64,000 bases of DNA from Rhodothermales bacterium (GTDB lineage Bacteria; Bacteroidota; Rhodothermia; Rhodothermales; VXPQ01). The stretch covers positions 1 through 64,000 of the forward strand of contig JAJDWX010000032.1 in the NCBI GenBank assembly GCA_022825385.1, read 5' to 3'. Below are positions 1 to 64,000 of this stretch, one piece after another. The notes below the pieces were generated by a model that made no database searches, had not been told where the DNA came from, and saw only the letters and a list, made by a program, of their open reading frames with translations. Both the position numbers and the translations under genes were made by a program. Numbering within the stretch: position 1 is the stretch's first letter; every line of letters starts with the position of its first letter.

Positions 1-204
1 CCAGAAGCTCTCGACCTTTCGGCGTCAATCGGGAATTTTTGTGTATTTTCATGCGGACCTACCCATGGATTGCGATTGGATGTGCCTAATAAATTCGGAA
101 ATCCGGAGATAATGAGCAACCTATTGAGAGGTCACAGCTAACCATTTTGCGCGCTTTCCGCTCGCTCCAGGCATAATCTTACACCTTTTCTTACGCTTTT
201 GCCT
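1..204. other. Left-edge non-coding stretch
   Basis: No convincing gene is visible. Reading frames that cross this stretch on the minus strand are shadows of the isomerase gene to the right. It probably holds the promoter of the sugar operon, but I see no clear TAnnTTTG box. Confidence 0.4.
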
Positions 205-1044
205 ATGTCCGGCACGTGCACGCTCCCCTTTCGTTTCGGCGCCGAGGTGTATACCTGGTTCATGCAAGAAGAGGGCAGGGCCTACGCGAACCGCCTTGAC
301 CATATGATTCGCGTGTCCTCGGAGGCGGGCTTTGCGGGCATTGAGCCGGTGCACTCCTGGATGGGCGATTTGTCCGACCCGGCGCGCCTCGAAGACGAAC
401 TCCGCGAGGCGGGCATGGCGCTCGCCGCCGTGGCGCTCGTACTCGAATGGAATGGTCCCGAAGAAACGGAAGCGGAGCGGCGGCAGGCCGACCAAACGAT
501 CCGGCTATTGCAACGCTTTCCCGGGGCCTTGTTGTGCACGGTACAGCTTCCTACGGGCCGTCACGACCTTGCCGTCCGCCAAAAAAACCTGGTGTCCAAC
601 GTCAACGCGGCGTCGCGCCGCGCCGCCGACGCGGGGGTCGTCGCCACGTTTCATCCCAATTCTCCGCATGCGTCCATTCATCGCACCGAAGAAGATTATC
701 GCGTCGTGCTGGAGAACCTTGACGCGTCCGTTACCGGCTGGACGCCCGACGTCGGGCATATCGCCAACGGGGGCATGGACCCGCTCGCCAAGATGCAGGA
801 GTACGAAAGCCTCGTAAACCATGTGCATTACAAGGACTGGGACGGAAACCCGGAGTTCGTCGTGATGGGGGCCGGAAAGATCGATTTTGCGGGCATTACG
901 AACTGGCTCCTTCGAAAGGGGTACGAAGGGTGGATCATTTGCGAGGACGAAGGCCCCGAGGCGGTCGAGGACCCCGACGGGGTGACCCGCCACGACGGCC
1001 GATGGATTCGGGATACGTTGTTGCCCGCCCTGTCGGATTCGTAA
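205..1044 (+). CDS. Sugar phosphate isomerase/epimerase (xylose isomerase-like TIM barrel)
   Basis: A 279-residue protein of the AP-endonuclease-2/xylose-isomerase-like TIM-barrel superfamily, which includes inosose dehydratase and 3-dehydroshikimate dehydratase types. Visible marks are the N-terminal FGAEVYTWF strand, the FHPNSPHAS segment, TPDVGHIANGG and the HVHYKDWDG segment, which supply the His/Asp/Glu metal ligands usual in the fold, and a C-terminal WIICEDEG strand. I chose the ATG at 205 over a TTG two codons upstream. It heads a same-strand block with a hydrolase, ribulokinase and ribulose-5-P epimerase, so a role in sugar or sugar-acid catabolism is likely. The exact substrate cannot be read from sequence. 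Confidence 0.8.
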   Translation: MSGTCTLPFRFGAEVYTWFMQEEGRAYANRLDHMIRVSSEAGFAGIEPVHSWMGDLSDPARLEDELREAGMALAAVALVLEWNGPEETEAERRQADQTIRLLQRFPGALLCTVQLPTGRHDLAVRQKNLVSNVNAASRRAADAGVVATFHPNSPHASIHRTEEDYRVVLENLDASVTGWTPDVGHIANGGMDPLAKMQEYESLVNHVHYKDWDGNPEFVVMGAGKIDFAGITNWLLRKGYEGWIICEDEGPEAVEDPDGVTRHDGRWIRDTLLPALSDS

Positions 1045-1081
1045 TCCATTTTCTTTCCTCTTCCTGATTCTGCAATCAAAA

Positions 1082-1885
1082 ATGCCTGTTGTCCAGACGA
1101 ACGGTATCGATATGTATTACGGGGAAGCCGGCGACGGCCCGCCGCTCCTCATGATTATGGGCATTACGGCCCCGGGTTCCGTATGGGAAGCCCACAAGGA
1201 GGCCTGGAAAGCGCATTTTCGGTGCGTCATGCCGGACAACCGGGGGGTGGGCCGCTCCTCCAAACCCGGCGGGGCGTATACGAGCCCCCAGATGGCGGAC
1301 GACATGGCGGGCTTGCTGGACGCCCTGCAACTGGAGCGAGTCCCAGTCGTGGGCGTATCGATGGGAAGCATCATTGCCCAGCAATTGGCTATCCGTCATC
1401 CCGACCGGGTGCGTTCGCTCGTGTTAATGTGTCCCTGGGCGCGCTGCGACCGCTACGCCGCCAGTATTTTTCGGCACTTGATGGCCATCAAGGCGCGGCT
1501 GCGGCCCGAAGAGTTCATGGAATACATCCAGCTCCTCATTTTTTCGAAAGGCACCTGGGACGATATTGAAGGGTACGCCGAGTTGATCAATGGGCGTACG
1601 CACGCATCCGTGGGCGAGGATCCGCAGCCCTTGCATGGGTTGGAGGGACAGGCCCATGCCTGCATCGAACACAATGCGCTGGCCGCGCTGCCGCAGATTA
1701 CGGCGCCCGCGCTGGTTCTCGGGGGCGAGCAGGATATTTTTGTGCCGCCCTGGATGGTCGAAGAAGTGGCTGCGGGGATTCCCAATGCGGAATTGCATAT
1801 GTATCCGGGGGCGGGGCATGCTTTTCACTGGGAGCGCATAGAAGATTTCAACCTGCGCGTGGCCGAGTGGCTCCTTGCGCATTAA
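1082..1885 (+). CDS. Alpha/beta-fold hydrolase
   Basis: A 267-residue alpha/beta hydrolase with a complete apparent triad: nucleophile Ser93 in GVSMG, Asp218 in LGGEQD and His246 in GAGH. The oxyanion region MGITAPG lies near residues 26-32. Length and motif order fit the esterase/lactonase/haloperoxidase-like group (Abhydrolase_1). It lies 37 bp after the isomerase and 21 bp before the ribulokinase, so co-transcription is likely. A lactonase step in sugar oxidation would fit the neighbours, but that is inference from context. Confidence 0.85.
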   Translation: MPVVQTNGIDMYYGEAGDGPPLLMIMGITAPGSVWEAHKEAWKAHFRCVMPDNRGVGRSSKPGGAYTSPQMADDMAGLLDALQLERVPVVGVSMGSIIAQQLAIRHPDRVRSLVLMCPWARCDRYAASIFRHLMAIKARLRPEEFMEYIQLLIFSKGTWDDIEGYAELINGRTHASVGEDPQPLHGLEGQAHACIEHNALAALPQITAPALVLGGEQDIFVPPWMVEEVAAGIPNAELHMYPGAGHAFHWERIEDFNLRVAEWLLAH

Positions 1886-1906
1886 CCGGGGCGCGTCCCG
1901 CATCGC

Positions 1907-3625
1907 ATGGCTTCCGCATACGCCATAGGACTGGATTTCGGCACCAACTCGGTGCGCGCGCTGGTGGCGGACGTGGCCACGGGCCGCGAGGCGGGAACGG
2001 GCGTTTTCGAGTATCCCTCCGGCGACGAGGGCGTGTTGCTGGATCGGGACCGGCCCGACCTGGCCCGGCAACATCCCGGGGATTACGTACGGGGCGTCGA
2101 GCGGAGCATTGCTGCCGCCCTGGACGCCGCGGCGCGGGAAGACGACGCCTTCGACGCCGCCCGCGTGATAGGGATCGGGGTCGATACCACCGGCTCTACC
2201 CCGATTCCGGTGGACCGGGAAGGCGTTCCGCTGGGCCTGTCGGGCCGGTTTCGGGATCGTCTGGAAGCGCAGGCCTGGCTTTGGAAAGATCACACGGGGC
2301 ATGCGGAAGCCCGCGAAATTACGGACCGCGCCCGCGCGATGCGCCCGGAATACCTTGCAAAATGCGGGGGGGCGTACAGTTCGGAGTGGTTCTGGGCGAA
2401 GATATGGCATTGCTTGCGCGTGGCTCCCGACGTGTTCGAAGCCGCCTGGACCTGGGTGGAGCATGCAGACTGGATTCCGGCGATGCTTTCCGGCTCGGAG
2501 CGGCCGGAGAGGCTGAAGCGGTCGATCTGCGCGGCGGGACACAAGGCGATGTTTCATACGGATTGGGGCGGCTATCCCGACGAGGAATTTCTGGGTTCGC
2601 TGGACGAAGCGTTGCTGCGCGTACGCAGGACGCTCCCCGACGAAGCGTTCAATGTGTCGCAGGCGGCGGGCGAATTGACCCCCGAATGGGCCGGGCGGCT
2701 GGGCTTGCCCGTCGGCGTCCCCGTCGCGGTGGGCGCCTTCGACGCGCACCTGGGCGCGGTGGGATCGGGGATCGCGCCCGGCACGCTGGTCAAGATCATC
2801 GGCACGTCTACCTGCGATTTGATGGCGGCGCCGCTCGATGAGAACCCCGGAGACATTCCCGGATTGTGCGGAATCGTGCCGGAATCCGTATTGCCCGGGC
2901 ACTACGGGATGGAGGCCGGACAGTCTGCGGTGGGCGACATCTTCAACTGGTTCGTGCGTCAGATCCGCCCGGACGGCAGGGGGCACGAAGCGCTCACGGA
3001 GGAAGCCGCCCGGCTGTATCCCGGCGAAAGCGGGCTCCTGGCGCTGGACTGGTTCAACGGCAACCGCACGATTCTTGCGGATCCCCGCCTGACCGGCATG
3101 ATCGTGGGGTTGACGCTGCACAGTACGTCGGGGGAAATGTATCGGGCCCTGATCGAGGCGACGGCTTTCGGGGCGCGCCGCATCATGGAGCGTTTCGAGG
3201 CGTATGGCGCGCCGGTCGAGCGCATCGTCAACTGCGGAGGCATATCGGACAAGAACGCGTTGGTAATGCAAATTTATGCAGATGTGATGGGACGCCCGAT
3301 TATGATTTCGCGCAGCGCCCGGACCTGCGCGCTGGGCGCCGCCGTGAGCGCATCCGTGGCGGCGGGCGCTTCGGCGGGCGGGCACGCCGATTTTCCGTCG
3401 GCCATGCGGGCCATGACGGGCGTGCGTTCGCATGTGTTCGAGCCGGATCCGGAGCGCCGCGGCGTCTATGATCGTTTGTACGCCTTGTATCGTCGGTTGC
3501 ACGACGCCTTTGGCGCGGGAACGGAGACGACAGATGGCGGCGGCGTTTCGGGCGGGCGGGAAGCGCCTTGTCTGTTCGACGTAATGAAATCCCTGCTGGC
3601 CTTGCGCGACGAGGTGCGGACATGA
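1907..3625 (+). CDS. araB: Ribulokinase (FGGY carbohydrate kinase)
   Basis: A 572-residue FGGY-family kinase. The N-terminal phosphate-binding motif LDFGTNSVRAL, the adenosine-site VDTTGSTPIPVD block and the C-terminal NCGGISDKNAL segment match ribulokinases, which phosphorylate L- or D-ribulose with ATP; the length is also typical. The last codons overlap the next gene (ATGA at 3622-3625), implying translational coupling with the ribulose-5-phosphate epimerase. No L-arabinose isomerase gene is in the window, so araA would have to lie to the left or elsewhere. Confidence 0.9.
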   Translation: MASAYAIGLDFGTNSVRALVADVATGREAGTGVFEYPSGDEGVLLDRDRPDLARQHPGDYVRGVERSIAAALDAAAREDDAFDAARVIGIGVDTTGSTPIPVDREGVPLGLSGRFRDRLEAQAWLWKDHTGHAEAREITDRARAMRPEYLAKCGGAYSSEWFWAKIWHCLRVAPDVFEAAWTWVEHADWIPAMLSGSERPERLKRSICAAGHKAMFHTDWGGYPDEEFLGSLDEALLRVRRTLPDEAFNVSQAAGELTPEWAGRLGLPVGVPVAVGAFDAHLGAVGSGIAPGTLVKIIGTSTCDLMAAPLDENPGDIPGLCGIVPESVLPGHYGMEAGQSAVGDIFNWFVRQIRPDGRGHEALTEEAARLYPGESGLLALDWFNGNRTILADPRLTGMIVGLTLHSTSGEMYRALIEATAFGARRIMERFEAYGAPVERIVNCGGISDKNALVMQIYADVMGRPIMISRSARTCALGAAVSASVAAGASAGGHADFPSAMRAMTGVRSHVFEPDPERRGVYDRLYALYRRLHDAFGAGTETTDGGGVSGGREAPCLFDVMKSLLALRDEVRT

Positions 3626-4332
3626 GCGCGACGTACGCCGAACTGAAGGAAGCAGCGTGGCGGGCCAATCTCGACATCGAGGAGTTGGCGGAAAGGACCT
3701 GGGGCAACGCCAGCGTGGCGGACGCTCCGGCCGGGGTCATGGCGATCAAGCCGAGCGGGGTTCCGTACGCCCGGCTTGCCCCGGACGATATGGTCGTTGT
3801 GTCTCTGGAAACGGGCAAGGTAGTCGAAGGCGCGCTGCGTCCCTCTTCGGATACGCCCACGCATCGGGCGCTGTACCGGGCCTGGCCGCGTCTTGGCGCG
3901 ATCGCGCATACCCATTCCCGGTACGCCGTGGCCTGGGCGCAGGCCGAGCAGCCCATTCCCTGTTTCGGGACGACCCATGCCGATCATTTCCGGGGAAGCA
4001 TTCCCGTGACGCGGCGGATGCGCAAGGACGAGATTGCCCAGGCGTACGAACGCAATACGGGTCTCGTCATTGTCGAGCGTTTCGAGGAGGGGGGAATAGA
4101 CCCGCTGGAGATTCCCGCCGCGCTGGTGGCTTGCCACGGGCCGTTTGCCTGGGGAGCGCATGCCGACGAGACTGTGGAGAATGCGCTTGCGCTCGAAACC
4201 GTGGCTTGTATGGCGTGGCGGACGCGGGCCCTTCGCCCGGAGGCCGCCGCCATAGACGACGCGCTTCGGGACAAGCATTTTTTGCGCAAGCACGGCCCTG
4301 CGGCGTACTACGGGCAGTCCCGGAAAAAATGA
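3622..4332 (+). CDS. araD: L-ribulose-5-phosphate 4-epimerase (class II aldolase family)
   Basis: A 236-residue class II aldolase/AraD family protein that converts L-ribulose-5-P to D-xylulose-5-P using Zn2+. Expected metal ligands are His96 and His98 in IAHTHSRYA and His172 in ACHGPFAWG; Asp77 in SSDTPTH occupies the catalytic acid position. GTTHADHF is typical of the epimerase branch. An upstream in-frame extension to 3568 exists, but the ATG at 3622, overlapping the ribulokinase stop, gives the family's normal N-terminus. It acts directly after the ribulokinase product. Confidence 0.9.
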   Translation: MSATYAELKEAAWRANLDIEELAERTWGNASVADAPAGVMAIKPSGVPYARLAPDDMVVVSLETGKVVEGALRPSSDTPTHRALYRAWPRLGAIAHTHSRYAVAWAQAEQPIPCFGTTHADHFRGSIPVTRRMRKDEIAQAYERNTGLVIVERFEEGGIDPLEIPAALVACHGPFAWGAHADETVENALALETVACMAWRTRALRPEAAAIDDALRDKHFLRKHGPAAYYGQSRKK

Positions 4333-4339
4333 AGCCGTC

Positions 4340-5719
4340 ATGCGGGACGATCCCTTTGCCGCGCTGCCTCTGAATGCGCCCCCGCTTTCTCTTCCGCCCG
4401 AGGGATCGGCGATGCGGGCTTCTTTTGCCGGTCGGGCGAGGGATTCCTTGCAGATTTTCCAGGCAGGGATTGTCGCGGTGCAGGCGGACGCCTTGCTGGA
4501 CCAGACGGATTGGCAAGCCGAACTGCCTCGTCCGCTTGCCGAATACGACAAAATCGTGGCGGCGGGGATGGGAAAGGCGTCCATGGCGATGCTTGCTGCG
4601 TTGCGGCGGCGCCTTGGGCGCAGGATGCATGCGGGCCGGGCGGTGGTTCCTTATGGCTACAAGCATCGAGCAGGGGCTATTGCATCCGATGCGTTGTCGG
4701 GGCCTTGCCGCGTGATCGAGGCGGGGCATCCATTGCCGGACAAGCGTAGCGAACAGGCTGCGCGGGCCTTGCTGGACGTCGTGTCCGGGCTGGGTCCGAA
4801 CGATCTGGCGATTGTCCCTGCTTCGGGGGGCGGCTCTTCCTTATGCGCCCTCTTTCCGCGGGGTATTTCCATGGAGGACGCCCGCGAGGCTTTTCGCCGG
4901 TTGCTCGTGGCGGGGGCGGACATTCACGCGATAAACAAGGTGCGGCGGCGCATCTCGCAGACGGGCGGCGGCGGTTTGGCGCGGGCGGCGGCGCCTGCCG
5001 ACGTGCTGACGTTGTGCCTTTCCGATGTGCCGGGCGACGATGCAGAGCATATGTATGTGATTGGCGGCGGTCCTACGCTTTCCGATCCGTATACGGCGCA
5101 GGACGCGCTGGATGTGCTGAAAAGATACGGCGATCAGGTTCCGGCGAGCGTCTGGCGGTATGTAGAGGGCCTCGCCGGACGACCGGAGCAACCTGCGGGA
5201 GCGCCTGGACGGGTGCGCGCCGTATTGCTTGGCAACGTACGGACGGCGCTGGAGGCGGCCGCGAAGAAAGCGCGTACGCTGGGATATCGCGCCCGGATCG
5301 TTACCGACGCCTTGTCCGGAGAGGCGCGGGAGGTTGGAGCGGCCATGGCGCGTCGCCTCCTGAACGAGGAACCCGGATCGTGTCTGCTGTGGGGCGGCGA
5401 GACGTCTGTAACGGTTCGGGGAGATGGGCTGGGCGGGCGAAATCAGGAACTTGCGCTGGCCGCCGCCCTTCGCATGGCGGGAGCGGCGCAGGACATAAGC
5501 CTGATGAGCGCGGGGACGGATGGACGAGACGGTCCTGTGGACGCCGCCGGGGCGATCGCTACCCCGGATACGGCGGTCGAAGCGCGGCGGCAGGGGTTGG
5601 ATCCGTCGGCGTTTCTTGCCCGGAACGACGCGTACGAATTCTGGAAAAGGACGCCGGGATTGCTCCAGACCGGCCCAACGCATACGAATGTGATGGATAT
5701 GCAGATCGCGCTTTCGTAA
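4340..5719 (+). CDS. Glycerate 2-kinase (DUF4147/MOFRL family)
   Basis: A 459-residue glycerate 2-kinase of the GckA/TtuD type, which phosphorylates D-glycerate to 2-phosphoglycerate. Seen: the N-terminal DUF4147 domain with AAGMGKASMAM and PASGGGSSLCALFP, and the C-terminal MOFRL domain with GETSVTV, GRNQELALAAAL, SAGTDGRDGP and GPTHTNVMDMQI. Starts at 4340 and 4412 are both possible; the family usually begins close to the second. It starts 7 bp after araD and closes the sugar block, channelling carbon into lower glycolysis. Confidence 0.88.
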   Translation: MRDDPFAALPLNAPPLSLPPEGSAMRASFAGRARDSLQIFQAGIVAVQADALLDQTDWQAELPRPLAEYDKIVAAGMGKASMAMLAALRRRLGRRMHAGRAVVPYGYKHRAGAIASDALSGPCRVIEAGHPLPDKRSEQAARALLDVVSGLGPNDLAIVPASGGGSSLCALFPRGISMEDAREAFRRLLVAGADIHAINKVRRRISQTGGGGLARAAAPADVLTLCLSDVPGDDAEHMYVIGGGPTLSDPYTAQDALDVLKRYGDQVPASVWRYVEGLAGRPEQPAGAPGRVRAVLLGNVRTALEAAAKKARTLGYRARIVTDALSGEAREVGAAMARRLLNEEPGSCLLWGGETSVTVRGDGLGGRNQELALAAALRMAGAAQDISLMSAGTDGRDGPVDAAGAIATPDTAVEARRQGLDPSAFLARNDAYEFWKRTPGLLQTGPTHTNVMDMQIALS

Positions 5720-5764
5720 TGCGCGCGACTTCGCAATATTTTCACAATATTTTTTTCGTTAGCA

Positions 5765-5798
5765 GGTTATATCCAGCCATTTTATGTGTCTATAGGGG
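5765..5798 (+). promoter_or_regulatory. Bipartite promoter-like motif GGTTAT-N17-GTCTATAGGGG, copy 1
   Basis: GGTTAT at 5765-5770 and GTCTATAGGGG at 5788-5798 are separated by exactly 17 bp. Four other copies keep this spacing even where the spacer sequence differs. The layout resembles an extracytoplasmic-function sigma promoter (GGnnA -35, GTCTA -10). A structured RNA and the coiled-coil gene at 5964 lie downstream. Promoter activity is inferred. Confidence 0.55.
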
Positions 5799-5872
5799 CA
5801 CATCGGTCAGGATGTCTTTGCCAGGGCCGAGCCGGCGCCGCGCCTCATCCGAGGCCGGCGTCTGGTTCGGCC
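5795..5872 (+). ncRNA. Candidate structured RNA, copy 1 (two hairpins)
   Basis: Directly after the GTCTATAGGGG motif, a short hairpin pairs 5800-5804 with 5811-5815 (ACATC/GATGT). A long GC hairpin pairs 5825-5840 with 5856-5872, with one bulged U. The same hairpin order recurs in two minus-strand copies (6666-6745 and 8213-8286) with compensatory changes. It could be a free small RNA or the 5' leader of the gene at 5964. Both ends are estimates. Confidence 0.5.
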
Positions 5873-5963
5873 TTCGCGCCCGGCCAGGGCCGAATAGTAC
5901 GGGCAAGCGCGAAACAAAGCGCTGCGAACGATATATTATCCTTTGTAACCATCTGCACAAGCC

Positions 5964-6266
5964 ATGGTCAATACACTTGCCATAGCCCGCAAGCTTTCTG
6001 CGGCAGGGGTCGAGCAGGCTCAGGCCGAAGCGCACGCCGAAGCGATTGCGAACGCCGTGGAGAAACAGCACGGGGAAACCGCCACAAAAGATTTTGTAGA
6101 GGTGAAAATAAGCGCTGTGGAGGTGAAGATAAGCGCTGTGGAGGCGAAAATAAGCACTGTGGAGGCGAAAATAAGCGCCCTTGAAGTCCGGCTTGTGCGC
6201 TGGGTAGTGGGTACGGCCTTCACTGTAGCGGGGCTCTTGTTCGCCGCCTTGCGATTTATACCGTAA
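5964..6266 (+). CDS. Small coiled-coil protein with C-terminal membrane anchor
   Basis: A 100-residue protein I cannot assign to a named function; the layout resembles DUF1640/CCDC90-like proteins. After an N-terminal helix rich in Ala/Glu, residues 45-72 hold four copies of a seven-residue heptad of the form VEVKISA, encoded by four 21-bp tandem repeats (6096-6179). A single membrane helix follows near residues 78-98 and ends the protein. Copy number of the DNA repeat would change coiled-coil length without breaking the frame. It sits downstream of promoter/RNA copy 1 and shares its architecture, reversed, with the MKKAL proteins at 28898 and 29199. Confidence 0.7.
   Translation: MVNTLAIARKLSAAGVEQAQAEAHAEAIANAVEKQHGETATKDFVEVKISAVEVKISAVEAKISTVEAKISALEVRLVRWVVGTAFTVAGLLFAALRFIP
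6096..6179 (+). repeat. Four 21-bp tandem repeats encoding a heptad
   Basis: Units begin at 6096, 6117, 6138 and 6159 and differ at only a few bases. Each encodes one heptad (VEVKISA, VEVKISA, VEAKIST, VEAKISA). A unit of exactly seven codons can expand or contract without changing frame. Confidence 0.9.
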
Positions 6267-6426
6267 CGGCCTTGGCTGAAACCCTGCGCGCCGAATAGCG
6301 CGGGTCAGTCAAGCGTACCGAGCATATCCTGTCGAAGCGTCGAACGCCGCTTGCCGAACCGGAAAATGCGTAAAACCATGCCGAAAGCAGCGTACGCCAG
6401 TCCGTTGCGTCAAGCTGCTGCATAAG

Positions 6427-6501
6427 CGGTCCGGACGGGACTCGAACCCGCGACCTCCTGCGTGACAGGCAGGCGTTCTAACCAAACTGAACTACCGGAC
6501 C
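6427..6501 (-). tRNA. tRNA-Asp (anticodon GTC)
   Basis: The minus strand folds as a full cloverleaf. The acceptor GGTCCGG pairs with CCGGACC, the anticodon stem CCTGC/GCAGG encloses loop CTGTCAC with anticodon GTC, and the T-loop is GGTTCGAGTCC. The discriminator base is G, as usual for tRNA-Asp. CCA is not encoded. Confidence 0.97.
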
Positions 6502-6665
6502 AACAAAGTACGGGCGCTGTACCCGGAAAATGCGCTACGGTTCCGCCTTGACGGGAATTGCAAGAAGAATGTGCAAGGCAAAAGCGGGCGTTTATTGGGG
6601 GCGCAAGCCCCTTAAGGTCCGGGTATGCGTTTGCGAGGCGGTTGTTTCCCGGCGGCGGAATCAAG

Positions 6666-6745
6666 GGCCGAAGCCGGGCGCCGCCCCAACCCCCAGAGGC
6701 GGCGCCGGCTTGGCCTTAACGCAGGCATCATACCTGATGCGCCCC
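6666..6745 (-). ncRNA. Candidate structured RNA, copy 2
   Basis: Read on the minus strand after the promoter-like motif at 6742-6775. Hairpin 1 pairs GCATCA with TGATGC (6725-6730/6735-6740, loop of 4). Hairpin 2 pairs 6666-6685 with 6698-6715, about 17 bp with one bulged G at 6678 and a mismatch at 6670. Stem bases differ from copies 1 and 3 but pairing is kept. The tRNA-Asp lies 165 bp further along the same strand. Confidence 0.55.
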
Positions 6746-6775
6746 TATAGACACATAAAATGGCCGGATATAACC
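6742..6775 (-). promoter_or_regulatory. Bipartite promoter-like motif, copy 2
   Basis: On the minus strand GGTTAT is at 6770-6775 and GTCTATAGGGG at 6742-6752, again with a 17-bp gap. The 40-odd bases around it are nearly identical to copy 1 but inverted, so copies 1 and 2 form an inverted repeat around the coiled-coil gene and tRNA-Asp. Confidence 0.55.
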
Positions 6776-6904
6776 TGCTAACGAAAAAAAATCAGGGTCT
6801 GTCCGCAGAATCGGGCGTATGCGCTTGCATGGCTGGCGGAGATCGTCGAACTTTGAGAAATTTTCGTATTGCTCATTCCTCTTCTCATTACCCGGAGAGA
6901 TTTC

Positions 6905-8155
6905 ATGCCCATGCTTCCCCAAAAGGATATGCCCGGCAAGGACCGCGTTATGGTTTCAGCCCTGCTTCGCATCCTGCCCGGCGTCTTTTTGTGTATGCTG
7001 TTTTTCGCGAGCGACGTCGCAGCGCAAACCGGGCGAACCTGGCCCGTCGTGAAAATCGGCGGCCTGGGCTACGTGGATTATTTTTACCGGCTTGCCGACG
7101 ACGACGAGACTTTTTTGTGGCAAAATCCCAAAGATACGCTGTGGGACAGCGACCGGGACGCAACCATCAACGACGCATTTCACGGGTTCACGTACAGAAG
7201 GCTGTACCTGACGACCGACGCGGCGATTTCCGAGCGTTTCAAGGCCCGCTTCCGGCTGGAGGCCAGCGATAGCAAAGTGGGGAGCGGCGGGCCGGTACCC
7301 TTTGTGAAAGATATGTGGATCGATTGGAAGTACGCTGGCGATCATTCCGCCAGAATGGGCGTAATGCCGCCCCCGGCGTTTCAGTTATCGGAGGGCGTCT
7401 GGGGCTTCCGCAGCCTGGAAAAAACCATTCTTGACGTGCAGGGGATCAATTCGTCCCGGGATTTCGGAATTCGTTTTGACGGCCCTGTTCCCGTGCGCGG
7501 CGACCTGGTTCGCTATGCGGCGATGTTGGCCAACGGCGAGGGCAATCGCGCAGACAGCGACAAATACAAGAAGGGGTACGCTCGAATTTCCATCCACCCG
7601 TCCGGCAAACTGGTCTTCTCGGCGGGCGTGGATTACGGAAAGCACCAGCTCGCGCCGCAAGAGGATATCTTCATATCTCGCCGCGAGACGCGGATGTCCG
7701 TGTTTGGAGGATACGAGGGGGACAGGCTCCGATTTGGCCTGGAAGCCTTCCGCTATGAATTAACATGGCTGGATGAGACCTACGCGACCACCGTAAGAAG
7801 CAACGAAAACGAGGCTGGATACGTAGAAATACGGCAAAAGCACGAACCAACCATGCGCATTATTGGCCTCAGCGCGTTCGGATCGGCGAAGGTCCATCCG
7901 CGGGCGGAATTCGTGGGTCGGTTGGACCTGACGAGGAACGACGACGATTTCGCGGCAACGTATTCCGACGACCCGTTGCTTAACGAAACGCTGGCGTTGG
8001 CGGGAATCGCTTTCTCTCCCCACGAAAACGTGCGCGTCATTCCCAATCTGTGGTGGTTCGGCTCGGAGATCAAGTCGGATGATTACCCCGACGACGAACT
8101 GGTCGGCAAACGAAAAAACAGGATGCTTCGCGTTACGGTCGAAGTATCGTTTTAG
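6905..8155 (+). CDS. Porin-like outer-membrane beta-barrel protein
   Basis: A 416-residue exported protein. A signal peptide around LLRILPGVFLCMLFF ends at AQ near residue 40. The rest alternates aromatic and polar residues as in OprO/OprP-like or alginate-porin-type barrels (YRRLYLTTDAAI, RFRLEASDS, WIDWKYAG) and finishes with the barrel-type C-terminus LRVTVEVSF. The start at 6905 is preferred because GGAGAG lies 5 bp upstream; ATG at 6950 would also leave an intact signal peptide. Substrate unknown. It is flanked on both sides by inward-facing RNA elements of the same family. Confidence 0.75.
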   Translation: MPMLPQKDMPGKDRVMVSALLRILPGVFLCMLFFASDVAAQTGRTWPVVKIGGLGYVDYFYRLADDDETFLWQNPKDTLWDSDRDATINDAFHGFTYRRLYLTTDAAISERFKARFRLEASDSKVGSGGPVPFVKDMWIDWKYAGDHSARMGVMPPPAFQLSEGVWGFRSLEKTILDVQGINSSRDFGIRFDGPVPVRGDLVRYAAMLANGEGNRADSDKYKKGYARISIHPSGKLVFSAGVDYGKHQLAPQEDIFISRRETRMSVFGGYEGDRLRFGLEAFRYELTWLDETYATTVRSNENEAGYVEIRQKHEPTMRIIGLSAFGSAKVHPRAEFVGRLDLTRNDDDFAATYSDDPLLNETLALAGIAFSPHENVRVIPNLWWFGSEIKSDDYPDDELVGKRKNRMLRVTVEVSF

Positions 8156-8212
8156 AAAAATTTTTCCCTGTGTCGTCGGGATGCAGGCGCGCGCCGCCGG
8201 GGCGCGAAGATT

Positions 8213-8286
8213 GAACCGGGCGCCGCCCCTTGCCCGGAGGCGGCGCCGGTTCCTCCGTAACGCGCACATCATCTCTGATGCACCCC
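8213..8286 (-). ncRNA. Candidate structured RNA, copy 3
   Basis: Minus strand. Hairpin 1 pairs CATCA (8267-8271) with TGATG (8276-8280), loop of 4. Hairpin 2 pairs 8213-8227 with 8239-8252: 14 Watson-Crick pairs and one bulged G at 8220, in the same place as in copy 2. Transcription would run into the 3' end of the porin gene in antisense, so an antisense role is possible as well as a free RNA. Confidence 0.55.
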
Positions 8287-8316
8287 TATAGACACATAAA
8301 AGGGCCGAATATAACC
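8283..8316 (-). promoter_or_regulatory. Bipartite promoter-like motif, copy 3
   Basis: Minus strand: GGTTAT at 8311-8316 and GTCTATAGGGG at 8283-8293, spacer exactly 17 bp. It lies 130 bp past the porin stop and points back towards it. Confidence 0.5.
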
Positions 8317-8390
8317 TGCCGGCGAAAAAAAATTACGCCGCCGAACGAAGGCGAGTCTGTCCGTACGCTGGTTGCGTCCGCCAAGACGAG

Positions 8391-8436
8391 AGGCTGCGAG
8401 GGGCGCGCCGGGCGAAGCGGTTTTGATAGCGTATCC
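8391..8436 (-). repeat. GGATAC-type dispersed element, copy C
   Basis: Reading the minus strand, GGATACGCTATCAAAACCGC is followed by CTTCG, a GCGCG block and then CCCCTCGCAGCCTCT. This matches the heads of the elements at 34611 and 41958 and the CTCGCAGCCTCT tail of those at 9511 and 34817. It lies just left of tRNA-Phe. Confidence 0.6.
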
Positions 8437-8480
8437 TGAAGAAACCGTTCCGGCGAAGGCACGTACAATACGCCCTTTCC

Positions 8481-8553
<73 letters not shown>

Positions 8554-8632
8554 CCGCTTGCGCGCCTGTTCCGAACGACGCTCCCCCGTCCGCGCCGATT
8601 GTGCCGGTTTTTTTGGCGGATCGGTTTTTTTA

Positions 8633-9508
8633 TCAAGCCCCCCACATCAATTTGGAGCGAAGCGTGTGGAAGTAGTGCTGTTCGGGTAACTTGACGAGGC
8701 GTACCCGGTGGCTGGCTCGGGCGAACCGGAACGTTACGGGGCCTTCCTCGGGGTGGAAGGGTTGGCTGTGGCCATCGAATCCCAGCACGTACGGCGTGTC
8801 TTCGCTGGATACTTCGGCCTCGATGACCGAATCGGCGGGCAATACGATGGGGCGAATCGTAAGGCTGTGCGGGGCAAGCGGAGACAGAATGAACACCTCG
8901 CTTCCGGGGACGACGATCGGGCCGCCTGCGGACATGGAATAGGCGGTCGAGCCGGTCGGCGTGGCGACGATCAGTCCGTCGGCCCAGTAGTCGTTCAGGC
9001 GTACGCCGTCCACGACGGTGCGGATGGAGATGAGTCCGGCCGAGCCGCTTCGCTCCAGCACGAATTCGTTGAGCGCCCAGTATCCCCGGTCGCCATCCGG
9101 CGTTTGCACCCGCGCCGCGAGCGGAAGGCGTTCCTCGATTCGGTAGGCGCCTCGTTCGAAGGACCGAATCGCGTCCCGAAGCTGCGTTACCTCGATATCG
9201 GCCAGAAATCCCAGCCGCCCGATATTGATTCCCAGAATGGGCGTTCCGTGCGTTCCGGCTTCCTGGGCGCTTGTCAGCAGGGTGCCGTCGCCGCCGAACG
9301 ACAGGATCATGTCGGATTCCTGCGCCAGATCGGGCGTAGCGGCGGATGCGCAGCGCGCGGCGGGCGCCAGGTTGCGCTCGGCCAGGCCGCGGGCCAGGTC
9401 GCTGTTCAGATTGTAGGAAAGCCTTTCGCCCTCCAGCCAGGAAACCAGTTCCGCCACCGGTTTCCAGAGGCGGTTCTTGTGCGTATTGCCTGTAATGCCG
9501 TACGTCAT
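8633..9508 (-). CDS. nadK: NAD kinase
   Basis: A 291-residue ATP-NAD kinase that makes NADP+. The signature FGGDGTLL is at residues 71-78; GINIGRLGFLADI, the NEFVLERSGSA segment and the TPTGSTAYSMSAGGPIV block are also present. Length is usual for the family. The start ATG at 9506-9508 sits 2 bp downstream, on its own strand, of the GGATAC-type repeat at 9511-9557, so that element occupies its promoter/leader region. The gene runs towards tRNA-Phe. Confidence 0.95.
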   Translation of the reverse strand: MTYGITGNTHKNRLWKPVAELVSWLEGERLSYNLNSDLARGLAERNLAPAARCASAATPDLAQESDMILSFGGDGTLLTSAQEAGTHGTPILGINIGRLGFLADIEVTQLRDAIRSFERGAYRIEERLPLAARVQTPDGDRGYWALNEFVLERSGSAGLISIRTVVDGVRLNDYWADGLIVATPTGSTAYSMSAGGPIVVPGSEVFILSPLAPHSLTIRPIVLPADSVIEAEVSSEDTPYVLGFDGHSQPFHPEEGPVTFRFARASHRVRLVKLPEQHYFHTLRSKLMWGA

Positions 9509-9510
9509 GG

Positions 9511-9557
9511 GGATACTCTGATTAAATCCGGGAAGCTCAGAGGCTGCGAGGGGTGCG
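9511..9557 (+). repeat. GGATAC-type dispersed element, copy D
   Basis: GGATACTCTGATTAAATCCG starts a 47-base block identical to the complement of 34817-34864. CTCTGA and TCAGAG can form a 6-bp stem with a 15-base loop. Both identical copies lie directly before a gene start (nadK here, adk at 34884). Confidence 0.75.
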
Positions 9558-9590
9558 GATAGTCCAAAAGTAAGAAATATGCGGCTTGCA

Positions 9591-9623
9591 GGTTATGTTT
9601 GCGCGTTTTTCGGGTCTATAGGG
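9591..9623 (+). promoter_or_regulatory. Bipartite promoter-like motif, copy 4 (comM)
   Basis: GGTTAT at 9591-9596 and GTCTATAGGG at 9614-9623, spacer exactly 17 bp, although the spacer bases are unrelated to copies 1-3. The comM ATG follows 10 bp later, so a transcript starting at the G run would have a leader of only about 13 nt. Confidence 0.55.
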
Positions 9624-9633
9624 AGATTCGTTT

Positions 9634-11196
9634 ATGTTTCACCAACCGCGAACCCTCTCTATGCTTTCGCACGTTCGGAGCGCCGCCACCCGCGGCATAG
9701 ACGCCCTGCCCGTCGAGATTGAAACCAGCATTTCCACGGGCCTGCCCAGTTACGCCGTGGTTGGCCTGCCGGACGGGGCCGTTCGGGAGAGCCGCGACCG
9801 CATCTATGCCGCATTTCAGAATACGGGCATTCCGTTGCCGCACGGCAAAATCACCATCAACCTGGCCCCCGCCGACTTCAGAAAAGAAGGCGCCGCGTTC
9901 GACCTCCCGATCGCGATGGGGTTGCTGGCGGCGCACATGCCGGACGCGCGCGGCGAAGCGCTGGCGCGTACATGCGTTGTCGGAGAATTGGCGCTGAACG
10001 GCGACGTACGCCCGATTCGGGGCGTCTTGCCCATGGTGATGCGCGCCAGAAAAGAAGGCATGACGGCGGTGATGGTGCCTTCCGGCAACGCAAGGGAGGC
10101 TTCTCTGGTCAGCGATATGGAGGTGCTTCCCGTGGCGAATATCCGCGAAGGCCATGCTTTTTTGAAGCAAGCGTCCGGCGCGCCGACGCCATTTCGCGGA
10201 GACGCTCGGGCGCTGGTTTGGGAATCCCCTTTGGCGGATTGCGACTTTTCGGACGTGCGGGGGCAGCAGGATGTGAAGCGGGCGCTGGAGGTGGCCGCGG
10301 CGGGCGGGCACAATGCCATGATGGTGGGGCCGCCTGGCGCCGGCAAGACCATGCTGGCGCGCCGAATCGCCACCATCCTGCCTCCGTTGAGCCAGGAAGA
10401 AGCCCTTGAAACGACGCAGATTCATTCGGTGGGAGGCTTGCTGAGCGAGCAGGGCGTGGTAACGAGCCGTCCGTTTCGGGCGCCGCATCACACCATTTCG
10501 GACGCCGGGCTCTGCGGCGGCGGCAGCAACCCCATGCCGGGAGAGATTTCGCTGGCGCACAACGGGGTCCTGTTTCTGGACGAGTTGCCGGAATTCAAGC
10601 GGCAAGCCCTCGAAGTGTTGCGGCAACCGCTTGAAGAAGGGAAAATAACGATCAGCCGGGCGCGCAGCACGGTGGCCTATCCTGCCCGGTTCATGCTTAT
10701 CGCGAGCATGAACCCCTGTCCGTGCGGGATGCAGCACAGCCTGAACGGAAACTGTACGTGTACGCCGGCCCAGATTCAGCGATACATCGGGAAGATCAGC
10801 GGCCCGCTCATGGACCGCATCGATCTGCATCTCGAAGTGCTCCCCGTGCCGTTCGACACGCTCGCGCATCGCGGAGAAACCGAAGCGTCGTCGTCGGTCC
10901 GGGAACGGGTGATCGCGGCGCGCGAGGCGCAGCGGAAGCGCTTTCGGGGCTTGTCGCGGGCGCATTGCAACGCCCAAATGTCCATGCGCCTTGTCCGAAA
11001 GCATTGTTCGCTGGACGCGACGGGCGAGCAGCTTCTGAAAACGGTTATTCAGCGGCTTGGCCTGAGCGCCCGGGCCTACGGACGCATTCTCAAGGTGGCG
11101 CGCACCATTGCAGACCTTGCCGCTGTCCGGGCGATTCGTCCCGAACATCTTGCCGAGGCGATTCAGTACCGGGTGCTGGATCGTCAGGGTCCCTGA
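9634..11196 (+). CDS. comM: YifB/ComM family Mg-chelatase-like AAA+ ATPase
   Basis: A 520-residue ComM/YifB protein. In order: the N-terminal ChlI-like domain (residues 10-130, GLPSYAVVGLPDGAVRES), the AAA+ core with Walker A GPPGAGKTM and Walker B LFLDELPEF, then the C-terminal Mg-chelatase domain ending in RAYGRILKVARTIADL. ComM is a hexameric helicase promoting branch migration during natural transformation. The ATG at 9634 has GGGAG 8 bp upstream; ATG at 9661 (MLSHVRSAAT) gives the usual family N-terminus. It carries copy 4 of the GTCTATAGGG motif immediately upstream. Confidence 0.92.
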   Translation: MFHQPRTLSMLSHVRSAATRGIDALPVEIETSISTGLPSYAVVGLPDGAVRESRDRIYAAFQNTGIPLPHGKITINLAPADFRKEGAAFDLPIAMGLLAAHMPDARGEALARTCVVGELALNGDVRPIRGVLPMVMRARKEGMTAVMVPSGNAREASLVSDMEVLPVANIREGHAFLKQASGAPTPFRGDARALVWESPLADCDFSDVRGQQDVKRALEVAAAGGHNAMMVGPPGAGKTMLARRIATILPPLSQEEALETTQIHSVGGLLSEQGVVTSRPFRAPHHTISDAGLCGGGSNPMPGEISLAHNGVLFLDELPEFKRQALEVLRQPLEEGKITISRARSTVAYPARFMLIASMNPCPCGMQHSLNGNCTCTPAQIQRYIGKISGPLMDRIDLHLEVLPVPFDTLAHRGETEASSSVRERVIAAREAQRKRFRGLSRAHCNAQMSMRLVRKHCSLDATGEQLLKTVIQRLGLSARAYGRILKVARTIADLAAVRAIRPEHLAEAIQYRVLDRQGP

Positions 11197-11203
11197 GGCC
11201 GCG

Positions 11204-13600
11204 CTAAAGGAAGCGCTTCACGCTGAACCCGATGTGGTAATCGGGTTCGTCGAGTCTGCGGCTGAATCCGATTTGCAGGAATCCGAGGATCCCGTTCAGC
11301 GCCATGCTGAGTTCATGATGCATGCCTTTCGGGGAAAGGTGAAGTTCGGGGCGTTCGAGGGGCGCGGAAGACGATATCCAGGTTCGGGCGTGGCCGCCGC
11401 CGACGATGAGGCCGTACCCCCGCTTCGCCAGCCCTTGCAGGCCCAGCAGTTCGAAGGGCACGGTTTGAAAATTATGCTCCCAGAAAAACCCGATATGCCG
11501 GTCGCCTTCGTACGGACGCCCGTCCAGCGTCCGCAGCGTGCCGAAAATAAAGCCGTTCCCAAGGGCCCCGTCTATGATTCCAAACCGCTGCGCGGGCAAA
11601 TCGCCGAGGCGCCCGCCCGCCGCGAGATGGACGGACAGCGTGTTCGGCAGAAACCGGCGCGAGAAAAAGGTTGGGAAGGTCCAGCGGATATTTGCGGCGG
11701 CGCGCAGGTAGTCCTCGTAGACATTTGCGTCGCCGCCCGTTTCTATTTCCAGTTCGGCGTAACGCCCCCCGCCAAACAGCGCGGCCAGCTTGTCCGCCTG
11801 GTCGCCATAACGAACGGTCGCGGAGACGGAGCGCAGCTCCTTTTCTGAAACCGGCGGATTCGGGCGCGGGGCGCCCGATTTGCCCAAAAGATCGTACCCC
11901 GTTGCGGCTTCCAGCGACTCAGGCGTTTCGCGCTGCGCCGCAAGGGTGATTCGCACGCGGTTTCGATCATATTGACCCCACAACGCTACTTTTTCGTTGC
12001 GGAAATAATCGAAATAGTCTCCGGAACCGAGCAAACTGTACACGGATGCGGGAAATACGCCGTACGATTGCGAGTAGTACCGTCGCTCCGCCCCGCGCGA
12101 CCAGGTAGCGCCGACGAAGCCCTGTCGCTCCGCCCCGATCCAGGCTCCGCCCGCAATCGCCCAGGACCACGGTTCTTCCAGCGCGCTGCTCCAGCCGCCC
12201 GTTCCTTCCGCGAACAAACGCCTGGATTCGTATTCCATGGACAGGCCGCCATGCAATCCCTCCACGCGGTTGAATCGAAGCCGGGGTTGCAGCCAATTGA
12301 GGTCGAAAAGGGAGGCGGATGTTTCCGTGTCGTTTGGCGCATCCACGTCGTCGTCGCTTGCGCCGGGCAGGCGCGTTAGCCACCCTTCCGGCTCGAAGGC
12401 CTGGTCGAACGTGAGCGTGCTGTCTATCCCGGCAAAAGCGACGCGCTCCGGTTCGTCGAGCGGGATGGCGACGCCTGCGCGGTCCAGCAAGGTGTCGGCG
12501 GCGACGGCCTCCTGGTCCGTGCCCATGTATTTCCCTTCGGCGTAGAGCGAATCCGGGAGGGCGGCTTGCAGATCGTAATGGGTTATGCTGGAGATTTGCC
12601 GGACATGGAAGGTCGGAAACGTCAGCAGCGGGCCAAAGGAGACGTCTATAGCCATCTTGCCCCGAAAATCGACCGGAAGCCATGCGCTGTCGTCGAAAGC
12701 GTCGTATTGCTGGTAGAGCGTAACGTCCACATTTTCTATGGGCGGCGGAAACAGAAAGGCGTCTCCGGGTTCGAGCGCCACTTCGAGCAGGGCGCATTCG
12801 TCGGCCAGCACAGAGATGGTTCCGGTGAAAGCGGTGCCCAGGCGGGTCCTCGGGGCCACGGCGATGTCGTACGCCAGGCGGTCGTCCAGCAGCCGCGTAT
12901 CCTGTAGCGAGAAGCGGTAGGCATCCAGCGCATTCGGGTGCGTCACCCCGGTGAAATTGTACCCGACCAGGGGGATATTGTCGTCGTAGAGATTGGCCAT
13001 GAGCAGCGCGGCGGGCAGGTACGCCACCAGGTCCAGATCCAGATTCGAGGTTTGCCGCCGGGATTTGACGAGTTCGCGCATGCCTCGCTCCTTGTCCCAG
13101 AACACGTCGCTGAGCGTTTCGACGATGGCCACGACGCCCGTATCGTTCGACACGGTGAACCGGGTGTAGGCTTCTGCGGCGTAGGAGGCGAGCGCGGCGC
13201 GGCGTTCCTGCTTTCGGTCGATGACGCAGCGCATGATGCCGATGGCGCGGTTTTCGTCCGTAACGACGATTTCCGGCATCTGGTAGGTGGTGGGCTGCAA
13301 GCGGATTTCCACGTATTGTTCGGCGCGGCCCGCAATGGTTCGCCGCTGCGATTCGTAGCCGATGTAGCGGAACAGGAGTTCGGCGGGCAGTTCGGGCAGG
13401 GCTATTTCGAAGTCGCCGTCCGCATTGGTGATGGTTCCCCGATACGTTCCTTCGATGCGAATGTTGGCGGACGGCAGGGATTCCCCGGTTTGCGCGTCCA
13501 GGACTCGTCCGCGGACGACATGCTCGGCCTCCTGGGCCTGGGTCTGGACCGGGGTCGCCGAAGCCCCGAGGAGCGCGACAAAAAGCAGTTTGCGGAACAT
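11204..13600 (-). CDS. DUF5686 family outer-membrane protein with CarboxypepD_reg domain
   Basis: A 798-residue exported protein. A signal peptide (residues 1-22) precedes a CarboxypepD_reg-like Ig domain (about 28-110: VVRGRVLDAQTGESLPSANIRIEGT). A DUF5686 middle region follows, then a beta-barrel ending in a C-terminal Phe-Leu. Proteins of this architecture are common Bacteroidota outer-membrane proteins of unknown substrate. Its 3' end converges with comM 8 bp away. The paralogue at 13664-15079 repeats its second half, with one stretch almost identical in DNA (around 12465 and 14964). Confidence 0.82.
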   Translation of the reverse strand: MFRKLLFVALLGASATPVQTQAQEAEHVVRGRVLDAQTGESLPSANIRIEGTYRGTITNADGDFEIALPELPAELLFRYIGYESQRRTIAGRAEQYVEIRLQPTTYQMPEIVVTDENRAIGIMRCVIDRKQERRAALASYAAEAYTRFTVSNDTGVVAIVETLSDVFWDKERGMRELVKSRRQTSNLDLDLVAYLPAALLMANLYDDNIPLVGYNFTGVTHPNALDAYRFSLQDTRLLDDRLAYDIAVAPRTRLGTAFTGTISVLADECALLEVALEPGDAFLFPPPIENVDVTLYQQYDAFDDSAWLPVDFRGKMAIDVSFGPLLTFPTFHVRQISSITHYDLQAALPDSLYAEGKYMGTDQEAVAADTLLDRAGVAIPLDEPERVAFAGIDSTLTFDQAFEPEGWLTRLPGASDDDVDAPNDTETSASLFDLNWLQPRLRFNRVEGLHGGLSMEYESRRLFAEGTGGWSSALEEPWSWAIAGGAWIGAERQGFVGATWSRGAERRYYSQSYGVFPASVYSLLGSGDYFDYFRNEKVALWGQYDRNRVRITLAAQRETPESLEAATGYDLLGKSGAPRPNPPVSEKELRSVSATVRYGDQADKLAALFGGGRYAELEIETGGDANVYEDYLRAAANIRWTFPTFFSRRFLPNTLSVHLAAGGRLGDLPAQRFGIIDGALGNGFIFGTLRTLDGRPYEGDRHIGFFWEHNFQTVPFELLGLQGLAKRGYGLIVGGGHARTWISSSAPLERPELHLSPKGMHHELSMALNGILGFLQIGFSRRLDEPDYHIGFSVKRFL

Positions 13601-13663
13601 GGGACAACAGGCTGGCGAGAACGAAAAGGCAATGCGGGGATGTACGAACGGAAGCCGCCGAGG

Positions 13664-15079
13664 TTACAAAAAAGCAGCGCCGAAGCCAAAGCCGACGCTG
13701 TGATCCGGTTTGTCGAGGCGGCGCGCGAAAAACACGCGCAAGAAGCCTGCGATTCCATTGAGCGAAACGGTTATTTCGTGGTGCATTCTCTCTGGGGACA
13801 GATGCAGATCGGGTCGCGCGACAAGGGGAGAAGAAGATACCTGGGCGTAGGCGTGGCCTCCGCCGACGATGACGCCATAGCCTCGCTTCGCCAAAGCCCG
13901 CAGGCCAAGCAATTCGAAAGGAATCGTCCGGAAATTATGTTCCCAAAAGAATCCGACATACTGGTCTCCCTCGTACGGGCGTCCGGTTTGCGTATGCAGC
14001 GCGCCGAAGGACCGCGTGCTTCCTATGCTGCCGAGTATCCTTCCGAAACGATGAATGGGCAAATCTCCGAAGCGGGTGCCTCCCGTCACGCGAACAGAGA
14101 GCGTGTTCGGCAGGGGGCGTCGCGAGAAAAAGGTGTCGAAATTCAAGAAGACGTCGCCGCCAAGGCGTAGGTAAGGGTTTTCGGCGCCCTCCAGCTTTCC
14201 GTATTCGATTTCGAGGTTCGCGTTGCCAAACGAAAAACGGGGCACTAAAACCATGTCGCTCGCTATATCGAAGAAAAAATACGATCCGGTGAGCGCAACC
14301 GAATGCAACCGATGATCGGAAACCGGCGGATTCGGGCGGGGAGCGCCTGACTTGCCCAGGAGATCGTAGGCGGTGATGGCTTCTACCGGACGGGGCGTTT
14401 CGCGGGACGCGGCAAGCGCAACGTCGAAACGTTCGCTGATTGCGTAGCTTCCGAACGCGCGTACGCGCCGGTTGCGAAGATAGTCGGAATAATCCCCGCT
14501 TCCCAAAAGACTGAACAGGGTGGACGGGGACAGGGTCAATTGATACCCGCCCTCGCCTCCGAAGCGGCTTTCGATTCCGTCGGAATACGATACGCCGAGC
14601 GTCTTGCGTTTTCTGGACCCCAGGCGGACGCTGCCCCTCGTTCCATAGCTCCAGGGTTGTTCGAGTTCGCGGCTTGATCGCGCCTGGCTCCATCTTCCGT
14701 GGCCCTCGATCTTCAGGCGCTCCCGTTCGATTTTTACGGCCAATCCGGGGGCAAATCCTTCCACGCGGTTGAAGCGGAGCCTCGTATGTATGCCTGGTAT
14801 GGGCTGGCTTATCCTCCCAAGGAATCCGATTCCTGTCTCGTTTTCGTCTCCGCTCGCCCCGGAACCGAAGAGCGTGGCGAATCCGGAGGGCGCAAAGGCC
14901 TTGTCGAGCGTCAGCGTACTGTCTATGCCGTCGTACGCAGCCTGCTCCGGTTCGTCGAACGGTATGGCGACGCCTGCGCGGTCCAGCAAGGTGTCGGCGG
15001 CGATGGCCTCCTGGGCCTGGGCCGCCGACGCGCCGAAAACCCCCATGAACAAGGCGACCTTAAAAAGTTTACCGCGCAT
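13664..15079 (-). CDS. Shortened DUF5686-type barrel protein, tandem paralogue
   Basis: A 471-residue protein that keeps a signal peptide (MRGKLFKVALFMGVFGASAA) but joins it directly to the segment EAIAADTLLDRAGVAIPF, which in the 798-residue neighbour begins near residue 365. The CarboxypepD_reg domain and the first half of DUF5686 are missing; the C-terminal barrel remains in frame. It looks like a tandem duplication with an internal deletion that kept export and barrel. The frame is intact, so it is probably expressed. It lies 63 bp upstream of the longer paralogue on the same strand. Confidence 0.78.
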   Translation of the reverse strand: MRGKLFKVALFMGVFGASAAQAQEAIAADTLLDRAGVAIPFDEPEQAAYDGIDSTLTLDKAFAPSGFATLFGSGASGDENETGIGFLGRISQPIPGIHTRLRFNRVEGFAPGLAVKIERERLKIEGHGRWSQARSSRELEQPWSYGTRGSVRLGSRKRKTLGVSYSDGIESRFGGEGGYQLTLSPSTLFSLLGSGDYSDYLRNRRVRAFGSYAISERFDVALAASRETPRPVEAITAYDLLGKSGAPRPNPPVSDHRLHSVALTGSYFFFDIASDMVLVPRFSFGNANLEIEYGKLEGAENPYLRLGGDVFLNFDTFFSRRPLPNTLSVRVTGGTRFGDLPIHRFGRILGSIGSTRSFGALHTQTGRPYEGDQYVGFFWEHNFRTIPFELLGLRALAKRGYGVIVGGGHAYAQVSSSPLVARPDLHLSPERMHHEITVSLNGIAGFLRVFFARRLDKPDHSVGFGFGAAFL

Positions 15080-15212
15080 TTTGGCAACCTTAAAAATTTA
15101 AGTCGGGAAAAGTAAACCCGTCTGCAACCACATAGTTATGCAGATATATTGCAGGAGGGAAGCGCGCGATGGATATCCCGCTGCGAACGACGGCGGCAGG
15201 CAGAACGCGGCC

Positions 15213-15614
15213 TTACGGGCGCCCGCGCTCCGTGGCCATGAGCACCCGAAGGTCCAGCGCCCGCGCCAGGTTCGCCACCAGGGCGAACTGCGCCACGGTG
15301 GCCTCTTCGTCGGCGCGAAGGACGAGGGCGGTTCGGTCCCCTTTCGCTTCGCGGAGGGCCTCGGCGAGTTGCTCGCGCGGCACCGCATTTTGGTTCACGT
15401 AATACTGGCCGTCCGCCGTAATGGCCACCGAGACGTAGCGATCGTCCATAGGCGCAGCGGTTTCGGCCTGCGGAAGATTCACCTGAATGCCGAACTGCGG
15501 AATGAAATTCGACGTGAGAAGAAAAAAGACGAGCAGCAGCAATACGATATCCGTAAGCCCGGCGAGGCTGTACGTGGAAAGCGGCTTGTTCTGGCTGGAG
15601 AAGTTGAATTTCAT
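15213..15614 (-). CDS. exbD: ExbD/TolR family biopolymer transporter
   Basis: A 133-residue protein with one N-terminal membrane helix (about residues 18-40: LAGLTDIVLLLLVFFLLTS) and a periplasmic domain typical of ExbD/TolR. The conserved membrane Asp is D22 in GLTDIV. It works with ExbB to couple the proton gradient to outer-membrane transport or to Tol function. It follows exbB with a 76-bp gap, so one operon is likely. Confidence 0.92.
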   Translation of the reverse strand: MKFNFSSQNKPLSTYSLAGLTDIVLLLLVFFLLTSNFIPQFGIQVNLPQAETAAPMDDRYVSVAITADGQYYVNQNAVPREQLAEALREAKGDRTALVLRADEEATVAQFALVANLARALDLRVLMATERGRP

Positions 15615-15690
15615 GGTCCCGTAGGGATAGGCGGGGTATGGAATGCGGGCGAATGGGGGCGCCAGGGGAGGGCGCGAGGGGCCTGGAGGG

Positions 15691-16404
15691 TTACTTGCCG
15701 GACGGGGCGGGTTCCTGCAGCAGGTCGATGAAATCCGTTGCGGAGCGCTCCATATCGTTCACGAGGCGCCGGATTCTCGACAGGAGAAAATTATAGAAGA
15801 AAAAGGCGAGGATGCCGACCACGAGCCCTGCCGCCGTGGTGAGCAACGCCTCCCAGATGCCGCCTGCGAGTACGCTCGGATTTACGTTGCCCTCCAGCGC
15901 CTGAATTTCCTGAAAAGCCTGAATCATGCCGGTTACCGTTCCGAGAAAGCCAAGCATCGGCGCGATGCCCGCAATGCTGGCGAGCAACTCGGTGCGCTTC
16001 TCCAGTTCGAAGGCTTCGTGTTTGCCTTGCGCTTGCACTGCGTCCTGAATTTCGGAAATAGGGCGCCCCAGCCGCTCCAGCCCGTGCCGCAGAATGCGCG
16101 CGACGGGGTTGTCGCTGGATTCGCAATATCCCATGGCGCCCTGCGCGTCGCCCTCCTGTACGTAGTCGCGTACGCGGCGGGTCAGCGCTTCCGGGTCGGC
16201 GCTCGCCTTGCGGATCGTGACGAGCCGCTCGACGAACAGGTAGATGGCGACGAAGGACAGCAGGAAAATGGGAATCATAATCCATCCGCCCAGCATGAGC
16301 GTGTCCAGCAAACTGGTTTGTTCGCTGGCGGCTTGCATCATATTCGCCGCGGTGTCGGCGGGCAGGGTAACGGGTGGGGATTGCAACAACATGGAAGGGA
16401 GCAT
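15691..16404 (-). CDS. exbB: MotA/TolQ/ExbB proton channel protein
   Basis: About 237 residues with three membrane helices: WIMIPIFLLSFVAIYLFVERL, the SIAGIAPMLGFLGTVTGMI region and LLTTAAGLVVGILAFFFYNF. The GIAPMLGFLGTVTGM signature is that of the MotA/TolQ/ExbB family. In-frame ATGs at 16449, 16404 and 16392 are possible and none has a clear ribosome site; family members begin close to 16392-16404. It pairs with exbD; no tonB gene is visible in the window. Confidence 0.9.
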   Translation of the reverse strand: MLPSMLLQSPPVTLPADTAANMMQAASEQTSLLDTLMLGGWIMIPIFLLSFVAIYLFVERLVTIRKASADPEALTRRVRDYVQEGDAQGAMGYCESSDNPVARILRHGLERLGRPISEIQDAVQAQGKHEAFELEKRTELLASIAGIAPMLGFLGTVTGMIQAFQEIQALEGNVNPSVLAGGIWEALLTTAAGLVVGILAFFFYNFLLSRIRRLVNDMERSATDFIDLLQEPAPSGK

Positions 16405-16542
16405 GGCGTACGGCAAAGGGATTCGATGGAGGATGGCGGCCTGCGCCATCGGGTTAAAGATAGAACTTTGCGGGTTTAAGGATACGCTGATTACGTCTGC
16501 CAGGGGCAGCGGCTTGCGAGGCGGCGCGGGCAAGGAACGAGC

Positions 16543-17478
16543 TCAAATACGCAGGACCCAGGCGCCCTGGGGCAATGCGTTTCCCATCAGGGCGTCGCGT
16601 ACGCGCGCGGCCTCTTCAAGCAGGGCGAATTGCCCGACGCCCACCCGGTACAGGGTGGCGCCGTCCTGCGCATGGGGAAGCACGGTCGTGCGGAAACCCT
16701 GTTTGCGCCACCCTTCGGCCCATCCTCGGGCGCGCTGCTCGTTCGTTTCCGAGGCCACGACGATGGTGTAGCCGCCCAGCGCGCGATCTATCGGTTCGGC
16801 GCCCCTGAGCGGATCGTCTGCGTAGGGACGGGCGGCAAGCGGGTCGGTTGTCCCGGTTGCAGCGGCAAGGGTATCGGGGGCGATACGTGCCTTGGCTTCG
16901 CTGGCGGGTTGATCGGTTTCGGCGGGGGACAGGGCGGTGGACGCAGGCGCCGTGTCCTGCAAGGAGGAAGCGGGCGTGTCCTGCGGGGCGGGCGCAGATG
17001 TTGCGGAGGCGGAAGGGCGTTCCGACTGCGCGCCGGGGCTTTCCATGCGGTTTGCCAGCAGGAGCCAGGCGCCCGCCGCCACAATCGCCAGCCCGATTCC
17101 GATGATCCAAGGGGCCCGGGCGCGGCTGCGGGCGCGGGTTGGAAGCGGTTTGCGGCGGGCGGAAGGCAAATCGCCGCGCGCCGGGGCGGACCGCCCGCCT
17201 TGCGGGGCTTCGTCCGTTTTCCGGGGGATCGGAGCGGGGGCTGCGAGGGGTATGGCGGGCAACCCGGCGAACGGCGCGTTGACGATTTCCGCCAGGCCCG
17301 CGTCGGGTTCGAAAATCAGCCCTTCGCCGCGCGCTTCGAAAGCGCCGATATTCCGAAGCCGCGCCGTCTCGCCTTGCGTTGCTTTGCGGCGAATATCCCG
17401 TACGATCTCTTCCAGCAACGCGGCTGCCGTTTCGGGCGAACACCGCAGGCGTTGCGCGATTTCGTGGCCAAGGTCCAT
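16543..17478 (-). CDS. SPOR-domain membrane protein with N-terminal HU-like domain
   Basis: A 311-residue protein. Residues 1-60 form an HU/IHF-like domain (LGHEIAQRLRCSPETAAALL, LRNIGAFEARGEGLIFEPD). A basic Pro/Arg linker, a membrane helix (about 125-145: WIIGIGLAIVAAGAWLLLA) and a Pro/Ala-rich periplasmic linker follow. The C-terminal SPOR domain (about 235-311: GGYTIVVASETNEQRARGWA) usually binds denuded peptidoglycan at division sites. Its ATG overlaps the stop of the HU gene (TAATG), indicating tight coupling. The topology puts the HU-like part in the cytoplasm, so it could tie DNA to the septal wall; that is inference. Confidence 0.82.
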   Translation of the reverse strand: MDLGHEIAQRLRCSPETAAALLEEIVRDIRRKATQGETARLRNIGAFEARGEGLIFEPDAGLAEIVNAPFAGLPAIPLAAPAPIPRKTDEAPQGGRSAPARGDLPSARRKPLPTRARSRARAPWIIGIGLAIVAAGAWLLLANRMESPGAQSERPSASATSAPAPQDTPASSLQDTAPASTALSPAETDQPASEAKARIAPDTLAAATGTTDPLAARPYADDPLRGAEPIDRALGGYTIVVASETNEQRARGWAEGWRKQGFRTTVLPHAQDGATLYRVGVGQFALLEEAARVRDALMGNALPQGAWVLRI

Positions 17479-17684
17479 TACGTGCGCGGCGTAAACAGTA
17501 TTTCGTTCCGGGGAGGAATAAATTCCGCGCCGCCTTCCTTTACGGGCCGCCGGCGGGCGGGGCGGCGTTCGATGCGGAAGACGCCGAGGCCGGGCACCTG
17601 CACGGTTTGCTGCGTCGCGAGCGCTTCCCGGACGATTTCCGCAAGCGCCTGCTCGACCTGTTCCTGAAGCGGTTTTCGGGACAT
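17478..17684 (-). CDS. Short HU/IHF-family DNA-binding protein
   Basis: A 68-residue HU-like protein (family norm about 90). It has the alpha-helical start SRKPLQEQVEQALAEIV, the beta-turn PGLGVFRIERRPARRR and the arm-returning PPRNEILFTP motif. The DNA-binding arm is short. Start ATG at 17682-17684 is preceded, on its strand, by GGATACGCTGATT, the core of the dispersed element. Stop and next start overlap, linking it to the HU/SPOR membrane protein. Confidence 0.8.
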   Translation of the reverse strand: MSRKPLQEQVEQALAEIVREALATQQTVQVPGLGVFRIERRPARRRPVKEGGAEFIPPRNEILFTPRT

Positions 17685-17698
17685 AATCAGCGTATCCT

Positions 17699-19519
17699 TT
17701 ACCATTGCGCGCGGGCGCCAAGCGCTATGCCGAAGGGGGTTCGGTCGTAATGCTCCCAGCGCGCCGCGCTCCCGCCCAGGATGTTGTCGAGGCGAAGCAA
17801 TACCCCGATGCGGCGCGTAACCGGATACAGGACGCTCAGGTCTGCGTCGAAATAGCCGCCCAGCGGTTCGGCGCTGTCCATGGCGGGGTCCCGCGCGCTT
17901 TCGTAGTCCAGCGTGGTTTGCAGGAAGCCGTTTCCGCCCCGAAAAAACCAGGAAAGGCCGCCGTGCGCGGTAACCGAACCGAAATAGGGAATGTCCGCGT
18001 CGGTTTCTTTCAACTTCCCGTCGCGGAACCGGAATCCTGCGACCAGGCTCCATTTCGCCGGAAGATGAAAGGAGAAGTCTGCGCCGCCGTAGGCAATGGC
18101 GGCGGCGGCGTACCGGGCGGCGATCATGCCCTGCGCGTATCCGTGGGCTTCGCCGATGCCCGCCGCCTCGAAATAGCGATAGTTGGGCGCATGGGCGTAG
18201 CCCCCGTATACGTCGAGTCCGATGGCCCTGATCTGTACGCTGCTGCCCATGCGCAGGTCCAGGGTGTACACGTCCGGCTGCACCCTCGGGCGGTCCGCGA
18301 GGAATGGATTTTCCCGGTGCATGGATCGGGTGGAGCGGCGTTCTGCGCGGGCGTCGTTGCGGGCGTAGAGGCGGACGGCAGGCAGCGCCTGAAAATCCAG
18401 GCGGATGGCGGGCGCAATCCAGGAGGAAGCGGCCGAATCGCGCTCGGCGAACGTCATAAAGCGCAGGCCTCCGTCTATTCGAAGCGCGGACCCCGGACGC
18501 ATATACGCCCAGGCGGCGATATTCAGCATCGATACGCCGCCGGGTTCCTCCTCGCCAAAGCCGAGCTGGAGAAATTCCGCCGACCCCGAAAAGTCGCTGC
18601 GACTCGTTACGGGAAGCGTGAGGTTGCTTTCCAGGGCAAAGGCCGATTCGTTGCGCCGAAAGACATTGTCGTCGAGTTCCATGCCTTCGGGGAGCGCCTC
18701 CGTTTCCCGGGTTTGTACGCTATACCGCGCGCGGACTTCGAAGCGCGCCCGATCCGTATCGTTCGTCTTGACCCAGACGCTGCCGCCGCCTCCCTGGCTT
18801 CGTCGAATGGGCGCCGTTTGTACATTGGCAAGGGGCTGGCCGCCGCCGCTATCGTATCGTATGCCGGGGACGGCGCCGTACATGCGCCGCGTTGTCGCGA
18901 CGCCTTCAAGGTCGAGTCCAAACGAAACCGGCTGCGTCCGTTGCTCCAGGCCGACCTGCGCTTCGAACGCATTGAACGAAGCCGACAGGTCGTCCGGCAG
19001 GTTTTCGGGGGCATGCCCTTCGCTGCCTGCGTAATCAAGACGGGCCCGGAACGCGCCGCGCTCAGAAAGCGGTCCTTCGGCGCGCAGCCGCGCCAGCCGG
19101 CCCAGATAGCGCCCGCCGGCGGCTTCCGCCATGCCCCGGCCCGGCGCGCCGCCGGTCAGCTTCGCCGTCGGCGCGGGTTCGAGCGTGGCCAGCGGGCTTT
19201 CCGGCAAGTCGGCGCTTTTTTGCTTGTAGGTCTCTGCGTAGGGTCTTCGATCCGCCGGAACGGAAGCGACCCGCGGCGGCGGATTGAAGCCGATCAGGGG
19301 CTGCCTTTGAAGCGATGGCAGCGAAATATCCAGTCCTGCCCGGATTTCCACGACTTGCGGGGTAATGTCGGGAAGCGCGGGAGCGGCTTCTTCCGTATCC
19401 TGGGCCTGCGCGGACGCCGCGAGGCCAGCGCATAGCGCGAATGCCGCGGCGGCGCGTCTGCCGCAGGAGAAGCCCCGGCGGCGGGCGAAAAACAGTCTGT
19501 AGAAACAGGTGCGGCGCAT
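17699..19519 (-). CDS. Outer-membrane beta-barrel (TonB-dependent receptor-like, no plug)
   Basis: A 606-residue exported protein with an Arg-rich n-region and signal peptide ending at AQAQ (about residue 40), a Pro-rich periplasmic segment, and roughly 400 residues of amphipathic strands ending in the aromatic C-terminus GARAQW. Strand content and the RIGVLLRLDNILGG motif near the end resemble TonB-dependent receptor barrels, but I see no plug domain. It lies 4 bp downstream of the 1008-residue TPR protein and 14 bp upstream of the HU gene. I do not recognise a substrate. Confidence 0.72.
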   Translation of the reverse strand: MRRTCFYRLFFARRRGFSCGRRAAAAFALCAGLAASAQAQDTEEAAPALPDITPQVVEIRAGLDISLPSLQRQPLIGFNPPPRVASVPADRRPYAETYKQKSADLPESPLATLEPAPTAKLTGGAPGRGMAEAAGGRYLGRLARLRAEGPLSERGAFRARLDYAGSEGHAPENLPDDLSASFNAFEAQVGLEQRTQPVSFGLDLEGVATTRRMYGAVPGIRYDSGGGQPLANVQTAPIRRSQGGGGSVWVKTNDTDRARFEVRARYSVQTRETEALPEGMELDDNVFRRNESAFALESNLTLPVTSRSDFSGSAEFLQLGFGEEEPGGVSMLNIAAWAYMRPGSALRIDGGLRFMTFAERDSAASSWIAPAIRLDFQALPAVRLYARNDARAERRSTRSMHRENPFLADRPRVQPDVYTLDLRMGSSVQIRAIGLDVYGGYAHAPNYRYFEAAGIGEAHGYAQGMIAARYAAAAIAYGGADFSFHLPAKWSLVAGFRFRDGKLKETDADIPYFGSVTAHGGLSWFFRGGNGFLQTTLDYESARDPAMDSAEPLGGYFDADLSVLYPVTRRIGVLLRLDNILGGSAARWEHYDRTPFGIALGARAQW

Positions 19520-19523
19520 AAAA

Positions 19524-22500
19524 TCAGAGCGATTCTTTCTCCCGTTCGGCGATGGCTGCGAACGGCGTTTCTCCGAATTCGCCGATCACGAGATCGTATA
19601 GCGTGGCGGCTTCCCCGGCGTCGCCAAGGGCCTGAAAAGCGCGGGCCTGCTCAAGGTATCCCCGGGCGACCCAGTCGCTGAATCCCGGAAAAAGCACGGG
19701 GAGGCGGCCCAATTCTTCCAGGGCTTCGTCGGCCTGTCCGGTTTCCCGGAAAAGTACGCCCAAACGGTACAGGGCTTCCGCGCCCGCCTCGTCCCGACTG
19801 CTGCGCGCCACATGCCGGTACAGCGGTTCGGCTTCCTCGTATTGCCCGGCTTCCTGATATACGCGGGCAAGGCCCAGGTAGGCCGGATGCGTTTCCGCGG
19901 CGTCCGGCGCCGCATCGATAGCGTCCCGGAGCAGCGCTTCCGCTTCTTCCGTTCGGCTGAGCCGCAAGAGGGCCATGCCCTGGCCGTATCGGGCTTCTGC
20001 GACGCGGCGCGGAGCATCGTCGCTGTCGGATTCGAGCAGTCGGAACATGTCGAGCGCCTCCGCGGGGCGTTCCGATTCCAGATACAGGCGGCCCAGCCGC
20101 CCGGCGGCGTCCGGGAAGCGTTCGCTGCCGGCGTAGTCCTCGATAATCCGCTCGAAATGCGGAATGGCTTCTCCCGCTTCGCCTTGTCCTTCCAGAATCG
20201 TTCCAAGGTAATAATGGGCTTCCGAGCGCAGATATTCGTTCTGGCCTTGCGCAATGAAGTCGAGCAGCCCGGAGAGGGCCTCGTCCGTTCGCCCGCTTTG
20301 CAGGTCGATTTCGGCGCGGCGGAACCGGAGTTCGTCCAGAATCGGGGAATCTGGATGCTGTTCGGCGAATTCGTCGAAAAACGCGCCGGCCGCTTCGGCG
20401 TCCCCCGTCGAAAGCAGGGCGATCTGGATGCCCGCCGCCGCGTCGGATACGTAGGCGCTGCTCGCGTAGTCTTCGAGCACGACCCGGTAGGCGGCCACCG
20501 CTTCGTCTGTGCGTCCGGCGTTGAACAGGGCGTCCCCGACGCCGTATTGCGCTTTCGCCGCCAGGGGATCCCGGGGCCACGTTCTGAGCAGGGCCGCGTA
20601 TTCCTCGACCGCCTGGTCGTAATCCTGATTTCTGAAGAAAATGTGTCCTATGCTGTAGCGGGCCTCCTGCGCCCATTCGCTGCCCGGATGGAATTCCAGC
20701 AATTCCCGAAACGCGCTGACGGCCTCGTAGGCTTCGCCCGCGTGGTCGAATGCTTGCGCAATCTGGTATTGCGCGTAGTCGCCGCCCTGGTCGCCTACGA
20801 GGCGGTACGTTCGAATGGCGCTTGCGTACTGCTTCAGGGCATAGTAACTATCCGCAAGGCGCAGCAAGGCGTCGTTGCGATATGACACAAACCCTTCGTC
20901 GTCGGAGGCGCGTCGGCGATCCAGAAAGGTCTGGAAGGCGTCGGCGGCGTCCGCGTACCGGCTTCGGCGGAAATGCGTCCAGCCGAGCGCATACCAGGCG
21001 GCCGTCTGGTGTTTTCCGTCCGGCGCTTCCTCGATGTATTGCAGGAAAAGTTCTTCCGCCCGGTCGAGATTATCCAGTTGATAAACGCTTTCGGCGGCCC
21101 AGAACAAGGCTTCCTGTCCGCGATCCGAGCGCGGCGAGCGATCATGAATCTCCAGGAATCCGAGCATGGCTTCCCGATACGATGCGTTCCGGTACGACAG
21201 CCAGGCGCGCTGAAAGCGGACTTCTTCCCGCAGCCGCTCGGACGCGGCCCCGGCGTCGACGGCCTGGTCGAAATGCCGGAACGCTTCCTCGAAATTGCCC
21301 AGCGCGATGGCCGTATTGGCCCGGTAGTACGCTGCTTCTCCCGCAAGGTCGTGCGCCGGCCACCTTTCCCGCATCAGGCCGAAAACCCGCCAGGCGTCCT
21401 CCCAGCGATGTTGCCGGTAATACAGGACGGCCAGCTCGAAATGGGCGTGGGCCGCCAGTTCGTGCGCCGGCCAGTTCGCCAAAAAATTTTCAAGGAGGGC
21501 AATGGCTGTTTGGGGTTCCAGCGCCAGATCCTGATTGATGGCTTCGTAGTAGGCGCCGCGGGCGGCGAGGTCGTCGTCTTGTCCTTCCCGGACCTCGGCG
21601 AATCGTTCGGCGGCCCACTGATGCACGCCCTCGAAATAATAATTCCAGCCCAGTCCGTAGAGGGCCCGACGCCGATACGCGCTGTCGGGATAGCGTTCGA
21701 GGAACCGCCGGTACTGCACGATGGCCTGCTCGCTTTCGCGCAACTGATTGAGGGATTCCGCCTGAAGGAAAAGCGCCCGCTCCCGTCCCGCCTCGTCCAG
21801 CCCCCCGACGCGCTTTTCGATTTCGTCCAGCGCCCGGTCGTAATCGTCGAGTTCGTAGTACACTTCGGCCAGCGCCAGCCCGATATTGCGCGCATGGGGC
21901 GATTCCGGGTAGCGCGCGCCGAGCAGTTCGAGCGCTTCGGCGGCCTCGTCGTACCGCTTTAGTCCGATCAGCGCGTACCCGCTTGCATACAGGGCGACGG
22001 GGGCGTACTCGGCGTTTCGGTAGGTCTCGGCGGCTTGCCGGAAATATCCAAGCGCTTCCTCGGGCCGGTCCAGGCGCTGCGCCGACGCGCCCATGCGATA
22101 CAGGGTTTTCGTCGCAATATCCGCTTCGGGATTGTCCGCAAGGAGGTTCGAAAATACGCGCAGCGCCTCGTCGTATTCTTCGTTCAGATAGAAAAAATTG
22201 CCCAGCGCAAGGCGGGATTTCGCCGCCAGCGGATGTCCGGGCCGTTCGGTTTCGAGCTGTTCGAAGCGGGCGATGGCCTCCTTGCGCAATCCCAGGGCGA
22301 GGTGCGCTTCGGCTTCGTAGTACAGCGCGTCTATGGCGTGGAGATGCTCGGGACGATCCCGCCGGAAGTCGGCGAAGGCGGCGATGGCTTCGCGGTACAG
22401 ATGCGCGGCGTACAGGTCCCGCGCCTCGACGAAAGCGCGCGCCGCCCGGTCCGGGGCCAATCCGGGCGCATCCTGGGCGATCGCTTCTCCTGCAGGCGAG

Positions 22501-22550
22501 ATACATGGAAAAACAAGCGCCGCGACGAGAAGCGTCAGGACATACCGCAT
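19524..22550 (-). CDS. Large periplasmic TPR protein
   Basis: A 1008-residue protein with signal peptide MRYVLTLLVAALVFPCISPA (cleavage near AIAQ) followed by continuous tetratricopeptide repeats of about 34-37 residues, many with the A-x-Y-x-L/I-G...A...F pattern (for example DALYYEAEAHLALGLRKEAI, AKAQYGVGDALFNAGRTDEA). Such long TPR arrays scaffold envelope complexes. Gene order TPR, barrel, HU, HU/SPOR, ExbB, ExbD on one strand with minimal gaps suggests a joint envelope function. Start 22550 was chosen over 22601 because it gives a clean signal peptide. Confidence 0.85.
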   Translation of the reverse strand: MRYVLTLLVAALVFPCISPAGEAIAQDAPGLAPDRAARAFVEARDLYAAHLYREAIAAFADFRRDRPEHLHAIDALYYEAEAHLALGLRKEAIARFEQLETERPGHPLAAKSRLALGNFFYLNEEYDEALRVFSNLLADNPEADIATKTLYRMGASAQRLDRPEEALGYFRQAAETYRNAEYAPVALYASGYALIGLKRYDEAAEALELLGARYPESPHARNIGLALAEVYYELDDYDRALDEIEKRVGGLDEAGRERALFLQAESLNQLRESEQAIVQYRRFLERYPDSAYRRRALYGLGWNYYFEGVHQWAAERFAEVREGQDDDLAARGAYYEAINQDLALEPQTAIALLENFLANWPAHELAAHAHFELAVLYYRQHRWEDAWRVFGLMRERWPAHDLAGEAAYYRANTAIALGNFEEAFRHFDQAVDAGAASERLREEVRFQRAWLSYRNASYREAMLGFLEIHDRSPRSDRGQEALFWAAESVYQLDNLDRAEELFLQYIEEAPDGKHQTAAWYALGWTHFRRSRYADAADAFQTFLDRRRASDDEGFVSYRNDALLRLADSYYALKQYASAIRTYRLVGDQGGDYAQYQIAQAFDHAGEAYEAVSAFRELLEFHPGSEWAQEARYSIGHIFFRNQDYDQAVEEYAALLRTWPRDPLAAKAQYGVGDALFNAGRTDEAVAAYRVVLEDYASSAYVSDAAAGIQIALLSTGDAEAAGAFFDEFAEQHPDSPILDELRFRRAEIDLQSGRTDEALSGLLDFIAQGQNEYLRSEAHYYLGTILEGQGEAGEAIPHFERIIEDYAGSERFPDAAGRLGRLYLESERPAEALDMFRLLESDSDDAPRRVAEARYGQGMALLRLSRTEEAEALLRDAIDAAPDAAETHPAYLGLARVYQEAGQYEEAEPLYRHVARSSRDEAGAEALYRLGVLFRETGQADEALEELGRLPVLFPGFSDWVARGYLEQARAFQALGDAGEAATLYDLVIGEFGETPFAAIAEREKESL

Positions 22551-22889
22551 ACGGCGGGCGCGATGCGATGGTCTGTAATGCCTGGGGTATCCTGGCGCCA
22601 TATCGCCAATGGGTCGCTAATGTACTTGCGCGAGGGGAATCCGCGTCAGGATCGGAAGAAACGCAAAAAACGTTGCCAACCGTACCCCGCAACCGCCGGA
22701 TATGTTGCAGCGGGATCGCGCTTTTTGGAGAATATTCGCCTGCCTGTGGAAAAAAAACGCTTTTGGCGCGTGTAACGCCGTCGGGAACGCGCGATCCCGG
22801 CATGAACGCATGGGAATGCCCCTCTGCGTATCGCGCCCTGTATTGTTCCATGCCTTCGCCCATGCATCACCATAACCCCGCTTTTCGCC
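22551..22889. other. Divergent intergenic region
   Basis: 339 bp between the TPR gene (minus) and the DUF883-like gene (plus). It should carry both promoters. I see no repeat, tRNA or clear consensus box. Confidence 0.5.
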
Positions 22890-23219
22890 ATGCCTGCCCA
22901 AAAATCGCCTGAAAGCAACCCGGACGCCGCGGCTTCGCCGGACGCCGCGGCCCATGCCCCTGGCGCGGCCAACGGGTCGTCCCGGGCGTCCGCCCCCGAA
23001 TCCGCGCAGACGAAAGGAGAACGGGCGCCTCTGGAAGATGCGGAGCGCCTGACGACGGAAGCCTATGAACAGTTTCTCCGTACGGCCTCCCGCGTTTCGG
23101 AAGCCGCCGGAGAAGCGACCGGCTCGGTCCGCGAATACGCCAAAAAGCATCCCGGCGGCGCCTTGCTGGTTTCTTTTCTGGTCGGCGTGGTCCTGGGCGC
23201 GCTCACGTCCAGAAGGTAG
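22890..23219 (+). CDS. ElaB/YqjD/DUF883-like small membrane protein
   Basis: 109 residues: an Ala/Pro-rich N-terminus, an amphipathic helix (DAERLTTEAYEQFLRTASRV) and a C-terminal helix with the family-like end VREYAKKHPGGALLVSFLVGVVLGALTSRR. YqjD/ElaB proteins anchor in the inner membrane by this C-terminal helix and can bind ribosomes in Escherichia coli. The cytochrome gene starts 10 bp later. Confidence 0.7.
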   Translation: MPAQKSPESNPDAAASPDAAAHAPGAANGSSRASAPESAQTKGERAPLEDAERLTTEAYEQFLRTASRVSEAAGEATGSVREYAKKHPGGALLVSFLVGVVLGALTSRR

Positions 23220-23229
23220 CGAGAAGAGC

Positions 23230-25350
23230 ATGCGCGGGCCGCCCATTCGGCCATCCGTCGTCCTCGTCCTGCTCGCATGGCTGGCGGGATGCGTCGCAGG
23301 GGAGGCGCCGCCGGGCAGCGACGCCTTGTCCCCGGAGGCGCCGGAAGCCGCGTACGTCGGGGACGAAGCCTGCGCATCCTGTCACGAGGACTATTACGTG
23401 TCGTATCATCGGACCGGGATGGGCCGCTCCCTGTCCCGTTTCGACGCCGCGTCCGCCCCGGAGGCGTTTCCTGCGCCGCCGGTGCGCCACGAAGGAACGG
23501 ATTTTTACTACGAGGCCTTTGTGCGCGCAGACACGCTTTTCCAGCGCGAATATCGCCTGGACGCATCGGGAGAAACCCTGTACGAGCGGGTGCATCCCGT
23601 AGAGTGGGTCATTGGTTCGGGGAACCATACGCGCTCGTATCTGGCGTCTGTCAACGGGCATTTGACGGAAATGCCGCTTACCTGGTACGTCCAGCGGAGC
23701 CGCTGGGACCTGAGCCCTTCCTACGATCAGGAGAACCTGCGCTTCAGCCGGCCCGTCGTAGCGGAGTGCATGGCGTGCCACAACGGGTTTTCGGACCATA
23801 GCCGGTACACGTTCGACCATTATCGGGACGTCGCCGCCGGCATTACGTGCGAACGCTGCCATGGGCCGGGCGGCGCGCACGTCGATTTGCGGCTGGCGGG
23901 CCTGGGACCGGCGGCCGGCGGGCCGGATTCGTCCATTGTCCACCCGGCGCGCCTCGCCAGAGAGGAGCAACTCTCCGTATGCCGCCAGTGCCATCTTTCG
24001 GGCACGACCGTGTTCCGGACGGGCGAAACGCCATCTACCTATCGTCCGGGCGACCCCCTCGAAGCCCATCGCAGCATATTCGTTACCGCCGAACAGGCGA
24101 GCGATCCGGAGCGCTTCGGCATCGCAAGCCATGCGCTTCGCCTCGAAAAAAGCGCCTGTTTCCGGGAAAGCGACATGACCTGCACGACATGCCACGATCC
24201 GCACGCGCCGGTGGCCGACCTTGGCAACGACCATTTCAACGCGGCCTGCGCAGGGTGTCATGGCGCAGGCAAGGGGGATGCGCCGGTTGCGGTTTGCGGA
24301 CGCGGCGGCGCGCATACGGAGGCGGAGGCCATGACCGGGGACTGCGTTACGTGCCACCTTCGCTCCAGCGGCGCCAGCGATATTCCGCACGTAACGTTTA
24401 CGGATCACTGGATTCGCCGCGAGCTCCCGCCTGCCGTGGCCCCGGAGGATATCGAACGCGCGTTCTTGCGCCCGGACCCGTTCCGGCTGGTGCGGGCGAC
24501 GGCCCCGCCCGACGCAGGCGACGCGCGCGCGCGGGGCCTTGGGTTACTGGAGGAGGCCGCGGCCTATTTCGCGTTCTACGACGAGGCGCACGCCTTGCCC
24601 GCGTATCTCGATTCGGCGGTTGTCCGGGCGGAAGCAGGGTTGAGGACCGGGGCGGACCATGCGGCGGCCCGCCTTGCCCTGGGACGCGCCTTGCTGGAGC
24701 AGGGGCGGACGGGCGAGGCGGTGGCCGCACTGTCAGAGGCGGCTTCGGCGCATGCGGAAGATGTTTTCATCCGGTATTGGCTGGGGGCGGCTCTCTTGCA
24801 GGCCGACCGTCCGGGCGCGGCGGCGGCTGCGCTTGGCCGCGCCGCGGAAATGCAGCCGGCATTCGCCGAAGCCCGCCTGAAACAGGCCGAAGCCTTGTAC
24901 GCCGCGGCGCGCTTCGCAGAGGCCGAGGCCGCCTGGCTATCGGGTCTGGCCGAAGACCCTGTGCATCATCCGGAGTCCTGGAACGACCTGGGCTTTTTGT
25001 ATCTGGAAACGGGGCGATTCGACGAGGCGAGGCGCCTTTTCGACCGGGCGCTTGCGCTGGACCCGGACCTTGTGCAAGCCCTGGTTAACGCCGCCACGCT
25101 GCGCTTGCAGACGCAGGACTGGGAGGGGGCCATTTCGTTGCTGGAGCGGGCGGTCGGGAAGCAGGCGGATTTTGCCCCTGCGCTGGGGAATCTGGCCATC
25201 GCCTACGCGGAACTCGGGCGCAGGGACGAGGCCATTGGCGCCTTGCGCGCATTGTTGGGATACCATCCAAACGACCTCCGCGCCCAGGCGTTGCTGGATC
25301 GTTTGCTGACCGCCCCCCCGGAAGGCGCCGGGTCCGGGAGCGGGTCGTAG
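23230..25350 (+). CDS. Heptaheme cytochrome c-TPR fusion lipoprotein
   Basis: A 706-residue lipoprotein with lipobox LAGC (Cys21). Seven CxxCH haem sites are visible in order: CASCH (residues 48-52), CMACH, CERCH, CRQCH, CTTCH, CAGCH and CVTCH, ending near residue 380. The second half (about 430-700) is tetratricopeptide repeats such as PESWNDLGFLYLETGRFDEA. This cytochrome c554/NrfB-like plus TPR layout is known from Bacteroidota/Planctomycetota proteins of uncertain function, probably electron transfer outside the cytoplasm. The monohaem gene follows on the same strand. Confidence 0.88.
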   Translation: MRGPPIRPSVVLVLLAWLAGCVAGEAPPGSDALSPEAPEAAYVGDEACASCHEDYYVSYHRTGMGRSLSRFDAASAPEAFPAPPVRHEGTDFYYEAFVRADTLFQREYRLDASGETLYERVHPVEWVIGSGNHTRSYLASVNGHLTEMPLTWYVQRSRWDLSPSYDQENLRFSRPVVAECMACHNGFSDHSRYTFDHYRDVAAGITCERCHGPGGAHVDLRLAGLGPAAGGPDSSIVHPARLAREEQLSVCRQCHLSGTTVFRTGETPSTYRPGDPLEAHRSIFVTAEQASDPERFGIASHALRLEKSACFRESDMTCTTCHDPHAPVADLGNDHFNAACAGCHGAGKGDAPVAVCGRGGAHTEAEAMTGDCVTCHLRSSGASDIPHVTFTDHWIRRELPPAVAPEDIERAFLRPDPFRLVRATAPPDAGDARARGLGLLEEAAAYFAFYDEAHALPAYLDSAVVRAEAGLRTGADHAAARLALGRALLEQGRTGEAVAALSEAASAHAEDVFIRYWLGAALLQADRPGAAAAALGRAAEMQPAFAEARLKQAEALYAAARFAEAEAAWLSGLAEDPVHHPESWNDLGFLYLETGRFDEARRLFDRALALDPDLVQALVNAATLRLQTQDWEGAISLLERAVGKQADFAPALGNLAIAYAELGRRDEAIGALRALLGYHPNDLRAQALLDRLLTAPPEGAGSGSGS

Positions 25351-25425
25351 GCCGGGCGAGACGCGATGCAGGAAATCGTACGAATATATTGTGATACCCA
25401 AACCATGCGTAATCGCGGCGGCGGC

Positions 25426-26406
25426 ATGAAGATGTTTTTTACGGGGACGGTTTCGGCCCTGCTCCTGTCCGTCTTGCTTTTCGGGTGCGGCGGCCCGGAC
25501 GCCTCGGACTTGCCCGATTCTTTCGCGCGCCTGGATCTGGACCAGTCCGAGCCGCGCCGCTTTTTGCAGTATTATTTCGGGGGATATGTTACCCCGCGCC
25601 CCGCCGATCCTTTCGAGGCGGGCCTGGTTCGCGAGCGAGGCGGGCATTTTTATCTGGATCGCGACGCGCTGGCGCAGCATCGCCCGGCGCTTTCGGGGCG
25701 TCTTCGGGACGCGAACCGGAACGGGCGCATCGAGTGGGAGGAAATGGAGGCGTTCATCGACCGTTCGTACAACGAGGCGCGGGCGATTCCGCCTTCCCTT
25801 GCGGCGTTTGTCGATAGCGCGGGCTTTGCGCCGGATTCCACCTGGATGGAGGTGGTCGTGCACGGGGTGATGACCACCGCCGAGCGCCGCATTTACGTGC
25901 GGGAAGAAGCGGTGCGGGCCGCGCTTCGCCGGGCGGCGGACACGGACGGACGCATCTTGTACCCGGACGGAACCGTCATCGTGGGCAGGCACTACCTGAA
26001 CGACGCGCTGGCGGAAACCACCGTGATGCGCAAGCGCCCGGACGGGTTCTGGGATTTTTTCGCGTACGACCGGGAGGGCGCGCTGGCCCTGGAAACGTCC
26101 ACGCCGCCGCGCCCCCTGAAGTCGCCCGTGCAATGCGTGGGATGCCATTTCGGGAACAAGACGTTCGAGCCGGAGAAGAGTTTTCCGGCGCCGGCGCCGC
26201 CCGGACCGCACGGCCCTCGGCAAGCGTATGTCCCGGACGCGCTCCGCGATGCGGAGGTTACGCGGCGGCTGGACGAACATCGCCGCCGGGCGGACACGGT
26301 GCTGGGCCTGTACGGCACCCTTTTCGCATCGAAACTGAAGGCGCGGCGGCAGGCCGGCGCGCTCGACCCTGCGGACGCCGCCTTGCTGGACGCGCTTGGC
26401 TTGTAG
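25426..26406 (+). CDS. Monohaem EF-hand lipoprotein
   Basis: A 326-residue lipoprotein (signal LLLSVLLFGC). Residues around DANRNGRIEWEE fit a single EF-hand calcium loop, and one CVGCH haem c site lies in the C-terminal third. A long upstream extension to 25366 is in frame, but ATG 25426 gives the normal lipoprotein signal. It follows the heptahaem protein and is likely to act with it in extracytoplasmic redox chemistry. No named family recognised. Confidence 0.72.
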   Translation: MKMFFTGTVSALLLSVLLFGCGGPDASDLPDSFARLDLDQSEPRRFLQYYFGGYVTPRPADPFEAGLVRERGGHFYLDRDALAQHRPALSGRLRDANRNGRIEWEEMEAFIDRSYNEARAIPPSLAAFVDSAGFAPDSTWMEVVVHGVMTTAERRIYVREEAVRAALRRAADTDGRILYPDGTVIVGRHYLNDALAETTVMRKRPDGFWDFFAYDREGALALETSTPPRPLKSPVQCVGCHFGNKTFEPEKSFPAPAPPGPHGPRQAYVPDALRDAEVTRRLDEHRRRADTVLGLYGTLFASKLKARRQAGALDPADAALLDALGL

Positions 26407-26544
26407 GGCTGGACAGCATCCTCGCCATGCATGTCCTTGTCCCGCCCGCCGTTTGAGCATACCCTTGCCAACCTGACGCCCTTGAGGCCGTTTCGGGTCG
26501 TAAATGCCCCAAGTTTCCCCGTTTTCCAGAGACGCAGACTATTC
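26407..26544. other. Spacer before the operator array
   Basis: Non-coding stretch after the cytochrome lipoprotein. No gene or hairpin stands out. Together with the array and the stretch to folB, it makes a 370-bp gene-free region. Confidence 0.4.
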
Positions 26545-26654
26545 TATGCAAAAATTGCATAGAAACCCCCCTTTTTATACAAATTTTGCATAGAGGCCTC
26601 TTTTATTATGCAGATTTTGCATAAAAGTATCTTTCGTTATGCAATTTTTGCATA
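26545..26654. promoter_or_regulatory. Array of four 17-bp palindromes at exact 31-bp period
   Basis: Palindromes fitting TATGCAAANTTTGCATA start at 26545, 26576, 26607 and 26638, a spacing of exactly 31 bp (about three helical turns). The 14-bp spacers differ but each contains a pyrimidine/T run. The arrangement looks like a cooperative operator for a dimeric helix-turn-helix protein, upstream of folB. Two more units at the same 31-bp spacing lie inside adk (35224-35271). The binding protein is unknown. Confidence 0.8.
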
Positions 26655-26776
26655 ATGCCTTTTTTCGCGTCGCAAAAGGCCGCCTCCGCAGCCAATTTTA
26701 GATGAATCGGCCCCGAAGTTTCCCCTGGCGCGTTACATTGCGCCTGTACTCGTTTCCTCAACAGGCCCGGCTATCC

Positions 26777-27142
26777 ATGGCGAACGGAACCGTCAAATTG
26801 ATCAACGCGGTGTTCTATGCGCATCACGGGGTGATGCAGGAAGAGCATCGCATCGGGGGGCGCTACGAAGTGGACGTGGCGATGCACCTCGATTTCGAGG
26901 AGGCGGCCCGCACGGACGACCTCGCCCATACCGTGGACTACGAGCGCGTATACCGACTGGTGCAGGAGATCGTTTTGCGCAACCGGTTTTATCTCATCGA
27001 AAAACTGGCCGTGCTTATTGCGCGGGAGATCCGGGAGGCGTACCCCGCCCTCGAAAGCATCGAAGTCACGGTGCGCAAGCGCAACCCGCCTGTGGGGGGC
27101 ACCGCCGACTACGCCGAGGCAGCGTATCGCTTGCCTGCCTGA
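26777..27142 (+). CDS. folB: Dihydroneopterin aldolase
   Basis: A 121-residue FolB that converts 7,8-dihydroneopterin to 6-hydroxymethyl-dihydropterin in folate synthesis. Seen: NAVFYAHHGVMQEEHRIGG, TVDYERVYRLV, LIEKLAVLIAREI and the C-terminal VRKRNPPVGG; Lys and Glu in the EKLA segment match the catalytic region. An in-frame ATG at 26702 would add 25 residues with no family counterpart, so 26777 was chosen. The palindrome array ends 122 bp upstream and may regulate it. Confidence 0.9.
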   Translation: MANGTVKLINAVFYAHHGVMQEEHRIGGRYEVDVAMHLDFEEAARTDDLAHTVDYERVYRLVQEIVLRNRFYLIEKLAVLIAREIREAYPALESIEVTVRKRNPPVGGTADYAEAAYRLPA

Positions 27143-27149
27143 GCGCGCC

Positions 27150-27887
27150 TCATCGGGCGACCGCCGTTTCGATCAGAAAGTCGTGCAGCAGGCGGTCCAC
27201 CGCCGTGGTGTCGGCAAGGGTTGCCTGCAAGGCCTGGAACGTTTCCTCGTTGTCCAGTTCGGGGTAATTCCCCCGGTACTTTTCGAACCGTTCGCGCATT
27301 CGGCGCGCATCCAGTTCGCTGTGAAACTGCGTTCCGTAGATCGGCAGGCCGCCCATGCGGAACGCCTGGTTGCCCTGCGTTTCGGATACGGCCAGTTCCA
27401 CCGCCCCGGGCGGGAGCGCGCTTACCCGGTCATGGTGGCCCATATTGGCGAGAAATCTCTCGGGTAATTTGCCGAATACGGGGTCTTTTTTGCCCGCCCC
27501 GGTCAGCGTCATGGGGCCGCATCCTATTTCCGCCAGGTCCGAATCGTGCACGACGCAGCCGCCGAGGGCCCGGGCAATGACCTGGTGCCCCCAGCACGAT
27601 CCAAAGGCGGGCATGCCCCGGTCGGCCATCTGTCGCACAAGGTCCAGCAAGGCGGGCATCCAGGGGTAGGACCCGGTTGCGGAATATTCTCCGGCGCCGC
27701 CGATCATGACCGCGTCCGCATGGTCCAGCCTGTCCGCTTCGAGCGGTTCGCTTTGCACTTTTACGGCCAGAATCTGGTCGTCGCCCACCCGGCAATGTTC
27801 GCGGAAGCAGGCCTGTTCCTGCAGGCGGATATCTTCCGTGTCGCGGGCCTGAAGAAGCAGAATGCGGAGATCGGATAAAGCAGGCAT
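27150..27887 (-). CDS. Type 1 glutamine amidotransferase
   Basis: A 245-residue class I glutamine amidotransferase-like protein. The nucleophile elbow FGSCWGHQVIA (Cys) and a C-terminal QFHSE (His, Glu) form the triad. Stand-alone enzymes like this resemble GMP synthase-type GATase1 domains of broad or unknown substrate. An in-frame extension to 27977 is possible but lacks the family pattern. It converges with folB 7 bp away and follows maf with a 4-bp gap on the minus strand. Confidence 0.85.
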   Translation of the reverse strand: MPALSDLRILLLQARDTEDIRLQEQACFREHCRVGDDQILAVKVQSEPLEADRLDHADAVMIGGAGEYSATGSYPWMPALLDLVRQMADRGMPAFGSCWGHQVIARALGGCVVHDSDLAEIGCGPMTLTGAGKKDPVFGKLPERFLANMGHHDRVSALPPGAVELAVSETQGNQAFRMGGLPIYGTQFHSELDARRMRERFEKYRGNYPELDNEETFQALQATLADTTAVDRLLHDFLIETAVAR

Positions 27888-27891
27888 AAGG

Positions 27892-28497
27892 TTATTTGGC
27901 GGCGTTTCCTGCAAGAAGATCAGGAAAAAATTCTTTCGTAATTCGGTAGAATCGGTGAAGGGGCAGTCCTGCGACATTGTAGTAGTCCCCCTCGATGCGC
28001 CGGACGAAGAAAGGTCCCCGGCTGTCCTGAATACCGTAGGCGCCGGCCTTGTCCAGCGGCGATCCCGAGGCCACGTAGTCCGCGATTTCGGCGTCGCTCA
28101 GGGTATGAAACGTAACGTCCGTGCGCTCCGCCGCCTGCGCCGTCCGGTTCGAAGGCGGGTGCACGAGGGCGATTCCGGTATAGACCGAATGCGTTACGCC
28201 GCTGAGGCGCCGAAGCATATGTTCGGCTTCGGCGGGGCCGTCCGGCTTGCCCAGCATATCTTCCGCCAGCGCGACGACGGTGTCCGCCCCCAGCGTAAGC
28301 GCATCGGGGCGCCGCGCCGCCACATGGCGGGCCTTGCGGAGGGCAAGCGCCTGGACAAGGCGTTCCGGGGGCAGGCCGGGCTCGGCCTGTTCGTCTATCC
28401 CGCTGGGAACCGTCTCGAAGCGAAAGCCCGTCTGTTCGAGCAATGCCTTGCGGCGCGCCGAAGCGGAAGCCAGTACGAACGGGGCTTGCAAGGTCAT
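27892..28497 (-). CDS. maf: Maf family nucleotide pyrophosphatase
   Basis: A 201-residue Maf-like protein that hydrolyses nucleoside triphosphates (dTTP/UTP or modified nucleotides) to monophosphates. Family marks: N-terminal LASASARRKALLEQTG, the GADTVVAL motif with catalytic Asp, and the C-terminal DKAGAYGIQDSRGPFFV and EGDYYNVAGLPL. The start at 28497 places the first strand correctly. It is followed closely by the amidotransferase. Confidence 0.92.
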   Translation of the reverse strand: MTLQAPFVLASASARRKALLEQTGFRFETVPSGIDEQAEPGLPPERLVQALALRKARHVAARRPDALTLGADTVVALAEDMLGKPDGPAEAEHMLRRLSGVTHSVYTGIALVHPPSNRTAQAAERTDVTFHTLSDAEIADYVASGSPLDKAGAYGIQDSRGPFFVRRIEGDYYNVAGLPLHRFYRITKEFFPDLLAGNAAK

Positions 28498-28897
28498 CGG
28501 CGAGGCGGGAGGCTGTGGACAGGGCGCGGCGGACGCCATCCAACCGCTATGCCCTCCGATTGTGCCGCGATTTTGCGCGCAGGCGGCATCCAGGCTGGGG
28601 CCGGGCGTTTTTCCGGGAGCGGGAGGCGCGCCGGTCGCGCTTTGTCCTCCTTGCGCGCAGCCGGTATGTCCGGGTATTTCGCCGATTATTTTTTGTCTGT
28701 ATTTCTGTGCGAATCCCTTGACTTGCGCCCGTTTTTGGCGTATACTTCCCTTGCCGTCCAGACGCGTTGCCGTTATGGAAACGTTGCTATGGAAGGCCAA
28801 AGCAAAAACGCGCCCATCATACCTGTCATTTGGGGACGTCCGCCCGGATGTTTCCCTCCAGTCAATACCGAATCAAATTCCATTGAGGGGTGTGAAA
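28498..28897. other. Divergent intergenic region with sigma70-like promoter
   Basis: 400 bp between maf (minus) and the duplicated MKKAL genes (plus). The only element I can support is the promoter at 28718-28746. Long frames on both strands here have no family features. Confidence 0.5.
28718..28746 (+). promoter_or_regulatory. Sigma70-type promoter TTGACT-N17-TATACT
   Basis: TTGACT at 28718-28723 and TATACT at 28741-28746 with a 17-bp spacer match the general sigma70 consensus rather than the Bacteroidota TAnnTTTG form. It would start transcription about 145 bp before the first MKKAL gene. Confidence 0.6.
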
Positions 28898-29194
28898 ATG
28901 AAAAAGGCTCTTTCTAAAGTAAAGGAATACGGAAGCCTTATAGCGATCCTGATTACGCTGGTTGGCGTTTGCGCGTTTACGTTTCGTCTCTGGAGCGTTC
29001 CGGATCGCATGGACGAACTGGAAAAGCAAGTTCAGGCGCTTCGCATCGAACACGGCGAACGGCTGGCGCGGATCGAGGGGGCGTTATTCGGGATTGCCCC
29101 CGTCTCGTCGGATTCCGCCTCCGCGCCTGTCGAGCCCGTGGAGGACGGCGCGATTGTGTCCGTTCCGTCCGCATCAAAGTCCGCGCGGGGGTGA
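28898..29194 (+). CDS. Small membrane coiled-coil protein, copy 1
   Basis: 98 residues: a membrane helix (about 13-30: LIAILITLVGVCAFTFRL) followed by a short coiled coil (RMDELEKQVQALRIEHGERL) and a loose acidic/Ser tail. No family recognised. GAGGGG lies 8-13 bp before the ATG. It is duplicated immediately downstream (29199) with over 90% identity across the first half and only 4 bp between the genes. Confidence 0.65.
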   Translation: MKKALSKVKEYGSLIAILITLVGVCAFTFRLWSVPDRMDELEKQVQALRIEHGERLARIEGALFGIAPVSSDSASAPVEPVEDGAIVSVPSASKSARG

Positions 29195-29198
29195 AAAA

Positions 29199-29486
29199 AT
29201 GAAAAAGGCTCTTGCAAAAGTAAAGGAATACGGAAGCCTTATAGCGATCCTGATTACGCTGGTTGGCGTTTGCGCGTTTACGTTTCGTCTCTGGAGCGTT
29301 CCGGCTCGCATGGACGCGCTGGACGGGCGCATGGACACGTTGGACGGACGCATGGACGAACTGGAAAAGCAAGTTCAGGCGCTTCGCATCGAACACGGCG
29401 AACGGCTGGCGCGGATTGAAAACGCATTATGTCAGGAGATTCCGATACGCAACAACGCTTTGGGAGCCGCCTCGGGTTGCTCCTGA
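29199..29486 (+). CDS. Small membrane coiled-coil protein, copy 2
   Basis: 95 residues, near-identical to copy 1 through the membrane helix. The coiled coil is extended by a repeated heptad (RMDALDG, RMDTLDG, RMDELEK). After the shared ARIENAL segment the tail is unrelated to copy 1 and is read out of frame across the first 58 bp of the sodium symporter gene. This looks like a tandem duplication whose 3' end was replaced at the junction with the symporter. Confidence 0.6.
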   Translation: MKKALAKVKEYGSLIAILITLVGVCAFTFRLWSVPARMDALDGRMDTLDGRMDELEKQVQALRIEHGERLARIENALCQEIPIRNNALGAASGCS

Positions 29487-30931
29487 GCGTACTCGGCATT
29501 GCCGTAGGCACAGGCAACATCTGGCGGTTCCCGCGCATCGCCGCGCAAAATGGCGGCGCCGAAGGAGCGGGCGCCTTTCTTATCGCCTGGATTACGTTCC
29601 TGTTTATCTGGAGCATTCCGCTGATTATCGCCGAATACGCGCTGGGGCGGCACGGGCGACGGGGCGTCGTGGGGTCGTTCGTCAAGGCGGCGGGCAAACG
29701 CTTCGCCTGGATGGGCGCGTTCGTGGCGTTCGTGGCCACGGCCATCATGTTCTATTATTCCGTGGTGGCGGGCTGGTGCGCGTATTATCTCTTGACTTCC
29801 GCGACGCAGCCGCTTCCCCTGAGCCTCGAAGGCGCAACTGCCGTGTGGAACGGATTCCAGTCCGGCGGCGCGCCGCTGCTTTTTCATGCCCTTGCGATGG
29901 GCGGGGGCGCGTTCGTGGTCGCCCGGGGCATTTCGTCCATCGAACGGGTAAACAAGGTTCTCATACCCGTGTTGTGCCTGATCGTGCTTGCGTCCGTCCT
30001 GCGCGCCGTCACCTTGCCCGGCGCGGGGGAGGGGCTGGCCTTTTTGTTTACGCCGCAGTGGAATTTGCTTGCCCGTCCGTCCCTGTGGCTGGAGGCGCTA
30101 ACCCAGAACGCCTGGGATACGGGCGCGGGCTGGGGGCTTATCCTGACCTACGGCGCCTACATGCGGCGGAGTCACGGCGTGGTGAAAAATTCCTTCATTA
30201 CCGGCATAGGCAATAATGTCGTTTCCCTGCTGGCCGCCATTATGATTTTCGGGACGGTGTTCGCCGTGCTGGGCGCCGAAATGTCTCGTCCCGAAGTGCT
30301 GGACGTGATGAAAGACAGCGGCCCGGCCTCCACGGGCCTGACCTTTATCTGGATGCCGCAATTGTTCGCCAAAATGCCGTTCGGTCGAGGGATGGCGCTG
30401 CTCTTTTTCCTTGGGCTCTCGTTTGCGGCGTTCAGTTCGCTTATTTCCATGATCGAACTGGCCACCCGCGTACTGGTGGACGCCGGGCTGCGCCGCAAAC
30501 AGGCCATTGCCTGCGTGGCCATTTTCGGATTCGTGCTGGGCGTGCCGTCCGCCTTGTACACGGGCTTTCTGGGGAATCAGGATTTCGTATGGGGGGTGGC
30601 GCTGATGCTTTCCGGCGCGTTCGTGGCGTTCGCCGTGGTTCGGTACGGGGCCGCGGATTTCGCCCGCCGGGCGGTTTCGGGCGGCGCGGGGGACTGGTCC
30701 GCGGGCAAGGGCTGGACCTTCCTGATCCGTTTCGCCGTGCCCGCGCAGGCGGCGGTCCTGCTGGGGTGGTGGCTATATCTGTCTGCCTCGCAGTACGCGC
30801 CCGCCTCCTGGTATAACCCGTTCGATCCGTACAGCGTAATGACTTGCCTGGCGCAATGGGGCGTCGCCGCGGGAATTTTTCTCATGGCGAACCGTTTTCT
30901 CGCGCGCCGCGCGACGCTGGATACGCCGTAG
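29429..30931 (+). CDS. Sodium-dependent neurotransmitter:sodium symporter family transporter
   Basis: A 500-residue NSS/SNF transporter with about 12 membrane helices. The family motif GTGNIWRFPRIAAQNGG in helix 1 (residues 26-42) carries the sodium and substrate site; helix 6 region LTQNAWDTGAGWGLILTYGAY is also conserved. Bacterial relatives import amino acids or related amines. The start overlaps the small coiled-coil gene by 58 bp, so the two may be translationally linked. Confidence 0.92.
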   Translation: MSGDSDTQQRFGSRLGLLLSVLGIAVGTGNIWRFPRIAAQNGGAEGAGAFLIAWITFLFIWSIPLIIAEYALGRHGRRGVVGSFVKAAGKRFAWMGAFVAFVATAIMFYYSVVAGWCAYYLLTSATQPLPLSLEGATAVWNGFQSGGAPLLFHALAMGGGAFVVARGISSIERVNKVLIPVLCLIVLASVLRAVTLPGAGEGLAFLFTPQWNLLARPSLWLEALTQNAWDTGAGWGLILTYGAYMRRSHGVVKNSFITGIGNNVVSLLAAIMIFGTVFAVLGAEMSRPEVLDVMKDSGPASTGLTFIWMPQLFAKMPFGRGMALLFFLGLSFAAFSSLISMIELATRVLVDAGLRRKQAIACVAIFGFVLGVPSALYTGFLGNQDFVWGVALMLSGAFVAFAVVRYGAADFARRAVSGGAGDWSAGKGWTFLIRFAVPAQAAVLLGWWLYLSASQYAPASWYNPFDPYSVMTCLAQWGVAAGIFLMANRFLARRATLDTP

Positions 30932-30977
30932 TCCGGCGCCTTTTCTGCCTTTCGATCCGTTTGCCGGGCTGCGTTGC

Positions 30978-32048
30978 ATGACCATCGACCGCGTCATCCG
31001 GGAGTTTACCGACGTCGGCGGCGCCGCCGCATTCGACGAAATGGCCGCCGCCGCGCTCGCCTATCAGTATGCCCGTACCGCTGCGTATCGCCGGTATTGC
31101 GACGCCCTGGGTACGCCCGCCGCCCGCCGCGCACTGGCCCCCCGCTCCCGCAACGCCGCTCCGGCAGGCGCTCCGGTCTCCTCAAGGCAACCCGCTTTCG
31201 TTTCCCCCGCCGGGCTCCCCGTATTCTTGCCGGTGGCGGCGTTCAAGCAGGCGGCGGTCACCGCCTTTCCCCCGGAAGAAGCCGAAAAAATCTTCGAAAG
31301 CAGCGGAACCGGCAGCGGCTTGCGCAGCCGGCATTACGTACGGGACGTCTCGATGTACGAGCGGGCGCTCGCCGCGAATTTTGCCCGCGTTTTCGGAACC
31401 GGGCCGCTCCTGTTTGCCTTGTGCCTTCCCGGCTACGCCGAGCAGGGCGCGTCGTCGTCCCTTGCGTATATGGCGGATTTTCTCCTGCGCCGATTCGGGG
31501 CTGCGGGCAGCGGTTCGGTCCTGGGCGCGCCGGAACGCTTGCGCCGCCTTGCGGAGCAGAGCGCGAAAGAAGATATTCCGCTCCTGCTGTTCGGGGCCGC
31601 GTTCGGGTTGCTTGACCTTGCAGAAACGGCGTCGTTTTCTCTTCCTTCGCATGCCATCGTCGTCGAAACGGGCGGCATGAAGACCCGCCGACGGGAAATG
31701 TCGCGGGCCCAATTGCATGGCCGCCTTCGGGAGGGGTTCGGCGTATCGTCCGTGTGCAGCGAATACGGCATGTGCGAACTGCTTGGCTCGTGTTACGCCC
31801 CGGAGGGGGGCGTGTTTTACCCGCCGCCCTGGATGCGCTATTGGATCGTGGACCCGGCGCGCCCTTTCGAACCGCTCGAAGAAGGCCGGGAAGGCGCGCT
31901 GGCCCTTCTGGATTTGGCGAACCTCTATTCCGCTTCGGCCTTGCTGACCGAGGATCGCGCCGTACGGCGAGGCGACGGGTTCGAAGTGCTTGGCCGCCTT
32001 GCCGGGGCCGAACTCCGGGGATGCAATTTTCTACTGGAAGATGTTTAA
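30978..32048 (+). CDS. LuxE-like acyl-protein synthetase
   Basis: A 356-residue member of the LuxE acyl-protein synthetase/phenylacetate-CoA ligase-like superfamily. Marks include FESSGTGSGLRSRHYV (the phosphate-binding loop) and SVCSEYGMCELLGSCY (motif equivalent to the adenylate-binding segment). It overlaps the LuxC-like acyl-CoA reductase by 8 bp. Together they could activate a fatty acid and reduce it to an aldehyde. No luciferase (luxAB) is present, so light production is not implied. Confidence 0.82.
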   Translation: MTIDRVIREFTDVGGAAAFDEMAAAALAYQYARTAAYRRYCDALGTPAARRALAPRSRNAAPAGAPVSSRQPAFVSPAGLPVFLPVAAFKQAAVTAFPPEEAEKIFESSGTGSGLRSRHYVRDVSMYERALAANFARVFGTGPLLFALCLPGYAEQGASSSLAYMADFLLRRFGAAGSGSVLGAPERLRRLAEQSAKEDIPLLLFGAAFGLLDLAETASFSLPSHAIVVETGGMKTRRREMSRAQLHGRLREGFGVSSVCSEYGMCELLGSCYAPEGGVFYPPPWMRYWIVDPARPFEPLEEGREGALALLDLANLYSASALLTEDRAVRRGDGFEVLGRLAGAELRGCNFLLEDV

Positions 32049-33078
32049 CCTGCGCAAACGCATCAAGGCGGCGGCGGAGGCGGCGCGCGCCTGGAGGGAT
32101 CCCGAGTACCCCGCCAGAGCGGGCGCCGTAGAGGAGACGCTGCGCGCCCGGAACGCGTTTACGGAGGAGGCCATGGCGTTTGCCGTGAATCAGCAGATGG
32201 CGCTGCTTACGGAAGAAGCCCTTGCCGCGTGGATCCGGAACCGCCGCGCGGCGACGCCCGCCTCGGTGGGAACGCTGAACGCAGGCAACGTGCCGCTGGC
32301 CGGGTTGCAGGATTTTCTTGCGGTCGTCCTGACCGGACATCGCTATCTCGGAACCGTTTCGTCGAAGTCTCCGGCGCTGCTCCCTGCATTTGTCCGGGAT
32401 GTTCGCCGGTTCGCGCCGGACGTCGAGGCGGCGTTTGCATCCCTTCCCGACCTCCTTGCCCGCGCCGACGCCCTCGTGGCCACCGGTTCGGACGAAACGA
32501 TCGCGTCCTTGCGGGCCCGCCTCGCCCTGCCGCCGGATCGCTGCCTGTTGCGGGGGCGCTCCTTTGCCGTCGCCGCGCTGGACGGCGCAGAGCGAGCGGA
32601 CGCGTACGAGCGCCTTGCGGAAGACATGCTCCTGCACGAAGGGTTCGGTTGCCGCAACGTGGCCGTGTTGTGGGCGCCCCGCGGCCTGTCCCCGGACGGC
32701 TTGCTGGACGCCATCGCCCGGTTTCGGGGGGTATTCCCCGCGCACGAGGGGACGCCGGGCCGGTTGGCCATGCAACGCGCCTTGCTGGAAGCGGCGGGGG
32801 CTTCGCACGCCTACGGAGAGGGCCTGGAATTTTTACTTAGCCGGGGCGAACCCGAACCGCAGCCGCCCGGCCACCTGCGCTGGGTCGAATACGACGACCT
32901 CGCCGAGGCGGACGCCTGGCTGGCCGAACGGCCCGTGCAGCTGGTGGTGGCCGAAGAGCGGGTGCAAAAGCGGCTTGCCTTTGCGGGGCTGCGCGTCCTT
33001 CCCGGCGAAGCGCAGCGCCCCGCGCTTGCCTGGCGCCCGGACGGCGTCGATACGGTGGATTTTTTGTCGGCTTTATGA
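32041..33078 (+). CDS. LuxC-like acyl-CoA reductase
   Basis: A 345-residue LuxC-family acyl-CoA reductase (aldehyde-dehydrogenase fold). Supporting segments: NAGNVPLAGLQDFLAVVLTG (NAD-binding region), SPALLPAFVRDV, VATGSDETIASLRARLALPP and FGCRNVAVLWAP, where the Cys lies at the expected nucleophile position. The start ATG at 32041 overlaps the end of the LuxE-like gene. Its final 6 bp overlap the Nfu-like gene on the opposite strand. Confidence 0.82.
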   Translation: MFNLRKRIKAAAEAARAWRDPEYPARAGAVEETLRARNAFTEEAMAFAVNQQMALLTEEALAAWIRNRRAATPASVGTLNAGNVPLAGLQDFLAVVLTGHRYLGTVSSKSPALLPAFVRDVRRFAPDVEAAFASLPDLLARADALVATGSDETIASLRARLALPPDRCLLRGRSFAVAALDGAERADAYERLAEDMLLHEGFGCRNVAVLWAPRGLSPDGLLDAIARFRGVFPAHEGTPGRLAMQRALLEAAGASHAYGEGLEFLLSRGEPEPQPPGHLRWVEYDDLAEADAWLAERPVQLVVAEERVQKRLAFAGLRVLPGEAQRPALAWRPDGVDTVDFLSAL

Positions 33079-33354
33079 CGTGCCTTTCGATGCGGCTTCC
33101 CGTACCGCGCGTTTTACGGCGGGCAGGATGTCGTCCCAGTGGGCGGCGGGACTTTTGGTAATCGTCAAAAACTGGGGCACGATGAAAACGTCGGTCACGC
33201 CCTCGACGCCGAAGAGGCGTTCTCCGAGCGCGTGTCCGGCGGCTTCCGCTGCCGAGCGGAACGATTCCATCCCTTCGGGAATGAACGCGCCCTTGCGGAG
33301 CGTACACTTGAGACTGTTCGGGTTCGGCGTGGGAGATATGTCGAGTTGCGGCAT
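33073..33354 (-). CDS. Stand-alone Nfu N-terminal domain protein
   Basis: 93 residues matching the Nfu/NifU N-terminal scaffold domain (ISPTPNPNSLKCTL, GVEGVTDVFIVPQFLTITK, AHWDDILPAVKRAVREA). The C-terminal NifU domain with CxxC that carries the cluster is missing, so by itself it may be an accessory to iron-sulfur delivery. Upstream in-frame extension to 33549 has no family features. Confidence 0.8.
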   Translation of the reverse strand: MPQLDISPTPNPNSLKCTLRKGAFIPEGMESFRSAAEAAGHALGERLFGVEGVTDVFIVPQFLTITKSPAAHWDDILPAVKRAVREAASKGTS

Positions 33355-33454
33355 GGGAAAACCGTATTGTCGGAATCGGGTATAAACATTTCGGGTATAA
33401 ACAAACTGCGCTGCGGGTTGCCGGGCGCTTGAAGATAGCGAATCCGAACCGGAC

Positions 33455-33979
33455 ATGGAGCCGCAACATATTTCAGAAGCGCGTCGGGGCGACGCGAACC
33501 CGGGCCCTGCGGACGAAGCGCCGCGCGGGACGGGGAAGGCGCGCCGCATCGGTCAGGAAACGCGCGGCCTGTTCGAGGATTTCGCGGCCTGGGTGGAATT
33601 GCGCTTGCGGCTTGCGCAACTGGACGTACAGGGCTACATTCGCCAGAAGATAGACGAGGCTGCGCTGAGGATCGCGCTGGCGGTCGCGGGTTTCCTCTCC
33701 GGCTTGTTCGCGCTCGTTACGCTGGCGTTGTTCGCAGGCTGGCTGTTCGGGCATCCGGCCTGGGGTTTCCTGTCGGTAACGGGCTTGCTGCTGTTGTGGA
33801 CCGGCCTCTTGTACGTCCGCCATCGCCGGGCGGCGGCCCGGAGCGCGGAGCGCATGCGGGGATCGCTTCTGCCCGGCGCGGCGTCGCAGAACGGCAAGCA
33901 TGAACCCGGCAAGCATGAACCCGGCAAGCATGAACCCGGCGAGCATGAACCCGGCAAGCATGAACCCGGCGAGAAATAG
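33455..33979 (+). CDS. YqjE/phage-holin-III-like membrane protein with KHEPG repeats
   Basis: 174 residues: an amphipathic N-terminal helix, two membrane helices (about 70-95 and 100-120) typical of DUF1469/YqjE-like proteins, then a hydrophilic tail of repeated KHEPG encoded by 15-bp tandem repeats (33893-33967). Paired with the YqjD-like gene that starts inside its 3' end. Such pairs are envelope-stress associated in proteobacteria; the role here is inferred. Confidence 0.7.
   Translation: MEPQHISEARRGDANPGPADEAPRGTGKARRIGQETRGLFEDFAAWVELRLRLAQLDVQGYIRQKIDEAALRIALAVAGFLSGLFALVTLALFAGWLFGHPAWGFLSVTGLLLLWTGLLYVRHRRAAARSAERMRGSLLPGAASQNGKHEPGKHEPGKHEPGEHEPGKHEPGEK
33893..33967 (+). repeat. 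Five 15-bp tandem repeats read in two frames
   Basis: Five copies of GGCAAGCATGAACCC (the fourth has one change), starting every 15 bp from 33893. In the upstream gene's frame they encode KHEPG; in the next gene's frame MNPAS. Each copy offers one ATG in the second frame. Length change keeps both frames. Confidence 0.92.
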
Positions 33980-34550
33980 CAAGAAGAACCCCGTGAACGA
34001 TCGCGCAAAACATACGCCGCCGGACCGCGCGCGGCCTGCTTCGGATGCGGACGACCGCGCCGCGCTGGAAGGGCGGCTTGCCCAGGCGCAGGCGTCTATA
34101 CGGGCGCGGATAAAGCGAATCGAAAGCGAAGTCGGTCCGGGCCCGAAAGCGCTCTGGGCCGGGGCCCGAAAGCGCCCCGTCGCGACGTTGCTGGCGGCTG
34201 CGGCGGCGGGCCTCCTGTTCGGGAACCTGCTGTTTCGCAGACGGCGGCGGAGCGCCCGTCCTGTTCATCCGCCCGTCCCGCCCGGCGGACCGCCGCCCGC
34301 CCCGCCAAGCGGACCGCCCACCGCCGCGCCCGGCGGATCGGGGGGCGGCGGCATGCGTTACCTGTTCTGGATCACGCTGCTGCAAACGGGACTGGGGCTT
34401 TTCGCGGACGCAGCGGCGGATTATTTCGCGGGTCGATCCGGCGGCGCACAGCGAATATTCAAAGAAAAACGAAGCGAGCCAGACAGGGAAGCAGGCGGCG
34501 AAACGCAGAAAGGGCCTTTGCATACGGAAGATGGTTCGCCTTCTTCGTAG
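33900..34550 (+). CDS. YqjD-like membrane protein
   Basis: Up to 216 residues with an amphipathic helix (ALEGRLAQAQASIRARIKRI), a membrane segment (PVATLLAAAAAGLLFGNLLF), a Pro-rich linker and a second membrane segment (YLFWITLLQTGLGLFADAAA). The true start is unclear: five ATGs lie in the 15-bp repeats, and a GTG at 33993, just after the upstream stop and preceded by AAGAAG, is at least as likely. Function unknown; ElaB/YqjD-like envelope protein by layout. Confidence 0.6.
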   Translation: MNPASMNPASMNPASMNPASMNPARNSKKNPVNDRAKHTPPDRARPASDADDRAALEGRLAQAQASIRARIKRIESEVGPGPKALWAGARKRPVATLLAAAAAGLLFGNLLFRRRRRSARPVHPPVPPGGPPPAPPSGPPTAAPGGSGGGGMRYLFWITLLQTGLGLFADAAADYFAGRSGGAQRIFKEKRSEPDREAGGETQKGPLHTEDGSPSS

Positions 34551-34610
34551 TTTTATTCGTCAGACTGTCATGTATCCGTCGCCGATGGCCGCGCCGGACC
34601 GATTATTATA

Positions 34611-34645
34611 GGATACTCTGATCAAAGCCGCTTCGCTCAGCGCGT
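34611..34645 (+). repeat. GGATAC-type dispersed element, copy A
   Basis: GGATACTCTGATCAAAGCCG followed by CTTCGCTCAGCGCGT. It differs at one base from copy B at 41958-41992. An SAENTVD-encoding ATG frame follows 58 bp after its start, as after copy B. Confidence 0.8.
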
Positions 34646-34816
34646 CCCTATTGCCCGCAAAGACCGTCATGCTTGTATCGATGAAATCAGCAGAAAACAC
34701 CGTAGATTCGTGTCTTAGGGGACGTGACGCGCCCTTCGGGAGGCTGCGAGGGGCACGCTGGCTGTGTCATTCCTCATTACGTGGGGCCTGCCACGCTGCT
34801 TCGTCATTCCTTGCCA

Positions 34817-34864
34817 GCGCACCCCTCGCAGCCTCTGAGCTTCCCGGATTTAATCAGAGTATCC
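34817..34864 (-). repeat. GGATAC-type dispersed element, copy E
   Basis: On the minus strand it is identical over 47 bases to copy D at 9511-9557. It ends 19 bp before the adk start codon and so forms part of the adk leader. Confidence 0.8.
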
Positions 34865-34883
34865 TTTATCCAGTGGATTGATT

Positions 34884-35537
34884 ATGCGTATTGTGCTTTT
34901 CGGAGCGCCGGGCACGGGCAAGGGCACGCAGGCGGCATTGCTTGCGGAGCGCCGCGGTTTGCGCCATATATCTACGGGCGCCATGTTTCGGGACGCGATC
35001 CGGGCCCGTACGCCGCATGGCCGCATGGCCCAGGAGTATGTCCGGCGCGGCTGGCTGGTGCCCGACGAATACGCCCGGGATATCGCCGAAGCCGCCTTGC
35101 TGGAAATCGGGCTGGACGGTTTCGTGCTGGACGGATATCCCCGGACGGTGGTGCAGGCGGAATGGCTTTCGGCGTTTTTGACGGCCCATGACACGTCGCT
35201 CGACCTGGTGATCGCCATGGATCTATGCACAAATTGCATAATAGAGCGCCTTTCCATGCGTAGAATGCATAGAGAGACCGGGGAGCATTATCATCTCGCG
35301 TTCAAGCCGCCTCCGCCGGACGTCGATCCGGACTTGATTGTGCAGCGGCAGGACGACCGCCCGGACGCCATTCGAAGCCGGATCGAGGGATACTGGAAAG
35401 CCACGCGCCCTGTCGTGGATTATTACCGACAACAAGACATTATCGTCGATGTGGACGCGGACGGGGCGTTCGAGGAGGTGTACGCGCGCATCGAAGAGAC
35501 GCTCGCGCAGATCGCGCCCGGCCCCCAAACGGCGTAA
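34884..35537 (+). CDS. adk: Adenylate kinase (with operator pair inside the reading frame)
   Basis: A 217-residue adenylate kinase (ATP + AMP to 2 ADP). P-loop GAPGTGKGT (8-16), NMP-binding ISTGAMFRDAI, DGYPRT, the RLSMRRMH LID edge and the RQDDRPDAI segment are present; the LID is the short, zinc-less form. Aligned with other Adks there is no insertion, but the usual V-P-D-E stretch reads L-C-T-N-C. The DNA there (35224-35271) carries two palindromes of the 31-bp phased family and rare AT-rich codons (CTA, ATA, AGA). Confidence 0.93.
   Translation: MRIVLFGAPGTGKGTQAALLAERRGLRHISTGAMFRDAIRARTPHGRMAQEYVRRGWLVPDEYARDIAEAALLEIGLDGFVLDGYPRTVVQAEWLSAFLTAHDTSLDLVIAMDLCTNCIIERLSMRRMHRETGEHYHLAFKPPPPDVDPDLIVQRQDDRPDAIRSRIEGYWKATRPVVDYYRQQDIIVDVDADGAFEEVYARIEETLAQIAPGPQTA
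35224..35271. promoter_or_regulatory. Two 31-bp-phased palindromes inside adk
   Basis: TATGCACAAATTGCATA at 35224-35240 and CATGCGTAGAATGCATA at 35255-35271, starts exactly 31 bp apart as in the array at 26545-26654. They lie in the adk coding region without an insertion relative to other adenylate kinases. Likely the same protein binds both places; function unknown. Confidence 0.7.
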
Positions 35538-35566
35538 AGGCGTCGCTTTAGCATACCCTGATCGAC

Positions 35567-36628
35567 ATGGCTTCGCGTCCAGACGGGCAAAGGGTTTCTC
35601 AGGCCGCTGCGGCGGACGAGGAAGCGCATGCGCTTCGGGAGCGCGTCGAACAGGTTTTTTCGGCGTGGGCCGAGGGGCGCTCCGCCGTTTCCGTGCAGAT
35701 TCCTGCGACGCCGGAGGCCATGTACGATCCGGTTCGGCATGTGCTGGCCTCTGGCGGCAAGCGACTCAGGCCCGTCCTGCTCCTGTTGGCGGCCCGCATT
35801 TTCGGCGGCGACGAAGCGGATGCGCTCCCCGCCGCGCTGGCCGTGGAAGTTTTTCATAACTTTACGCTGGTCCACGACGACATCATGGATTCTGCGGACG
35901 AGCGGCGCGGGCGGCCTTCCGTGCATGCGAAGTGGGACGAAAGCGCCGCGATTCTTTGCGGAGATTATTTGCTGGGGTTGTCGTACGACTTGCTGGCCCG
36001 GGCCCGGCCCCGCGCGGGCGCGCCGCATTGGCGTCCCGAAGCCGCCATTGGGCGTTTCCGGGATATGCTGGGGCTTTTGTGCGAAGGGCAAACCCTGGAC
36101 AAGGCGTTCGAGCGCCGAACGGACGTATCCGTCGCCGAGTATCTTGGGATGATCGACCGGAAGACGGGGGCCTTGCTGCAAACGTCGCTGGAAACGGGGG
36201 GGATGCTGGGCGGGGCGGACGAAGCGCAGCGGGCGCATTTGCGCGCCATAGGAAGGCATGCGGGGCGGGCGTTTCAGATTCGCGACGACCTGCTGGACCT
36301 GGTGGCGGACGACGTTCGCTGGGGGAAAAAGCAGGGCGGCGACCTGATCGAAGGGAAGCGGACCTGGATTTTGCTGCGGGCCCTCGAGCGTACGCGCGGC
36401 GCGGAGCGGCGGTGGTTCGAGCGCATTATAGCGGGATCGGGCCTTGCTGCCGACGAAGTAGGGGAAGCCTGCGAACGGATGCGGGCCGCGGGCGTGATAG
36501 CCGAAGCGGAGGCGGCGGTGCGGCGGCATACGGAAGAAGCGCTCCGCGCGGCGCGGCGGCTCCCGGACGTCGCTTCTTCGGCGACGTTGCGCGGATTGTT
36601 GCGCCGCATGCAGGAGCGCATGCATTGA
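35567..36628 (+). CDS. Polyprenyl (geranylgeranyl/farnesyl-type) diphosphate synthase
   Basis: A 353-residue trans-isoprenyl diphosphate synthase. GGKRLRPVLLLLAAR, the first aspartate motif VHDDIMD and the second QIRDDLLDL are intact, with the KxxGKR-like QGGDLIEGKRTW segment. It makes C15-C20 or longer isoprenoid chains; product length cannot be read safely. It starts 29 bp after adk; the gap holds CATACCCTGATCGACATG, a weak match to the GGATAC-type core. Confidence 0.9.
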   Translation: MASRPDGQRVSQAAAADEEAHALRERVEQVFSAWAEGRSAVSVQIPATPEAMYDPVRHVLASGGKRLRPVLLLLAARIFGGDEADALPAALAVEVFHNFTLVHDDIMDSADERRGRPSVHAKWDESAAILCGDYLLGLSYDLLARARPRAGAPHWRPEAAIGRFRDMLGLLCEGQTLDKAFERRTDVSVAEYLGMIDRKTGALLQTSLETGGMLGGADEAQRAHLRAIGRHAGRAFQIRDDLLDLVADDVRWGKKQGGDLIEGKRTWILLRALERTRGAERRWFERIIAGSGLAADEVGEACERMRAAGVIAEAEAAVRRHTEEALRAARRLPDVASSATLRGLLRRMQERMH

Positions 36629-36718
36629 GGCGGACGCCTGCCTTGCGCCCGCCTTGCAAGCCGCTGCGCCTTGCGGACTTAATGAGCGAACCCGATCGCG
36701 AACCCGATTGTGAACCCC

Positions 36719-36988
36719 ATGGTAACGAAGGAGGTAACCGTAATGAACAGGGCCGGCGTGCATACGCGCCCGGCGTCCATGATCGTTCGGGCCGCCGCCA
36801 GGTTCCAGGCGGATTTCTTCATTCGCAAGGATCAGTACGAAATCAACGGGAAGAGCATTATCGGGGTGATGACGCTGGCGGCCGAGCAGGGCGCCCGCCT
36901 CACCCTTGTTTTCGAGGGGGAAGACGAAAACGAGGCGGCGCAAGCCGTGGCCTGCCTGTTCGAAAGCGGTTTCGGAGAGGAGTTATAA
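36719..36988 (+). CDS. ptsH: HPr phosphocarrier protein
   Basis: An 89-residue HPr of the phosphotransferase system. His15 in GVHTRPA is the phosphoryl acceptor and Ser46 in GKSIIGVM the regulatory serine position. The start ATG at 36719 gives the usual MVTKEVTV N-terminus; an AAGGAGG inside the reading frame ahead of a second ATG (36743) could allow internal initiation. Enzyme I follows 12 bp later. Confidence 0.95.
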   Translation: MVTKEVTVMNRAGVHTRPASMIVRAAARFQADFFIRKDQYEINGKSIIGVMTLAAEQGARLTLVFEGEDENEAAQAVACLFESGFGEEL

Positions 36989-37000
36989 CCCGAAAAAACC

Positions 37001-38773
37001 ATGAAGCCTGCCGAGGAAACGACCGAGCGGATCGTAGAGGGAATCGCCGTGGGGCCGGGTATCGCCATCGGCCCGGCGTACCTGTATGCGCGCGCGGGGT
37101 TCGAGGTGGAGGATCGGCGGATCGCTTCGGAAGACATGGAGGAAGAAGTGGCCCGGTTCGAGCAAGCCGTGGCGCGATCCGAGCGGGATTTTCGAAAAAT
37201 CGCGACCGTGGCGCGCGAAAAACTGGGCGAAAGCAGCGCAGGCATTTTCGAGGCGCAAGCGCTGATGCTGCGGGACGTCGCCTTTTACGAAGCGGTCATC
37301 CAGCATATCCGCCGGGACCGCATGGGCGCCGATTACGCCGCGCACGCGGTGTTGCGGCGGCACAGGCGACTGCTGGAAGCCGGAGAGAGCGCCTATTTTC
37401 GGGAGCGGGCCAACGATATGCTGGATCTGGAGCATCGGGTGGTGCGCCACTTGCGCCGGGGGAAAATTCTCGCCGCCGTCGAAGACGGGTCCATCGTGGT
37501 GGCGGAGAACCTGTCGGCGGCGGACATCATCCTGTTCAGCCAGCGGGCGATTCTTGGGACCGTGCTGGATCACGGCGGCGCTACTTCGCATGTTTCGCTC
37601 ATGGCGAGGGCGCTTGGCCTCCCCGCCATCGTGGGTACGCATGGCGTGACGGAGCAGGTGGCGCCCGGAGACATGCTTGCGCTGGACGGCCTCGCGGGGC
37701 GCGTCGCGATTCGTCCGTCCGAAGACACCCTTGCGCAGTACCGGGAACGGCAGCGGCGCTATCGGCGCTGGCGCGAAGCGCAAAAGAAGGTCGTTTCCCT
37801 GCCGTCGCAAACGCAGGACGGACGCAGCGTCCGCCTGGCGGCCAACCTCGAATTCATGGAAGAACTGGAGATGGTCGAGGAGTACGGCGCAGAAGGCGTG
37901 GGGCTGTTCCGTACGGAAGTCCTGTTTTTGATGCGGCAGCGCGTTTCCTTGTCCGAGGAAGAGCAATTCAAGGCGTATCGCCGCATCGTGGAAGCGGTGT
38001 CGCCTCGTCCCGTCACGTTTCGCTTGCTGGATTTCGGGGGGGACAAGATGCTTCCCCTCGGTCACCGCGAGCATAATCCGTTCCTGGGGTGGCGCGGCGT
38101 ACGGGTGCTGCTGGACAAGCCGGACATGCTCGCTCCGCAGTTGCGCGCCATTGTGCGGGCCAGCCGTTTCGGGCCCCTGCGCATTCTGCTGCCCATGGTT
38201 ACGGAACTGCGCGAGGTGCACGCCTTCCGGGGCCTGCTTGCGTCCGTATGCGACGACCTGTCGGCGGAAGGCGCGGCGTACGATTCCGACATTCCCGTGG
38301 GCATCATGGTCGAGGTGCCTTCGGTGGCGATCCGGGCGGCGCGGTTTGCCCGGGAAGTCGATTTTTTCTCCATAGGCACGAACGACCTTACGCAGTATAC
38401 CCTCGCCGTGGACCGGGGCAACGATCTGGTGGCGGACAAATACCAGGAACTCGATCCGGCGGTGTTGCACCTTGTCCGGGACACGGTCGAGGGCGCGCGC
38501 GCCGCGGGCATCGAGGTTAGCGTATGCGGGGAATTGGCGGCCCGCCCGACGGCTACGCCCGTTTTGCTGGGGCTGGGCGTGGACGAACTGTCCGCGTCCC
38601 CTGTGTACCTGCCCGAGGTCAAGCGGGTGCTTCGCGCGATCCGCATGGCCGAGGCGCAAACGCTGGCGGACCGCGCCTTGCAGGCTGCGGACGCCGCCGA
38701 GGTCGCTTCGCTGGTCGAGGCCTGGCTGCGGGACCGGGATTGCGACGCAGCGAGCATGCTGGAAACCTTCTGA
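37001..38773 (+). CDS. ptsI: PTS enzyme I (phosphoenolpyruvate-protein phosphotransferase)
   Basis: A 590-residue enzyme I. It has the N-terminal HPr-binding helical domain, the active-site His197 in GGATSHVSLMARALGLP, and the C-terminal PEP-binding barrel with EGVGLFRTEVLF, the FGGDKM segment, FFSIGTNDLTQYTLAVDRGN and the Cys motif SVCGELA. It transfers phosphate from PEP to HPr. No EIIA/EIIB/EIIC gene is in the window, so the HPr-EI pair may serve regulation or distant permeases. Confidence 0.96.
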   Translation: MKPAEETTERIVEGIAVGPGIAIGPAYLYARAGFEVEDRRIASEDMEEEVARFEQAVARSERDFRKIATVAREKLGESSAGIFEAQALMLRDVAFYEAVIQHIRRDRMGADYAAHAVLRRHRRLLEAGESAYFRERANDMLDLEHRVVRHLRRGKILAAVEDGSIVVAENLSAADIILFSQRAILGTVLDHGGATSHVSLMARALGLPAIVGTHGVTEQVAPGDMLALDGLAGRVAIRPSEDTLAQYRERQRRYRRWREAQKKVVSLPSQTQDGRSVRLAANLEFMEELEMVEEYGAEGVGLFRTEVLFLMRQRVSLSEEEQFKAYRRIVEAVSPRPVTFRLLDFGGDKMLPLGHREHNPFLGWRGVRVLLDKPDMLAPQLRAIVRASRFGPLRILLPMVTELREVHAFRGLLASVCDDLSAEGAAYDSDIPVGIMVEVPSVAIRAARFAREVDFFSIGTNDLTQYTLAVDRGNDLVADKYQELDPAVLHLVRDTVEGARAAGIEVSVCGELAARPTATPVLLGLGVDELSASPVYLPEVKRVLRAIRMAEAQTLADRALQAADAAEVASLVEAWLRDRDCDAASMLETF

Positions 38774-38967
38774 CGATACGGCGCCGCCGATCCAACCGTT
38801 TCGCCCGGCGCGCGTTTTCCGCCCTCTTTCCGCCCTCTTTCCGCGCTGTCGGGAACGCTTCCCCGATTTTTTCCGTACGCCTGTATCCAGCGCTCTTGTA
38901 TAAAGCGGTCCTGGCAGGCCAAGCGCGCCTGGCCCTGGCTTCCTTCTCCTTCCCGTCGCCTCGCTTC

Positions 38968-41958
38968 ATGCCCCGCCTTCGACTGCGACATATAGCCCTG
39001 GCGCTGTGCTGCTGCGCCGCGGCCTTGCCTGCATGGGCGCAGTATACGTCCCATTTCGGGCGCAACAAGGTGCAGTACGAGCATTTCGATTGGCACATCC
39101 TCGAAACGGAGCATTTCGACATTTACTACTATACGGAAATGCGGGAACTCGCCGAATACGGCGCCGCGTTCGCCGAGGAAGCCTATGAAGAATTGCAGAA
39201 CCGGTTCAATTTCTCGCTTACGCACCGCCCGCCGCTCATTTTTTATTCCACGAACCTGCATTTCAGGCAAACGAACATTACGCCGGGCTTCATTCCCCCC
39301 GGGGTCGGCGGATTTTTCGAATTTCTGAAAGGCCGGGTCGTTATTCCCGCCAACGGCAACGTGCATCAGTTCCGGCGGGTGATTCGGCACGAACTGGTCC
39401 ATGTGTTCACCTACGCCAAGGTGCTTCGCGTGATTCGGGACCACCGCATCCCCCCGGAGCGCTTTCTTCCGCTCTGGTTTACGGAGGGGCTGGCGGAATA
39501 CTGGTCCGGCTCGCCCGACGAGTCCCACGAAATGATCATGCGGGACGCCGTCTATTCCAATTACCTCGTTCCCCTGTCGAATATCTACCGCATCGGCGGG
39601 ACCTATCTGATGTACAAGCAGGGCGAGGCGCTGTGTCGCTTCATGGCGGAAACCTGGGGCGAGGAGAAATTGCTGCGGCTTATGGAGAATTTCTGGATGG
39701 ACCGCGATTTTCGCCATGTGATGGAGGTTACGTTTCTGGAAGATTTCGAGGAAATAGACCGAAAATGGCAGGCCTGGATCCGCGCGCGGTATTTCCGGGA
39801 CATCGACGAGCTCCAGGTGGCGTCCATCGAGGCGGGCGGGGTGGCTACCGAAGGGTTCAGCGCCAAGCCCGCGTTCCATCGTTTCGCGGACGGGTCCCGC
39901 AAGGTGTATTTCGTGGGCAACCGGACGGGCTACGCCAATGTGTACGAGGTGGAAGTCGATTCGCTGTTTCGTCCGCTCAGAGACCCTGAAATACTGATTC
40001 GGGGCGAGCGGACAGACAATTTCGAATCGTTGCACTTGTTCGATAGCCGGATGGGCGTTTCGGCGGACGGGAAACTTGCGTTCGTCGCGAAAAGCGGCGA
40101 AACGGACGTGATCCATGTCTACGACCTGGTCGCGGACGCGCTGCTGGCCACATACGGTTTCGAGGGGCTGGTGGCCTTGTATTCTCCCGCCTGGAGCCCC
40201 GAAGGGGGGCGCCTTGCGTTTTCGTCCATCGCGGAGAATGGCTTTAGCGACTTGTTCCTGTACGACCTTGCGGAGGGCCGCTTGCGGCAGTTGACGCGAG
40301 ACGCTTACGACGACCTGGACCCGGCCTGGAGTCCCGACGGGCGGCGGATCGCTTTTTCGTCGGATCGTACGGCCATGGGCAAGCGCGACGCCTACAATAT
40401 TTTTGCCTACGACCTGGAGGAAGGGACCATTGCGTACGTTACGTTTGGCGACCGGATAGACCATGGGCCTCGCTGGAGCCCGGACGGACGCCGCCTGGTG
40501 TTTACGAGCGCCGTGCGCGGCGAGGACGGGCGCTACGGCGCGCAAAACATATGGACGGCGGAAGCCCCGGCGGACGCTTCGCCCGAAATGGCCTCTTCCG
40601 GGAGCGCGTCGGGCCTCCTTGACGCCGACTTCGCCGAGGCGCCGGCGGGCCGCTCTTCGGGGCGGCGCCTGCGCCAGCTCACGAATCTGACGACCTCTGC
40701 GTTCGATCCGGTATGGACCGGGGACGGAAACCTGCTCTTTACGGGATTCGAGCACATGCGCTTTTCCATTCGCAGCTTGCCTGCCGCGGATTCGCTATGG
40801 GCGCATCCGGAGCGCGAGGAAGTCGTCGATCCGACCCGGGGCGAAGCGCCGTGGGCCTTTGCCCGCATCGGCGCCGGCGAGGCGGGGGAAACCGTGCGGT
40901 ACAAGAAGCGCTTCACGCTCGACCTGGCGCAAACCCTGGTCAGCCAGAATCCCGTTTGGGGTACGCAGGGGGGCGCCGCGCTCGCGTTTTCCGACCTCTT
41001 GGGCGACGACAAGTGGTTTTTGACGGTCTATAACAATGCGCGCGGATCCAGCGATTTTTTGCGCAGCCTGAACCTGGCGGTTACGCGGCAGCAGTTGCAT
41101 CGGCGAACGAATATCGCCTACGGGGCATTTCGCTTCGCCGGATTGCGCTACGACATCACCGACCCGGACGCGGCGCGGGAATTTCCTACGCTCTGGGAAA
41201 CGATTTACGGCGGTTTCGGGCTGGTCAGTTATCCCGTTTCCATCTTCCGGCGGATCGAGGCGGGCACGTCGCTGAGCTGGGACGACAAGTCTATTCCCTG
41301 GGCGGACGTAGACCGGCAGGCGCTCCTTGCGTCGAATTCCCTGTCCCTGGTGCACGACAACGTCTTGTGGGGCATGAACGGTCCCGTAGAAGGGTATCGG
41401 GGCAGCGTTACGACGGCCTGGACCACCGACGTATTGTATTCCAATGTGAATTACCTCACGCTTGCAGGGGACTTGCGTCATTACTGGCGGCCGCATCGCC
41501 ACATTACCTTCGCCTCCCGCGCGCTGGGCCGGATGAACAAGGGGCGGGAAGCGCGGCTGTTCTTCATGGGGGGCAGCTGGGATTTGCGCGGATTCCCGCT
41601 CTTCAGCGTGCGCGGGCAGAAAATGTGGTTTACGTCCCACGAACTGCGTTTCCCGATTCTGCTGGCGCCCTGGCTGAGTTTGCCGGTGCTGGCGCCGCTG
41701 GGCGTGGTCAATTTGCGGGGCGCCTTGTTCCTGGACGCCGCCCATGCGTGGAACGGGTCGTATTCGGAGTCGGGCTTGACGGACCGGTTGCGCAGGCAAC
41801 TGAACGTGGGCGAAACGCTGGGGGCTATCGGCGGGGGATTGCGCCTGAATCTTTTCGGAGGGCTGGTGCTGCGCTACGACGCGGGATATCGGTATCGGGA
41901 CGGATTCCGGCGCCAGGAACGGTTCTTCAAGCAGTTCTTCTTCGGTTGGGATTTTTAG
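38968..41958 (+). CDS. Peptidase MA-like metalloprotease, TolB-type propeller and C-terminal barrel
   Basis: A 996-residue exported protein. Signal peptide (1-24), a gluzincin-type domain with HELVH at 141-145 and the downstream Glu in WFTEGLAEYWSG (171-182), then PD40/WD40-like beta-propeller repeats (YSPAWSPEGGRLAFSSI, DPAWSPDGRRIAFSSD, GPRWSPDGRRLVFTS), and a C-terminal surface-antigen/BamA-like barrel ending GWDF. The 38524 upstream frame has no signal peptide; ATG 38968 does. It probably acts at the outer membrane in protein processing or assembly; substrate unknown. Confidence 0.82.
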   Translation: MPRLRLRHIALALCCCAAALPAWAQYTSHFGRNKVQYEHFDWHILETEHFDIYYYTEMRELAEYGAAFAEEAYEELQNRFNFSLTHRPPLIFYSTNLHFRQTNITPGFIPPGVGGFFEFLKGRVVIPANGNVHQFRRVIRHELVHVFTYAKVLRVIRDHRIPPERFLPLWFTEGLAEYWSGSPDESHEMIMRDAVYSNYLVPLSNIYRIGGTYLMYKQGEALCRFMAETWGEEKLLRLMENFWMDRDFRHVMEVTFLEDFEEIDRKWQAWIRARYFRDIDELQVASIEAGGVATEGFSAKPAFHRFADGSRKVYFVGNRTGYANVYEVEVDSLFRPLRDPEILIRGERTDNFESLHLFDSRMGVSADGKLAFVAKSGETDVIHVYDLVADALLATYGFEGLVALYSPAWSPEGGRLAFSSIAENGFSDLFLYDLAEGRLRQLTRDAYDDLDPAWSPDGRRIAFSSDRTAMGKRDAYNIFAYDLEEGTIAYVTFGDRIDHGPRWSPDGRRLVFTSAVRGEDGRYGAQNIWTAEAPADASPEMASSGSASGLLDADFAEAPAGRSSGRRLRQLTNLTTSAFDPVWTGDGNLLFTGFEHMRFSIRSLPAADSLWAHPEREEVVDPTRGEAPWAFARIGAGEAGETVRYKKRFTLDLAQTLVSQNPVWGTQGGAALAFSDLLGDDKWFLTVYNNARGSSDFLRSLNLAVTRQQLHRRTNIAYGAFRFAGLRYDITDPDAAREFPTLWETIYGGFGLVSYPVSIFRRIEAGTSLSWDDKSIPWADVDRQALLASNSLSLVHDNVLWGMNGPVEGYRGSVTTAWTTDVLYSNVNYLTLAGDLRHYWRPHRHITFASRALGRMNKGREARLFFMGGSWDLRGFPLFSVRGQKMWFTSHELRFPILLAPWLSLPVLAPLGVVNLRGALFLDAAHAWNGSYSESGLTDRLRRQLNVGETLGAIGGGLRLNLFGGLVLRYDAGYRYRDGFRRQERFFKQFFFGWDF

Positions 41959-41992
41959 GATACGCTGATCAAAGCCGCTTCGCTCAGCGCGT
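41958..41992 (+). repeat. GGATAC-type dispersed element, copy B
   Basis: 35 bp differing from copy A at one base. It begins at the last base of the preceding TAG stop codon, and the next ATG (42010) opens a protein whose first residues resemble those following copy A. CGCTGA/TCAGCG can pair across a 15-base loop. Confidence 0.85.
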
Positions 41993-42009
41993 TCGTCCGT
42001 AACAAACCT

Positions 42010-43266
42010 ATGATTTTTTCGTTAAAATCAGCAGAGAACAGCGCGGATGCGCGGCGCAGCGGGCGCCTGGGCCTGCTTGCGGCGGCGTTTTGCATGGCGT
42101 GCGCAGGGCCTGCCTGCTCCACGCTCCGTATGGCGCCGGGGGCCGCCCTGCAGGCGGTCTGGCCTGTGGAAGGGGGGAACGGGTTTCGGTCCAACGCCGC
42201 GCCGGACTCGGTCCCGCCGCCCTTGCGGCTGCGCTGGAAATTCAACGCGCAAGCGGGTTTCGGGCCTGTTTCTCCCCTCGTGCTGGGCGAGGCGACGCTT
42301 GTAGCCACCCGAAAGGGGGAGGTGCACGCCATTGATCTGGCGTCGGGCAAGCGCGTCGGGCGCGATGCGTTCGGCGTTTCGATCGAGGGGACGCCGGCCT
42401 ATGCGGACGGCCTTTTGCTGGCGCCGGTAGCCTGGGGAGGCCGGGCGGTGCATGCAAGGGACCTGACAAGCGGCGGGCGGGCGTGGCGGGCGGGCGATAT
42501 CCCGGTCAGTTCCGGGCTGGCGCTATGGGGCGATTTCGTGCTGGCGGGGGATGTGGAGGGGTATGTTCGGGCCTGGCGGCTGGAGGACGGGGAAGAAGCC
42601 TGGTCTGTGCAACTGGACGACCGGGCAGGCATTTATTCGACGCCTGCGGTGATTGGAGACCTGCTGGTGGCGGCGAACGACCGGGGGAGGGTGGCGGCGC
42701 TCCATGCCGGGGACGGCTCCCTCGCATGGTCGGCGGAGGCGGGCGCGCCGGTGCAGGTTTCCCTCGCCGCTACGAAGGACCGCGTGTTTGTCGCCACGAC
42801 GCGGGGCGGCGTACGGGCGTTCGATGCGCGCAGCGGCGTTTTGCAGTGGGCGTACGACGTGCCGAAAGAACGCGAGGCGGCAAGCGGCGCCGGGGACGCT
42901 TTGGCTGCGACGGCCCCTTCGCAGATATATCTTACGGCGCCGGCGACGGGGGCGCGCGACCTGGTGTTCGGCGCCTCCGACGGGACGGTCCGGTCCCTGA
43001 ACGCGGCGGACGGATCGCTCAACTGGACCGCGGAGGCTTCCGACGCGGTGTCGGCTCCGCCCCTGTTGACCGCCGAAACCGTGTATGCGGGGACCATGGG
43101 CGCCATGCTGAAAGCCTTCGACCGCCGCGACGGTCGCCTGCTGTGGGAGACGGAACTGGAAGGTCGCGTAAAATCCGCTTTTGCGCTCAAGGAGTCGTTG
43201 CTCATCGTGCTGGCAGAGCCGCGCCATGTGTACGCCTACGAACCGGAATTGCAGAAAGATGAATAA
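42010..43266 (+). CDS. PQQ-type beta-propeller lipoprotein (BamB-like)
   Basis: A 418-residue exported protein with a lipobox-like Cys in GLLAAAFCMACAGPAC. Seven to eight PQQ/WD-like blades are visible (EVHAIDLASGKRVGRDAF, YVRAWRLEDGEEAWSVQL, RVAALHAGDGSLAWSAEA, MLKAFDRRDGRLLWETEL). BamB-like propellers scaffold outer-membrane protein assembly. Unusually, an N-terminal MIFSLKSAENSADARR precedes the signal, similar to the starts at 53052 and 34669. It overlaps the next gene by 8 bp. Confidence 0.82.
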   Translation: MIFSLKSAENSADARRSGRLGLLAAAFCMACAGPACSTLRMAPGAALQAVWPVEGGNGFRSNAAPDSVPPPLRLRWKFNAQAGFGPVSPLVLGEATLVATRKGEVHAIDLASGKRVGRDAFGVSIEGTPAYADGLLLAPVAWGGRAVHARDLTSGGRAWRAGDIPVSSGLALWGDFVLAGDVEGYVRAWRLEDGEEAWSVQLDDRAGIYSTPAVIGDLLVAANDRGRVAALHAGDGSLAWSAEAGAPVQVSLAATKDRVFVATTRGGVRAFDARSGVLQWAYDVPKEREAASGAGDALAATAPSQIYLTAPATGARDLVFGASDGTVRSLNAADGSLNWTAEASDAVSAPPLLTAETVYAGTMGAMLKAFDRRDGRLLWETELEGRVKSAFALKESLLIVLAEPRHVYAYEPELQKDE

Positions 43267-44077
43267 ATCGGGAAGAATAGCGCTTCTGTGGCGGGCGCCT
43301 TGCGGCGTTTTATGGCTGCTTGGCGCCGGGTTGCTTCCGGCGCGGGCGCAAGAGGCAGCCCCTGCGGACGGCCCGGTCTACGTGCATATCGACACCAATT
43401 TCCCCGAAGCGCTGGTGTTCGCGGACAGCGTCCTGGTGGGCGGCGCGTCGCGCGCGATGCTGGCCGTGCCCGCCGGGACCCGTTCGATTCGCCTTACCGC
43501 GCCGCGCCCGGACGCCTGGTCCATCGCTCCGATCGCGCGCCCGCTGCATGCGGCGGCAGGCGATACGGTCCGCGTGGCCATCGATTTCCCGTACCATTAC
43601 CGGATCGAGTCGGAGCCGTTCGGGGCGGATGTGTTCCTGGAACGATCCGGCGAACGCCTCGCCGTGGGCGCGACGCCCTTGCTGCACCGGGCGGAAGCGC
43701 CGCTGGAAGGGCGTATTCTGGTTCGGCGAAACGGGTATGTTTCCCGGTCCGTGCAGCCGGGAAAAGCCGTATGGAATCGCCATGTCGTACGCCTGGAGCC
43801 GACGAGCGCCCGCGACCCTGCGGCGGGGCTGCATGCGAACCCGCCCCGCAGGCGTCGCGCCTGGATCGACTACGCGGCGCTGGGGGCGGCGCTGGCGGCG
43901 GGCGCCGTGGCGGTCCGCTACAAGTTCAAGGCCGACGATCTGGCGGACGAGTACGAGCGAACCCGAAATCCGGCCCTGACTTCGCGCATCGAAACGCACG
44001 ATTTTCGCGCGGCGGCGGCGTTCGGGGTCATGCAGGGGGGCATCGGTATTTTTGCAATCCGGCTGGCGTTACGGTAG
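43259..44077 (+). CDS. PEGA-domain-like envelope protein
   Basis: A 272-residue protein with signal peptide (to ARAQ, about residue 31), then two PEGA-like beta segments (VHIDTNFPEALVFADSVLVG and IESEPFGADVFLERSGERLA) and a membrane helix near residue 210 (YAALGAALAAGAVAVRY). A second hydrophobic segment ends the protein. It is coupled to the propeller gene by overlap. Function unknown; probably cell-envelope associated. Confidence 0.72.
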   Translation: MNKSGRIALLWRAPCGVLWLLGAGLLPARAQEAAPADGPVYVHIDTNFPEALVFADSVLVGGASRAMLAVPAGTRSIRLTAPRPDAWSIAPIARPLHAAAGDTVRVAIDFPYHYRIESEPFGADVFLERSGERLAVGATPLLHRAEAPLEGRILVRRNGYVSRSVQPGKAVWNRHVVRLEPTSARDPAAGLHANPPRRRRAWIDYAALGAALAAGAVAVRYKFKADDLADEYERTRNPALTSRIETHDFRAAAAFGVMQGGIGIFAIRLALR

Positions 44078-44115
44078 CGCAAGGCCTGCCTTTGGGCTTG
44101 TGGGTAAAAAAAAAA

Positions 44116-44147
44116 TTGGAAATATGGTTTATTGATTCGTATCTTTG
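44116..44147 (+). promoter_or_regulatory. Bacteroidota-type promoter (TTG-N21-TATCTTTG)
   Basis: TTG at 44116-44118 and TATCTTTG at 44140-44147 match the Bacteroidota primary sigma consensus (TTG, 19-21 bp, TAnnTTTG). The adhesin start codon lies 132 bp downstream, leaving a leader of about 125 nt. Confidence 0.7.
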
Positions 44148-44279
44148 CCTGCGTGTGTTGCCCGCCGGCAGATATTCTGTCCTTGCAACCTCCCTTTTCG
44201 CAGCGCGGAAACGCCTTGCGCGGCGTTATCGCAAAAGCGACGAGGGGGAGACCATAAGCAAAATACAATCCCCGAATCC

Positions 44280-47200
44280 ATGAAAAACCGAACCTTTCTC
44301 GCGGCGTCCGTCGCGCGTTTCGCCTCCTTGATTTCTTCCCCGGGGGGGGGGGGGCTACTCTGCCTTTTGCTGTGCGCCGGCGTAGCGATTCAGGCTTCTG
44401 CGCAAACGACTCCCGAGGCTTCCTTCGCCACTGACGTCTCTTCCGTAAACGAAGACGCGGGTACGGTTACCGTAGTCGTGAACCTGAGTTCGGCGCTCAG
44501 TGCGGGGCTCGACGATGATGAAAGGAGGATCAGTTATATCTTGTCCAGCGATGACAACACGGCGTCTCCCGCAGACTATACCGATCCTCCCGCAGACAAT
44601 ACCGATACCAGGCGCATTGCCGGGTACGTGCCCCTGGCTGTGGGCGCGACCTCGGTCAATATAACAATTGAGATTGAGGACGACGACATCCCGGAGGACG
44701 ACGAAACGCTGAAGGTGACCCTTCAAGATGGCGATGGCGGGATTTACGCTGCGGGCAGCGCGAATATGCACACGATTACGATCGTCGACAACGACGATCC
44801 CGTCGTTGGCTTTGCCCCAGTTCCAGTATTAGACGACCAAGGCGACAATGTAGTAGACGACCAAGGCGACAATGTCTATGTCTTTGCTTCTGACGTGGAG
44901 GAAAGCGTCGGGTATATACCTGTAACCGTGTCCACCGAGCCGCAGCACGAGAGAGCCAATGATCTTGTCATCAGCTATACCGTGACCGGTACGGCGACCT
45001 TCGGCGCCGACGTGGACGCCTTAATGGCAAACGAGGATTTCGGCATTTTTCAGCTCACGAATGTCAATGACGGGGAAGTGATGGTTTCTTCCTTTACGAC
45101 ACAAACCAACATAGATGTTGATATTAACGACGACGAAACGGAGGAAGAGGACGAGACGGTGATTTTGACGCTTGTGGATGGCGACGGATACACGGTAGGC
45201 AACAACAGCGTCTTCACGATAACGATAGGGGCCAACGATGAGGGCGCCGTCCCCGCCGCCAAGCCGGAAATAAGCATTACGGGGGCGCAGGGTGCGTTCG
45301 AAGAAGGGGATTTGCTTACTATTAACGTTAACTCCAACGTTGCGGTCGCTGCGGATCTGGACGTTACGTTGACGGTGTCGGACGCTGCCGGAAGCGATTT
45401 CCTGGATGCCTCCAAAGAGGGGACCCAGACGGCGACGATCCTCTCAGGCCAAACCAGTGTTGCGTTTCAATTGAAGACGGGGCATCCAATGAATATGGAT
45501 GAAGGGAACGCCGTCTATGACGCGCCCGGCACGATTATGGTCACGTTGGCGTCCGGCGCCGACTATGATGTGGATGCGACCGCCTCGTCGGTTTCTATGG
45601 CTGGAACAGATCCGGACGGGCCGTTTGTTTCTTTCGCCGCTGCTTCGGGTACTATTGAGGAAGGCGCCATACAACAGGGCGTTGACAGAAACAACGATCC
45701 TGTAAACTATGCCGTCTACCATGATTTCGTCGTGAATATCGAGCCCGCGACCCTGGAGCCGATAGAGATATCCTTTGCCATAAAGGATGAGGGTGATGAA
45801 GACGGCACCACGGCGATCAGCGATGATTATTTAGTGAATTTTGGAGACGGCGTCTACGCCGCAACAAGTTCGGTAGATGTCGGCGTGAGCATGTTTACGG
45901 CGCAACTAGCTACTTGCCCAGTTAATACTTCTGGTTTTTGCCCCATAAATGAGCATACGGACGTTTTTGCGGAAGGCGACGAAACGGTGATTTTTGAAAT
46001 TGTGGATGGCGCTGTGAATGGCCAGGGATACAGGCTGGGCACACAGACCACCCACTCCGTCACGATCGTGGACAACGAGGTGACCGCTTCTTTTGCTTCC
46101 GCTTCTACTGTCGTAGAGGAAACCGTCGGGACGTTCGACGTAACCGTGAATCTGGATAAGGCGCCTGAGCGGCCGATACAGATTCGTTACAGCGTGCCCG
46201 AGCCTGCCGATGGCGACAATAGCGAGAATCTGACAGAAAACGACTATGTGATCACCAATAAAACGATTATTCAGGGCGTTGGCGAAATGGGGGCGACTAC
46301 GGCCACAATCTCTGTCGAGATCGTGGACGATGCGGACATGGAAAGCGACGAAACATTGACGCTGACGCTTCTGGGAGGCGTGAACATGGAAGAAGGCGCA
46401 GTGCCTTACGAGAACTATGTGGGCGCCATCGCCGAGCACACGATCACGATCCGGGCCAACGACGGCGGAACACCGGTTATGCCGCCCGTGACGCCCGTGG
46501 CGTCCTTCGCCTCGGCTTCGGCGAGCGCGGCGGAGAGCGCCGGGACGCAGAACGTGGCGATCAGCCTGAGTCCGGCGCCGTCCGCCGCGATCACGCTGAA
46601 TTATACGTTGTCCGGCACTGCGACGCTGGACGCGGACTACGCAATCAGCGGCGTAACGAGCAACAACGGCACGGTAAGCGTCAACGCCGGCGATACGTCC
46701 GTGAACATACCTGTCGACATCACGGACGACAGCGCAGACGAATCGAACGAGACGGTAATTCTTACGCTCGCGAGCGGGACGGGCTACGACGTGGGAAGCG
46801 CCGCCGCGTACACGCTGACCATTACGGACAATGATGGCGCGGCGCCCACCACGGACACGCCGCCTGTGACTACCCCGCCTGTGACCACGCCGCCTGCGCC
46901 CACCGCGGCGAGCGTAACGCTATCGGCGTCTCCGAACCCTGTGGCCGAGGGGGATTCGGTAACGATCACCGTTACTCCTTCGCAGCTGCTCTCGAGCGAC
47001 GCAACGATTCCGCTGGTCTTGACGGCGGGTACGGCGGAGGCGGAGGATTACAGCGCGTTGGCTTCCATCGTAATCGAAGGAAACGAGCCGAATGGCACAG
47101 GCGTGATCCGCGCCCGGAAGGACGTGGATATGGACGACGAGACGTTTACGGTGTCGCTGGGCACGTTGCCGTCGAGCGTGGTAGCGGGAACGCCTGCGTC

Positions 47201-47528
47201 CGTCGAGATCACGATTATGGATGTGGGCACGGTTTCCGCCGAGGCGGATGGGCAGGAACTCCCTGATGCGTTTGCGCTGGAGCAGAACTACCCGAACCCG
47301 TTCAATCCGTCCACGGCCATCGAATACGCGCTTCCCGAGGCCGCCCATGTGTTTATCGAAGTGTTCGACGCCACGGGCCGGAGCGCGGGCGTGCTTGTAG
47401 ACGGCGTACGCCCTGCGGGACGGCACAGCGCGCGCTTCGACGCGGGCAGCCTGCCTTCGGGTCTGTACGTGTACCGCATGCAGGCGGGCGGGCAGACCAT
47501 GGTCCGGAAAATGACCCTCGTTCGGTAA
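44280..47528 (+). CDS. Calx-beta repeat surface protein with T9SS sorting domain and G13 tract
   Basis: A 1082-residue exported protein. Signal peptide region 1-45 contains PGGGG encoded by 13 consecutive G (44342-44354). Calx-beta domains follow from about residue 46 (ASFATDVSSVNEDAGTVTV and later variants with the DDDIPEDDETLKVTL pattern). The C-terminus LPDAFALEQNYPNPFNPSTA through GLYVYRMQAG is a type IX secretion sorting domain. Probably a calcium-binding adhesin exported through T9SS. Slippage in the G tract would switch the gene off. Confidence 0.88.
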   Translation: MKNRTFLAASVARFASLISSPGGGGLLCLLLCAGVAIQASAQTTPEASFATDVSSVNEDAGTVTVVVNLSSALSAGLDDDERRISYILSSDDNTASPADYTDPPADNTDTRRIAGYVPLAVGATSVNITIEIEDDDIPEDDETLKVTLQDGDGGIYAAGSANMHTITIVDNDDPVVGFAPVPVLDDQGDNVVDDQGDNVYVFASDVEESVGYIPVTVSTEPQHERANDLVISYTVTGTATFGADVDALMANEDFGIFQLTNVNDGEVMVSSFTTQTNIDVDINDDETEEEDETVILTLVDGDGYTVGNNSVFTITIGANDEGAVPAAKPEISITGAQGAFEEGDLLTINVNSNVAVAADLDVTLTVSDAAGSDFLDASKEGTQTATILSGQTSVAFQLKTGHPMNMDEGNAVYDAPGTIMVTLASGADYDVDATASSVSMAGTDPDGPFVSFAAASGTIEEGAIQQGVDRNNDPVNYAVYHDFVVNIEPATLEPIEISFAIKDEGDEDGTTAISDDYLVNFGDGVYAATSSVDVGVSMFTAQLATCPVNTSGFCPINEHTDVFAEGDETVIFEIVDGAVNGQGYRLGTQTTHSVTIVDNEVTASFASASTVVEETVGTFDVTVNLDKAPERPIQIRYSVPEPADGDNSENLTENDYVITNKTIIQGVGEMGATTATISVEIVDDADMESDETLTLTLLGGVNMEEGAVPYENYVGAIAEHTITIRANDGGTPVMPPVTPVASFASASASAAESAGTQNVAISLSPAPSAAITLNYTLSGTATLDADYAISGVTSNNGTVSVNAGDTSVNIPVDITDDSADESNETVILTLASGTGYDVGSAAAYTLTITDNDGAAPTTDTPPVTTPPVTTPPAPTAASVTLSASPNPVAEGDSVTITVTPSQLLSSDATIPLVLTAGTAEAEDYSALASIVIEGNEPNGTGVIRARKDVDMDDETFTVSLGTLPSSVVAGTPASVEITIMDVGTVSAEADGQELPDAFALEQNYPNPFNPSTAIEYALPEAAHVFIEVFDATGRSAGVLVDGVRPAGRHSARFDAGSLPSGLYVYRMQAGGQTMVRKMTLVR
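44342..44354 (+). repeat. G13 homopolymer in a signal peptide
   Basis: Thirteen consecutive G bases (preceded by CCCC) inside codons 21-25 of the adhesin. With 13 G the frame is open through the whole 3.2-kb gene; 12 or 14 would shift it just after the signal peptide starts. Confidence 0.9.
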
Positions 47529-47586
47529 TCCCGCTGGCCCTTCTGGCCGAACCTGATGCCCTGACGGCCTTCTTCCCCCTCTCCGC

Positions 47587-48501
47587 TCACGTTACCGCAA
47601 ACCGGCGGGCGACGAGCATGGAGAGGGGGAGAAGGGCCAGCGCAAGGAGGCCTGCGGGCCAGGCGGCGAATCCGGCGGTTAGCGTAGCGTTGAGGGGGAT
47701 CAGCGCCAGCACCCCCGCCTGAACGGCCCGCCGGACGCGCGCGGGAGCGGGGTCGGCGGCGGCCCGCCGAAACGAAGGCGCTGTGAGAAAGGCGAACAGG
47801 GCAAGAAAAGGCAGCGCGTCCAGCGTCCGGTAGTCCGCCCGAAAGCCGAGGGCAACGAGCGCCGCGCATACCCCTCCCGTAACGCATAGCGCAAACAGCA
47901 TGGCGCGCCGCTCGCCCCCATGAACCTCGCCCCGACTCACCACAACGATCGACGCGACGTAAGCGACGGGAATCGCCGCAAGAAACCATAAATTTCCTAT
48001 CGCCCCGGGAACGGCGCTTGCGCCCAGCAACAAATTTCCCCCGCGGCACAGTCCCACTGAAAGGGGCCCCGCTGTGTCGTGTTGCTTGGTTGCGGCGTCG
48101 TACCCGAGGGCGCAGCATGCGATGGCCGCCGCCGCGCCGAAGGACCAGAGTCCGACGCAGGCGGCGGCCCCCATGCCCCCCGCAAGTAAAACGCTTCCGA
48201 AGGCGGCGGCTTGCGTTCTGGTAACGCGGCCGCTTGGGATGGGGCGTTCCGGGCGTTCTGCGGCGTCGAGCGCGGCGTCGAATACGTCGTTGAATACCAC
48301 GCCGCCCGCGTACAATCCCGCCGTGGCGGCGAGGAGCCACCCGAGGTCGCCAAGGAGCGCAGATTGCCCGCCAGAGAGCAGGTCCGCGAGGGCGCCCGCC
48401 GCGGCGAAGCCCGCAAGAATATCGGCGAACGCGGTAAGGACATTGGCCGGGCGGGCGAGTTCCAGAAAGGCTCGCATGCGTTGGGAGAGGGTCCTGCTCA
48501 T
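47587..48501 (-). CDS. UbiA-family prenyltransferase (EboC-like)
   Basis: A 304-residue integral membrane protein. UbiA marks: FNDVFDAALDAAERPERPIPSG (first Asp-rich motif) and YDAATKQHDTAGPLSVGLCRGGNLLLG region (second). The closest remembered pattern is EboC-like UbiA proteins that occur with eboABDEF genes, but no ebo neighbours are here. It transfers a prenyl chain to a polar acceptor. The isoprenoid synthase at 35567 could feed it; that link is inference. Confidence 0.85.
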   Translation of the reverse strand: MSRTLSQRMRAFLELARPANVLTAFADILAGFAAAGALADLLSGGQSALLGDLGWLLAATAGLYAGGVVFNDVFDAALDAAERPERPIPSGRVTRTQAAAFGSVLLAGGMGAAACVGLWSFGAAAAIACCALGYDAATKQHDTAGPLSVGLCRGGNLLLGASAVPGAIGNLWFLAAIPVAYVASIVVVSRGEVHGGERRAMLFALCVTGGVCAALVALGFRADYRTLDALPFLALFAFLTAPSFRRAAADPAPARVRRAVQAGVLALIPLNATLTAGFAAWPAGLLALALLPLSMLVARRFAVT

Positions 48502-48596
48502 GGCGTAGTCGGGAAAAGTCGCATGGGGGGAATATGTGGCGGGGAAACAGGTGGCGAGAAAAACATGGCGGGACGACGCGCGGTCAAAACCTGCTG

Positions 48597-50708
48597 TCAA
48601 AAACCGGCGGCGGACGTGAAGCGCGCCGCTACGGAGAAGTAAAATTCCATGTGGAATACGGCCCCCGCCGGATGAAAGCGCATGGGTTCGTTGAGGATAT
48701 TGCGAAGCCCCAGCGACACGTTCAGGCGATCGGCGGCCATGCGTTTCGCGGCGGTCGCGTTCACGAGCCAGCGCGCGGGGAGGCGCCAGGTTTCCGGGAG
48801 GGCGTCCGCGTATTCGGGCCAGCGCGTGGCGGATGCGTACTGCACAAGCGCCGACAGGCTGAAGCGATCGCCCACGACCAGTTCCGTGGCCGAAACAAGG
48901 CGCAGCCGGGGTCTGTGGTCCGCGCAGGACAGCGTATTTGGACGGCAGCGGCGGACTGCCTCGTACGCCCCGGAAACGCGCTGCCGAAGCGCGGGCAAGG
49001 GGCGGAAGGCAAGGGACGCGAATAGGCCGCCCGCATGCCCGCGGGCGCCTGAGACCAGACGCGCGGTCGTATCGAATCCGCTCCTGTCAAGTCCCTTTTC
49101 GTCGGTCTGGCGGGCTATGTCGTATTCCAGCTGGATTTCGTTTCGAAAGCCCCGGTAGAACGCAAGGAGGCTTCCGGAAAGGCCCCTGAGATCCTTGGGT
49201 TGCGCGCGCATCCATCCTGCGTCGAGGGTTACGCGGCGCGGCAGGGGCAGGCGCCCTCCTCCGACGTCTGGCAGGCCCTCGAACGCGCCGTAGGGCAGGG
49301 CATATCCCCGGTGCGACCACAGCGCGCGGCTTCCGGGGTCGAGGGGCGCGGCCCCGTACGATCCGGCCAGCCGGAACGCGCGACGGCGCATTCGGGCGTA
49401 CGCAACCGCTCCTTGCTGCGTTTCGCGGCGCGCCCATTCCAGCGCGAGGCGCATGCTTTTTTGCGGGCGCCCGCCCAGATCGATTCCCCCGAAAAGCCGC
49501 AGATCGAACAGGGTTTCGTCCCCGAGGCGCTGGCTGGTTTCTGCGCGAAACGTTTGCAAGCGCCCGCCCGCGCGCAGCCTGCGCAGGCGAAGATCCGCCT
49601 GGGCCTCGACGCGCCGCTGCGCCCAGTCCAGGTCGATATTTTCCCGGTTCTGCCGGAGCGGGAGCGCGTCGCGGGTTGTCGAGACGGCGTATCGGACGAT
49701 CCCGCCGCGCCAGAGGGGCAGGCTGCCCGCCGCGCCCCAGACCGCCATGCGGTGCGTTACGGGAATTTCCAGGCCCGTTTCCGGGAAAAACGCCATGTCT
49801 CCCGTGTGCGCGAAGCCCGCAAGGATGCGCTGCCGCCCGTAGCCCCCGGCGAACCGCAGCGCCCGGGTGCGAATGTGGGGCTGCGTATTCGGTATGTCGT
49901 AGAGGCGGCGCGTCCGGTCTCGCAGCGCGGCGTCCATTACGTGATGTTCGTCCAGGCGCCCGCTTGCCTGTCCCTCTCCTGTTTGCTTGCCGACGGAGAG
50001 GCTTGCCGCGTGGATGGGCCCCGTGCGGTCGATGTTGACGGTTTCCGGGAGCGTGTAGCGGAAGGGCCCCGGATCGTTGATTTCGTTTCCGGCGGTGACG
50101 CCGGCTTGTATCGACAGCCCGAAAGCGGGCCGTTTCGTGTAGATGCGCAGGGCGCCGCCGGACAGGAACGCCGGGCCTCCCATGTCCAGCCCGGATACGA
50201 TTTCGACGCAGGCGACGTCGGAAAGGGAGATGGGCAAGGCATTGAGGCGGTTTCTGCCCAATACGCGGGGACTGACGGGTACGTCGTCGATATACAGGCT
50301 CCAGCGCGCCGCGCCGTCGGAAAAGCCTGTCGGGGCGGTTTGCCAGTGGTAACCGTCTGTGCTGGCGGCGGACCAGCGCGCGGAAAAGGCGAGGACGTCG
50401 GCAAGGCGAAAGAAACCGTGCCGGAAGAGGTCTGTCTGCGTTACGACTTCCTTGCCGATATCCGGGACGCAGGCGGAAGCATTCGCCTGTTGTCCGTAGG
50501 CGGGGCGAGGCGGGACAAGCAGAAGGTTCAGGACAAGCAGCAGGCCCAGCGCAAGCAGGACGCGCGGCAAGTCCGCGGCGACAAGGCAGGATGCGCGGCG
50601 CGGATGGCGTTCGGGCCGGGCAGATAGCGTTCGGGCGGGGCGGGTCTTCGGACGGACCGCATGGAGCAGACGGAGCGGACGGCGGTCGTATGCGCTTGTT
50701 TTATCCAT
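48597..50708 (-). CDS. TonB-dependent receptor
   Basis: A 703-residue outer-membrane receptor. After an Arg-rich n-region and signal helix (LLALGLLLVLNLLLVPP, ending AYGQQ), a plug domain (FFRLADVLAFSARW, YIDDVPVSPRVL, VACVEIVSGLDMGGPAFLSG) and a long beta-barrel follow, with the C-terminal NVSLGLRNILNEPMRF signature. Uses ExbBD-type energy. It is followed, on its strand, by the UbiA gene after 95 bp, and preceded by the Wzi-like gene pair. Ligand unknown. Confidence 0.85.
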   Translation of the reverse strand: MDKTSAYDRRPLRLLHAVRPKTRPARTLSARPERHPRRASCLVAADLPRVLLALGLLLVLNLLLVPPRPAYGQQANASACVPDIGKEVVTQTDLFRHGFFRLADVLAFSARWSAASTDGYHWQTAPTGFSDGAARWSLYIDDVPVSPRVLGRNRLNALPISLSDVACVEIVSGLDMGGPAFLSGGALRIYTKRPAFGLSIQAGVTAGNEINDPGPFRYTLPETVNIDRTGPIHAASLSVGKQTGEGQASGRLDEHHVMDAALRDRTRRLYDIPNTQPHIRTRALRFAGGYGRQRILAGFAHTGDMAFFPETGLEIPVTHRMAVWGAAGSLPLWRGGIVRYAVSTTRDALPLRQNRENIDLDWAQRRVEAQADLRLRRLRAGGRLQTFRAETSQRLGDETLFDLRLFGGIDLGGRPQKSMRLALEWARRETQQGAVAYARMRRRAFRLAGSYGAAPLDPGSRALWSHRGYALPYGAFEGLPDVGGGRLPLPRRVTLDAGWMRAQPKDLRGLSGSLLAFYRGFRNEIQLEYDIARQTDEKGLDRSGFDTTARLVSGARGHAGGLFASLAFRPLPALRQRVSGAYEAVRRCRPNTLSCADHRPRLRLVSATELVVGDRFSLSALVQYASATRWPEYADALPETWRLPARWLVNATAAKRMAADRLNVSLGLRNILNEPMRFHPAGAVFHMEFYFSVAARFTSAAGF

Positions 50709-50716
50709 GCCGACGC

Positions 50717-51340
50717 TTATTCGAGGAGGCCGCGCAGCCAGTCCGGGGTCCGAACCCGCAAGCCGACGCCGCCGGTCAGGCCCCCGGCGCGGAATCGCGG
50801 GAGCGTGTACGCCTGCATGACATGGCCTTCGACGAACAGCCGCAGGTTTCGGGAGAGATGCAGATCGATCCGGGAGACGAGCGCAAGCGCGAATTCTTTT
50901 TCTTCTTCGTCGCCCGGCTCTTCGTCGAAAATCATATGGTACATGCCCGCGCGGAAGCCGCCGTACACGGACCAGGAGCCGGGCCGTATGCCGGCGCCCC
51001 ATCCGACGAAGGTGAACCAGGCATACCAGGAAGGCGTGTTTCGCAGCGCCGCCGCATAGCGGTGCAGGGCTACGCCCGCCTCTATGTCCCCCGCATGGAA
51101 GGGGGTCGTCGCCGAGAACGCCGGGCCGTATCCGCGCCGCCAATGCGCGTAGGAAGCGTTGTGCCGGACGGTCGTTGCAAGGCTGCCGCGGAAGGCGACG
51201 TGCGAGAAGGGTTCCCGCGCTGCCTGGGCGCAAGCCGCGCCGGCGCCCAGGTTTCCCGTGGCGAGGCATACGGCGACAAGCGCAAGGGCGTTGCGGAGCG
51301 GGCGCGGCGGGCGTGTGGTGCGTGTCGTGCGGGCGCTCAC
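50717..51340 (-). CDS. Small outer-membrane-type protein coupled to wzi-like gene
   Basis: A 207-residue exported protein (signal to CAQA near residue 34) with alternating aromatic strands (YGPAFSATTPFHAGDIEAGV, SVYGGFRAGMYHMIF) ending in a barrel-like C-terminus. Start is a GTG overlapping the stop of the Wzi-like gene (GTGA at 51337-51340), so it is translated with it. No family recognised. Confidence 0.6.
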   Translation of the reverse strand: MSARTTRTTRPPRPLRNALALVAVCLATGNLGAGAACAQAAREPFSHVAFRGSLATTVRHNASYAHWRRGYGPAFSATTPFHAGDIEAGVALHRYAAALRNTPSWYAWFTFVGWGAGIRPGSWSVYGGFRAGMYHMIFDEEPGDEEEKEFALALVSRIDLHLSRNLRLFVEGHVMQAYTLPRFRAGGLTGGVGLRVRTPDWLRGLLE

Positions 51341-53052
51341 AGGGACAGGGCAATGCGTTTTGCGCCGCCGAAGCGGGCCATGGCGGACAGCGTTACCGTA
51401 AAGACCGTCCGGTTGTCGCCTTCCTTGTGGCCTTCGTTTCGGATGAAGGCGGGGCCCATGTCGATCTGGCCCCACCAGGCGCCGCCGCGCTGGGCCCGCA
51501 GGCGCAGCCCCGGACGCGCGACCCGTTCGGCTACGCCGTCGAGGATGAAGGCCGCGCCGTCGGCGGCAGACGGGTAGGGCGCGTGGATGTCCGCCTCGCC
51601 CTGGAACAGCACGTCGAGGCGCGGGGACACGCTCAGGTCGAGCGCCTTGCCCCCGGCGTAGAACGTGGCGTAGGCCGCGCCATGGATGTAATCGTTGTAT
51701 GGCGCGCCCAGTCCGCGCAGGAGGTGGGTGTAGCGGCCCTCCGGCTGGTGGGCGTTGTACGTCCGCGCCGCCACGGCGGTCCAGGCCGTGCCCAGTTCGG
51801 CGCGGGCGAATCCCGCGTAGGAGAGGCTCCCGCTTAGCGCGATGGACGACGGTTCGTCCGACTCGTTCAGCAAGTCCGCGTCGTCCAGCAGCCATTGTCC
51901 CTGGAACGTCCAGGCCTTGTACTGCGCCCACAGCATGGCGGCCAGTATGCCGTTGTTTTCGTCGTTTTTGGGGCGTCCGTCCACGGCGAGGGCATGCAGC
52001 GCAAGGGGATTGAAGAATTTGAGGGAAAGCCCGGCGGCCGGGCCCGACCAGATGGTGGATTCCATGAGCGTAATCGCTGCGTGGAGGGACGGGCGCCAGT
52101 CCAGGCGATGCGCCGACAGGTAGCGGCGTACGCTGCCGGAGCGGACGCTGTCTGCCCCGGCGGTTCCGGTGAAGCGCCCGTCGCCCGTGCTGCTGTCCAG
52201 TTCTCCCACGATGCTTCTGAGGGCCAGCTTTCCGCCCCCGATGCGTACGTACGCCCGGTCGAAATCCACTGGATTCCGGCTTACGAGGAGCGCCGTTTCT
52301 CCGTACGGCCCCCAATGCTGCGCAAAGCGCCCTCCATAGACCGCCGCGTAGCGGGTTCTCAGGCCCAGATAGGCTTCTTCGTTGCGGGAAATCAGCCGGT
52401 TGGCGGCTTCGAGCGCGTCCGGATCGTACCGGTACCAGGCGTCGAAGCGGACGCCGCCTTGCGCTACTACCGGCCCGTGCTCCAGAAAGACCCGCACGGC
52501 GGCCTGGGGGTAGGCGTAGAGGTTGCCTATGCGCGTCGGAATATCGCTGTCCGGGGCCGGGCGCAGCGGGTCCAGCCGCCGGGTGGTGGCGGCGCGCAGG
52601 CCAGGCCGGATGTAGACGCCTGCTTGCGGGCCGCGTTCGGCGGGCGGTTCGGCCGGCGGTTCGGCGGGGGCGCCGTATTCTTCGCGCAACCGCTCGGCCC
52701 AGCGCCGGGCCGGATTCGGGAGTTCGTCTATCCGGAGGGTTTGCAAGGCGGACGCAATTTCGCCTTCGGCGTAGGGGAGGGCCGTGGGATGCAGCGCGGT
52801 CAGGTGGCCGCGGGCTTGCAGGCGGCGGATGTATTCGTAGGCCCAGTGATCGACGGGCGCAAGCCGATGGGGCCCCCTGTTCCCCTGTTGCGCCGTGGCG
52901 GGGCGGACGCAGGGGAGGGCGAAGAGGGCGCCGAGCGCAAGCGCCGCCGCAAGCAAAGGGAGGCGGGCGCGGCGCGGCCTTCGGGCGGGCGCGGCGCCTC
53001 CCAAACGGAATGAATCCGCCGTGTTTTCCGCTGGGTTCAACGAGGGAGTCAT
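51337..53052 (-). CDS. Capsule assembly protein Wzi-like
   Basis: A 571-residue outer-membrane protein resembling the Caps_assemb_Wzi family. It has a signal segment (LPLLAAALALGALFALPCVRPATAQQ), an N-terminal helical region (AYEYIRRLQARGHL) and an 18-strand-type barrel with HWGPYGETALLVSRNPV. Wzi anchors group 1 capsule at the surface in enterobacteria. It begins MTPSLNPAENTADSFRLG, sharing the SAEN/PAEN motif. The divergent polysaccharide glycosyltransferase gene at 53342 supports a role in exopolysaccharide. Confidence 0.75.
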   Translation of the reverse strand: MTPSLNPAENTADSFRLGGAAPARRPRRARLPLLAAALALGALFALPCVRPATAQQGNRGPHRLAPVDHWAYEYIRRLQARGHLTALHPTALPYAEGEIASALQTLRIDELPNPARRWAERLREEYGAPAEPPAEPPAERGPQAGVYIRPGLRAATTRRLDPLRPAPDSDIPTRIGNLYAYPQAAVRVFLEHGPVVAQGGVRFDAWYRYDPDALEAANRLISRNEEAYLGLRTRYAAVYGGRFAQHWGPYGETALLVSRNPVDFDRAYVRIGGGKLALRSIVGELDSSTGDGRFTGTAGADSVRSGSVRRYLSAHRLDWRPSLHAAITLMESTIWSGPAAGLSLKFFNPLALHALAVDGRPKNDENNGILAAMLWAQYKAWTFQGQWLLDDADLLNESDEPSSIALSGSLSYAGFARAELGTAWTAVAARTYNAHQPEGRYTHLLRGLGAPYNDYIHGAAYATFYAGGKALDLSVSPRLDVLFQGEADIHAPYPSAADGAAFILDGVAERVARPGLRLRAQRGGAWWGQIDMGPAFIRNEGHKEGDNRTVFTVTLSAMARFGGAKRIALSL

Positions 53053-53341
53053 AGGCGCTTTATGCGAACGGCGGGCCGGGCGAAGCAGTCTTTTTCGGGG
53101 CGCCGCGCGGAATATCTGCAGGAATGCCTGCGCGGAATACCGCACAAGATACAATGCCTGCGCGGAATACCGCACAAGATACGACGCGCAGGAAACCATT
53201 TCGGAGCCGTTTCATGTAAGGGATTCATTATGCAAGCGCATCGCAGGAAAAACCGGGCGATGCGGATTTTTCGTTTTTTGCATGCGTTCGCCCCCTTCCT
53301 CTTCTTCCTGACACGCTTTTTCGGCGAATTTTTTCTGCGTC
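53053..53341. other. Divergent region with two 30-bp direct repeats
   Basis: Between the Wzi-like gene (minus) and the glycosyltransferase (plus). A 30-bp unit beginning AATGCCTGCGCGGAATACCG occurs head-to-tail at 53123-53152 and 53153-53182 with no mismatch, and a partial third match precedes it. Possible regulator sites for both polysaccharide genes. Confidence 0.65.
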
Positions 53342-54793
53342 GTGTCGCGCAAAACGGAATTCATAGCACTCGTTCTGGCCGATTTTCTGGCGTTCGGCGC
53401 AGCCAGCATGTTGCTCTACATGGGCCGGTTCGAATGGGAATGGTTCGGTACGGAATACGCGGAACCGCCCTGGATGTTTGTGCCCGTCGCCGTGCTGGCC
53501 GTCTACTGGTTTTGCCTGTTCCTGTTTTTCGGGATGTATCGGGAGCGGTATGCGGAAAGCCGCTTCGACGAACTGGTTTCCGTGGGCAAGGTGACGACGG
53601 CGGGGGTGCTGGTCCTTGTTTTCGCCATTTTCATCGACACGCTGACGCCGGGCGCGACGCGAAGCCTCATCTTTTTCTATTGGGCCGTTACGGTGTCGCT
53701 GGTGGCGTGCGGGCGGGTGATCGTGCGTTCCGCACAGAAAGCGCTGCTGGTGCGCGGACGGGGAACGCACAAGGCGCTGGTGGTGGGGTGGACGGACCGG
53801 GTGGAGCGGCTCTACGGCGAGGTGGCCCGCTACCCGGAAGCCGGTCTTGAGATCGTGGGCGCGATTCGCATGCGGCGCAGCGAGCCGGACGCGTCGGAGG
53901 GCGACGGCGCCACGTCCTATTCGATCGCGAACGGCGACGACGCCTTTGCGCAAGCCGCCGACGATACCGACGTGCACTCCATCGACGCCTTGCCCGGCCT
54001 GATCGACCGGCTCGGCGTGCAGGACGTGCTCATCGCGCTTGGATCGGAAGACCATGGCCCCCTGATCGATGTGCTGCGGCTCTGCGACGGCAAGCCGGTT
54101 TCCCTCAAACTGGTGCCCGATTTTTACACTATTGTGGGCGGCATGGCGCGCACGGAGCATATTTATGGCTTGCCGCTTATCGAAGTCCTGCCGGAACCCA
54201 TGCCTGCCTGGGAAGAGAGCACCAAGCGGCTCATAGACTTCGTTGCGGCGTCCGCCGTGCTGATGGCAGGGCTTCCCCTGTGGATTGCGCTGGGGCTCGT
54301 CGTGCGCCTGACGTCTCCGGGCCCCGCCATTTACCGGCAACGCCGGGTGGGGCAGCACGGCAAGCAGTTCACCATGTGCAAGTTTCGTACGATGCGCCGC
54401 GACGCGGAAGCCGGTACGGGGCCGGTCTGGGCGCAGGAAGACGACCCCCGATATACGCCGCCGGGGCGCTGGCTGCGGAAAACGCGGCTGGACGAGATTC
54501 CCCAGTTGTGGAATGTGCTGAAAGGCGAGATGAGCCTGGTGGGGCCTCGCCCGGAACGCCCGTATTTCGTGGAAAAACTGGCGGCGGAAATTCCGCTCTA
54601 CAACCGGCGGCATCGCGTCAAGCCGGGCATTACGGGCTGGGCGCAAGTGAAATGGAAGTACGATTCGTCGCTTGAAGACGTGCGGCAGAAGGTTCGCTAC
54701 GACCTGTTCTATATCGAGAACGTAAGCCTGCGCATGGATTTCAAGATTCTGTTTCGTACGATTCGGACCGCTATGCTCGGCAAGGGCCGATGA
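53342..54793 (+). CDS. Exopolysaccharide polyprenyl glycosylphosphotransferase (WcaJ/WbaP-like)
   Basis: A 483-residue enzyme transferring a sugar-1-phosphate to undecaprenyl phosphate to start a polysaccharide repeat unit. Four N-terminal membrane helices, a CoA-binding-like middle domain (HKALVVGWTDRVERLYGEV) and, after a fifth helix, the sugar transferase domain with YRQRRVGQHGKQF, CKFRTMRRDAE, KTRLDEIPQLWNVLKGEM and SLVGPRPERP. Start is a GTG at 53342. It overlaps the E1 gene by 4 bp (ATGA). Confidence 0.92.
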   Translation: MSRKTEFIALVLADFLAFGAASMLLYMGRFEWEWFGTEYAEPPWMFVPVAVLAVYWFCLFLFFGMYRERYAESRFDELVSVGKVTTAGVLVLVFAIFIDTLTPGATRSLIFFYWAVTVSLVACGRVIVRSAQKALLVRGRGTHKALVVGWTDRVERLYGEVARYPEAGLEIVGAIRMRRSEPDASEGDGATSYSIANGDDAFAQAADDTDVHSIDALPGLIDRLGVQDVLIALGSEDHGPLIDVLRLCDGKPVSLKLVPDFYTIVGGMARTEHIYGLPLIEVLPEPMPAWEESTKRLIDFVAASAVLMAGLPLWIALGLVVRLTSPGPAIYRQRRVGQHGKQFTMCKFRTMRRDAEAGTGPVWAQEDDPRYTPPGRWLRKTRLDEIPQLWNVLKGEMSLVGPRPERPYFVEKLAAEIPLYNRRHRVKPGITGWAQVKWKYDSSLEDVRQKVRYDLFYIENVSLRMDFKILFRTIRTAMLGKGR

Positions 54794-56790
54794 CCGGCAT
54801 GGAACAGGCGGCTGCGAACCCGGACGACCTGCTGGCGATTTACGAGCGCCTGTACGTTCCGAGGGCCATCGAGGAAAAGATGCTTCGGCTCGTCCGGCAG
54901 GGGCGCATTTCTAAATGGTTCAGCGGATACGGACAGGAAGCCATCGCCACCGGGTGCGCGCTGGCGCTCGAGGAGCGGGACTATGTGCTGCCCATGCATC
55001 GGAATACGGGCGTCTGGACGGCGCGCGGCGTACCCTTGCGGCCGCTTTTTTGTCAACTTATGGGTCGCGACGGGGGGTTTACCGGGGGGCGCGACCGGAC
55101 GTATCATTTCGGGCTGCCGGCGCGGCGCATCGTGGGGATGATTTCGCACATGGCGGCCATGCTGCCGGTGGCGTGCGGGCTGGGGCTGGCTTCGCAACTG
55201 CGCGATGCGGGGTTCGTGGCGCTGTGTTTCGCGGGAGACGGGGGCACCCGCGAGGGAGATTTTCACGAAGCGGCGAGCTTGGCGGGTTTGTGGAAATTGC
55301 CGGTGCTTTTCGTGGTCGAAAACAATGGCTACGGCCTTTCGACGCCGGTGGAGGAGGCCGTGCCCATCCAGGACATAGCCGACGCGGCGGCCGGGTACGG
55401 CATGTCCGGCATGGTGGTGGACGGCAACGACATACTGGAGGTGATGCGGGCGGTGCGGCGGGCGGCGGATCGGGCGCGCCGCGGCGACGGCCCGTCCCTT
55501 CTGGAAATGAAAACGTTTCGAATGCGGGGGCACGAGGAAGCGTCCGGCACGGCGTACGTCCCCGATGCGCTCTTTGCGGAGTGGGCCGCGCGCGATCCGG
55601 TGGCGCGGCTTGCGCGGCGGGCGCTGGACGCCGGACACGCTACCGAAGCGGAACTGAAGGCCGCGGAGCGGCGCATTGCCCGGCAGGTCGAAGAAGACGT
55701 CGAGTATGCGCTGGCCCAACCCGCGCCGGAAAGTACGCTGGAGGCGGAGCGGGCCGGGGTGTTTGCGCCTGCGCCCGCCGCGCGCGCGCCCCTGTCCGCC
55801 TCGGACCGGGACGCCGCCCCGACAAAGCGGTACATCGATGCGGTTTCCGAGGGGTTGCGGCAGGCGATGGAGGCGGACGATTCCGTATTGCTGCTGGGAC
55901 AGGACATTGCCGAATACGGGGGCGTATTCAAGGTAACGAAGGGGTTTCTGGAGGCGTTTGGCCCGGATCGCGTCCGCAATACGCCCATTATAGAAAGCGG
56001 GGCGGTCGGCGCCTGCATGGGCCTTGCGATCGAGGGGTTTCGACCGGTCCTCGAAATACAGTACGCAGATTTTATCGCTTGCGGGTTCAACCAGATCGTC
56101 AATAACCTGGCCACGACCCATTACCGGTGGGGTCAGGCCCTGCCGGTAACGATTCGGGCGCCCATCGGGGGCGGAATCGGCGCGGGGCCGTTCCATTCGC
56201 AATCCAGCGAGGCCTGGTTTTGCCATATTCCCGGCCTGAAAGTGGCGTTTCCGGCCACGCCCTGCGACGCCAAGGGATTGCTGGCGCGGGCGATCCGGGA
56301 CCCGAATCCCGTGCTTTTTTTCGAACACAAGCGTTTGTATCGCTCGCTCAAGGGGCCGGTCCCCGATACGCCGTACGAGATCCCGTTCGGGAAGGCCCGC
56401 ATCGCAAGGGAGGGCGCGGCGGCTACGGTGATCAGTTGGGGCGGCGGGGTATCGTGGGCTTTGGAGGCCGCAGAAGCATGGGCCGCCGAGGGATACGAAC
56501 TGGAAGTGGTGGACCTGCGGACCCTGGCGCCCTGGGACGTGGAGACGACGCTGGCGTCGGTGCGGAAAACGAGCCGGGCGCTCGTCTTGCACGAGGCCCC
56601 GCTGTGCGGAGGGTTTGGCGGGGAAGTGGCTTCCCGCATCGCGCAGGAAGCGTTCGGGCATCTGGATGCGCCGCCGATGCGGGTCGGGGCGGAAAGCACG
56701 CCCATTCCGTTTTCCGCTTCCCTCGAAGCAACGCTGTATTCCGCGCGCGCCAAACTCAGCGAAGCCCTGCATGCGCTGCTTTCGTATTGA
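54790..56790 (+). CDS. 2-oxoacid dehydrogenase E1, fused alpha and beta subunits
   Basis: A 666-residue fusion. N-terminal alpha part (about 1-320): TPP motif GDGGTREGDFHEAA to NNGYGLSTP. C-terminal beta part (about 350-666): GQDIAEYGGVFKVTKGFLEAFG, TPIIESGAVGACMGLA and WGQALPVTIRAPIGGG. Such fused E1s serve branched-chain 2-oxoacid (or pyruvate) dehydrogenase complexes in Bacteroidota. E2 and E3 genes are not in the window. Its coupling to a glycosyltransferase gene is odd and may only reflect gene packing. Confidence 0.9.
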   Translation: MTGMEQAAANPDDLLAIYERLYVPRAIEEKMLRLVRQGRISKWFSGYGQEAIATGCALALEERDYVLPMHRNTGVWTARGVPLRPLFCQLMGRDGGFTGGRDRTYHFGLPARRIVGMISHMAAMLPVACGLGLASQLRDAGFVALCFAGDGGTREGDFHEAASLAGLWKLPVLFVVENNGYGLSTPVEEAVPIQDIADAAAGYGMSGMVVDGNDILEVMRAVRRAADRARRGDGPSLLEMKTFRMRGHEEASGTAYVPDALFAEWAARDPVARLARRALDAGHATEAELKAAERRIARQVEEDVEYALAQPAPESTLEAERAGVFAPAPAARAPLSASDRDAAPTKRYIDAVSEGLRQAMEADDSVLLLGQDIAEYGGVFKVTKGFLEAFGPDRVRNTPIIESGAVGACMGLAIEGFRPVLEIQYADFIACGFNQIVNNLATTHYRWGQALPVTIRAPIGGGIGAGPFHSQSSEAWFCHIPGLKVAFPATPCDAKGLLARAIRDPNPVLFFEHKRLYRSLKGPVPDTPYEIPFGKARIAREGAAATVISWGGGVSWALEAAEAWAAEGYELEVVDLRTLAPWDVETTLASVRKTSRALVLHEAPLCGGFGGEVASRIAQEAFGHLDAPPMRVGAESTPIPFSASLEATLYSARAKLSEALHALLSY

Positions 56791-56936
56791 CAGGGAATTC
56801 GCCGCAAGTCGCGCCGGCGCTAAAACAACCGGGCGTTCGCGGCGTATGGATGGTTCGTTGCGCCGCGCAATCGACGTAGTGTCGAAACGCACGGCGTGCG
56901 TTGTCTTTTTTCATCATCCATACTTGCATTCAGAAC

Positions 56937-57419
56937 ATGGCGGAAAGTACTGCGAACATGCCTGCGAAAGGCGAAGCGGCCCCGGATTTCGAGGGGTTGG
57001 CCCAGGGCGGCGAACCGGTGCGCCTCAGCGATTTGCGAGGCCGCAAGGTTGCGCTCTATTTTTATCCCAAAGACGATACGCCGGGCTGCACGAAACAGGC
57101 TTGCAACCTGCGCGACCATCACCAGGCGCTGCTGGGTGCAGGCATTGCGGTGGTCGGCGTGTCGCCGGACGACGAGGCGTCCCATGCGGCGTTCGTCGGA
57201 AAGTACGCCCTGCCGTTCCCCTTGCTTGCGGACGCGGACAAGGAGATTGTCCAGCGATACGGCGTGTGGGGCGAGAAGAATCTCTACGGCAAGAAAACGA
57301 TGGGACTCAAGCGCACGACGTTCCTGATCGACGAGGCCGGGCGCGTCGTCCATGTGTTCAAGCGCCCGAAGGTGGCGGAGCACGCCGAGGAAATCATGGC
57401 GAAATTCAATCTTGCGTAG
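56937..57419 (+). CDS. bcp: Thiol peroxidase of the Bcp/PrxQ type
   Basis: A 160-residue peroxiredoxin. Peroxidatic Cys51 in DDTPGCTKQAC with resolving Cys56 five residues on (PrxQ alpha-2 type); GVSPDD and KRTTFLIDEAGRV follow. It reduces hydroperoxides using thioredoxin. ATG 56937 was chosen over 56901. Its 3' end overlaps the convergent lipoprotein gene by 14 bp. Confidence 0.93.
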   Translation: MAESTANMPAKGEAAPDFEGLAQGGEPVRLSDLRGRKVALYFYPKDDTPGCTKQACNLRDHHQALLGAGIAVVGVSPDDEASHAAFVGKYALPFPLLADADKEIVQRYGVWGEKNLYGKKTMGLKRTTFLIDEAGRVVHVFKRPKVAEHAEEIMAKFNLA

Positions 57420-57858
57420 GGCCCCATCGGAGCAGGAACGGCTCGGCGCCTTCGGGGTGCAACAGGTGGATGACCGGGGATTTCAGCACGTTTGCGGGCA
57501 GGGGCACGACGATGCGGTCGTGGAGCCAGGCTTCGCAAGCGTCGCCGCCGTTGTCGTGGCGCAGCAGGACTGCCGCGGCCTGGCCCGTCGCGCGGCCCCG
57601 CGCTTCGAAGGCGTGTTCGGCGCAGCCTCCCGTATAGGCGACCAGTACGGAGAGCGAATCCGACACGATGGCGGGGGGTTCGTCGGGGGCATGGGGGGCC
57701 AGGCTGGTGAGAATCTCGTACGGGTCGCCGAACCTTTCGGGGGCGGGCGGGGCGGACGGCGCCTTGCATCCGCTCCAGAGGGCGAGAAGACCAACGCAGA
57801 GAACGCCGCCGCCCGCCAGGATGCGGCCGCGCGTTATTTTTCGAACCTTACGTTGCAT
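57406..57858 (-). CDS. Small lipoprotein of unknown function
   Basis: 150 residues with a basic n-region and a lipoprotein-type signal ending LLALWSGC (Cys31). The mature part has Pro-rich start and no motif I recognise. Its ATG (57856-57858) lies only 5 bp from the divergent gatB ATG (57864), so promoters must lie inside each other's coding regions, or one start is wrong. Confidence 0.6.
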   Translation of the reverse strand: MQRKVRKITRGRILAGGGVLCVGLLALWSGCKAPSAPPAPERFGDPYEILTSLAPHAPDEPPAIVSDSLSVLVAYTGGCAEHAFEARGRATGQAAAVLLRHDNGGDACEAWLHDRIVVPLPANVLKSPVIHLLHPEGAEPFLLRWGPTQD

Positions 57859-57863
57859 TGACT

Positions 57864-59426
57864 ATGGCGCATGTTGCGTACGAACCGGTCATTGGCCTGG
57901 AGGCGCATTGCCGGCTTCTTACCGATTCCAAGGCGTTCAGTTCTGATTCCGCCCGCTTCGGGGCCGGTCCGAATGCGCATGTGGATCCGGTCAGCCTGGG
58001 GCATCCCGGTACGCTGCCCGTGCTGAACCAGCGCATGGTGGAATATACCTTGCGCATGGGCCTGGCTACGCAGTGCCGGATCGCGCCGCGTTCCGTGCTG
58101 GCGCGCAAGCATTATTTTTATCCCGATCTGCCCAAGGGCTACCAGATTTCGCAGTACGAAACGCCCATTTGCGCCGGCGGGCATGTGGATATCGCCGTGC
58201 GGGACCGGGAGAACCCGGAGGCGGCGCCGGCCGCCAAGCGCATCGGACTCACCCGCATCCATATGGAAGAGGACGCCGGGAGGTCCATTCACGACCAGGA
58301 CCCCTGCGACACGCTGCTGGACTACAACCGGTGCGGAACGCCGCTCATCGAAATCGTTTCGGAGCCGGACTTGCGCTCGCCCCGCGAAGCGTATGCGTAC
58401 ATGCGGAAGATTCGCCAGATCGTGCGGTATCTTGGCATTTCCGACGGCAATATGGAGGAAGGATCGCTGCGTTGCGACGCGAACGTGTCCATTCGGCCTG
58501 CGGGCAGCGAGGCGTTCTTCGAGCGCACGGAGATCAAGAATATGAATTCGTTTCGGAATGTGGAGCGCGCCATCGAGTACGAGATTTCGCGGCAAATTCG
58601 CATTGTGCGGTCCGGGGGCAAGGTGGTGCGGCAAACGCTGCTATGGGACGCGGAGCGGCAGGAAACCCGCCCCATGCGTTCGAAGGAGGAGGCCCACGAT
58701 TACCGGTATTTTCCCGACCCCGACTTGCCGCCGGTGTTCGTTGCGGAGGAGGAACTGGACCGCTTGCGCGGCGAACTTCCGGAAATGCCGGACGCGCGGC
58801 GGGCGCGTTTTGTCCGGGCGTGGGGCTTGCCCGCCTATGACGCGGCGATTTTGACCGAGGAGCGCGACCTGGCGGATTATTTCGAGGAGACCGTGCGGGC
58901 GCTGGGCCCGGAAGGGGGCGGAAAGGGGACGCCTGGCCTGGAAGCGGATGGCGGGGCGGGGTCGTCTGCAGAGGGGGGCGAAAAGGCGGCGCATGGTCCG
59001 GTCAAGCGCGTTTCCAACATGATTATGGGCGACGTGTTGCGCGTGCTCAAGGAGACCGGTATGGGGATCGGGGCGCTTCCCGTTCGTCCGCCCCGCCTGG
59101 CCGCGCTGGCGCGGCTGCGTCTCGAAGACCGGATTTCGTCCACGGCGGCGCAGGAGATTTTCGAAGCGATGCTGGAGCGGGAGGAGGGGCCGGAGGCCAT
59201 TGCGAAGGAGCGGGACCTTATGCAGGTGTCCGATGCGGGTTCGCTTGCGCCCCTTGTGGAAAGTGTGCTGGACGATCATCCGCAGCAGGTGGCGGCGTAT
59301 CTGGGGGGCAAGGAGAGCCTGGTCGGGTATTTTATCGGGCAGGCAATGCGGCGGTTCGAAGGGGCCGCCGATCCTCGGCTTGTGCGCGCGCTCCTCGTCG
59401 AACGGCTGGAAGCGCGGCGGAAATAG
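57864..59426 (+). CDS. gatB: Asp-tRNA(Asn)/Glu-tRNA(Gln) amidotransferase subunit B
   Basis: A 520-residue GatB, which with GatA and GatC amidates misacylated tRNAs. Visible: EPVIGLEAHCRLLTDSKAF, GHPGTLPVLN, ARKHYFYPDLPKGYQISQY, HMEEDAGRSIHD, DYNRCGTPLIEIVSEPDLRS and the C-terminal GatB/Yqey domain through VGYFIGQAMRRFEGAADPRL. gatA and gatC are not in the window. A Gly/Glu-rich insert near residues 355-375 is slightly unusual. Confidence 0.96.
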   Translation: MAHVAYEPVIGLEAHCRLLTDSKAFSSDSARFGAGPNAHVDPVSLGHPGTLPVLNQRMVEYTLRMGLATQCRIAPRSVLARKHYFYPDLPKGYQISQYETPICAGGHVDIAVRDRENPEAAPAAKRIGLTRIHMEEDAGRSIHDQDPCDTLLDYNRCGTPLIEIVSEPDLRSPREAYAYMRKIRQIVRYLGISDGNMEEGSLRCDANVSIRPAGSEAFFERTEIKNMNSFRNVERAIEYEISRQIRIVRSGGKVVRQTLLWDAERQETRPMRSKEEAHDYRYFPDPDLPPVFVAEEELDRLRGELPEMPDARRARFVRAWGLPAYDAAILTEERDLADYFEETVRALGPEGGGKGTPGLEADGGAGSSAEGGEKAAHGPVKRVSNMIMGDVLRVLKETGMGIGALPVRPPRLAALARLRLEDRISSTAAQEIFEAMLEREEGPEAIAKERDLMQVSDAGSLAPLVESVLDDHPQQVAAYLGGKESLVGYFIGQAMRRFEGAADPRLVRALLVERLEARRK

Positions 59427-59948
59427 GTTCTTTTGGGGGCCTGGCGGGCGTTTTCGGAGACGGGCGATCAGGGCGAGTTCGCGTATGCGCGGGCGTTGCT
59501 CATTTATGTTGTCAGTGGGGACATAAACCTGAAAATATGCTAAAATTTAGGGATGGAGGTATTTAAAACCCATAAATCAAGCGAATTAGATCGAAAAATA
59601 CACCACTTGGGCCATTAATTTCCTATTGAAAATTAAAAATGAAAAACGCGGATATATTCGCGTACAGGAATATCCGCGTATCCGTATATTCGGATGCTTT
59701 CGGACGGGAAAGGGGTTGAGGGAGGCGGAGTATCGACTGGCGGCGGGGTTGAACCTGCGGGATAGCGGCCTGCGTTCTCCTTCGACAGGCGCGGGAATTC
59801 GTGTCGGCGTACGGGGTGGAGATAGCCCGCGGGTTCGTACGGCGATGGGGCGGACCTGGCCCGCCTGCGGGCGGAAGCCTTTTTCGCGGCGCGCGGCCAG
59901 GTTGCCGCCGCGCTGTATTTTGATTTACAACAAAAAACCTGAAAAATC
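59427..59948. other. 522-bp non-coding region with AT-rich relic
   Basis: 59500-59690 is much more AT-rich than its surroundings and contains a 21-codon frame (59553-59618, MEVFKTHKSSELDRKIHHLG) that stops abruptly. An inverted repeat pairs CGCGGATAT at 59647-59655 with 59670-59678. From about 59700 to 59930, stretches read like protein in alternating frames (SAYGVEIARGFV, then GADLARLRAEAFFAARGQVA), which suggests a decayed gene. I cannot name either. Confidence 0.45.
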
Positions 59949-60704
59949 ATGCTGGTTGCCGGTAACTGGAAAATGCACACGGATGCGGATAGCGCTCGCG
60001 CCCTGGCGCGCGACGTTGCGGAGGCGGCGGGAGACCCTGAGGGCGTGACGGTGGTCGTGTGCCCGCCTTTCGCGAGTCTGTCCGTCGTGGCCGAGGAGAT
60101 AGTCGGTACGCCGGTCCTGCTTGGCGCCCAGAATATGCATGCGCGGGAGGCGGGGGCCTTTACCGGGGAGGTGTCTGCGCCCATGCTGACTTCGGCGGGG
60201 TGCCGGTACGTCATTCTGGGGCATTCGGAGCGGCGGCAGTATTTCGGGGAGACGGACGAAGGGGTGTGCGAGAAGATCGGGCAGGCGCATGCCCATGGCC
60301 TCGCGGTCATCGCGTGCGTGGGCGAAACGCTTGCGGAGCGCAAGGCGGGGCGGGCGGAGGAGGTCGTGGGGCGGCAGCTGGCGCGGGGTTTGCGCGGCGT
60401 GGCGCCGGGCGATCCGGATCGGCTGGTGATTGCGTACGAGCCGGTCTGGGCGATCGGGACGGGCGAAACGGCTACGCCCGGACAAGCCCAGGAAATGCAC
60501 GCCTTTATTCGGGAGCGGTTGCAGGAACAGTTTGGGCCCGAAATGGGCCGCGCCGTGCATATTCTGTACGGCGGGAGCGTGAAGCCGGGGAATGCCGCCG
60601 AACTGTTCGGGGAGGCGGACGTGGACGGCGGATTGATTGGCGGGGCCAGCCTGAATGGGGCGGATTTTGCGGCGATCGTGGCGGCGGCGGCGGAGTTTGC
60701 GTGA
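59949..60704 (+). CDS. tpiA: Triosephosphate isomerase
   Basis: A 251-residue TIM. Catalytic Lys8 in AGNWKMH, His92 in LGHSERR and Glu164 in AYEPVWAIG are all present, as is the phosphate-binding YGGSVKPGNA segment. It interconverts DHAP and glyceraldehyde-3-P. The ATG at 59949 gives the exact family start. Confidence 0.97.
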   Translation: MLVAGNWKMHTDADSARALARDVAEAAGDPEGVTVVVCPPFASLSVVAEEIVGTPVLLGAQNMHAREAGAFTGEVSAPMLTSAGCRYVILGHSERRQYFGETDEGVCEKIGQAHAHGLAVIACVGETLAERKAGRAEEVVGRQLARGLRGVAPGDPDRLVIAYEPVWAIGTGETATPGQAQEMHAFIRERLQEQFGPEMGRAVHILYGGSVKPGNAAELFGEADVDGGLIGGASLNGADFAAIVAAAAEFA

Positions 60705-60756
60705 TTTTTGGGCCGTCACGAAGTTTTGTGAAAAATTCGTGAAATGAATAGATTGG

Positions 60757-60790
60757 GGTTACGGGATATGTCCCTGTACGTCTATAGGGG
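60757..60790 (+). promoter_or_regulatory. Bipartite promoter-like motif, copy 5
   Basis: GGTTAC at 60757-60762 and GTCTATAGGGG at 60780-60790 with an exact 17-bp spacer of unrelated sequence. The gene at 60824 starts 33 bp further on, with GAGAGGGAAAC as a ribosome site. Same motif as before comM and the three RNA copies. Confidence 0.55.
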
Positions 60791-60823
60791 TCCATCGAAA
60801 CGCGGACAAGAGAGGGAAACGAT

Positions 60824-61195
60824 ATGACGGACGCAGCGCTATTGCAGGAAAAGGAGGCGGAGATAAAATCCGCTATCGAAAAAATCCTGCGGGATTGCCT
60901 TAAGACGGATGTCGTCTTCGACGATATCGTCATGCGGCTCCAAAATGACTATTACGATGACGAGGTCGAAGAATATCTTCGAATACGAGTCATTTTCGAT
61001 GGGGAGCAGGAATCGCTGAATCTAAGGGAAGCCTGGGGCTGGACCGGGCAGCTTTGGGACGGGCTGGAGGCGCTCGGGATGAAGGCCTTTCCGGTTACGA
61101 CCTTTGTGGAAAAGTCAGAGTGGGAGGAGGACCATGGCGCGCCGGGTTTTTGCCGTGTATGTGCTGTTGCCGCTGCGGGGGTGACGGGGGGATGA
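60824..61195 (+). CDS. HEPN-associated small protein, copy 1
   Basis: 123 residues, paralogous to the protein at 61271. Shared pattern: VVFDDI..., IRVIFDGEQESLNLRE, L.ALGMKAFPVTTFVEKSEW. This acidic 100-residue family is usually followed by an overlapping HEPN gene. Here the place of that partner holds only a 16-codon frame (61134-61184) and the C-terminal tail is Gly/Ala/Cys-rich and unlike the family, so the module seems decayed. Codon use is AT-richer than the surrounding housekeeping genes. Confidence 0.6.
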   Translation: MTDAALLQEKEAEIKSAIEKILRDCLKTDVVFDDIVMRLQNDYYDDEVEEYLRIRVIFDGEQESLNLREAWGWTGQLWDGLEALGMKAFPVTTFVEKSEWEEDHGAPGFCRVCAVAAAGVTGG

Positions 61196-61270
61196 CGGGA
61201 ACCTGCGCCTGCCAGCGACATTCGCTTTGCGCAGGGTCCGATTCACGGAAACACGAAAGGGGGAAACGAT

Positions 61271-61591
61271 ATGACAAAGGAAATATCCAAGGAGCTGCGC
61301 AAGCTCGTTGAAGACGTGTACAAGGAATGCTACGGCGACCATGTGATCTTCAACGATTTCTTCCTCAAGTTCGATTACGACGAATATGGCGGCGAGATTC
61401 TTGTGGTCAAAGCGATTTTCGAGGGCAGCACCCAGAAGGGCTTGCGCGTCGATAGCGCCAGAGGGTTGATACGTCATCTTCGCAACAGGCTTGAAGAAGC
61501 TGGAATAGATGCGTTTCCTATCACGTCCTTTGTGGAAACGTCGGAATGGAAGGAGGTTTATGGAATGGGAGCTTATTTATACGGCGCGTAA
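61271..61591 (+). CDS. HEPN-associated small protein, copy 2
   Basis: 106 residues with VIFNDFFLKFDYDEYGGEIL, AIFEGSTQKGL and GIDAFPITSFVETSEW, matching copy 1 along its length. The last codons overlap the ATG of a truncated HEPN gene at 61560. By analogy to two-gene HEPN modules it may act as the antitoxin-like partner; this is inference. A GGGGGAAACG ribosome site precedes the ATG. Confidence 0.65.
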   Translation: MTKEISKELRKLVEDVYKECYGDHVIFNDFFLKFDYDEYGGEILVVKAIFEGSTQKGLRVDSARGLIRHLRNRLEEAGIDAFPITSFVETSEWKEVYGMGAYLYGA

Positions 61592-61685
61592 TCTGGCCGT
61601 TGCGGACAAGCGGAAGCCAAGGCAGGCGAATCTGCGTCGGGCAGCGAGCAGCATTCCATTATTATATATAATTATCCAAACATAA
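61560..61685 (+). pseudogene. Truncated HEPN-domain protein at CRISPR island edge
   Basis: Only 41 codons. MEWELIYTARNLAVADKRKP and RQANLRRAASS match the first helix of stand-alone HEPN proteins, which normally continue with AYYALFH or similar. Instead the frame runs into IPLLYIIIQT and stops at 61685. The base composition changes at about 61650 and the csb3 stop codon begins at 61686. The rest of the HEPN gene appears to have been cut off when the CRISPR-Cas DNA arrived. Confidence 0.65.
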
Positions 61686-62606
61686 CTATATCGAATGCCA
61701 TACAGTCTCCGGTGGCCCGAATGTACCATATCCACCCTGATTGCTTCGTCGGATTGGTGATCGCAGGATGAAAGATATACTCCAGGAAGGGTACCAGCGA
61801 TTACGATCTGATATGGACGGATGATAGTGGGCATGAGCCAGAAGAGATTTGACAACGTGTGGTGAGGCTGGTTTTCTCCAGATCGGCCAGGAATAATAAC
61901 CGGATTTCCATGATCCTGAACATCCTTGAGTAAGCGTACGGTCTCGACTTGCAAAGACCGGATGCATACTCAAGCCCAAAAGAGCCAGTGCCTCGGCACC
62001 CGGATTACTTGGTTTGTTTTCTGAACTGGGATTATTGGCCCTCAGGGCATATACCCTGTCGTCGACAACATCCCATCCCAATGAGGGGAGATTGCTTTTA
62101 TAGTCCCACGGTCCTAGTAAGGCAGTCTCAATGTCCTCACTCAAGGTGTCGGTGAGAATTTTGCGTACCATTCCCAAAAATTTCTGTTGCCCAGCCATAA
62201 AATATAAGTCGGAGGGTTTTGCCACACCCTTTTTGTCCAAACTCCCTTCGGCCACCATAGCCATGGCCAGATTGCCACTTCGGTCACATTGCTTGGCTTG
62301 GTTGACATAGGATCTGATGTCTTGCGCTCTCAATTTCAATTCATCGGCTTTCGGAATATTTGATCCATCTGCCCGCCTCGGATTAAGGGCTACACTTTTT
62401 TGCCAATATGCAAATGTCTGTACTGCTTGGTTTACAATGCTATCAATAGTAAATTTCTCATTGACGACGGCGTGAGGGGTAATGTCTTCACTCCACCACA
62501 AAAGTGGTTGCTCGTTCTCGTTGGCAAATGCTACTTGCACACCGAGAGCCGCCAGAAATCCCAAGGGATTCGTACCTTCTAGGCCAGTGAGATGAGTCCC
62601 TTTCAT
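61686..62606 (-). CDS. csb3: Type I-G (I-U) CRISPR protein Csb3/Cas8-like
   Basis: A 306-residue protein starting MKGTHLTGLEGTNPLGFLAA, the N-terminal form of Csb3-type large subunits, with a later WPIWRKPASPH segment and a GGYGTFGPPETVW end. Its ATG overlaps the stop of cas3 (ATGA, 62603-62606), the gene order seen in type I-U/I-G loci. GC content and codons differ from the chromosome to the left. Assignment rests on pattern and context, not on a search. Confidence 0.7.
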   Translation of the reverse strand: MKGTHLTGLEGTNPLGFLAALGVQVAFANENEQPLLWWSEDITPHAVVNEKFTIDSIVNQAVQTFAYWQKSVALNPRRADGSNIPKADELKLRAQDIRSYVNQAKQCDRSGNLAMAMVAEGSLDKKGVAKPSDLYFMAGQQKFLGMVRKILTDTLSEDIETALLGPWDYKSNLPSLGWDVVDDRVYALRANNPSSENKPSNPGAEALALLGLSMHPVFASRDRTLTQGCSGSWKSGYYSWPIWRKPASPHVVKSLLAHAHYHPSISDRNRWYPSWSISFILRSPIRRSNQGGYGTFGPPETVWHSI

Positions 62607-64000
62607 GCCTGCTTTGCCTCTTCTGCACTTTGCTGGTGATCGGACAGACGCAGAACGGCTTCTAACCACGCCAAGCCATGGTATCCATAGCGCTGTACCA
62701 AGCGCCAGAAACGATCAGCCATATCGAGCGCCAGAGAACTTTCCACTTGATCGGAGTTCGCTTGCATGCAGTGACTCCCCAGCGTGCATGAAAGTGCTTG
62801 CGGATCCGGATCCTCAATGATCGGCAGCAACGGACGTGCCCAGCCATGGTGGCTCCCGACGAGATGTAGCACCAGGTCTTTGTCGTGAGCCAAACCGAGA
62901 ATATCGCTGTTTGACTTGATCATGGCAACGCTTGCGATTTCGTGTCGCATTCCCCTTGGGTATTTCTGAACCCGTCGAACACCCGGCAACGATTTAGCCA
63001 GTGGTTTGTCGCGATGCATTTCCTGTGCAACCGGATCATCACCAACCAACTGTAACTGAAAACGCTGATCTACCTTGCCAAGATCATGCAACCGACCAGC
63101 AAGTTTAAGGTCTTCGGCTATGGCAGGAGAAAAGCCCAGATGCTTCGCAGTGCTTGCCGCTCGCTTGCTAACGCCCTCCAGATGCCGTTCCAACGGGATG
63201 CTTGTTTCTGTCAGTGAGCCGGTTTCATCGGAACCGTCCATAACGCCGGCGTCCACTACTGGTTTCTTCGTTTCCCTGTGCCGTTCTGTCAGGACATAGT
63301 AGCCATTGGCCGAATTCTCGCCACCGGCGCCGACAGGAATGATCTCGAAATTGTTTTTCAGCCTTTCAATGATTTTTTGTAGCGAGGAAAAACGCCCGCT
63401 TTGTTTGTCTGTCTGTGCCGTGAGCCAATCGGCGACACGCACGGAGACCGGCGTAGCCGCCTCAGCCTCGTCGGCAGGAGTGGGTGGAGAATCTATATGG
63501 GGTAATCGTGGATCAAGGCGCAGCGTTGCCCTGCGCCCATATTCGACCTGGGCTGCGTCACCCAAATCCTCTACCGGAGCCTCGGAAAGCGGGTCCCATG
63601 TTCCTGCACTCAATCCCCCTTGCTCCGGATTCACAATGAGTACATCACCGGGACGGATGTTCTTGACCTCGACATGTTCGACTCCATTGGCTACCCCTGA
63701 CCAACGTACGTATTCTCTGGAGTGGGATGTACGCTGAAAAGGAGAATCTTCCAATTCCTGTGCTTGAGCTACATCGGCGATATCTACCTCGGGAAACTTT
63801 GCCAGCCACGCCCTGACGGCTGCAATGGGAACCTGTACGAATTCGGCTTGTCGGGGAGGAACAAGACGTAACGCCTCCGGGGACAAATCCCAGCGCCACA
63901 GGATTGAAACGTCTGCCGAATGATTCTGGTCAATACCATGCAGAAACCATTCGATTGGGGGTTGCACTATAGGCTCTGGACGGGTTTGAACCCATGCATC
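62603..64000 (-). CDS. cas3: Cas3, C-terminal part with HD nuclease (partial, runs off window)
   Basis: 466 visible residues of a longer protein; the frame is open through the right edge. The HD nuclease domain lies at the C-terminus, as in type I-G (I-U) Cas3: HDLGK, then RHEIAS and LHLVGSHHGWARP. The region before it (SILWRWDLSPEALRLVPP) follows the helicase part that lies outside. Cas3 degrades DNA bound by Cascade. Remaining cas genes and any repeat array must lie to the right. Confidence 0.8.
   Translation of the reverse strand, partial: DAWVQTRPEPIVQPPIEWFLHGIDQNHSADVSILWRWDLSPEALRLVPPRQAEFVQVPIAAVRAWLAKFPEVDIADVAQAQELEDSPFQRTSHSREYVRWSGVANGVEHVEVKNIRPGDVLIVNPEQGGLSAGTWDPLSEAPVEDLGDAAQVEYGRRATLRLDPRLPHIDSPPTPADEAEAATPVSVRVADWLTAQTDKQSGRFSSLQKIIERLKNNFEIIPVGAGGENSANGYYVLTERHRETKKPVVDAGVMDGSDETGSLTETSIPLERHLEGVSKRAASTAKHLGFSPAIAEDLKLAGRLHDLGKVDQRFQLQLVGDDPVAQEMHRDKPLAKSLPGVRRVQKYPRGMRHEIASVAMIKSNSDILGLAHDKDLVLHLVGSHHGWARPLLPIIEDPDPQALSCTLGSHCMQANSDQVESSLALDMADRFWRLVQRYGYHGLAWLEAVLRLSDHQQSAEEAKQA

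Follow-up and report, generated by a model that had tools for sequence, protein, structure and literature searches.

A two-hairpin RNA element behind a promoter-like motif shared with DNA-uptake genes in uncultured Rhodothermales

The 64,000-nucleotide stretch of Rhodothermales DNA analysed here (the window; it belongs to contig C24 of a draft genome of 3.02 Mb) carries three copies of a two-hairpin element, each directly behind a copy of a bipartite, promoter-like motif. On balance, sequence comparison favours the interpretation of this element as a short non-coding RNA expressed from a competence promoter, which an alternative sigma factor, probably of the ECF type, would recognize. A previous inspection of the same DNA (the sequence-only reading) had described the repeated motif and the fold behind it, and had missed that the motif is a promoter-like signal common to DNA-uptake genes.

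The same two-hairpin fold follows three of the motifs, as the sequence-only reading had stated. The first copy lies on the forward strand, with an exact match to the motif GGTTAT-N15-GTGTCTAT at 5765-5793 and the RNA core at 5794-5879, identified by its fold and by 74.9 bits to the covariance model R1 (hairpin P1 at approximately 5798-5817, P2 at approximately 5826-5871); as previously noted, it points toward a gene for a small CCDC90-like coiled-coil protein (5964-6266, forward strand; PF07798 with E=9e-6, a match below the curated cut-off), and it ends ca. 85 bp 5' of this ORF. The second copy, on the reverse strand (exact motif at 6747-6775; core at 6660-6746, 83.5 bits), adjoins and is oriented toward tRNA-Asp(GTC) (6426-6501, reverse strand; found by ARAGORN), and by synteny it occupies the site where four sister species have their only copy. 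The third copy is likewise on the reverse strand (exact motif at 8288-8316; core at 8202-8287, 82.6 bits) and has no sense-orientation gene behind it; its core ends at 8202, 46 bp from the stop codon of a porin-like gene (6905-8155, forward strand), so that the antisense overlap with the 3' end of the porin, as initially proposed, would arise only if transcription reads on. The porin-like ORF shows a signal peptide and an aromatic C-terminus, and yielded no Pfam or other family match and no PDB sequence match; the promoter-RNA cassettes of copies 2 and 3 form direct repeats on both sides of it. The tRNA-Phe(GAA) gene at 8481-8555 (forward strand) is the direct neighbor of the single RNA copy in the sister species. 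A fourth, weak motif site at 60757-60790 (forward strand), of the form GGTTAC-N17-GTCTATAGGGG, is not accompanied by such an RNA; it is followed by two small ORFs (60757-61591 including the motif, forward strand) that resemble each other near their C-termini (VTTFVEKSEW vs. ITSFVETSEW) and have no Pfam match.

In all three window copies, P1 is an 8-bp hairpin with a CAUC/GAUG core, followed by the GC-rich hairpin P2 with a one-base bulge; both hairpins and the single bulge had been recognized from the letters, whereas P2 comprises approximately 19-22 pairs and not the 14-17 originally given. Relative to dinucleotide shuffles, the minimum free energies of window copies 1 to 3 have z-scores of -4.7, -3.8, and -4.7; over ten copies, the z-scores range from -2.8 to -7.1. 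The sequence-only reading had suggested a covariance model and a search of related genomes; R1, built from ten copies, detected the element with 69-85 bits in each of the six genomes searched from the genus (uncultured Rhodothermales), and 108 further genomes from the order yielded nothing at a comparable score. In other genera, R1 gave weak matches (E 0.0016-0.07) that lack the motif and were attributed to chance. The seven further copies, from five other genomes, maintain the pairing, in agreement with the earlier view that RNA structure is being kept, and the paired change cited for it (AACCGG/CCGGTT vs. AAGCCGG/CCGGCTT) is real. Changes on both sides occur at four pairs; in the alignment of the ten copies, 86.5% of the pair cells are standard pairs, and the covariation score of 0.228 compares with 0.185 ± 0.017 in shuffles (6 of 500 as high) and with at most 0.133 in slid versions, figures that come from ten related sequences and lean toward the structure, since it was used to fit the alignment. 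The copies differ by indels of one and five bases, which break the reading frames and leave no conserved ORF; a coding origin of the element was rejected on this ground. With Rfam, searched at the gathering cut-off and also at E up to 5, only tRNAs reached the cut-off (an nhaA-II match, with 22 bits against a cut-off of 70, was rejected as chance); the impression that no known RNA family is involved was well founded, and the RNA is a new family, confined to one genus as far as searched. In combination, a promoter-like motif of its own, a conserved structure and the lack of a conserved ORF are traits of trans-acting sRNAs.

Independently of the structure-fitted alignment, the strand downstream of the promoter-like motif folds more stably than its complement (mean difference -12.1 vs. 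-6.1 ± 1.0 kcal/mol in shuffles) and is richer in G-U pairs (+5.1 per copy vs. 3.1 ± 0.55 in shuffles), as expected if an RNA of this strand is under selection; for window copies 2 and 3 taken alone, the strand preference does not exceed that of shuffles. A terminator scan found no U-run (T-run) of an intrinsic terminator after P2, which leaves the 3' end of the RNA uncertain. These observations also bear on the improbable alternative that the element is a duplicating DNA cassette, REP-like or linked to tRNA genes, in which the hairpin would act at the DNA level or as a bidirectional terminator, and not as RNA. The clustering of the three copies beside tRNA genes, the two direct repeats around the porin-like gene, and the position of P2 of copy 3 just past the porin stop would all suit such a cassette; yet one strand is favored by G-U pairs and stability, P2 lacks a terminator-like T-run, and four species keep a single copy at a fixed locus, with no copies elsewhere in any genome.

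The history of the locus can be read from the six genomes of the genus, four species with one copy each, and this genome and its sister with three. In the four species, tRNA-Asp (same strand, approximately 240 bp downstream) and tRNA-Phe flank the single copy, and the interval contains no porin; a copy at this distance ahead of tRNA-Asp and in this orientation is present in 6/6 genomes. The three-copy genomes combine this old copy with an inverted copy beside the coiled-coil gene and another beyond the porin-like gene. A single copy between tRNA-Asp and tRNA-Phe would then represent the ancestral state, and the promoter-RNA cassette would have undergone two duplications in the common ancestor of this species and its sister. 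Conservation is higher in the promoter and the RNA than in the spacer that follows; the spacer toward tRNA-Asp is the least conserved stretch, and the level increases again over the 75 bp before the tRNA gene, a pattern that suggests two separate units.

Mainly for its constant place ahead of tRNA-Asp, a cis-acting 5' leader has to be considered as the main rival to an independent RNA, although an unlikely one; the element would then serve as an attenuator, stabilizer or processing signal for the coiled-coil gene in the case of copy 1, and for tRNA-Asp in the case of copy 2. The short distance between the end of copy 1 and the coiled-coil ORF would be compatible with a leader, and other coiled-coil genes behind the motif have long leaders as well; however, these leaders show no similarity to the element and no R1 match, and were rejected as instances of the same RNA. 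Furthermore, three unrelated things follow the three copies, copy 3 lacks a sense gene altogether, and the poorly conserved spacer gives way to 75 bp that are conserved as if tRNA-Asp had its own promoter.

The 11-mer GTCTATAGGGG has exactly four matches in the window (5788+, 6752-, 8293-, and 60780+), compared with a mean of 0.29 matches at up to one mismatch in dinucleotide shuffles. It constitutes the downstream half of the bipartite motif, which starts at 5765 for copy 1 and, on the other strand, at 8316 for copy 3; in nearly all copies of the 11-mer in the genome, a second block, GGTTAT or GGGTAT, is found at exactly 17 bp (GGTTAC at the fourth window site), so that the motif consists of an upstream block GGTTATRTT and a downstream block GTCTAT with 17 bp between the hexamers. 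As counted by pattern searches only, exact two-hexamer sites number 21 in this genome, and 19, 5, 7, 4, and 4 in the other genomes of the genus, compared with 1, 1, 0, 0, 0, and 0 for the reversed pattern in the same six genomes. Exact sites of a longer form of the motif occur in 26 of 114 Rhodothermales genomes, and one genome of another family (G011) has 18 exact sites vs. none in the control. Most of the sites are found a short distance upstream of genes; a fixed spacing of the two blocks, an A/T-rich upstream stretch and genes close downstream amount to the anatomy of a promoter, and we infer that the motif functions as one. A T7-like promoter (TATAGGG) was considered and rejected, given that the motif spans 34 bp with fixed spacing and that GGGG is not kept in the sister species; housekeeping sigma-70 promoters were not found in the region, and would be expected far more often in the genome than this motif occurs. 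The 17-bp spacing and the GTCTAT block agree with ECF promoters, which have two blocks at a fixed spacing of 16-17 bp and a GTC-type -10 element; the -35 block, GGTTAT, lacks the AAC that is typical of these promoters, and for this reason the motif is called ECF-like and assigned to no ECF group. An alternative sigma factor of the ECF type probably reads it.

The genes behind the motif link it to DNA uptake. Within this genome, it precedes radC, comM, recA, ssb, an obg-dprA operon, and a gene for a ComEA-type helix-hairpin-helix protein (comEA); a ComF-family gene follows it in a sister species. As a blind test, conducted after the first part of this gene list was known, comEC and dprA were located by Pfam regardless of the motif: a variant, CGTTAT...GTGTCTT (CGTTATGTTT...GTGTCTT), was found with the same spacing just upstream of comEC in all four genomes checked, and the motif was found upstream of obg-dprA in all three genomes checked. 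With comF included, a shared site stands ahead of comEC, comEA, comF, obg-dprA, comM, radC, ssb, and recA, and the predicted gene set behind the motif is that of a natural-transformation regulon. recN carries a variant of the motif with GTCTGT, and in four sister species its spacing is 18 bp, one base more than usual. In the window, comM (9634-11196, forward strand; a YifB family Mg-chelatase-like ATPase, TIGR00368 with 614 bits) has the motif directly upstream at 9591-9619 (forward strand), an arrangement that is kept in sister species and other Rhodothermales, including another MAG of the order (G071, L158); the start of the comM orthologues corresponds to an internal ATG at 9658. Among related Rhodothermales MAGs, JAJECT010000033.1 has a comM with 98% identity, and the comM genes of two chromosomes, OX638293.1 and OX638295.1, are 88-89% identical. 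Members of other families carry the motif as well, ahead of radC, comM, and ssb in G011, of comM in G024, of comEA and radC in G014, and of radC in G092.

Small coiled-coil genes, CCDC90/DUF1640-like or similar, recur behind the motif in several copies per genome (L099, L100, L103, L106, L114, L124, L126, L329, L330; 5964-6266 in the window), and several unrelated genes are found there as well; the regulon is therefore not limited to DNA uptake. Two of the sites (L105 and L106, at 58348 and 62627 of contig C49 in genome G000) have identical 29-bp motifs and near-identical leaders 4.3 kb apart, ahead of an AAA ATPase-like gene and a coiled-coil gene. By eye, the motif at 108605-108638 of contig C7 in the same genome (L107) precedes a RelE/HigB-like toxin-type ORF, a possible toxin-antitoxin member of the regulon, and a DNA cytosine methyltransferase-like gene follows the motif in one sister species (L134, contig C328 of G005).

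Other phyla have damage regulons that depend on special promoters. A non-SOS DNA-damage regulon, with the RNA as a damage-induced sRNA, is accordingly a conceivable but decidedly unlikely reading of the same gene list: recA, ssb, recN, and radC carry the motif, and the first three would fit damage equally well, but it also precedes comEC, comEA, comF, dprA, and comM, whose known roles are mainly in transformation. The list also matches the competence genes of the CRP-S regulon in the Pasteurellaceae, where comF, comM, dprA, radC, and rec2 are among the sites, and Ssb among the proteins (PMC10269479). Competence remains the preferred function of the regulon.

Neither the regulator nor a target of the RNA was found. 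Six ECF genes are present in this genome; when genomes with and without the motif were compared, none of the six tracked the motif across families, and all six are widely conserved. Only the L139-type ECF gave reciprocal best hits in each of the five genomes with the motif, and it occurs in motif-free genomes too. Crude cofolding of the RNA with 40 start regions of the window gave no consistent mRNA target, and the porin start region ranked between 12th and 29th. This result is relevant for an envelope-stress sRNA that represses the neighboring porin, as MicA, RybB or FoxI do, a very improbable alternative. It would draw on the ECF-like promoter and on the porin-like gene that separates copies 2 and 3 here; the regulon, however, concerns DNA uptake and not the envelope, and since the four single-copy species lack a porin at this position and the pairing test gave no signal for porin mRNA, the functional tie to the porin that the sequence-only reading had in mind was not borne out.

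Individual features of the proposed competence RNA have counterparts in known systems. Streptococcus pneumoniae has five related, CiaR-driven csRNAs that repress comC (PMC4507080); they share with the element several similar short sRNAs, related promoters and a tie to competence control, but they are driven by a response regulator, whereas the promoter here is that of the uptake genes themselves, and the two are unrelated in sequence, phylum and promoter. ComX/SigX and SigH define the competence sigma regulons of the Firmicutes (PMC6560143, PMC3486894), in which one promoter type is likewise common to DNA-uptake and recombination genes, with a different motif; the phylum here is Rhodothermota. 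The pneumococcal ComX regulon also includes start sites of uncharacterized RNAs such as srf-29 and tyg, and several competence-induced RNAs are uncharacterized. The CRP-S/Sxy regulon of Haemophilus and its relatives covers nearly the same list of genes (comF, comM, dprA, radC, rec2/comEC, ssb; PMC10269479), but it relies on a palindromic 22-bp activator site, in contrast to the asymmetric motif with its fixed 17-bp spacing. sRNAs under ECF control have been described in envelope stress (PMC11005410); the sigma-E sRNAs MicA and RybB, and FoxI and FoxJ in Fusobacterium (PMC11005410), resemble the element as the non-coding arm of an ECF-sigma-type regulon, but act on envelope proteins and not within a regulon of DNA uptake and recombination. 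A search of the open-access literature yielded no competence regulator or motif for Rhodothermota or Bacteroidota; the regulon motif is a wider novelty than the RNA family.

The proposed element would combine the promoter with a compact non-coding RNA of approximately 80 nt, consisting of the 5' hairpin P1, a short linker, and the 3' GC-rich hairpin P2. Transcription would start a few bases after GTCTAT and yield a presumably stable RNA that begins with P1, ends with P2, and is protected at both ends. Whenever DNA uptake and recombination genes (comEC, comEA, comF, dprA, comM, radC, ssb, recA) are turned on, the RNA would be co-produced, and it would most likely act in trans as a regulator, for example by pairing with mRNAs through its linker and loops.

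Competence control outside of the Firmicutes and Proteobacteria is largely unknown. As a tentative proposal that still falls short of being probable, transformation in Rhodothermales may be under the control of a dedicated alternative sigma factor that reads GGTTAT-N15-GTGTCTAT, undescribed in Bacteroidota and Rhodothermota, and one genus may have recruited a multi-copy regulatory RNA into this regulon to tune DNA uptake. The motif provides a direct handle on this control: it predicts which genes are switched together with DNA uptake, makes the regulon readable in the genomes of Rhodothermales, and limits where the regulator has to be sought. With an RNA family in the regulon, competence would gain a new post-transcriptional layer.
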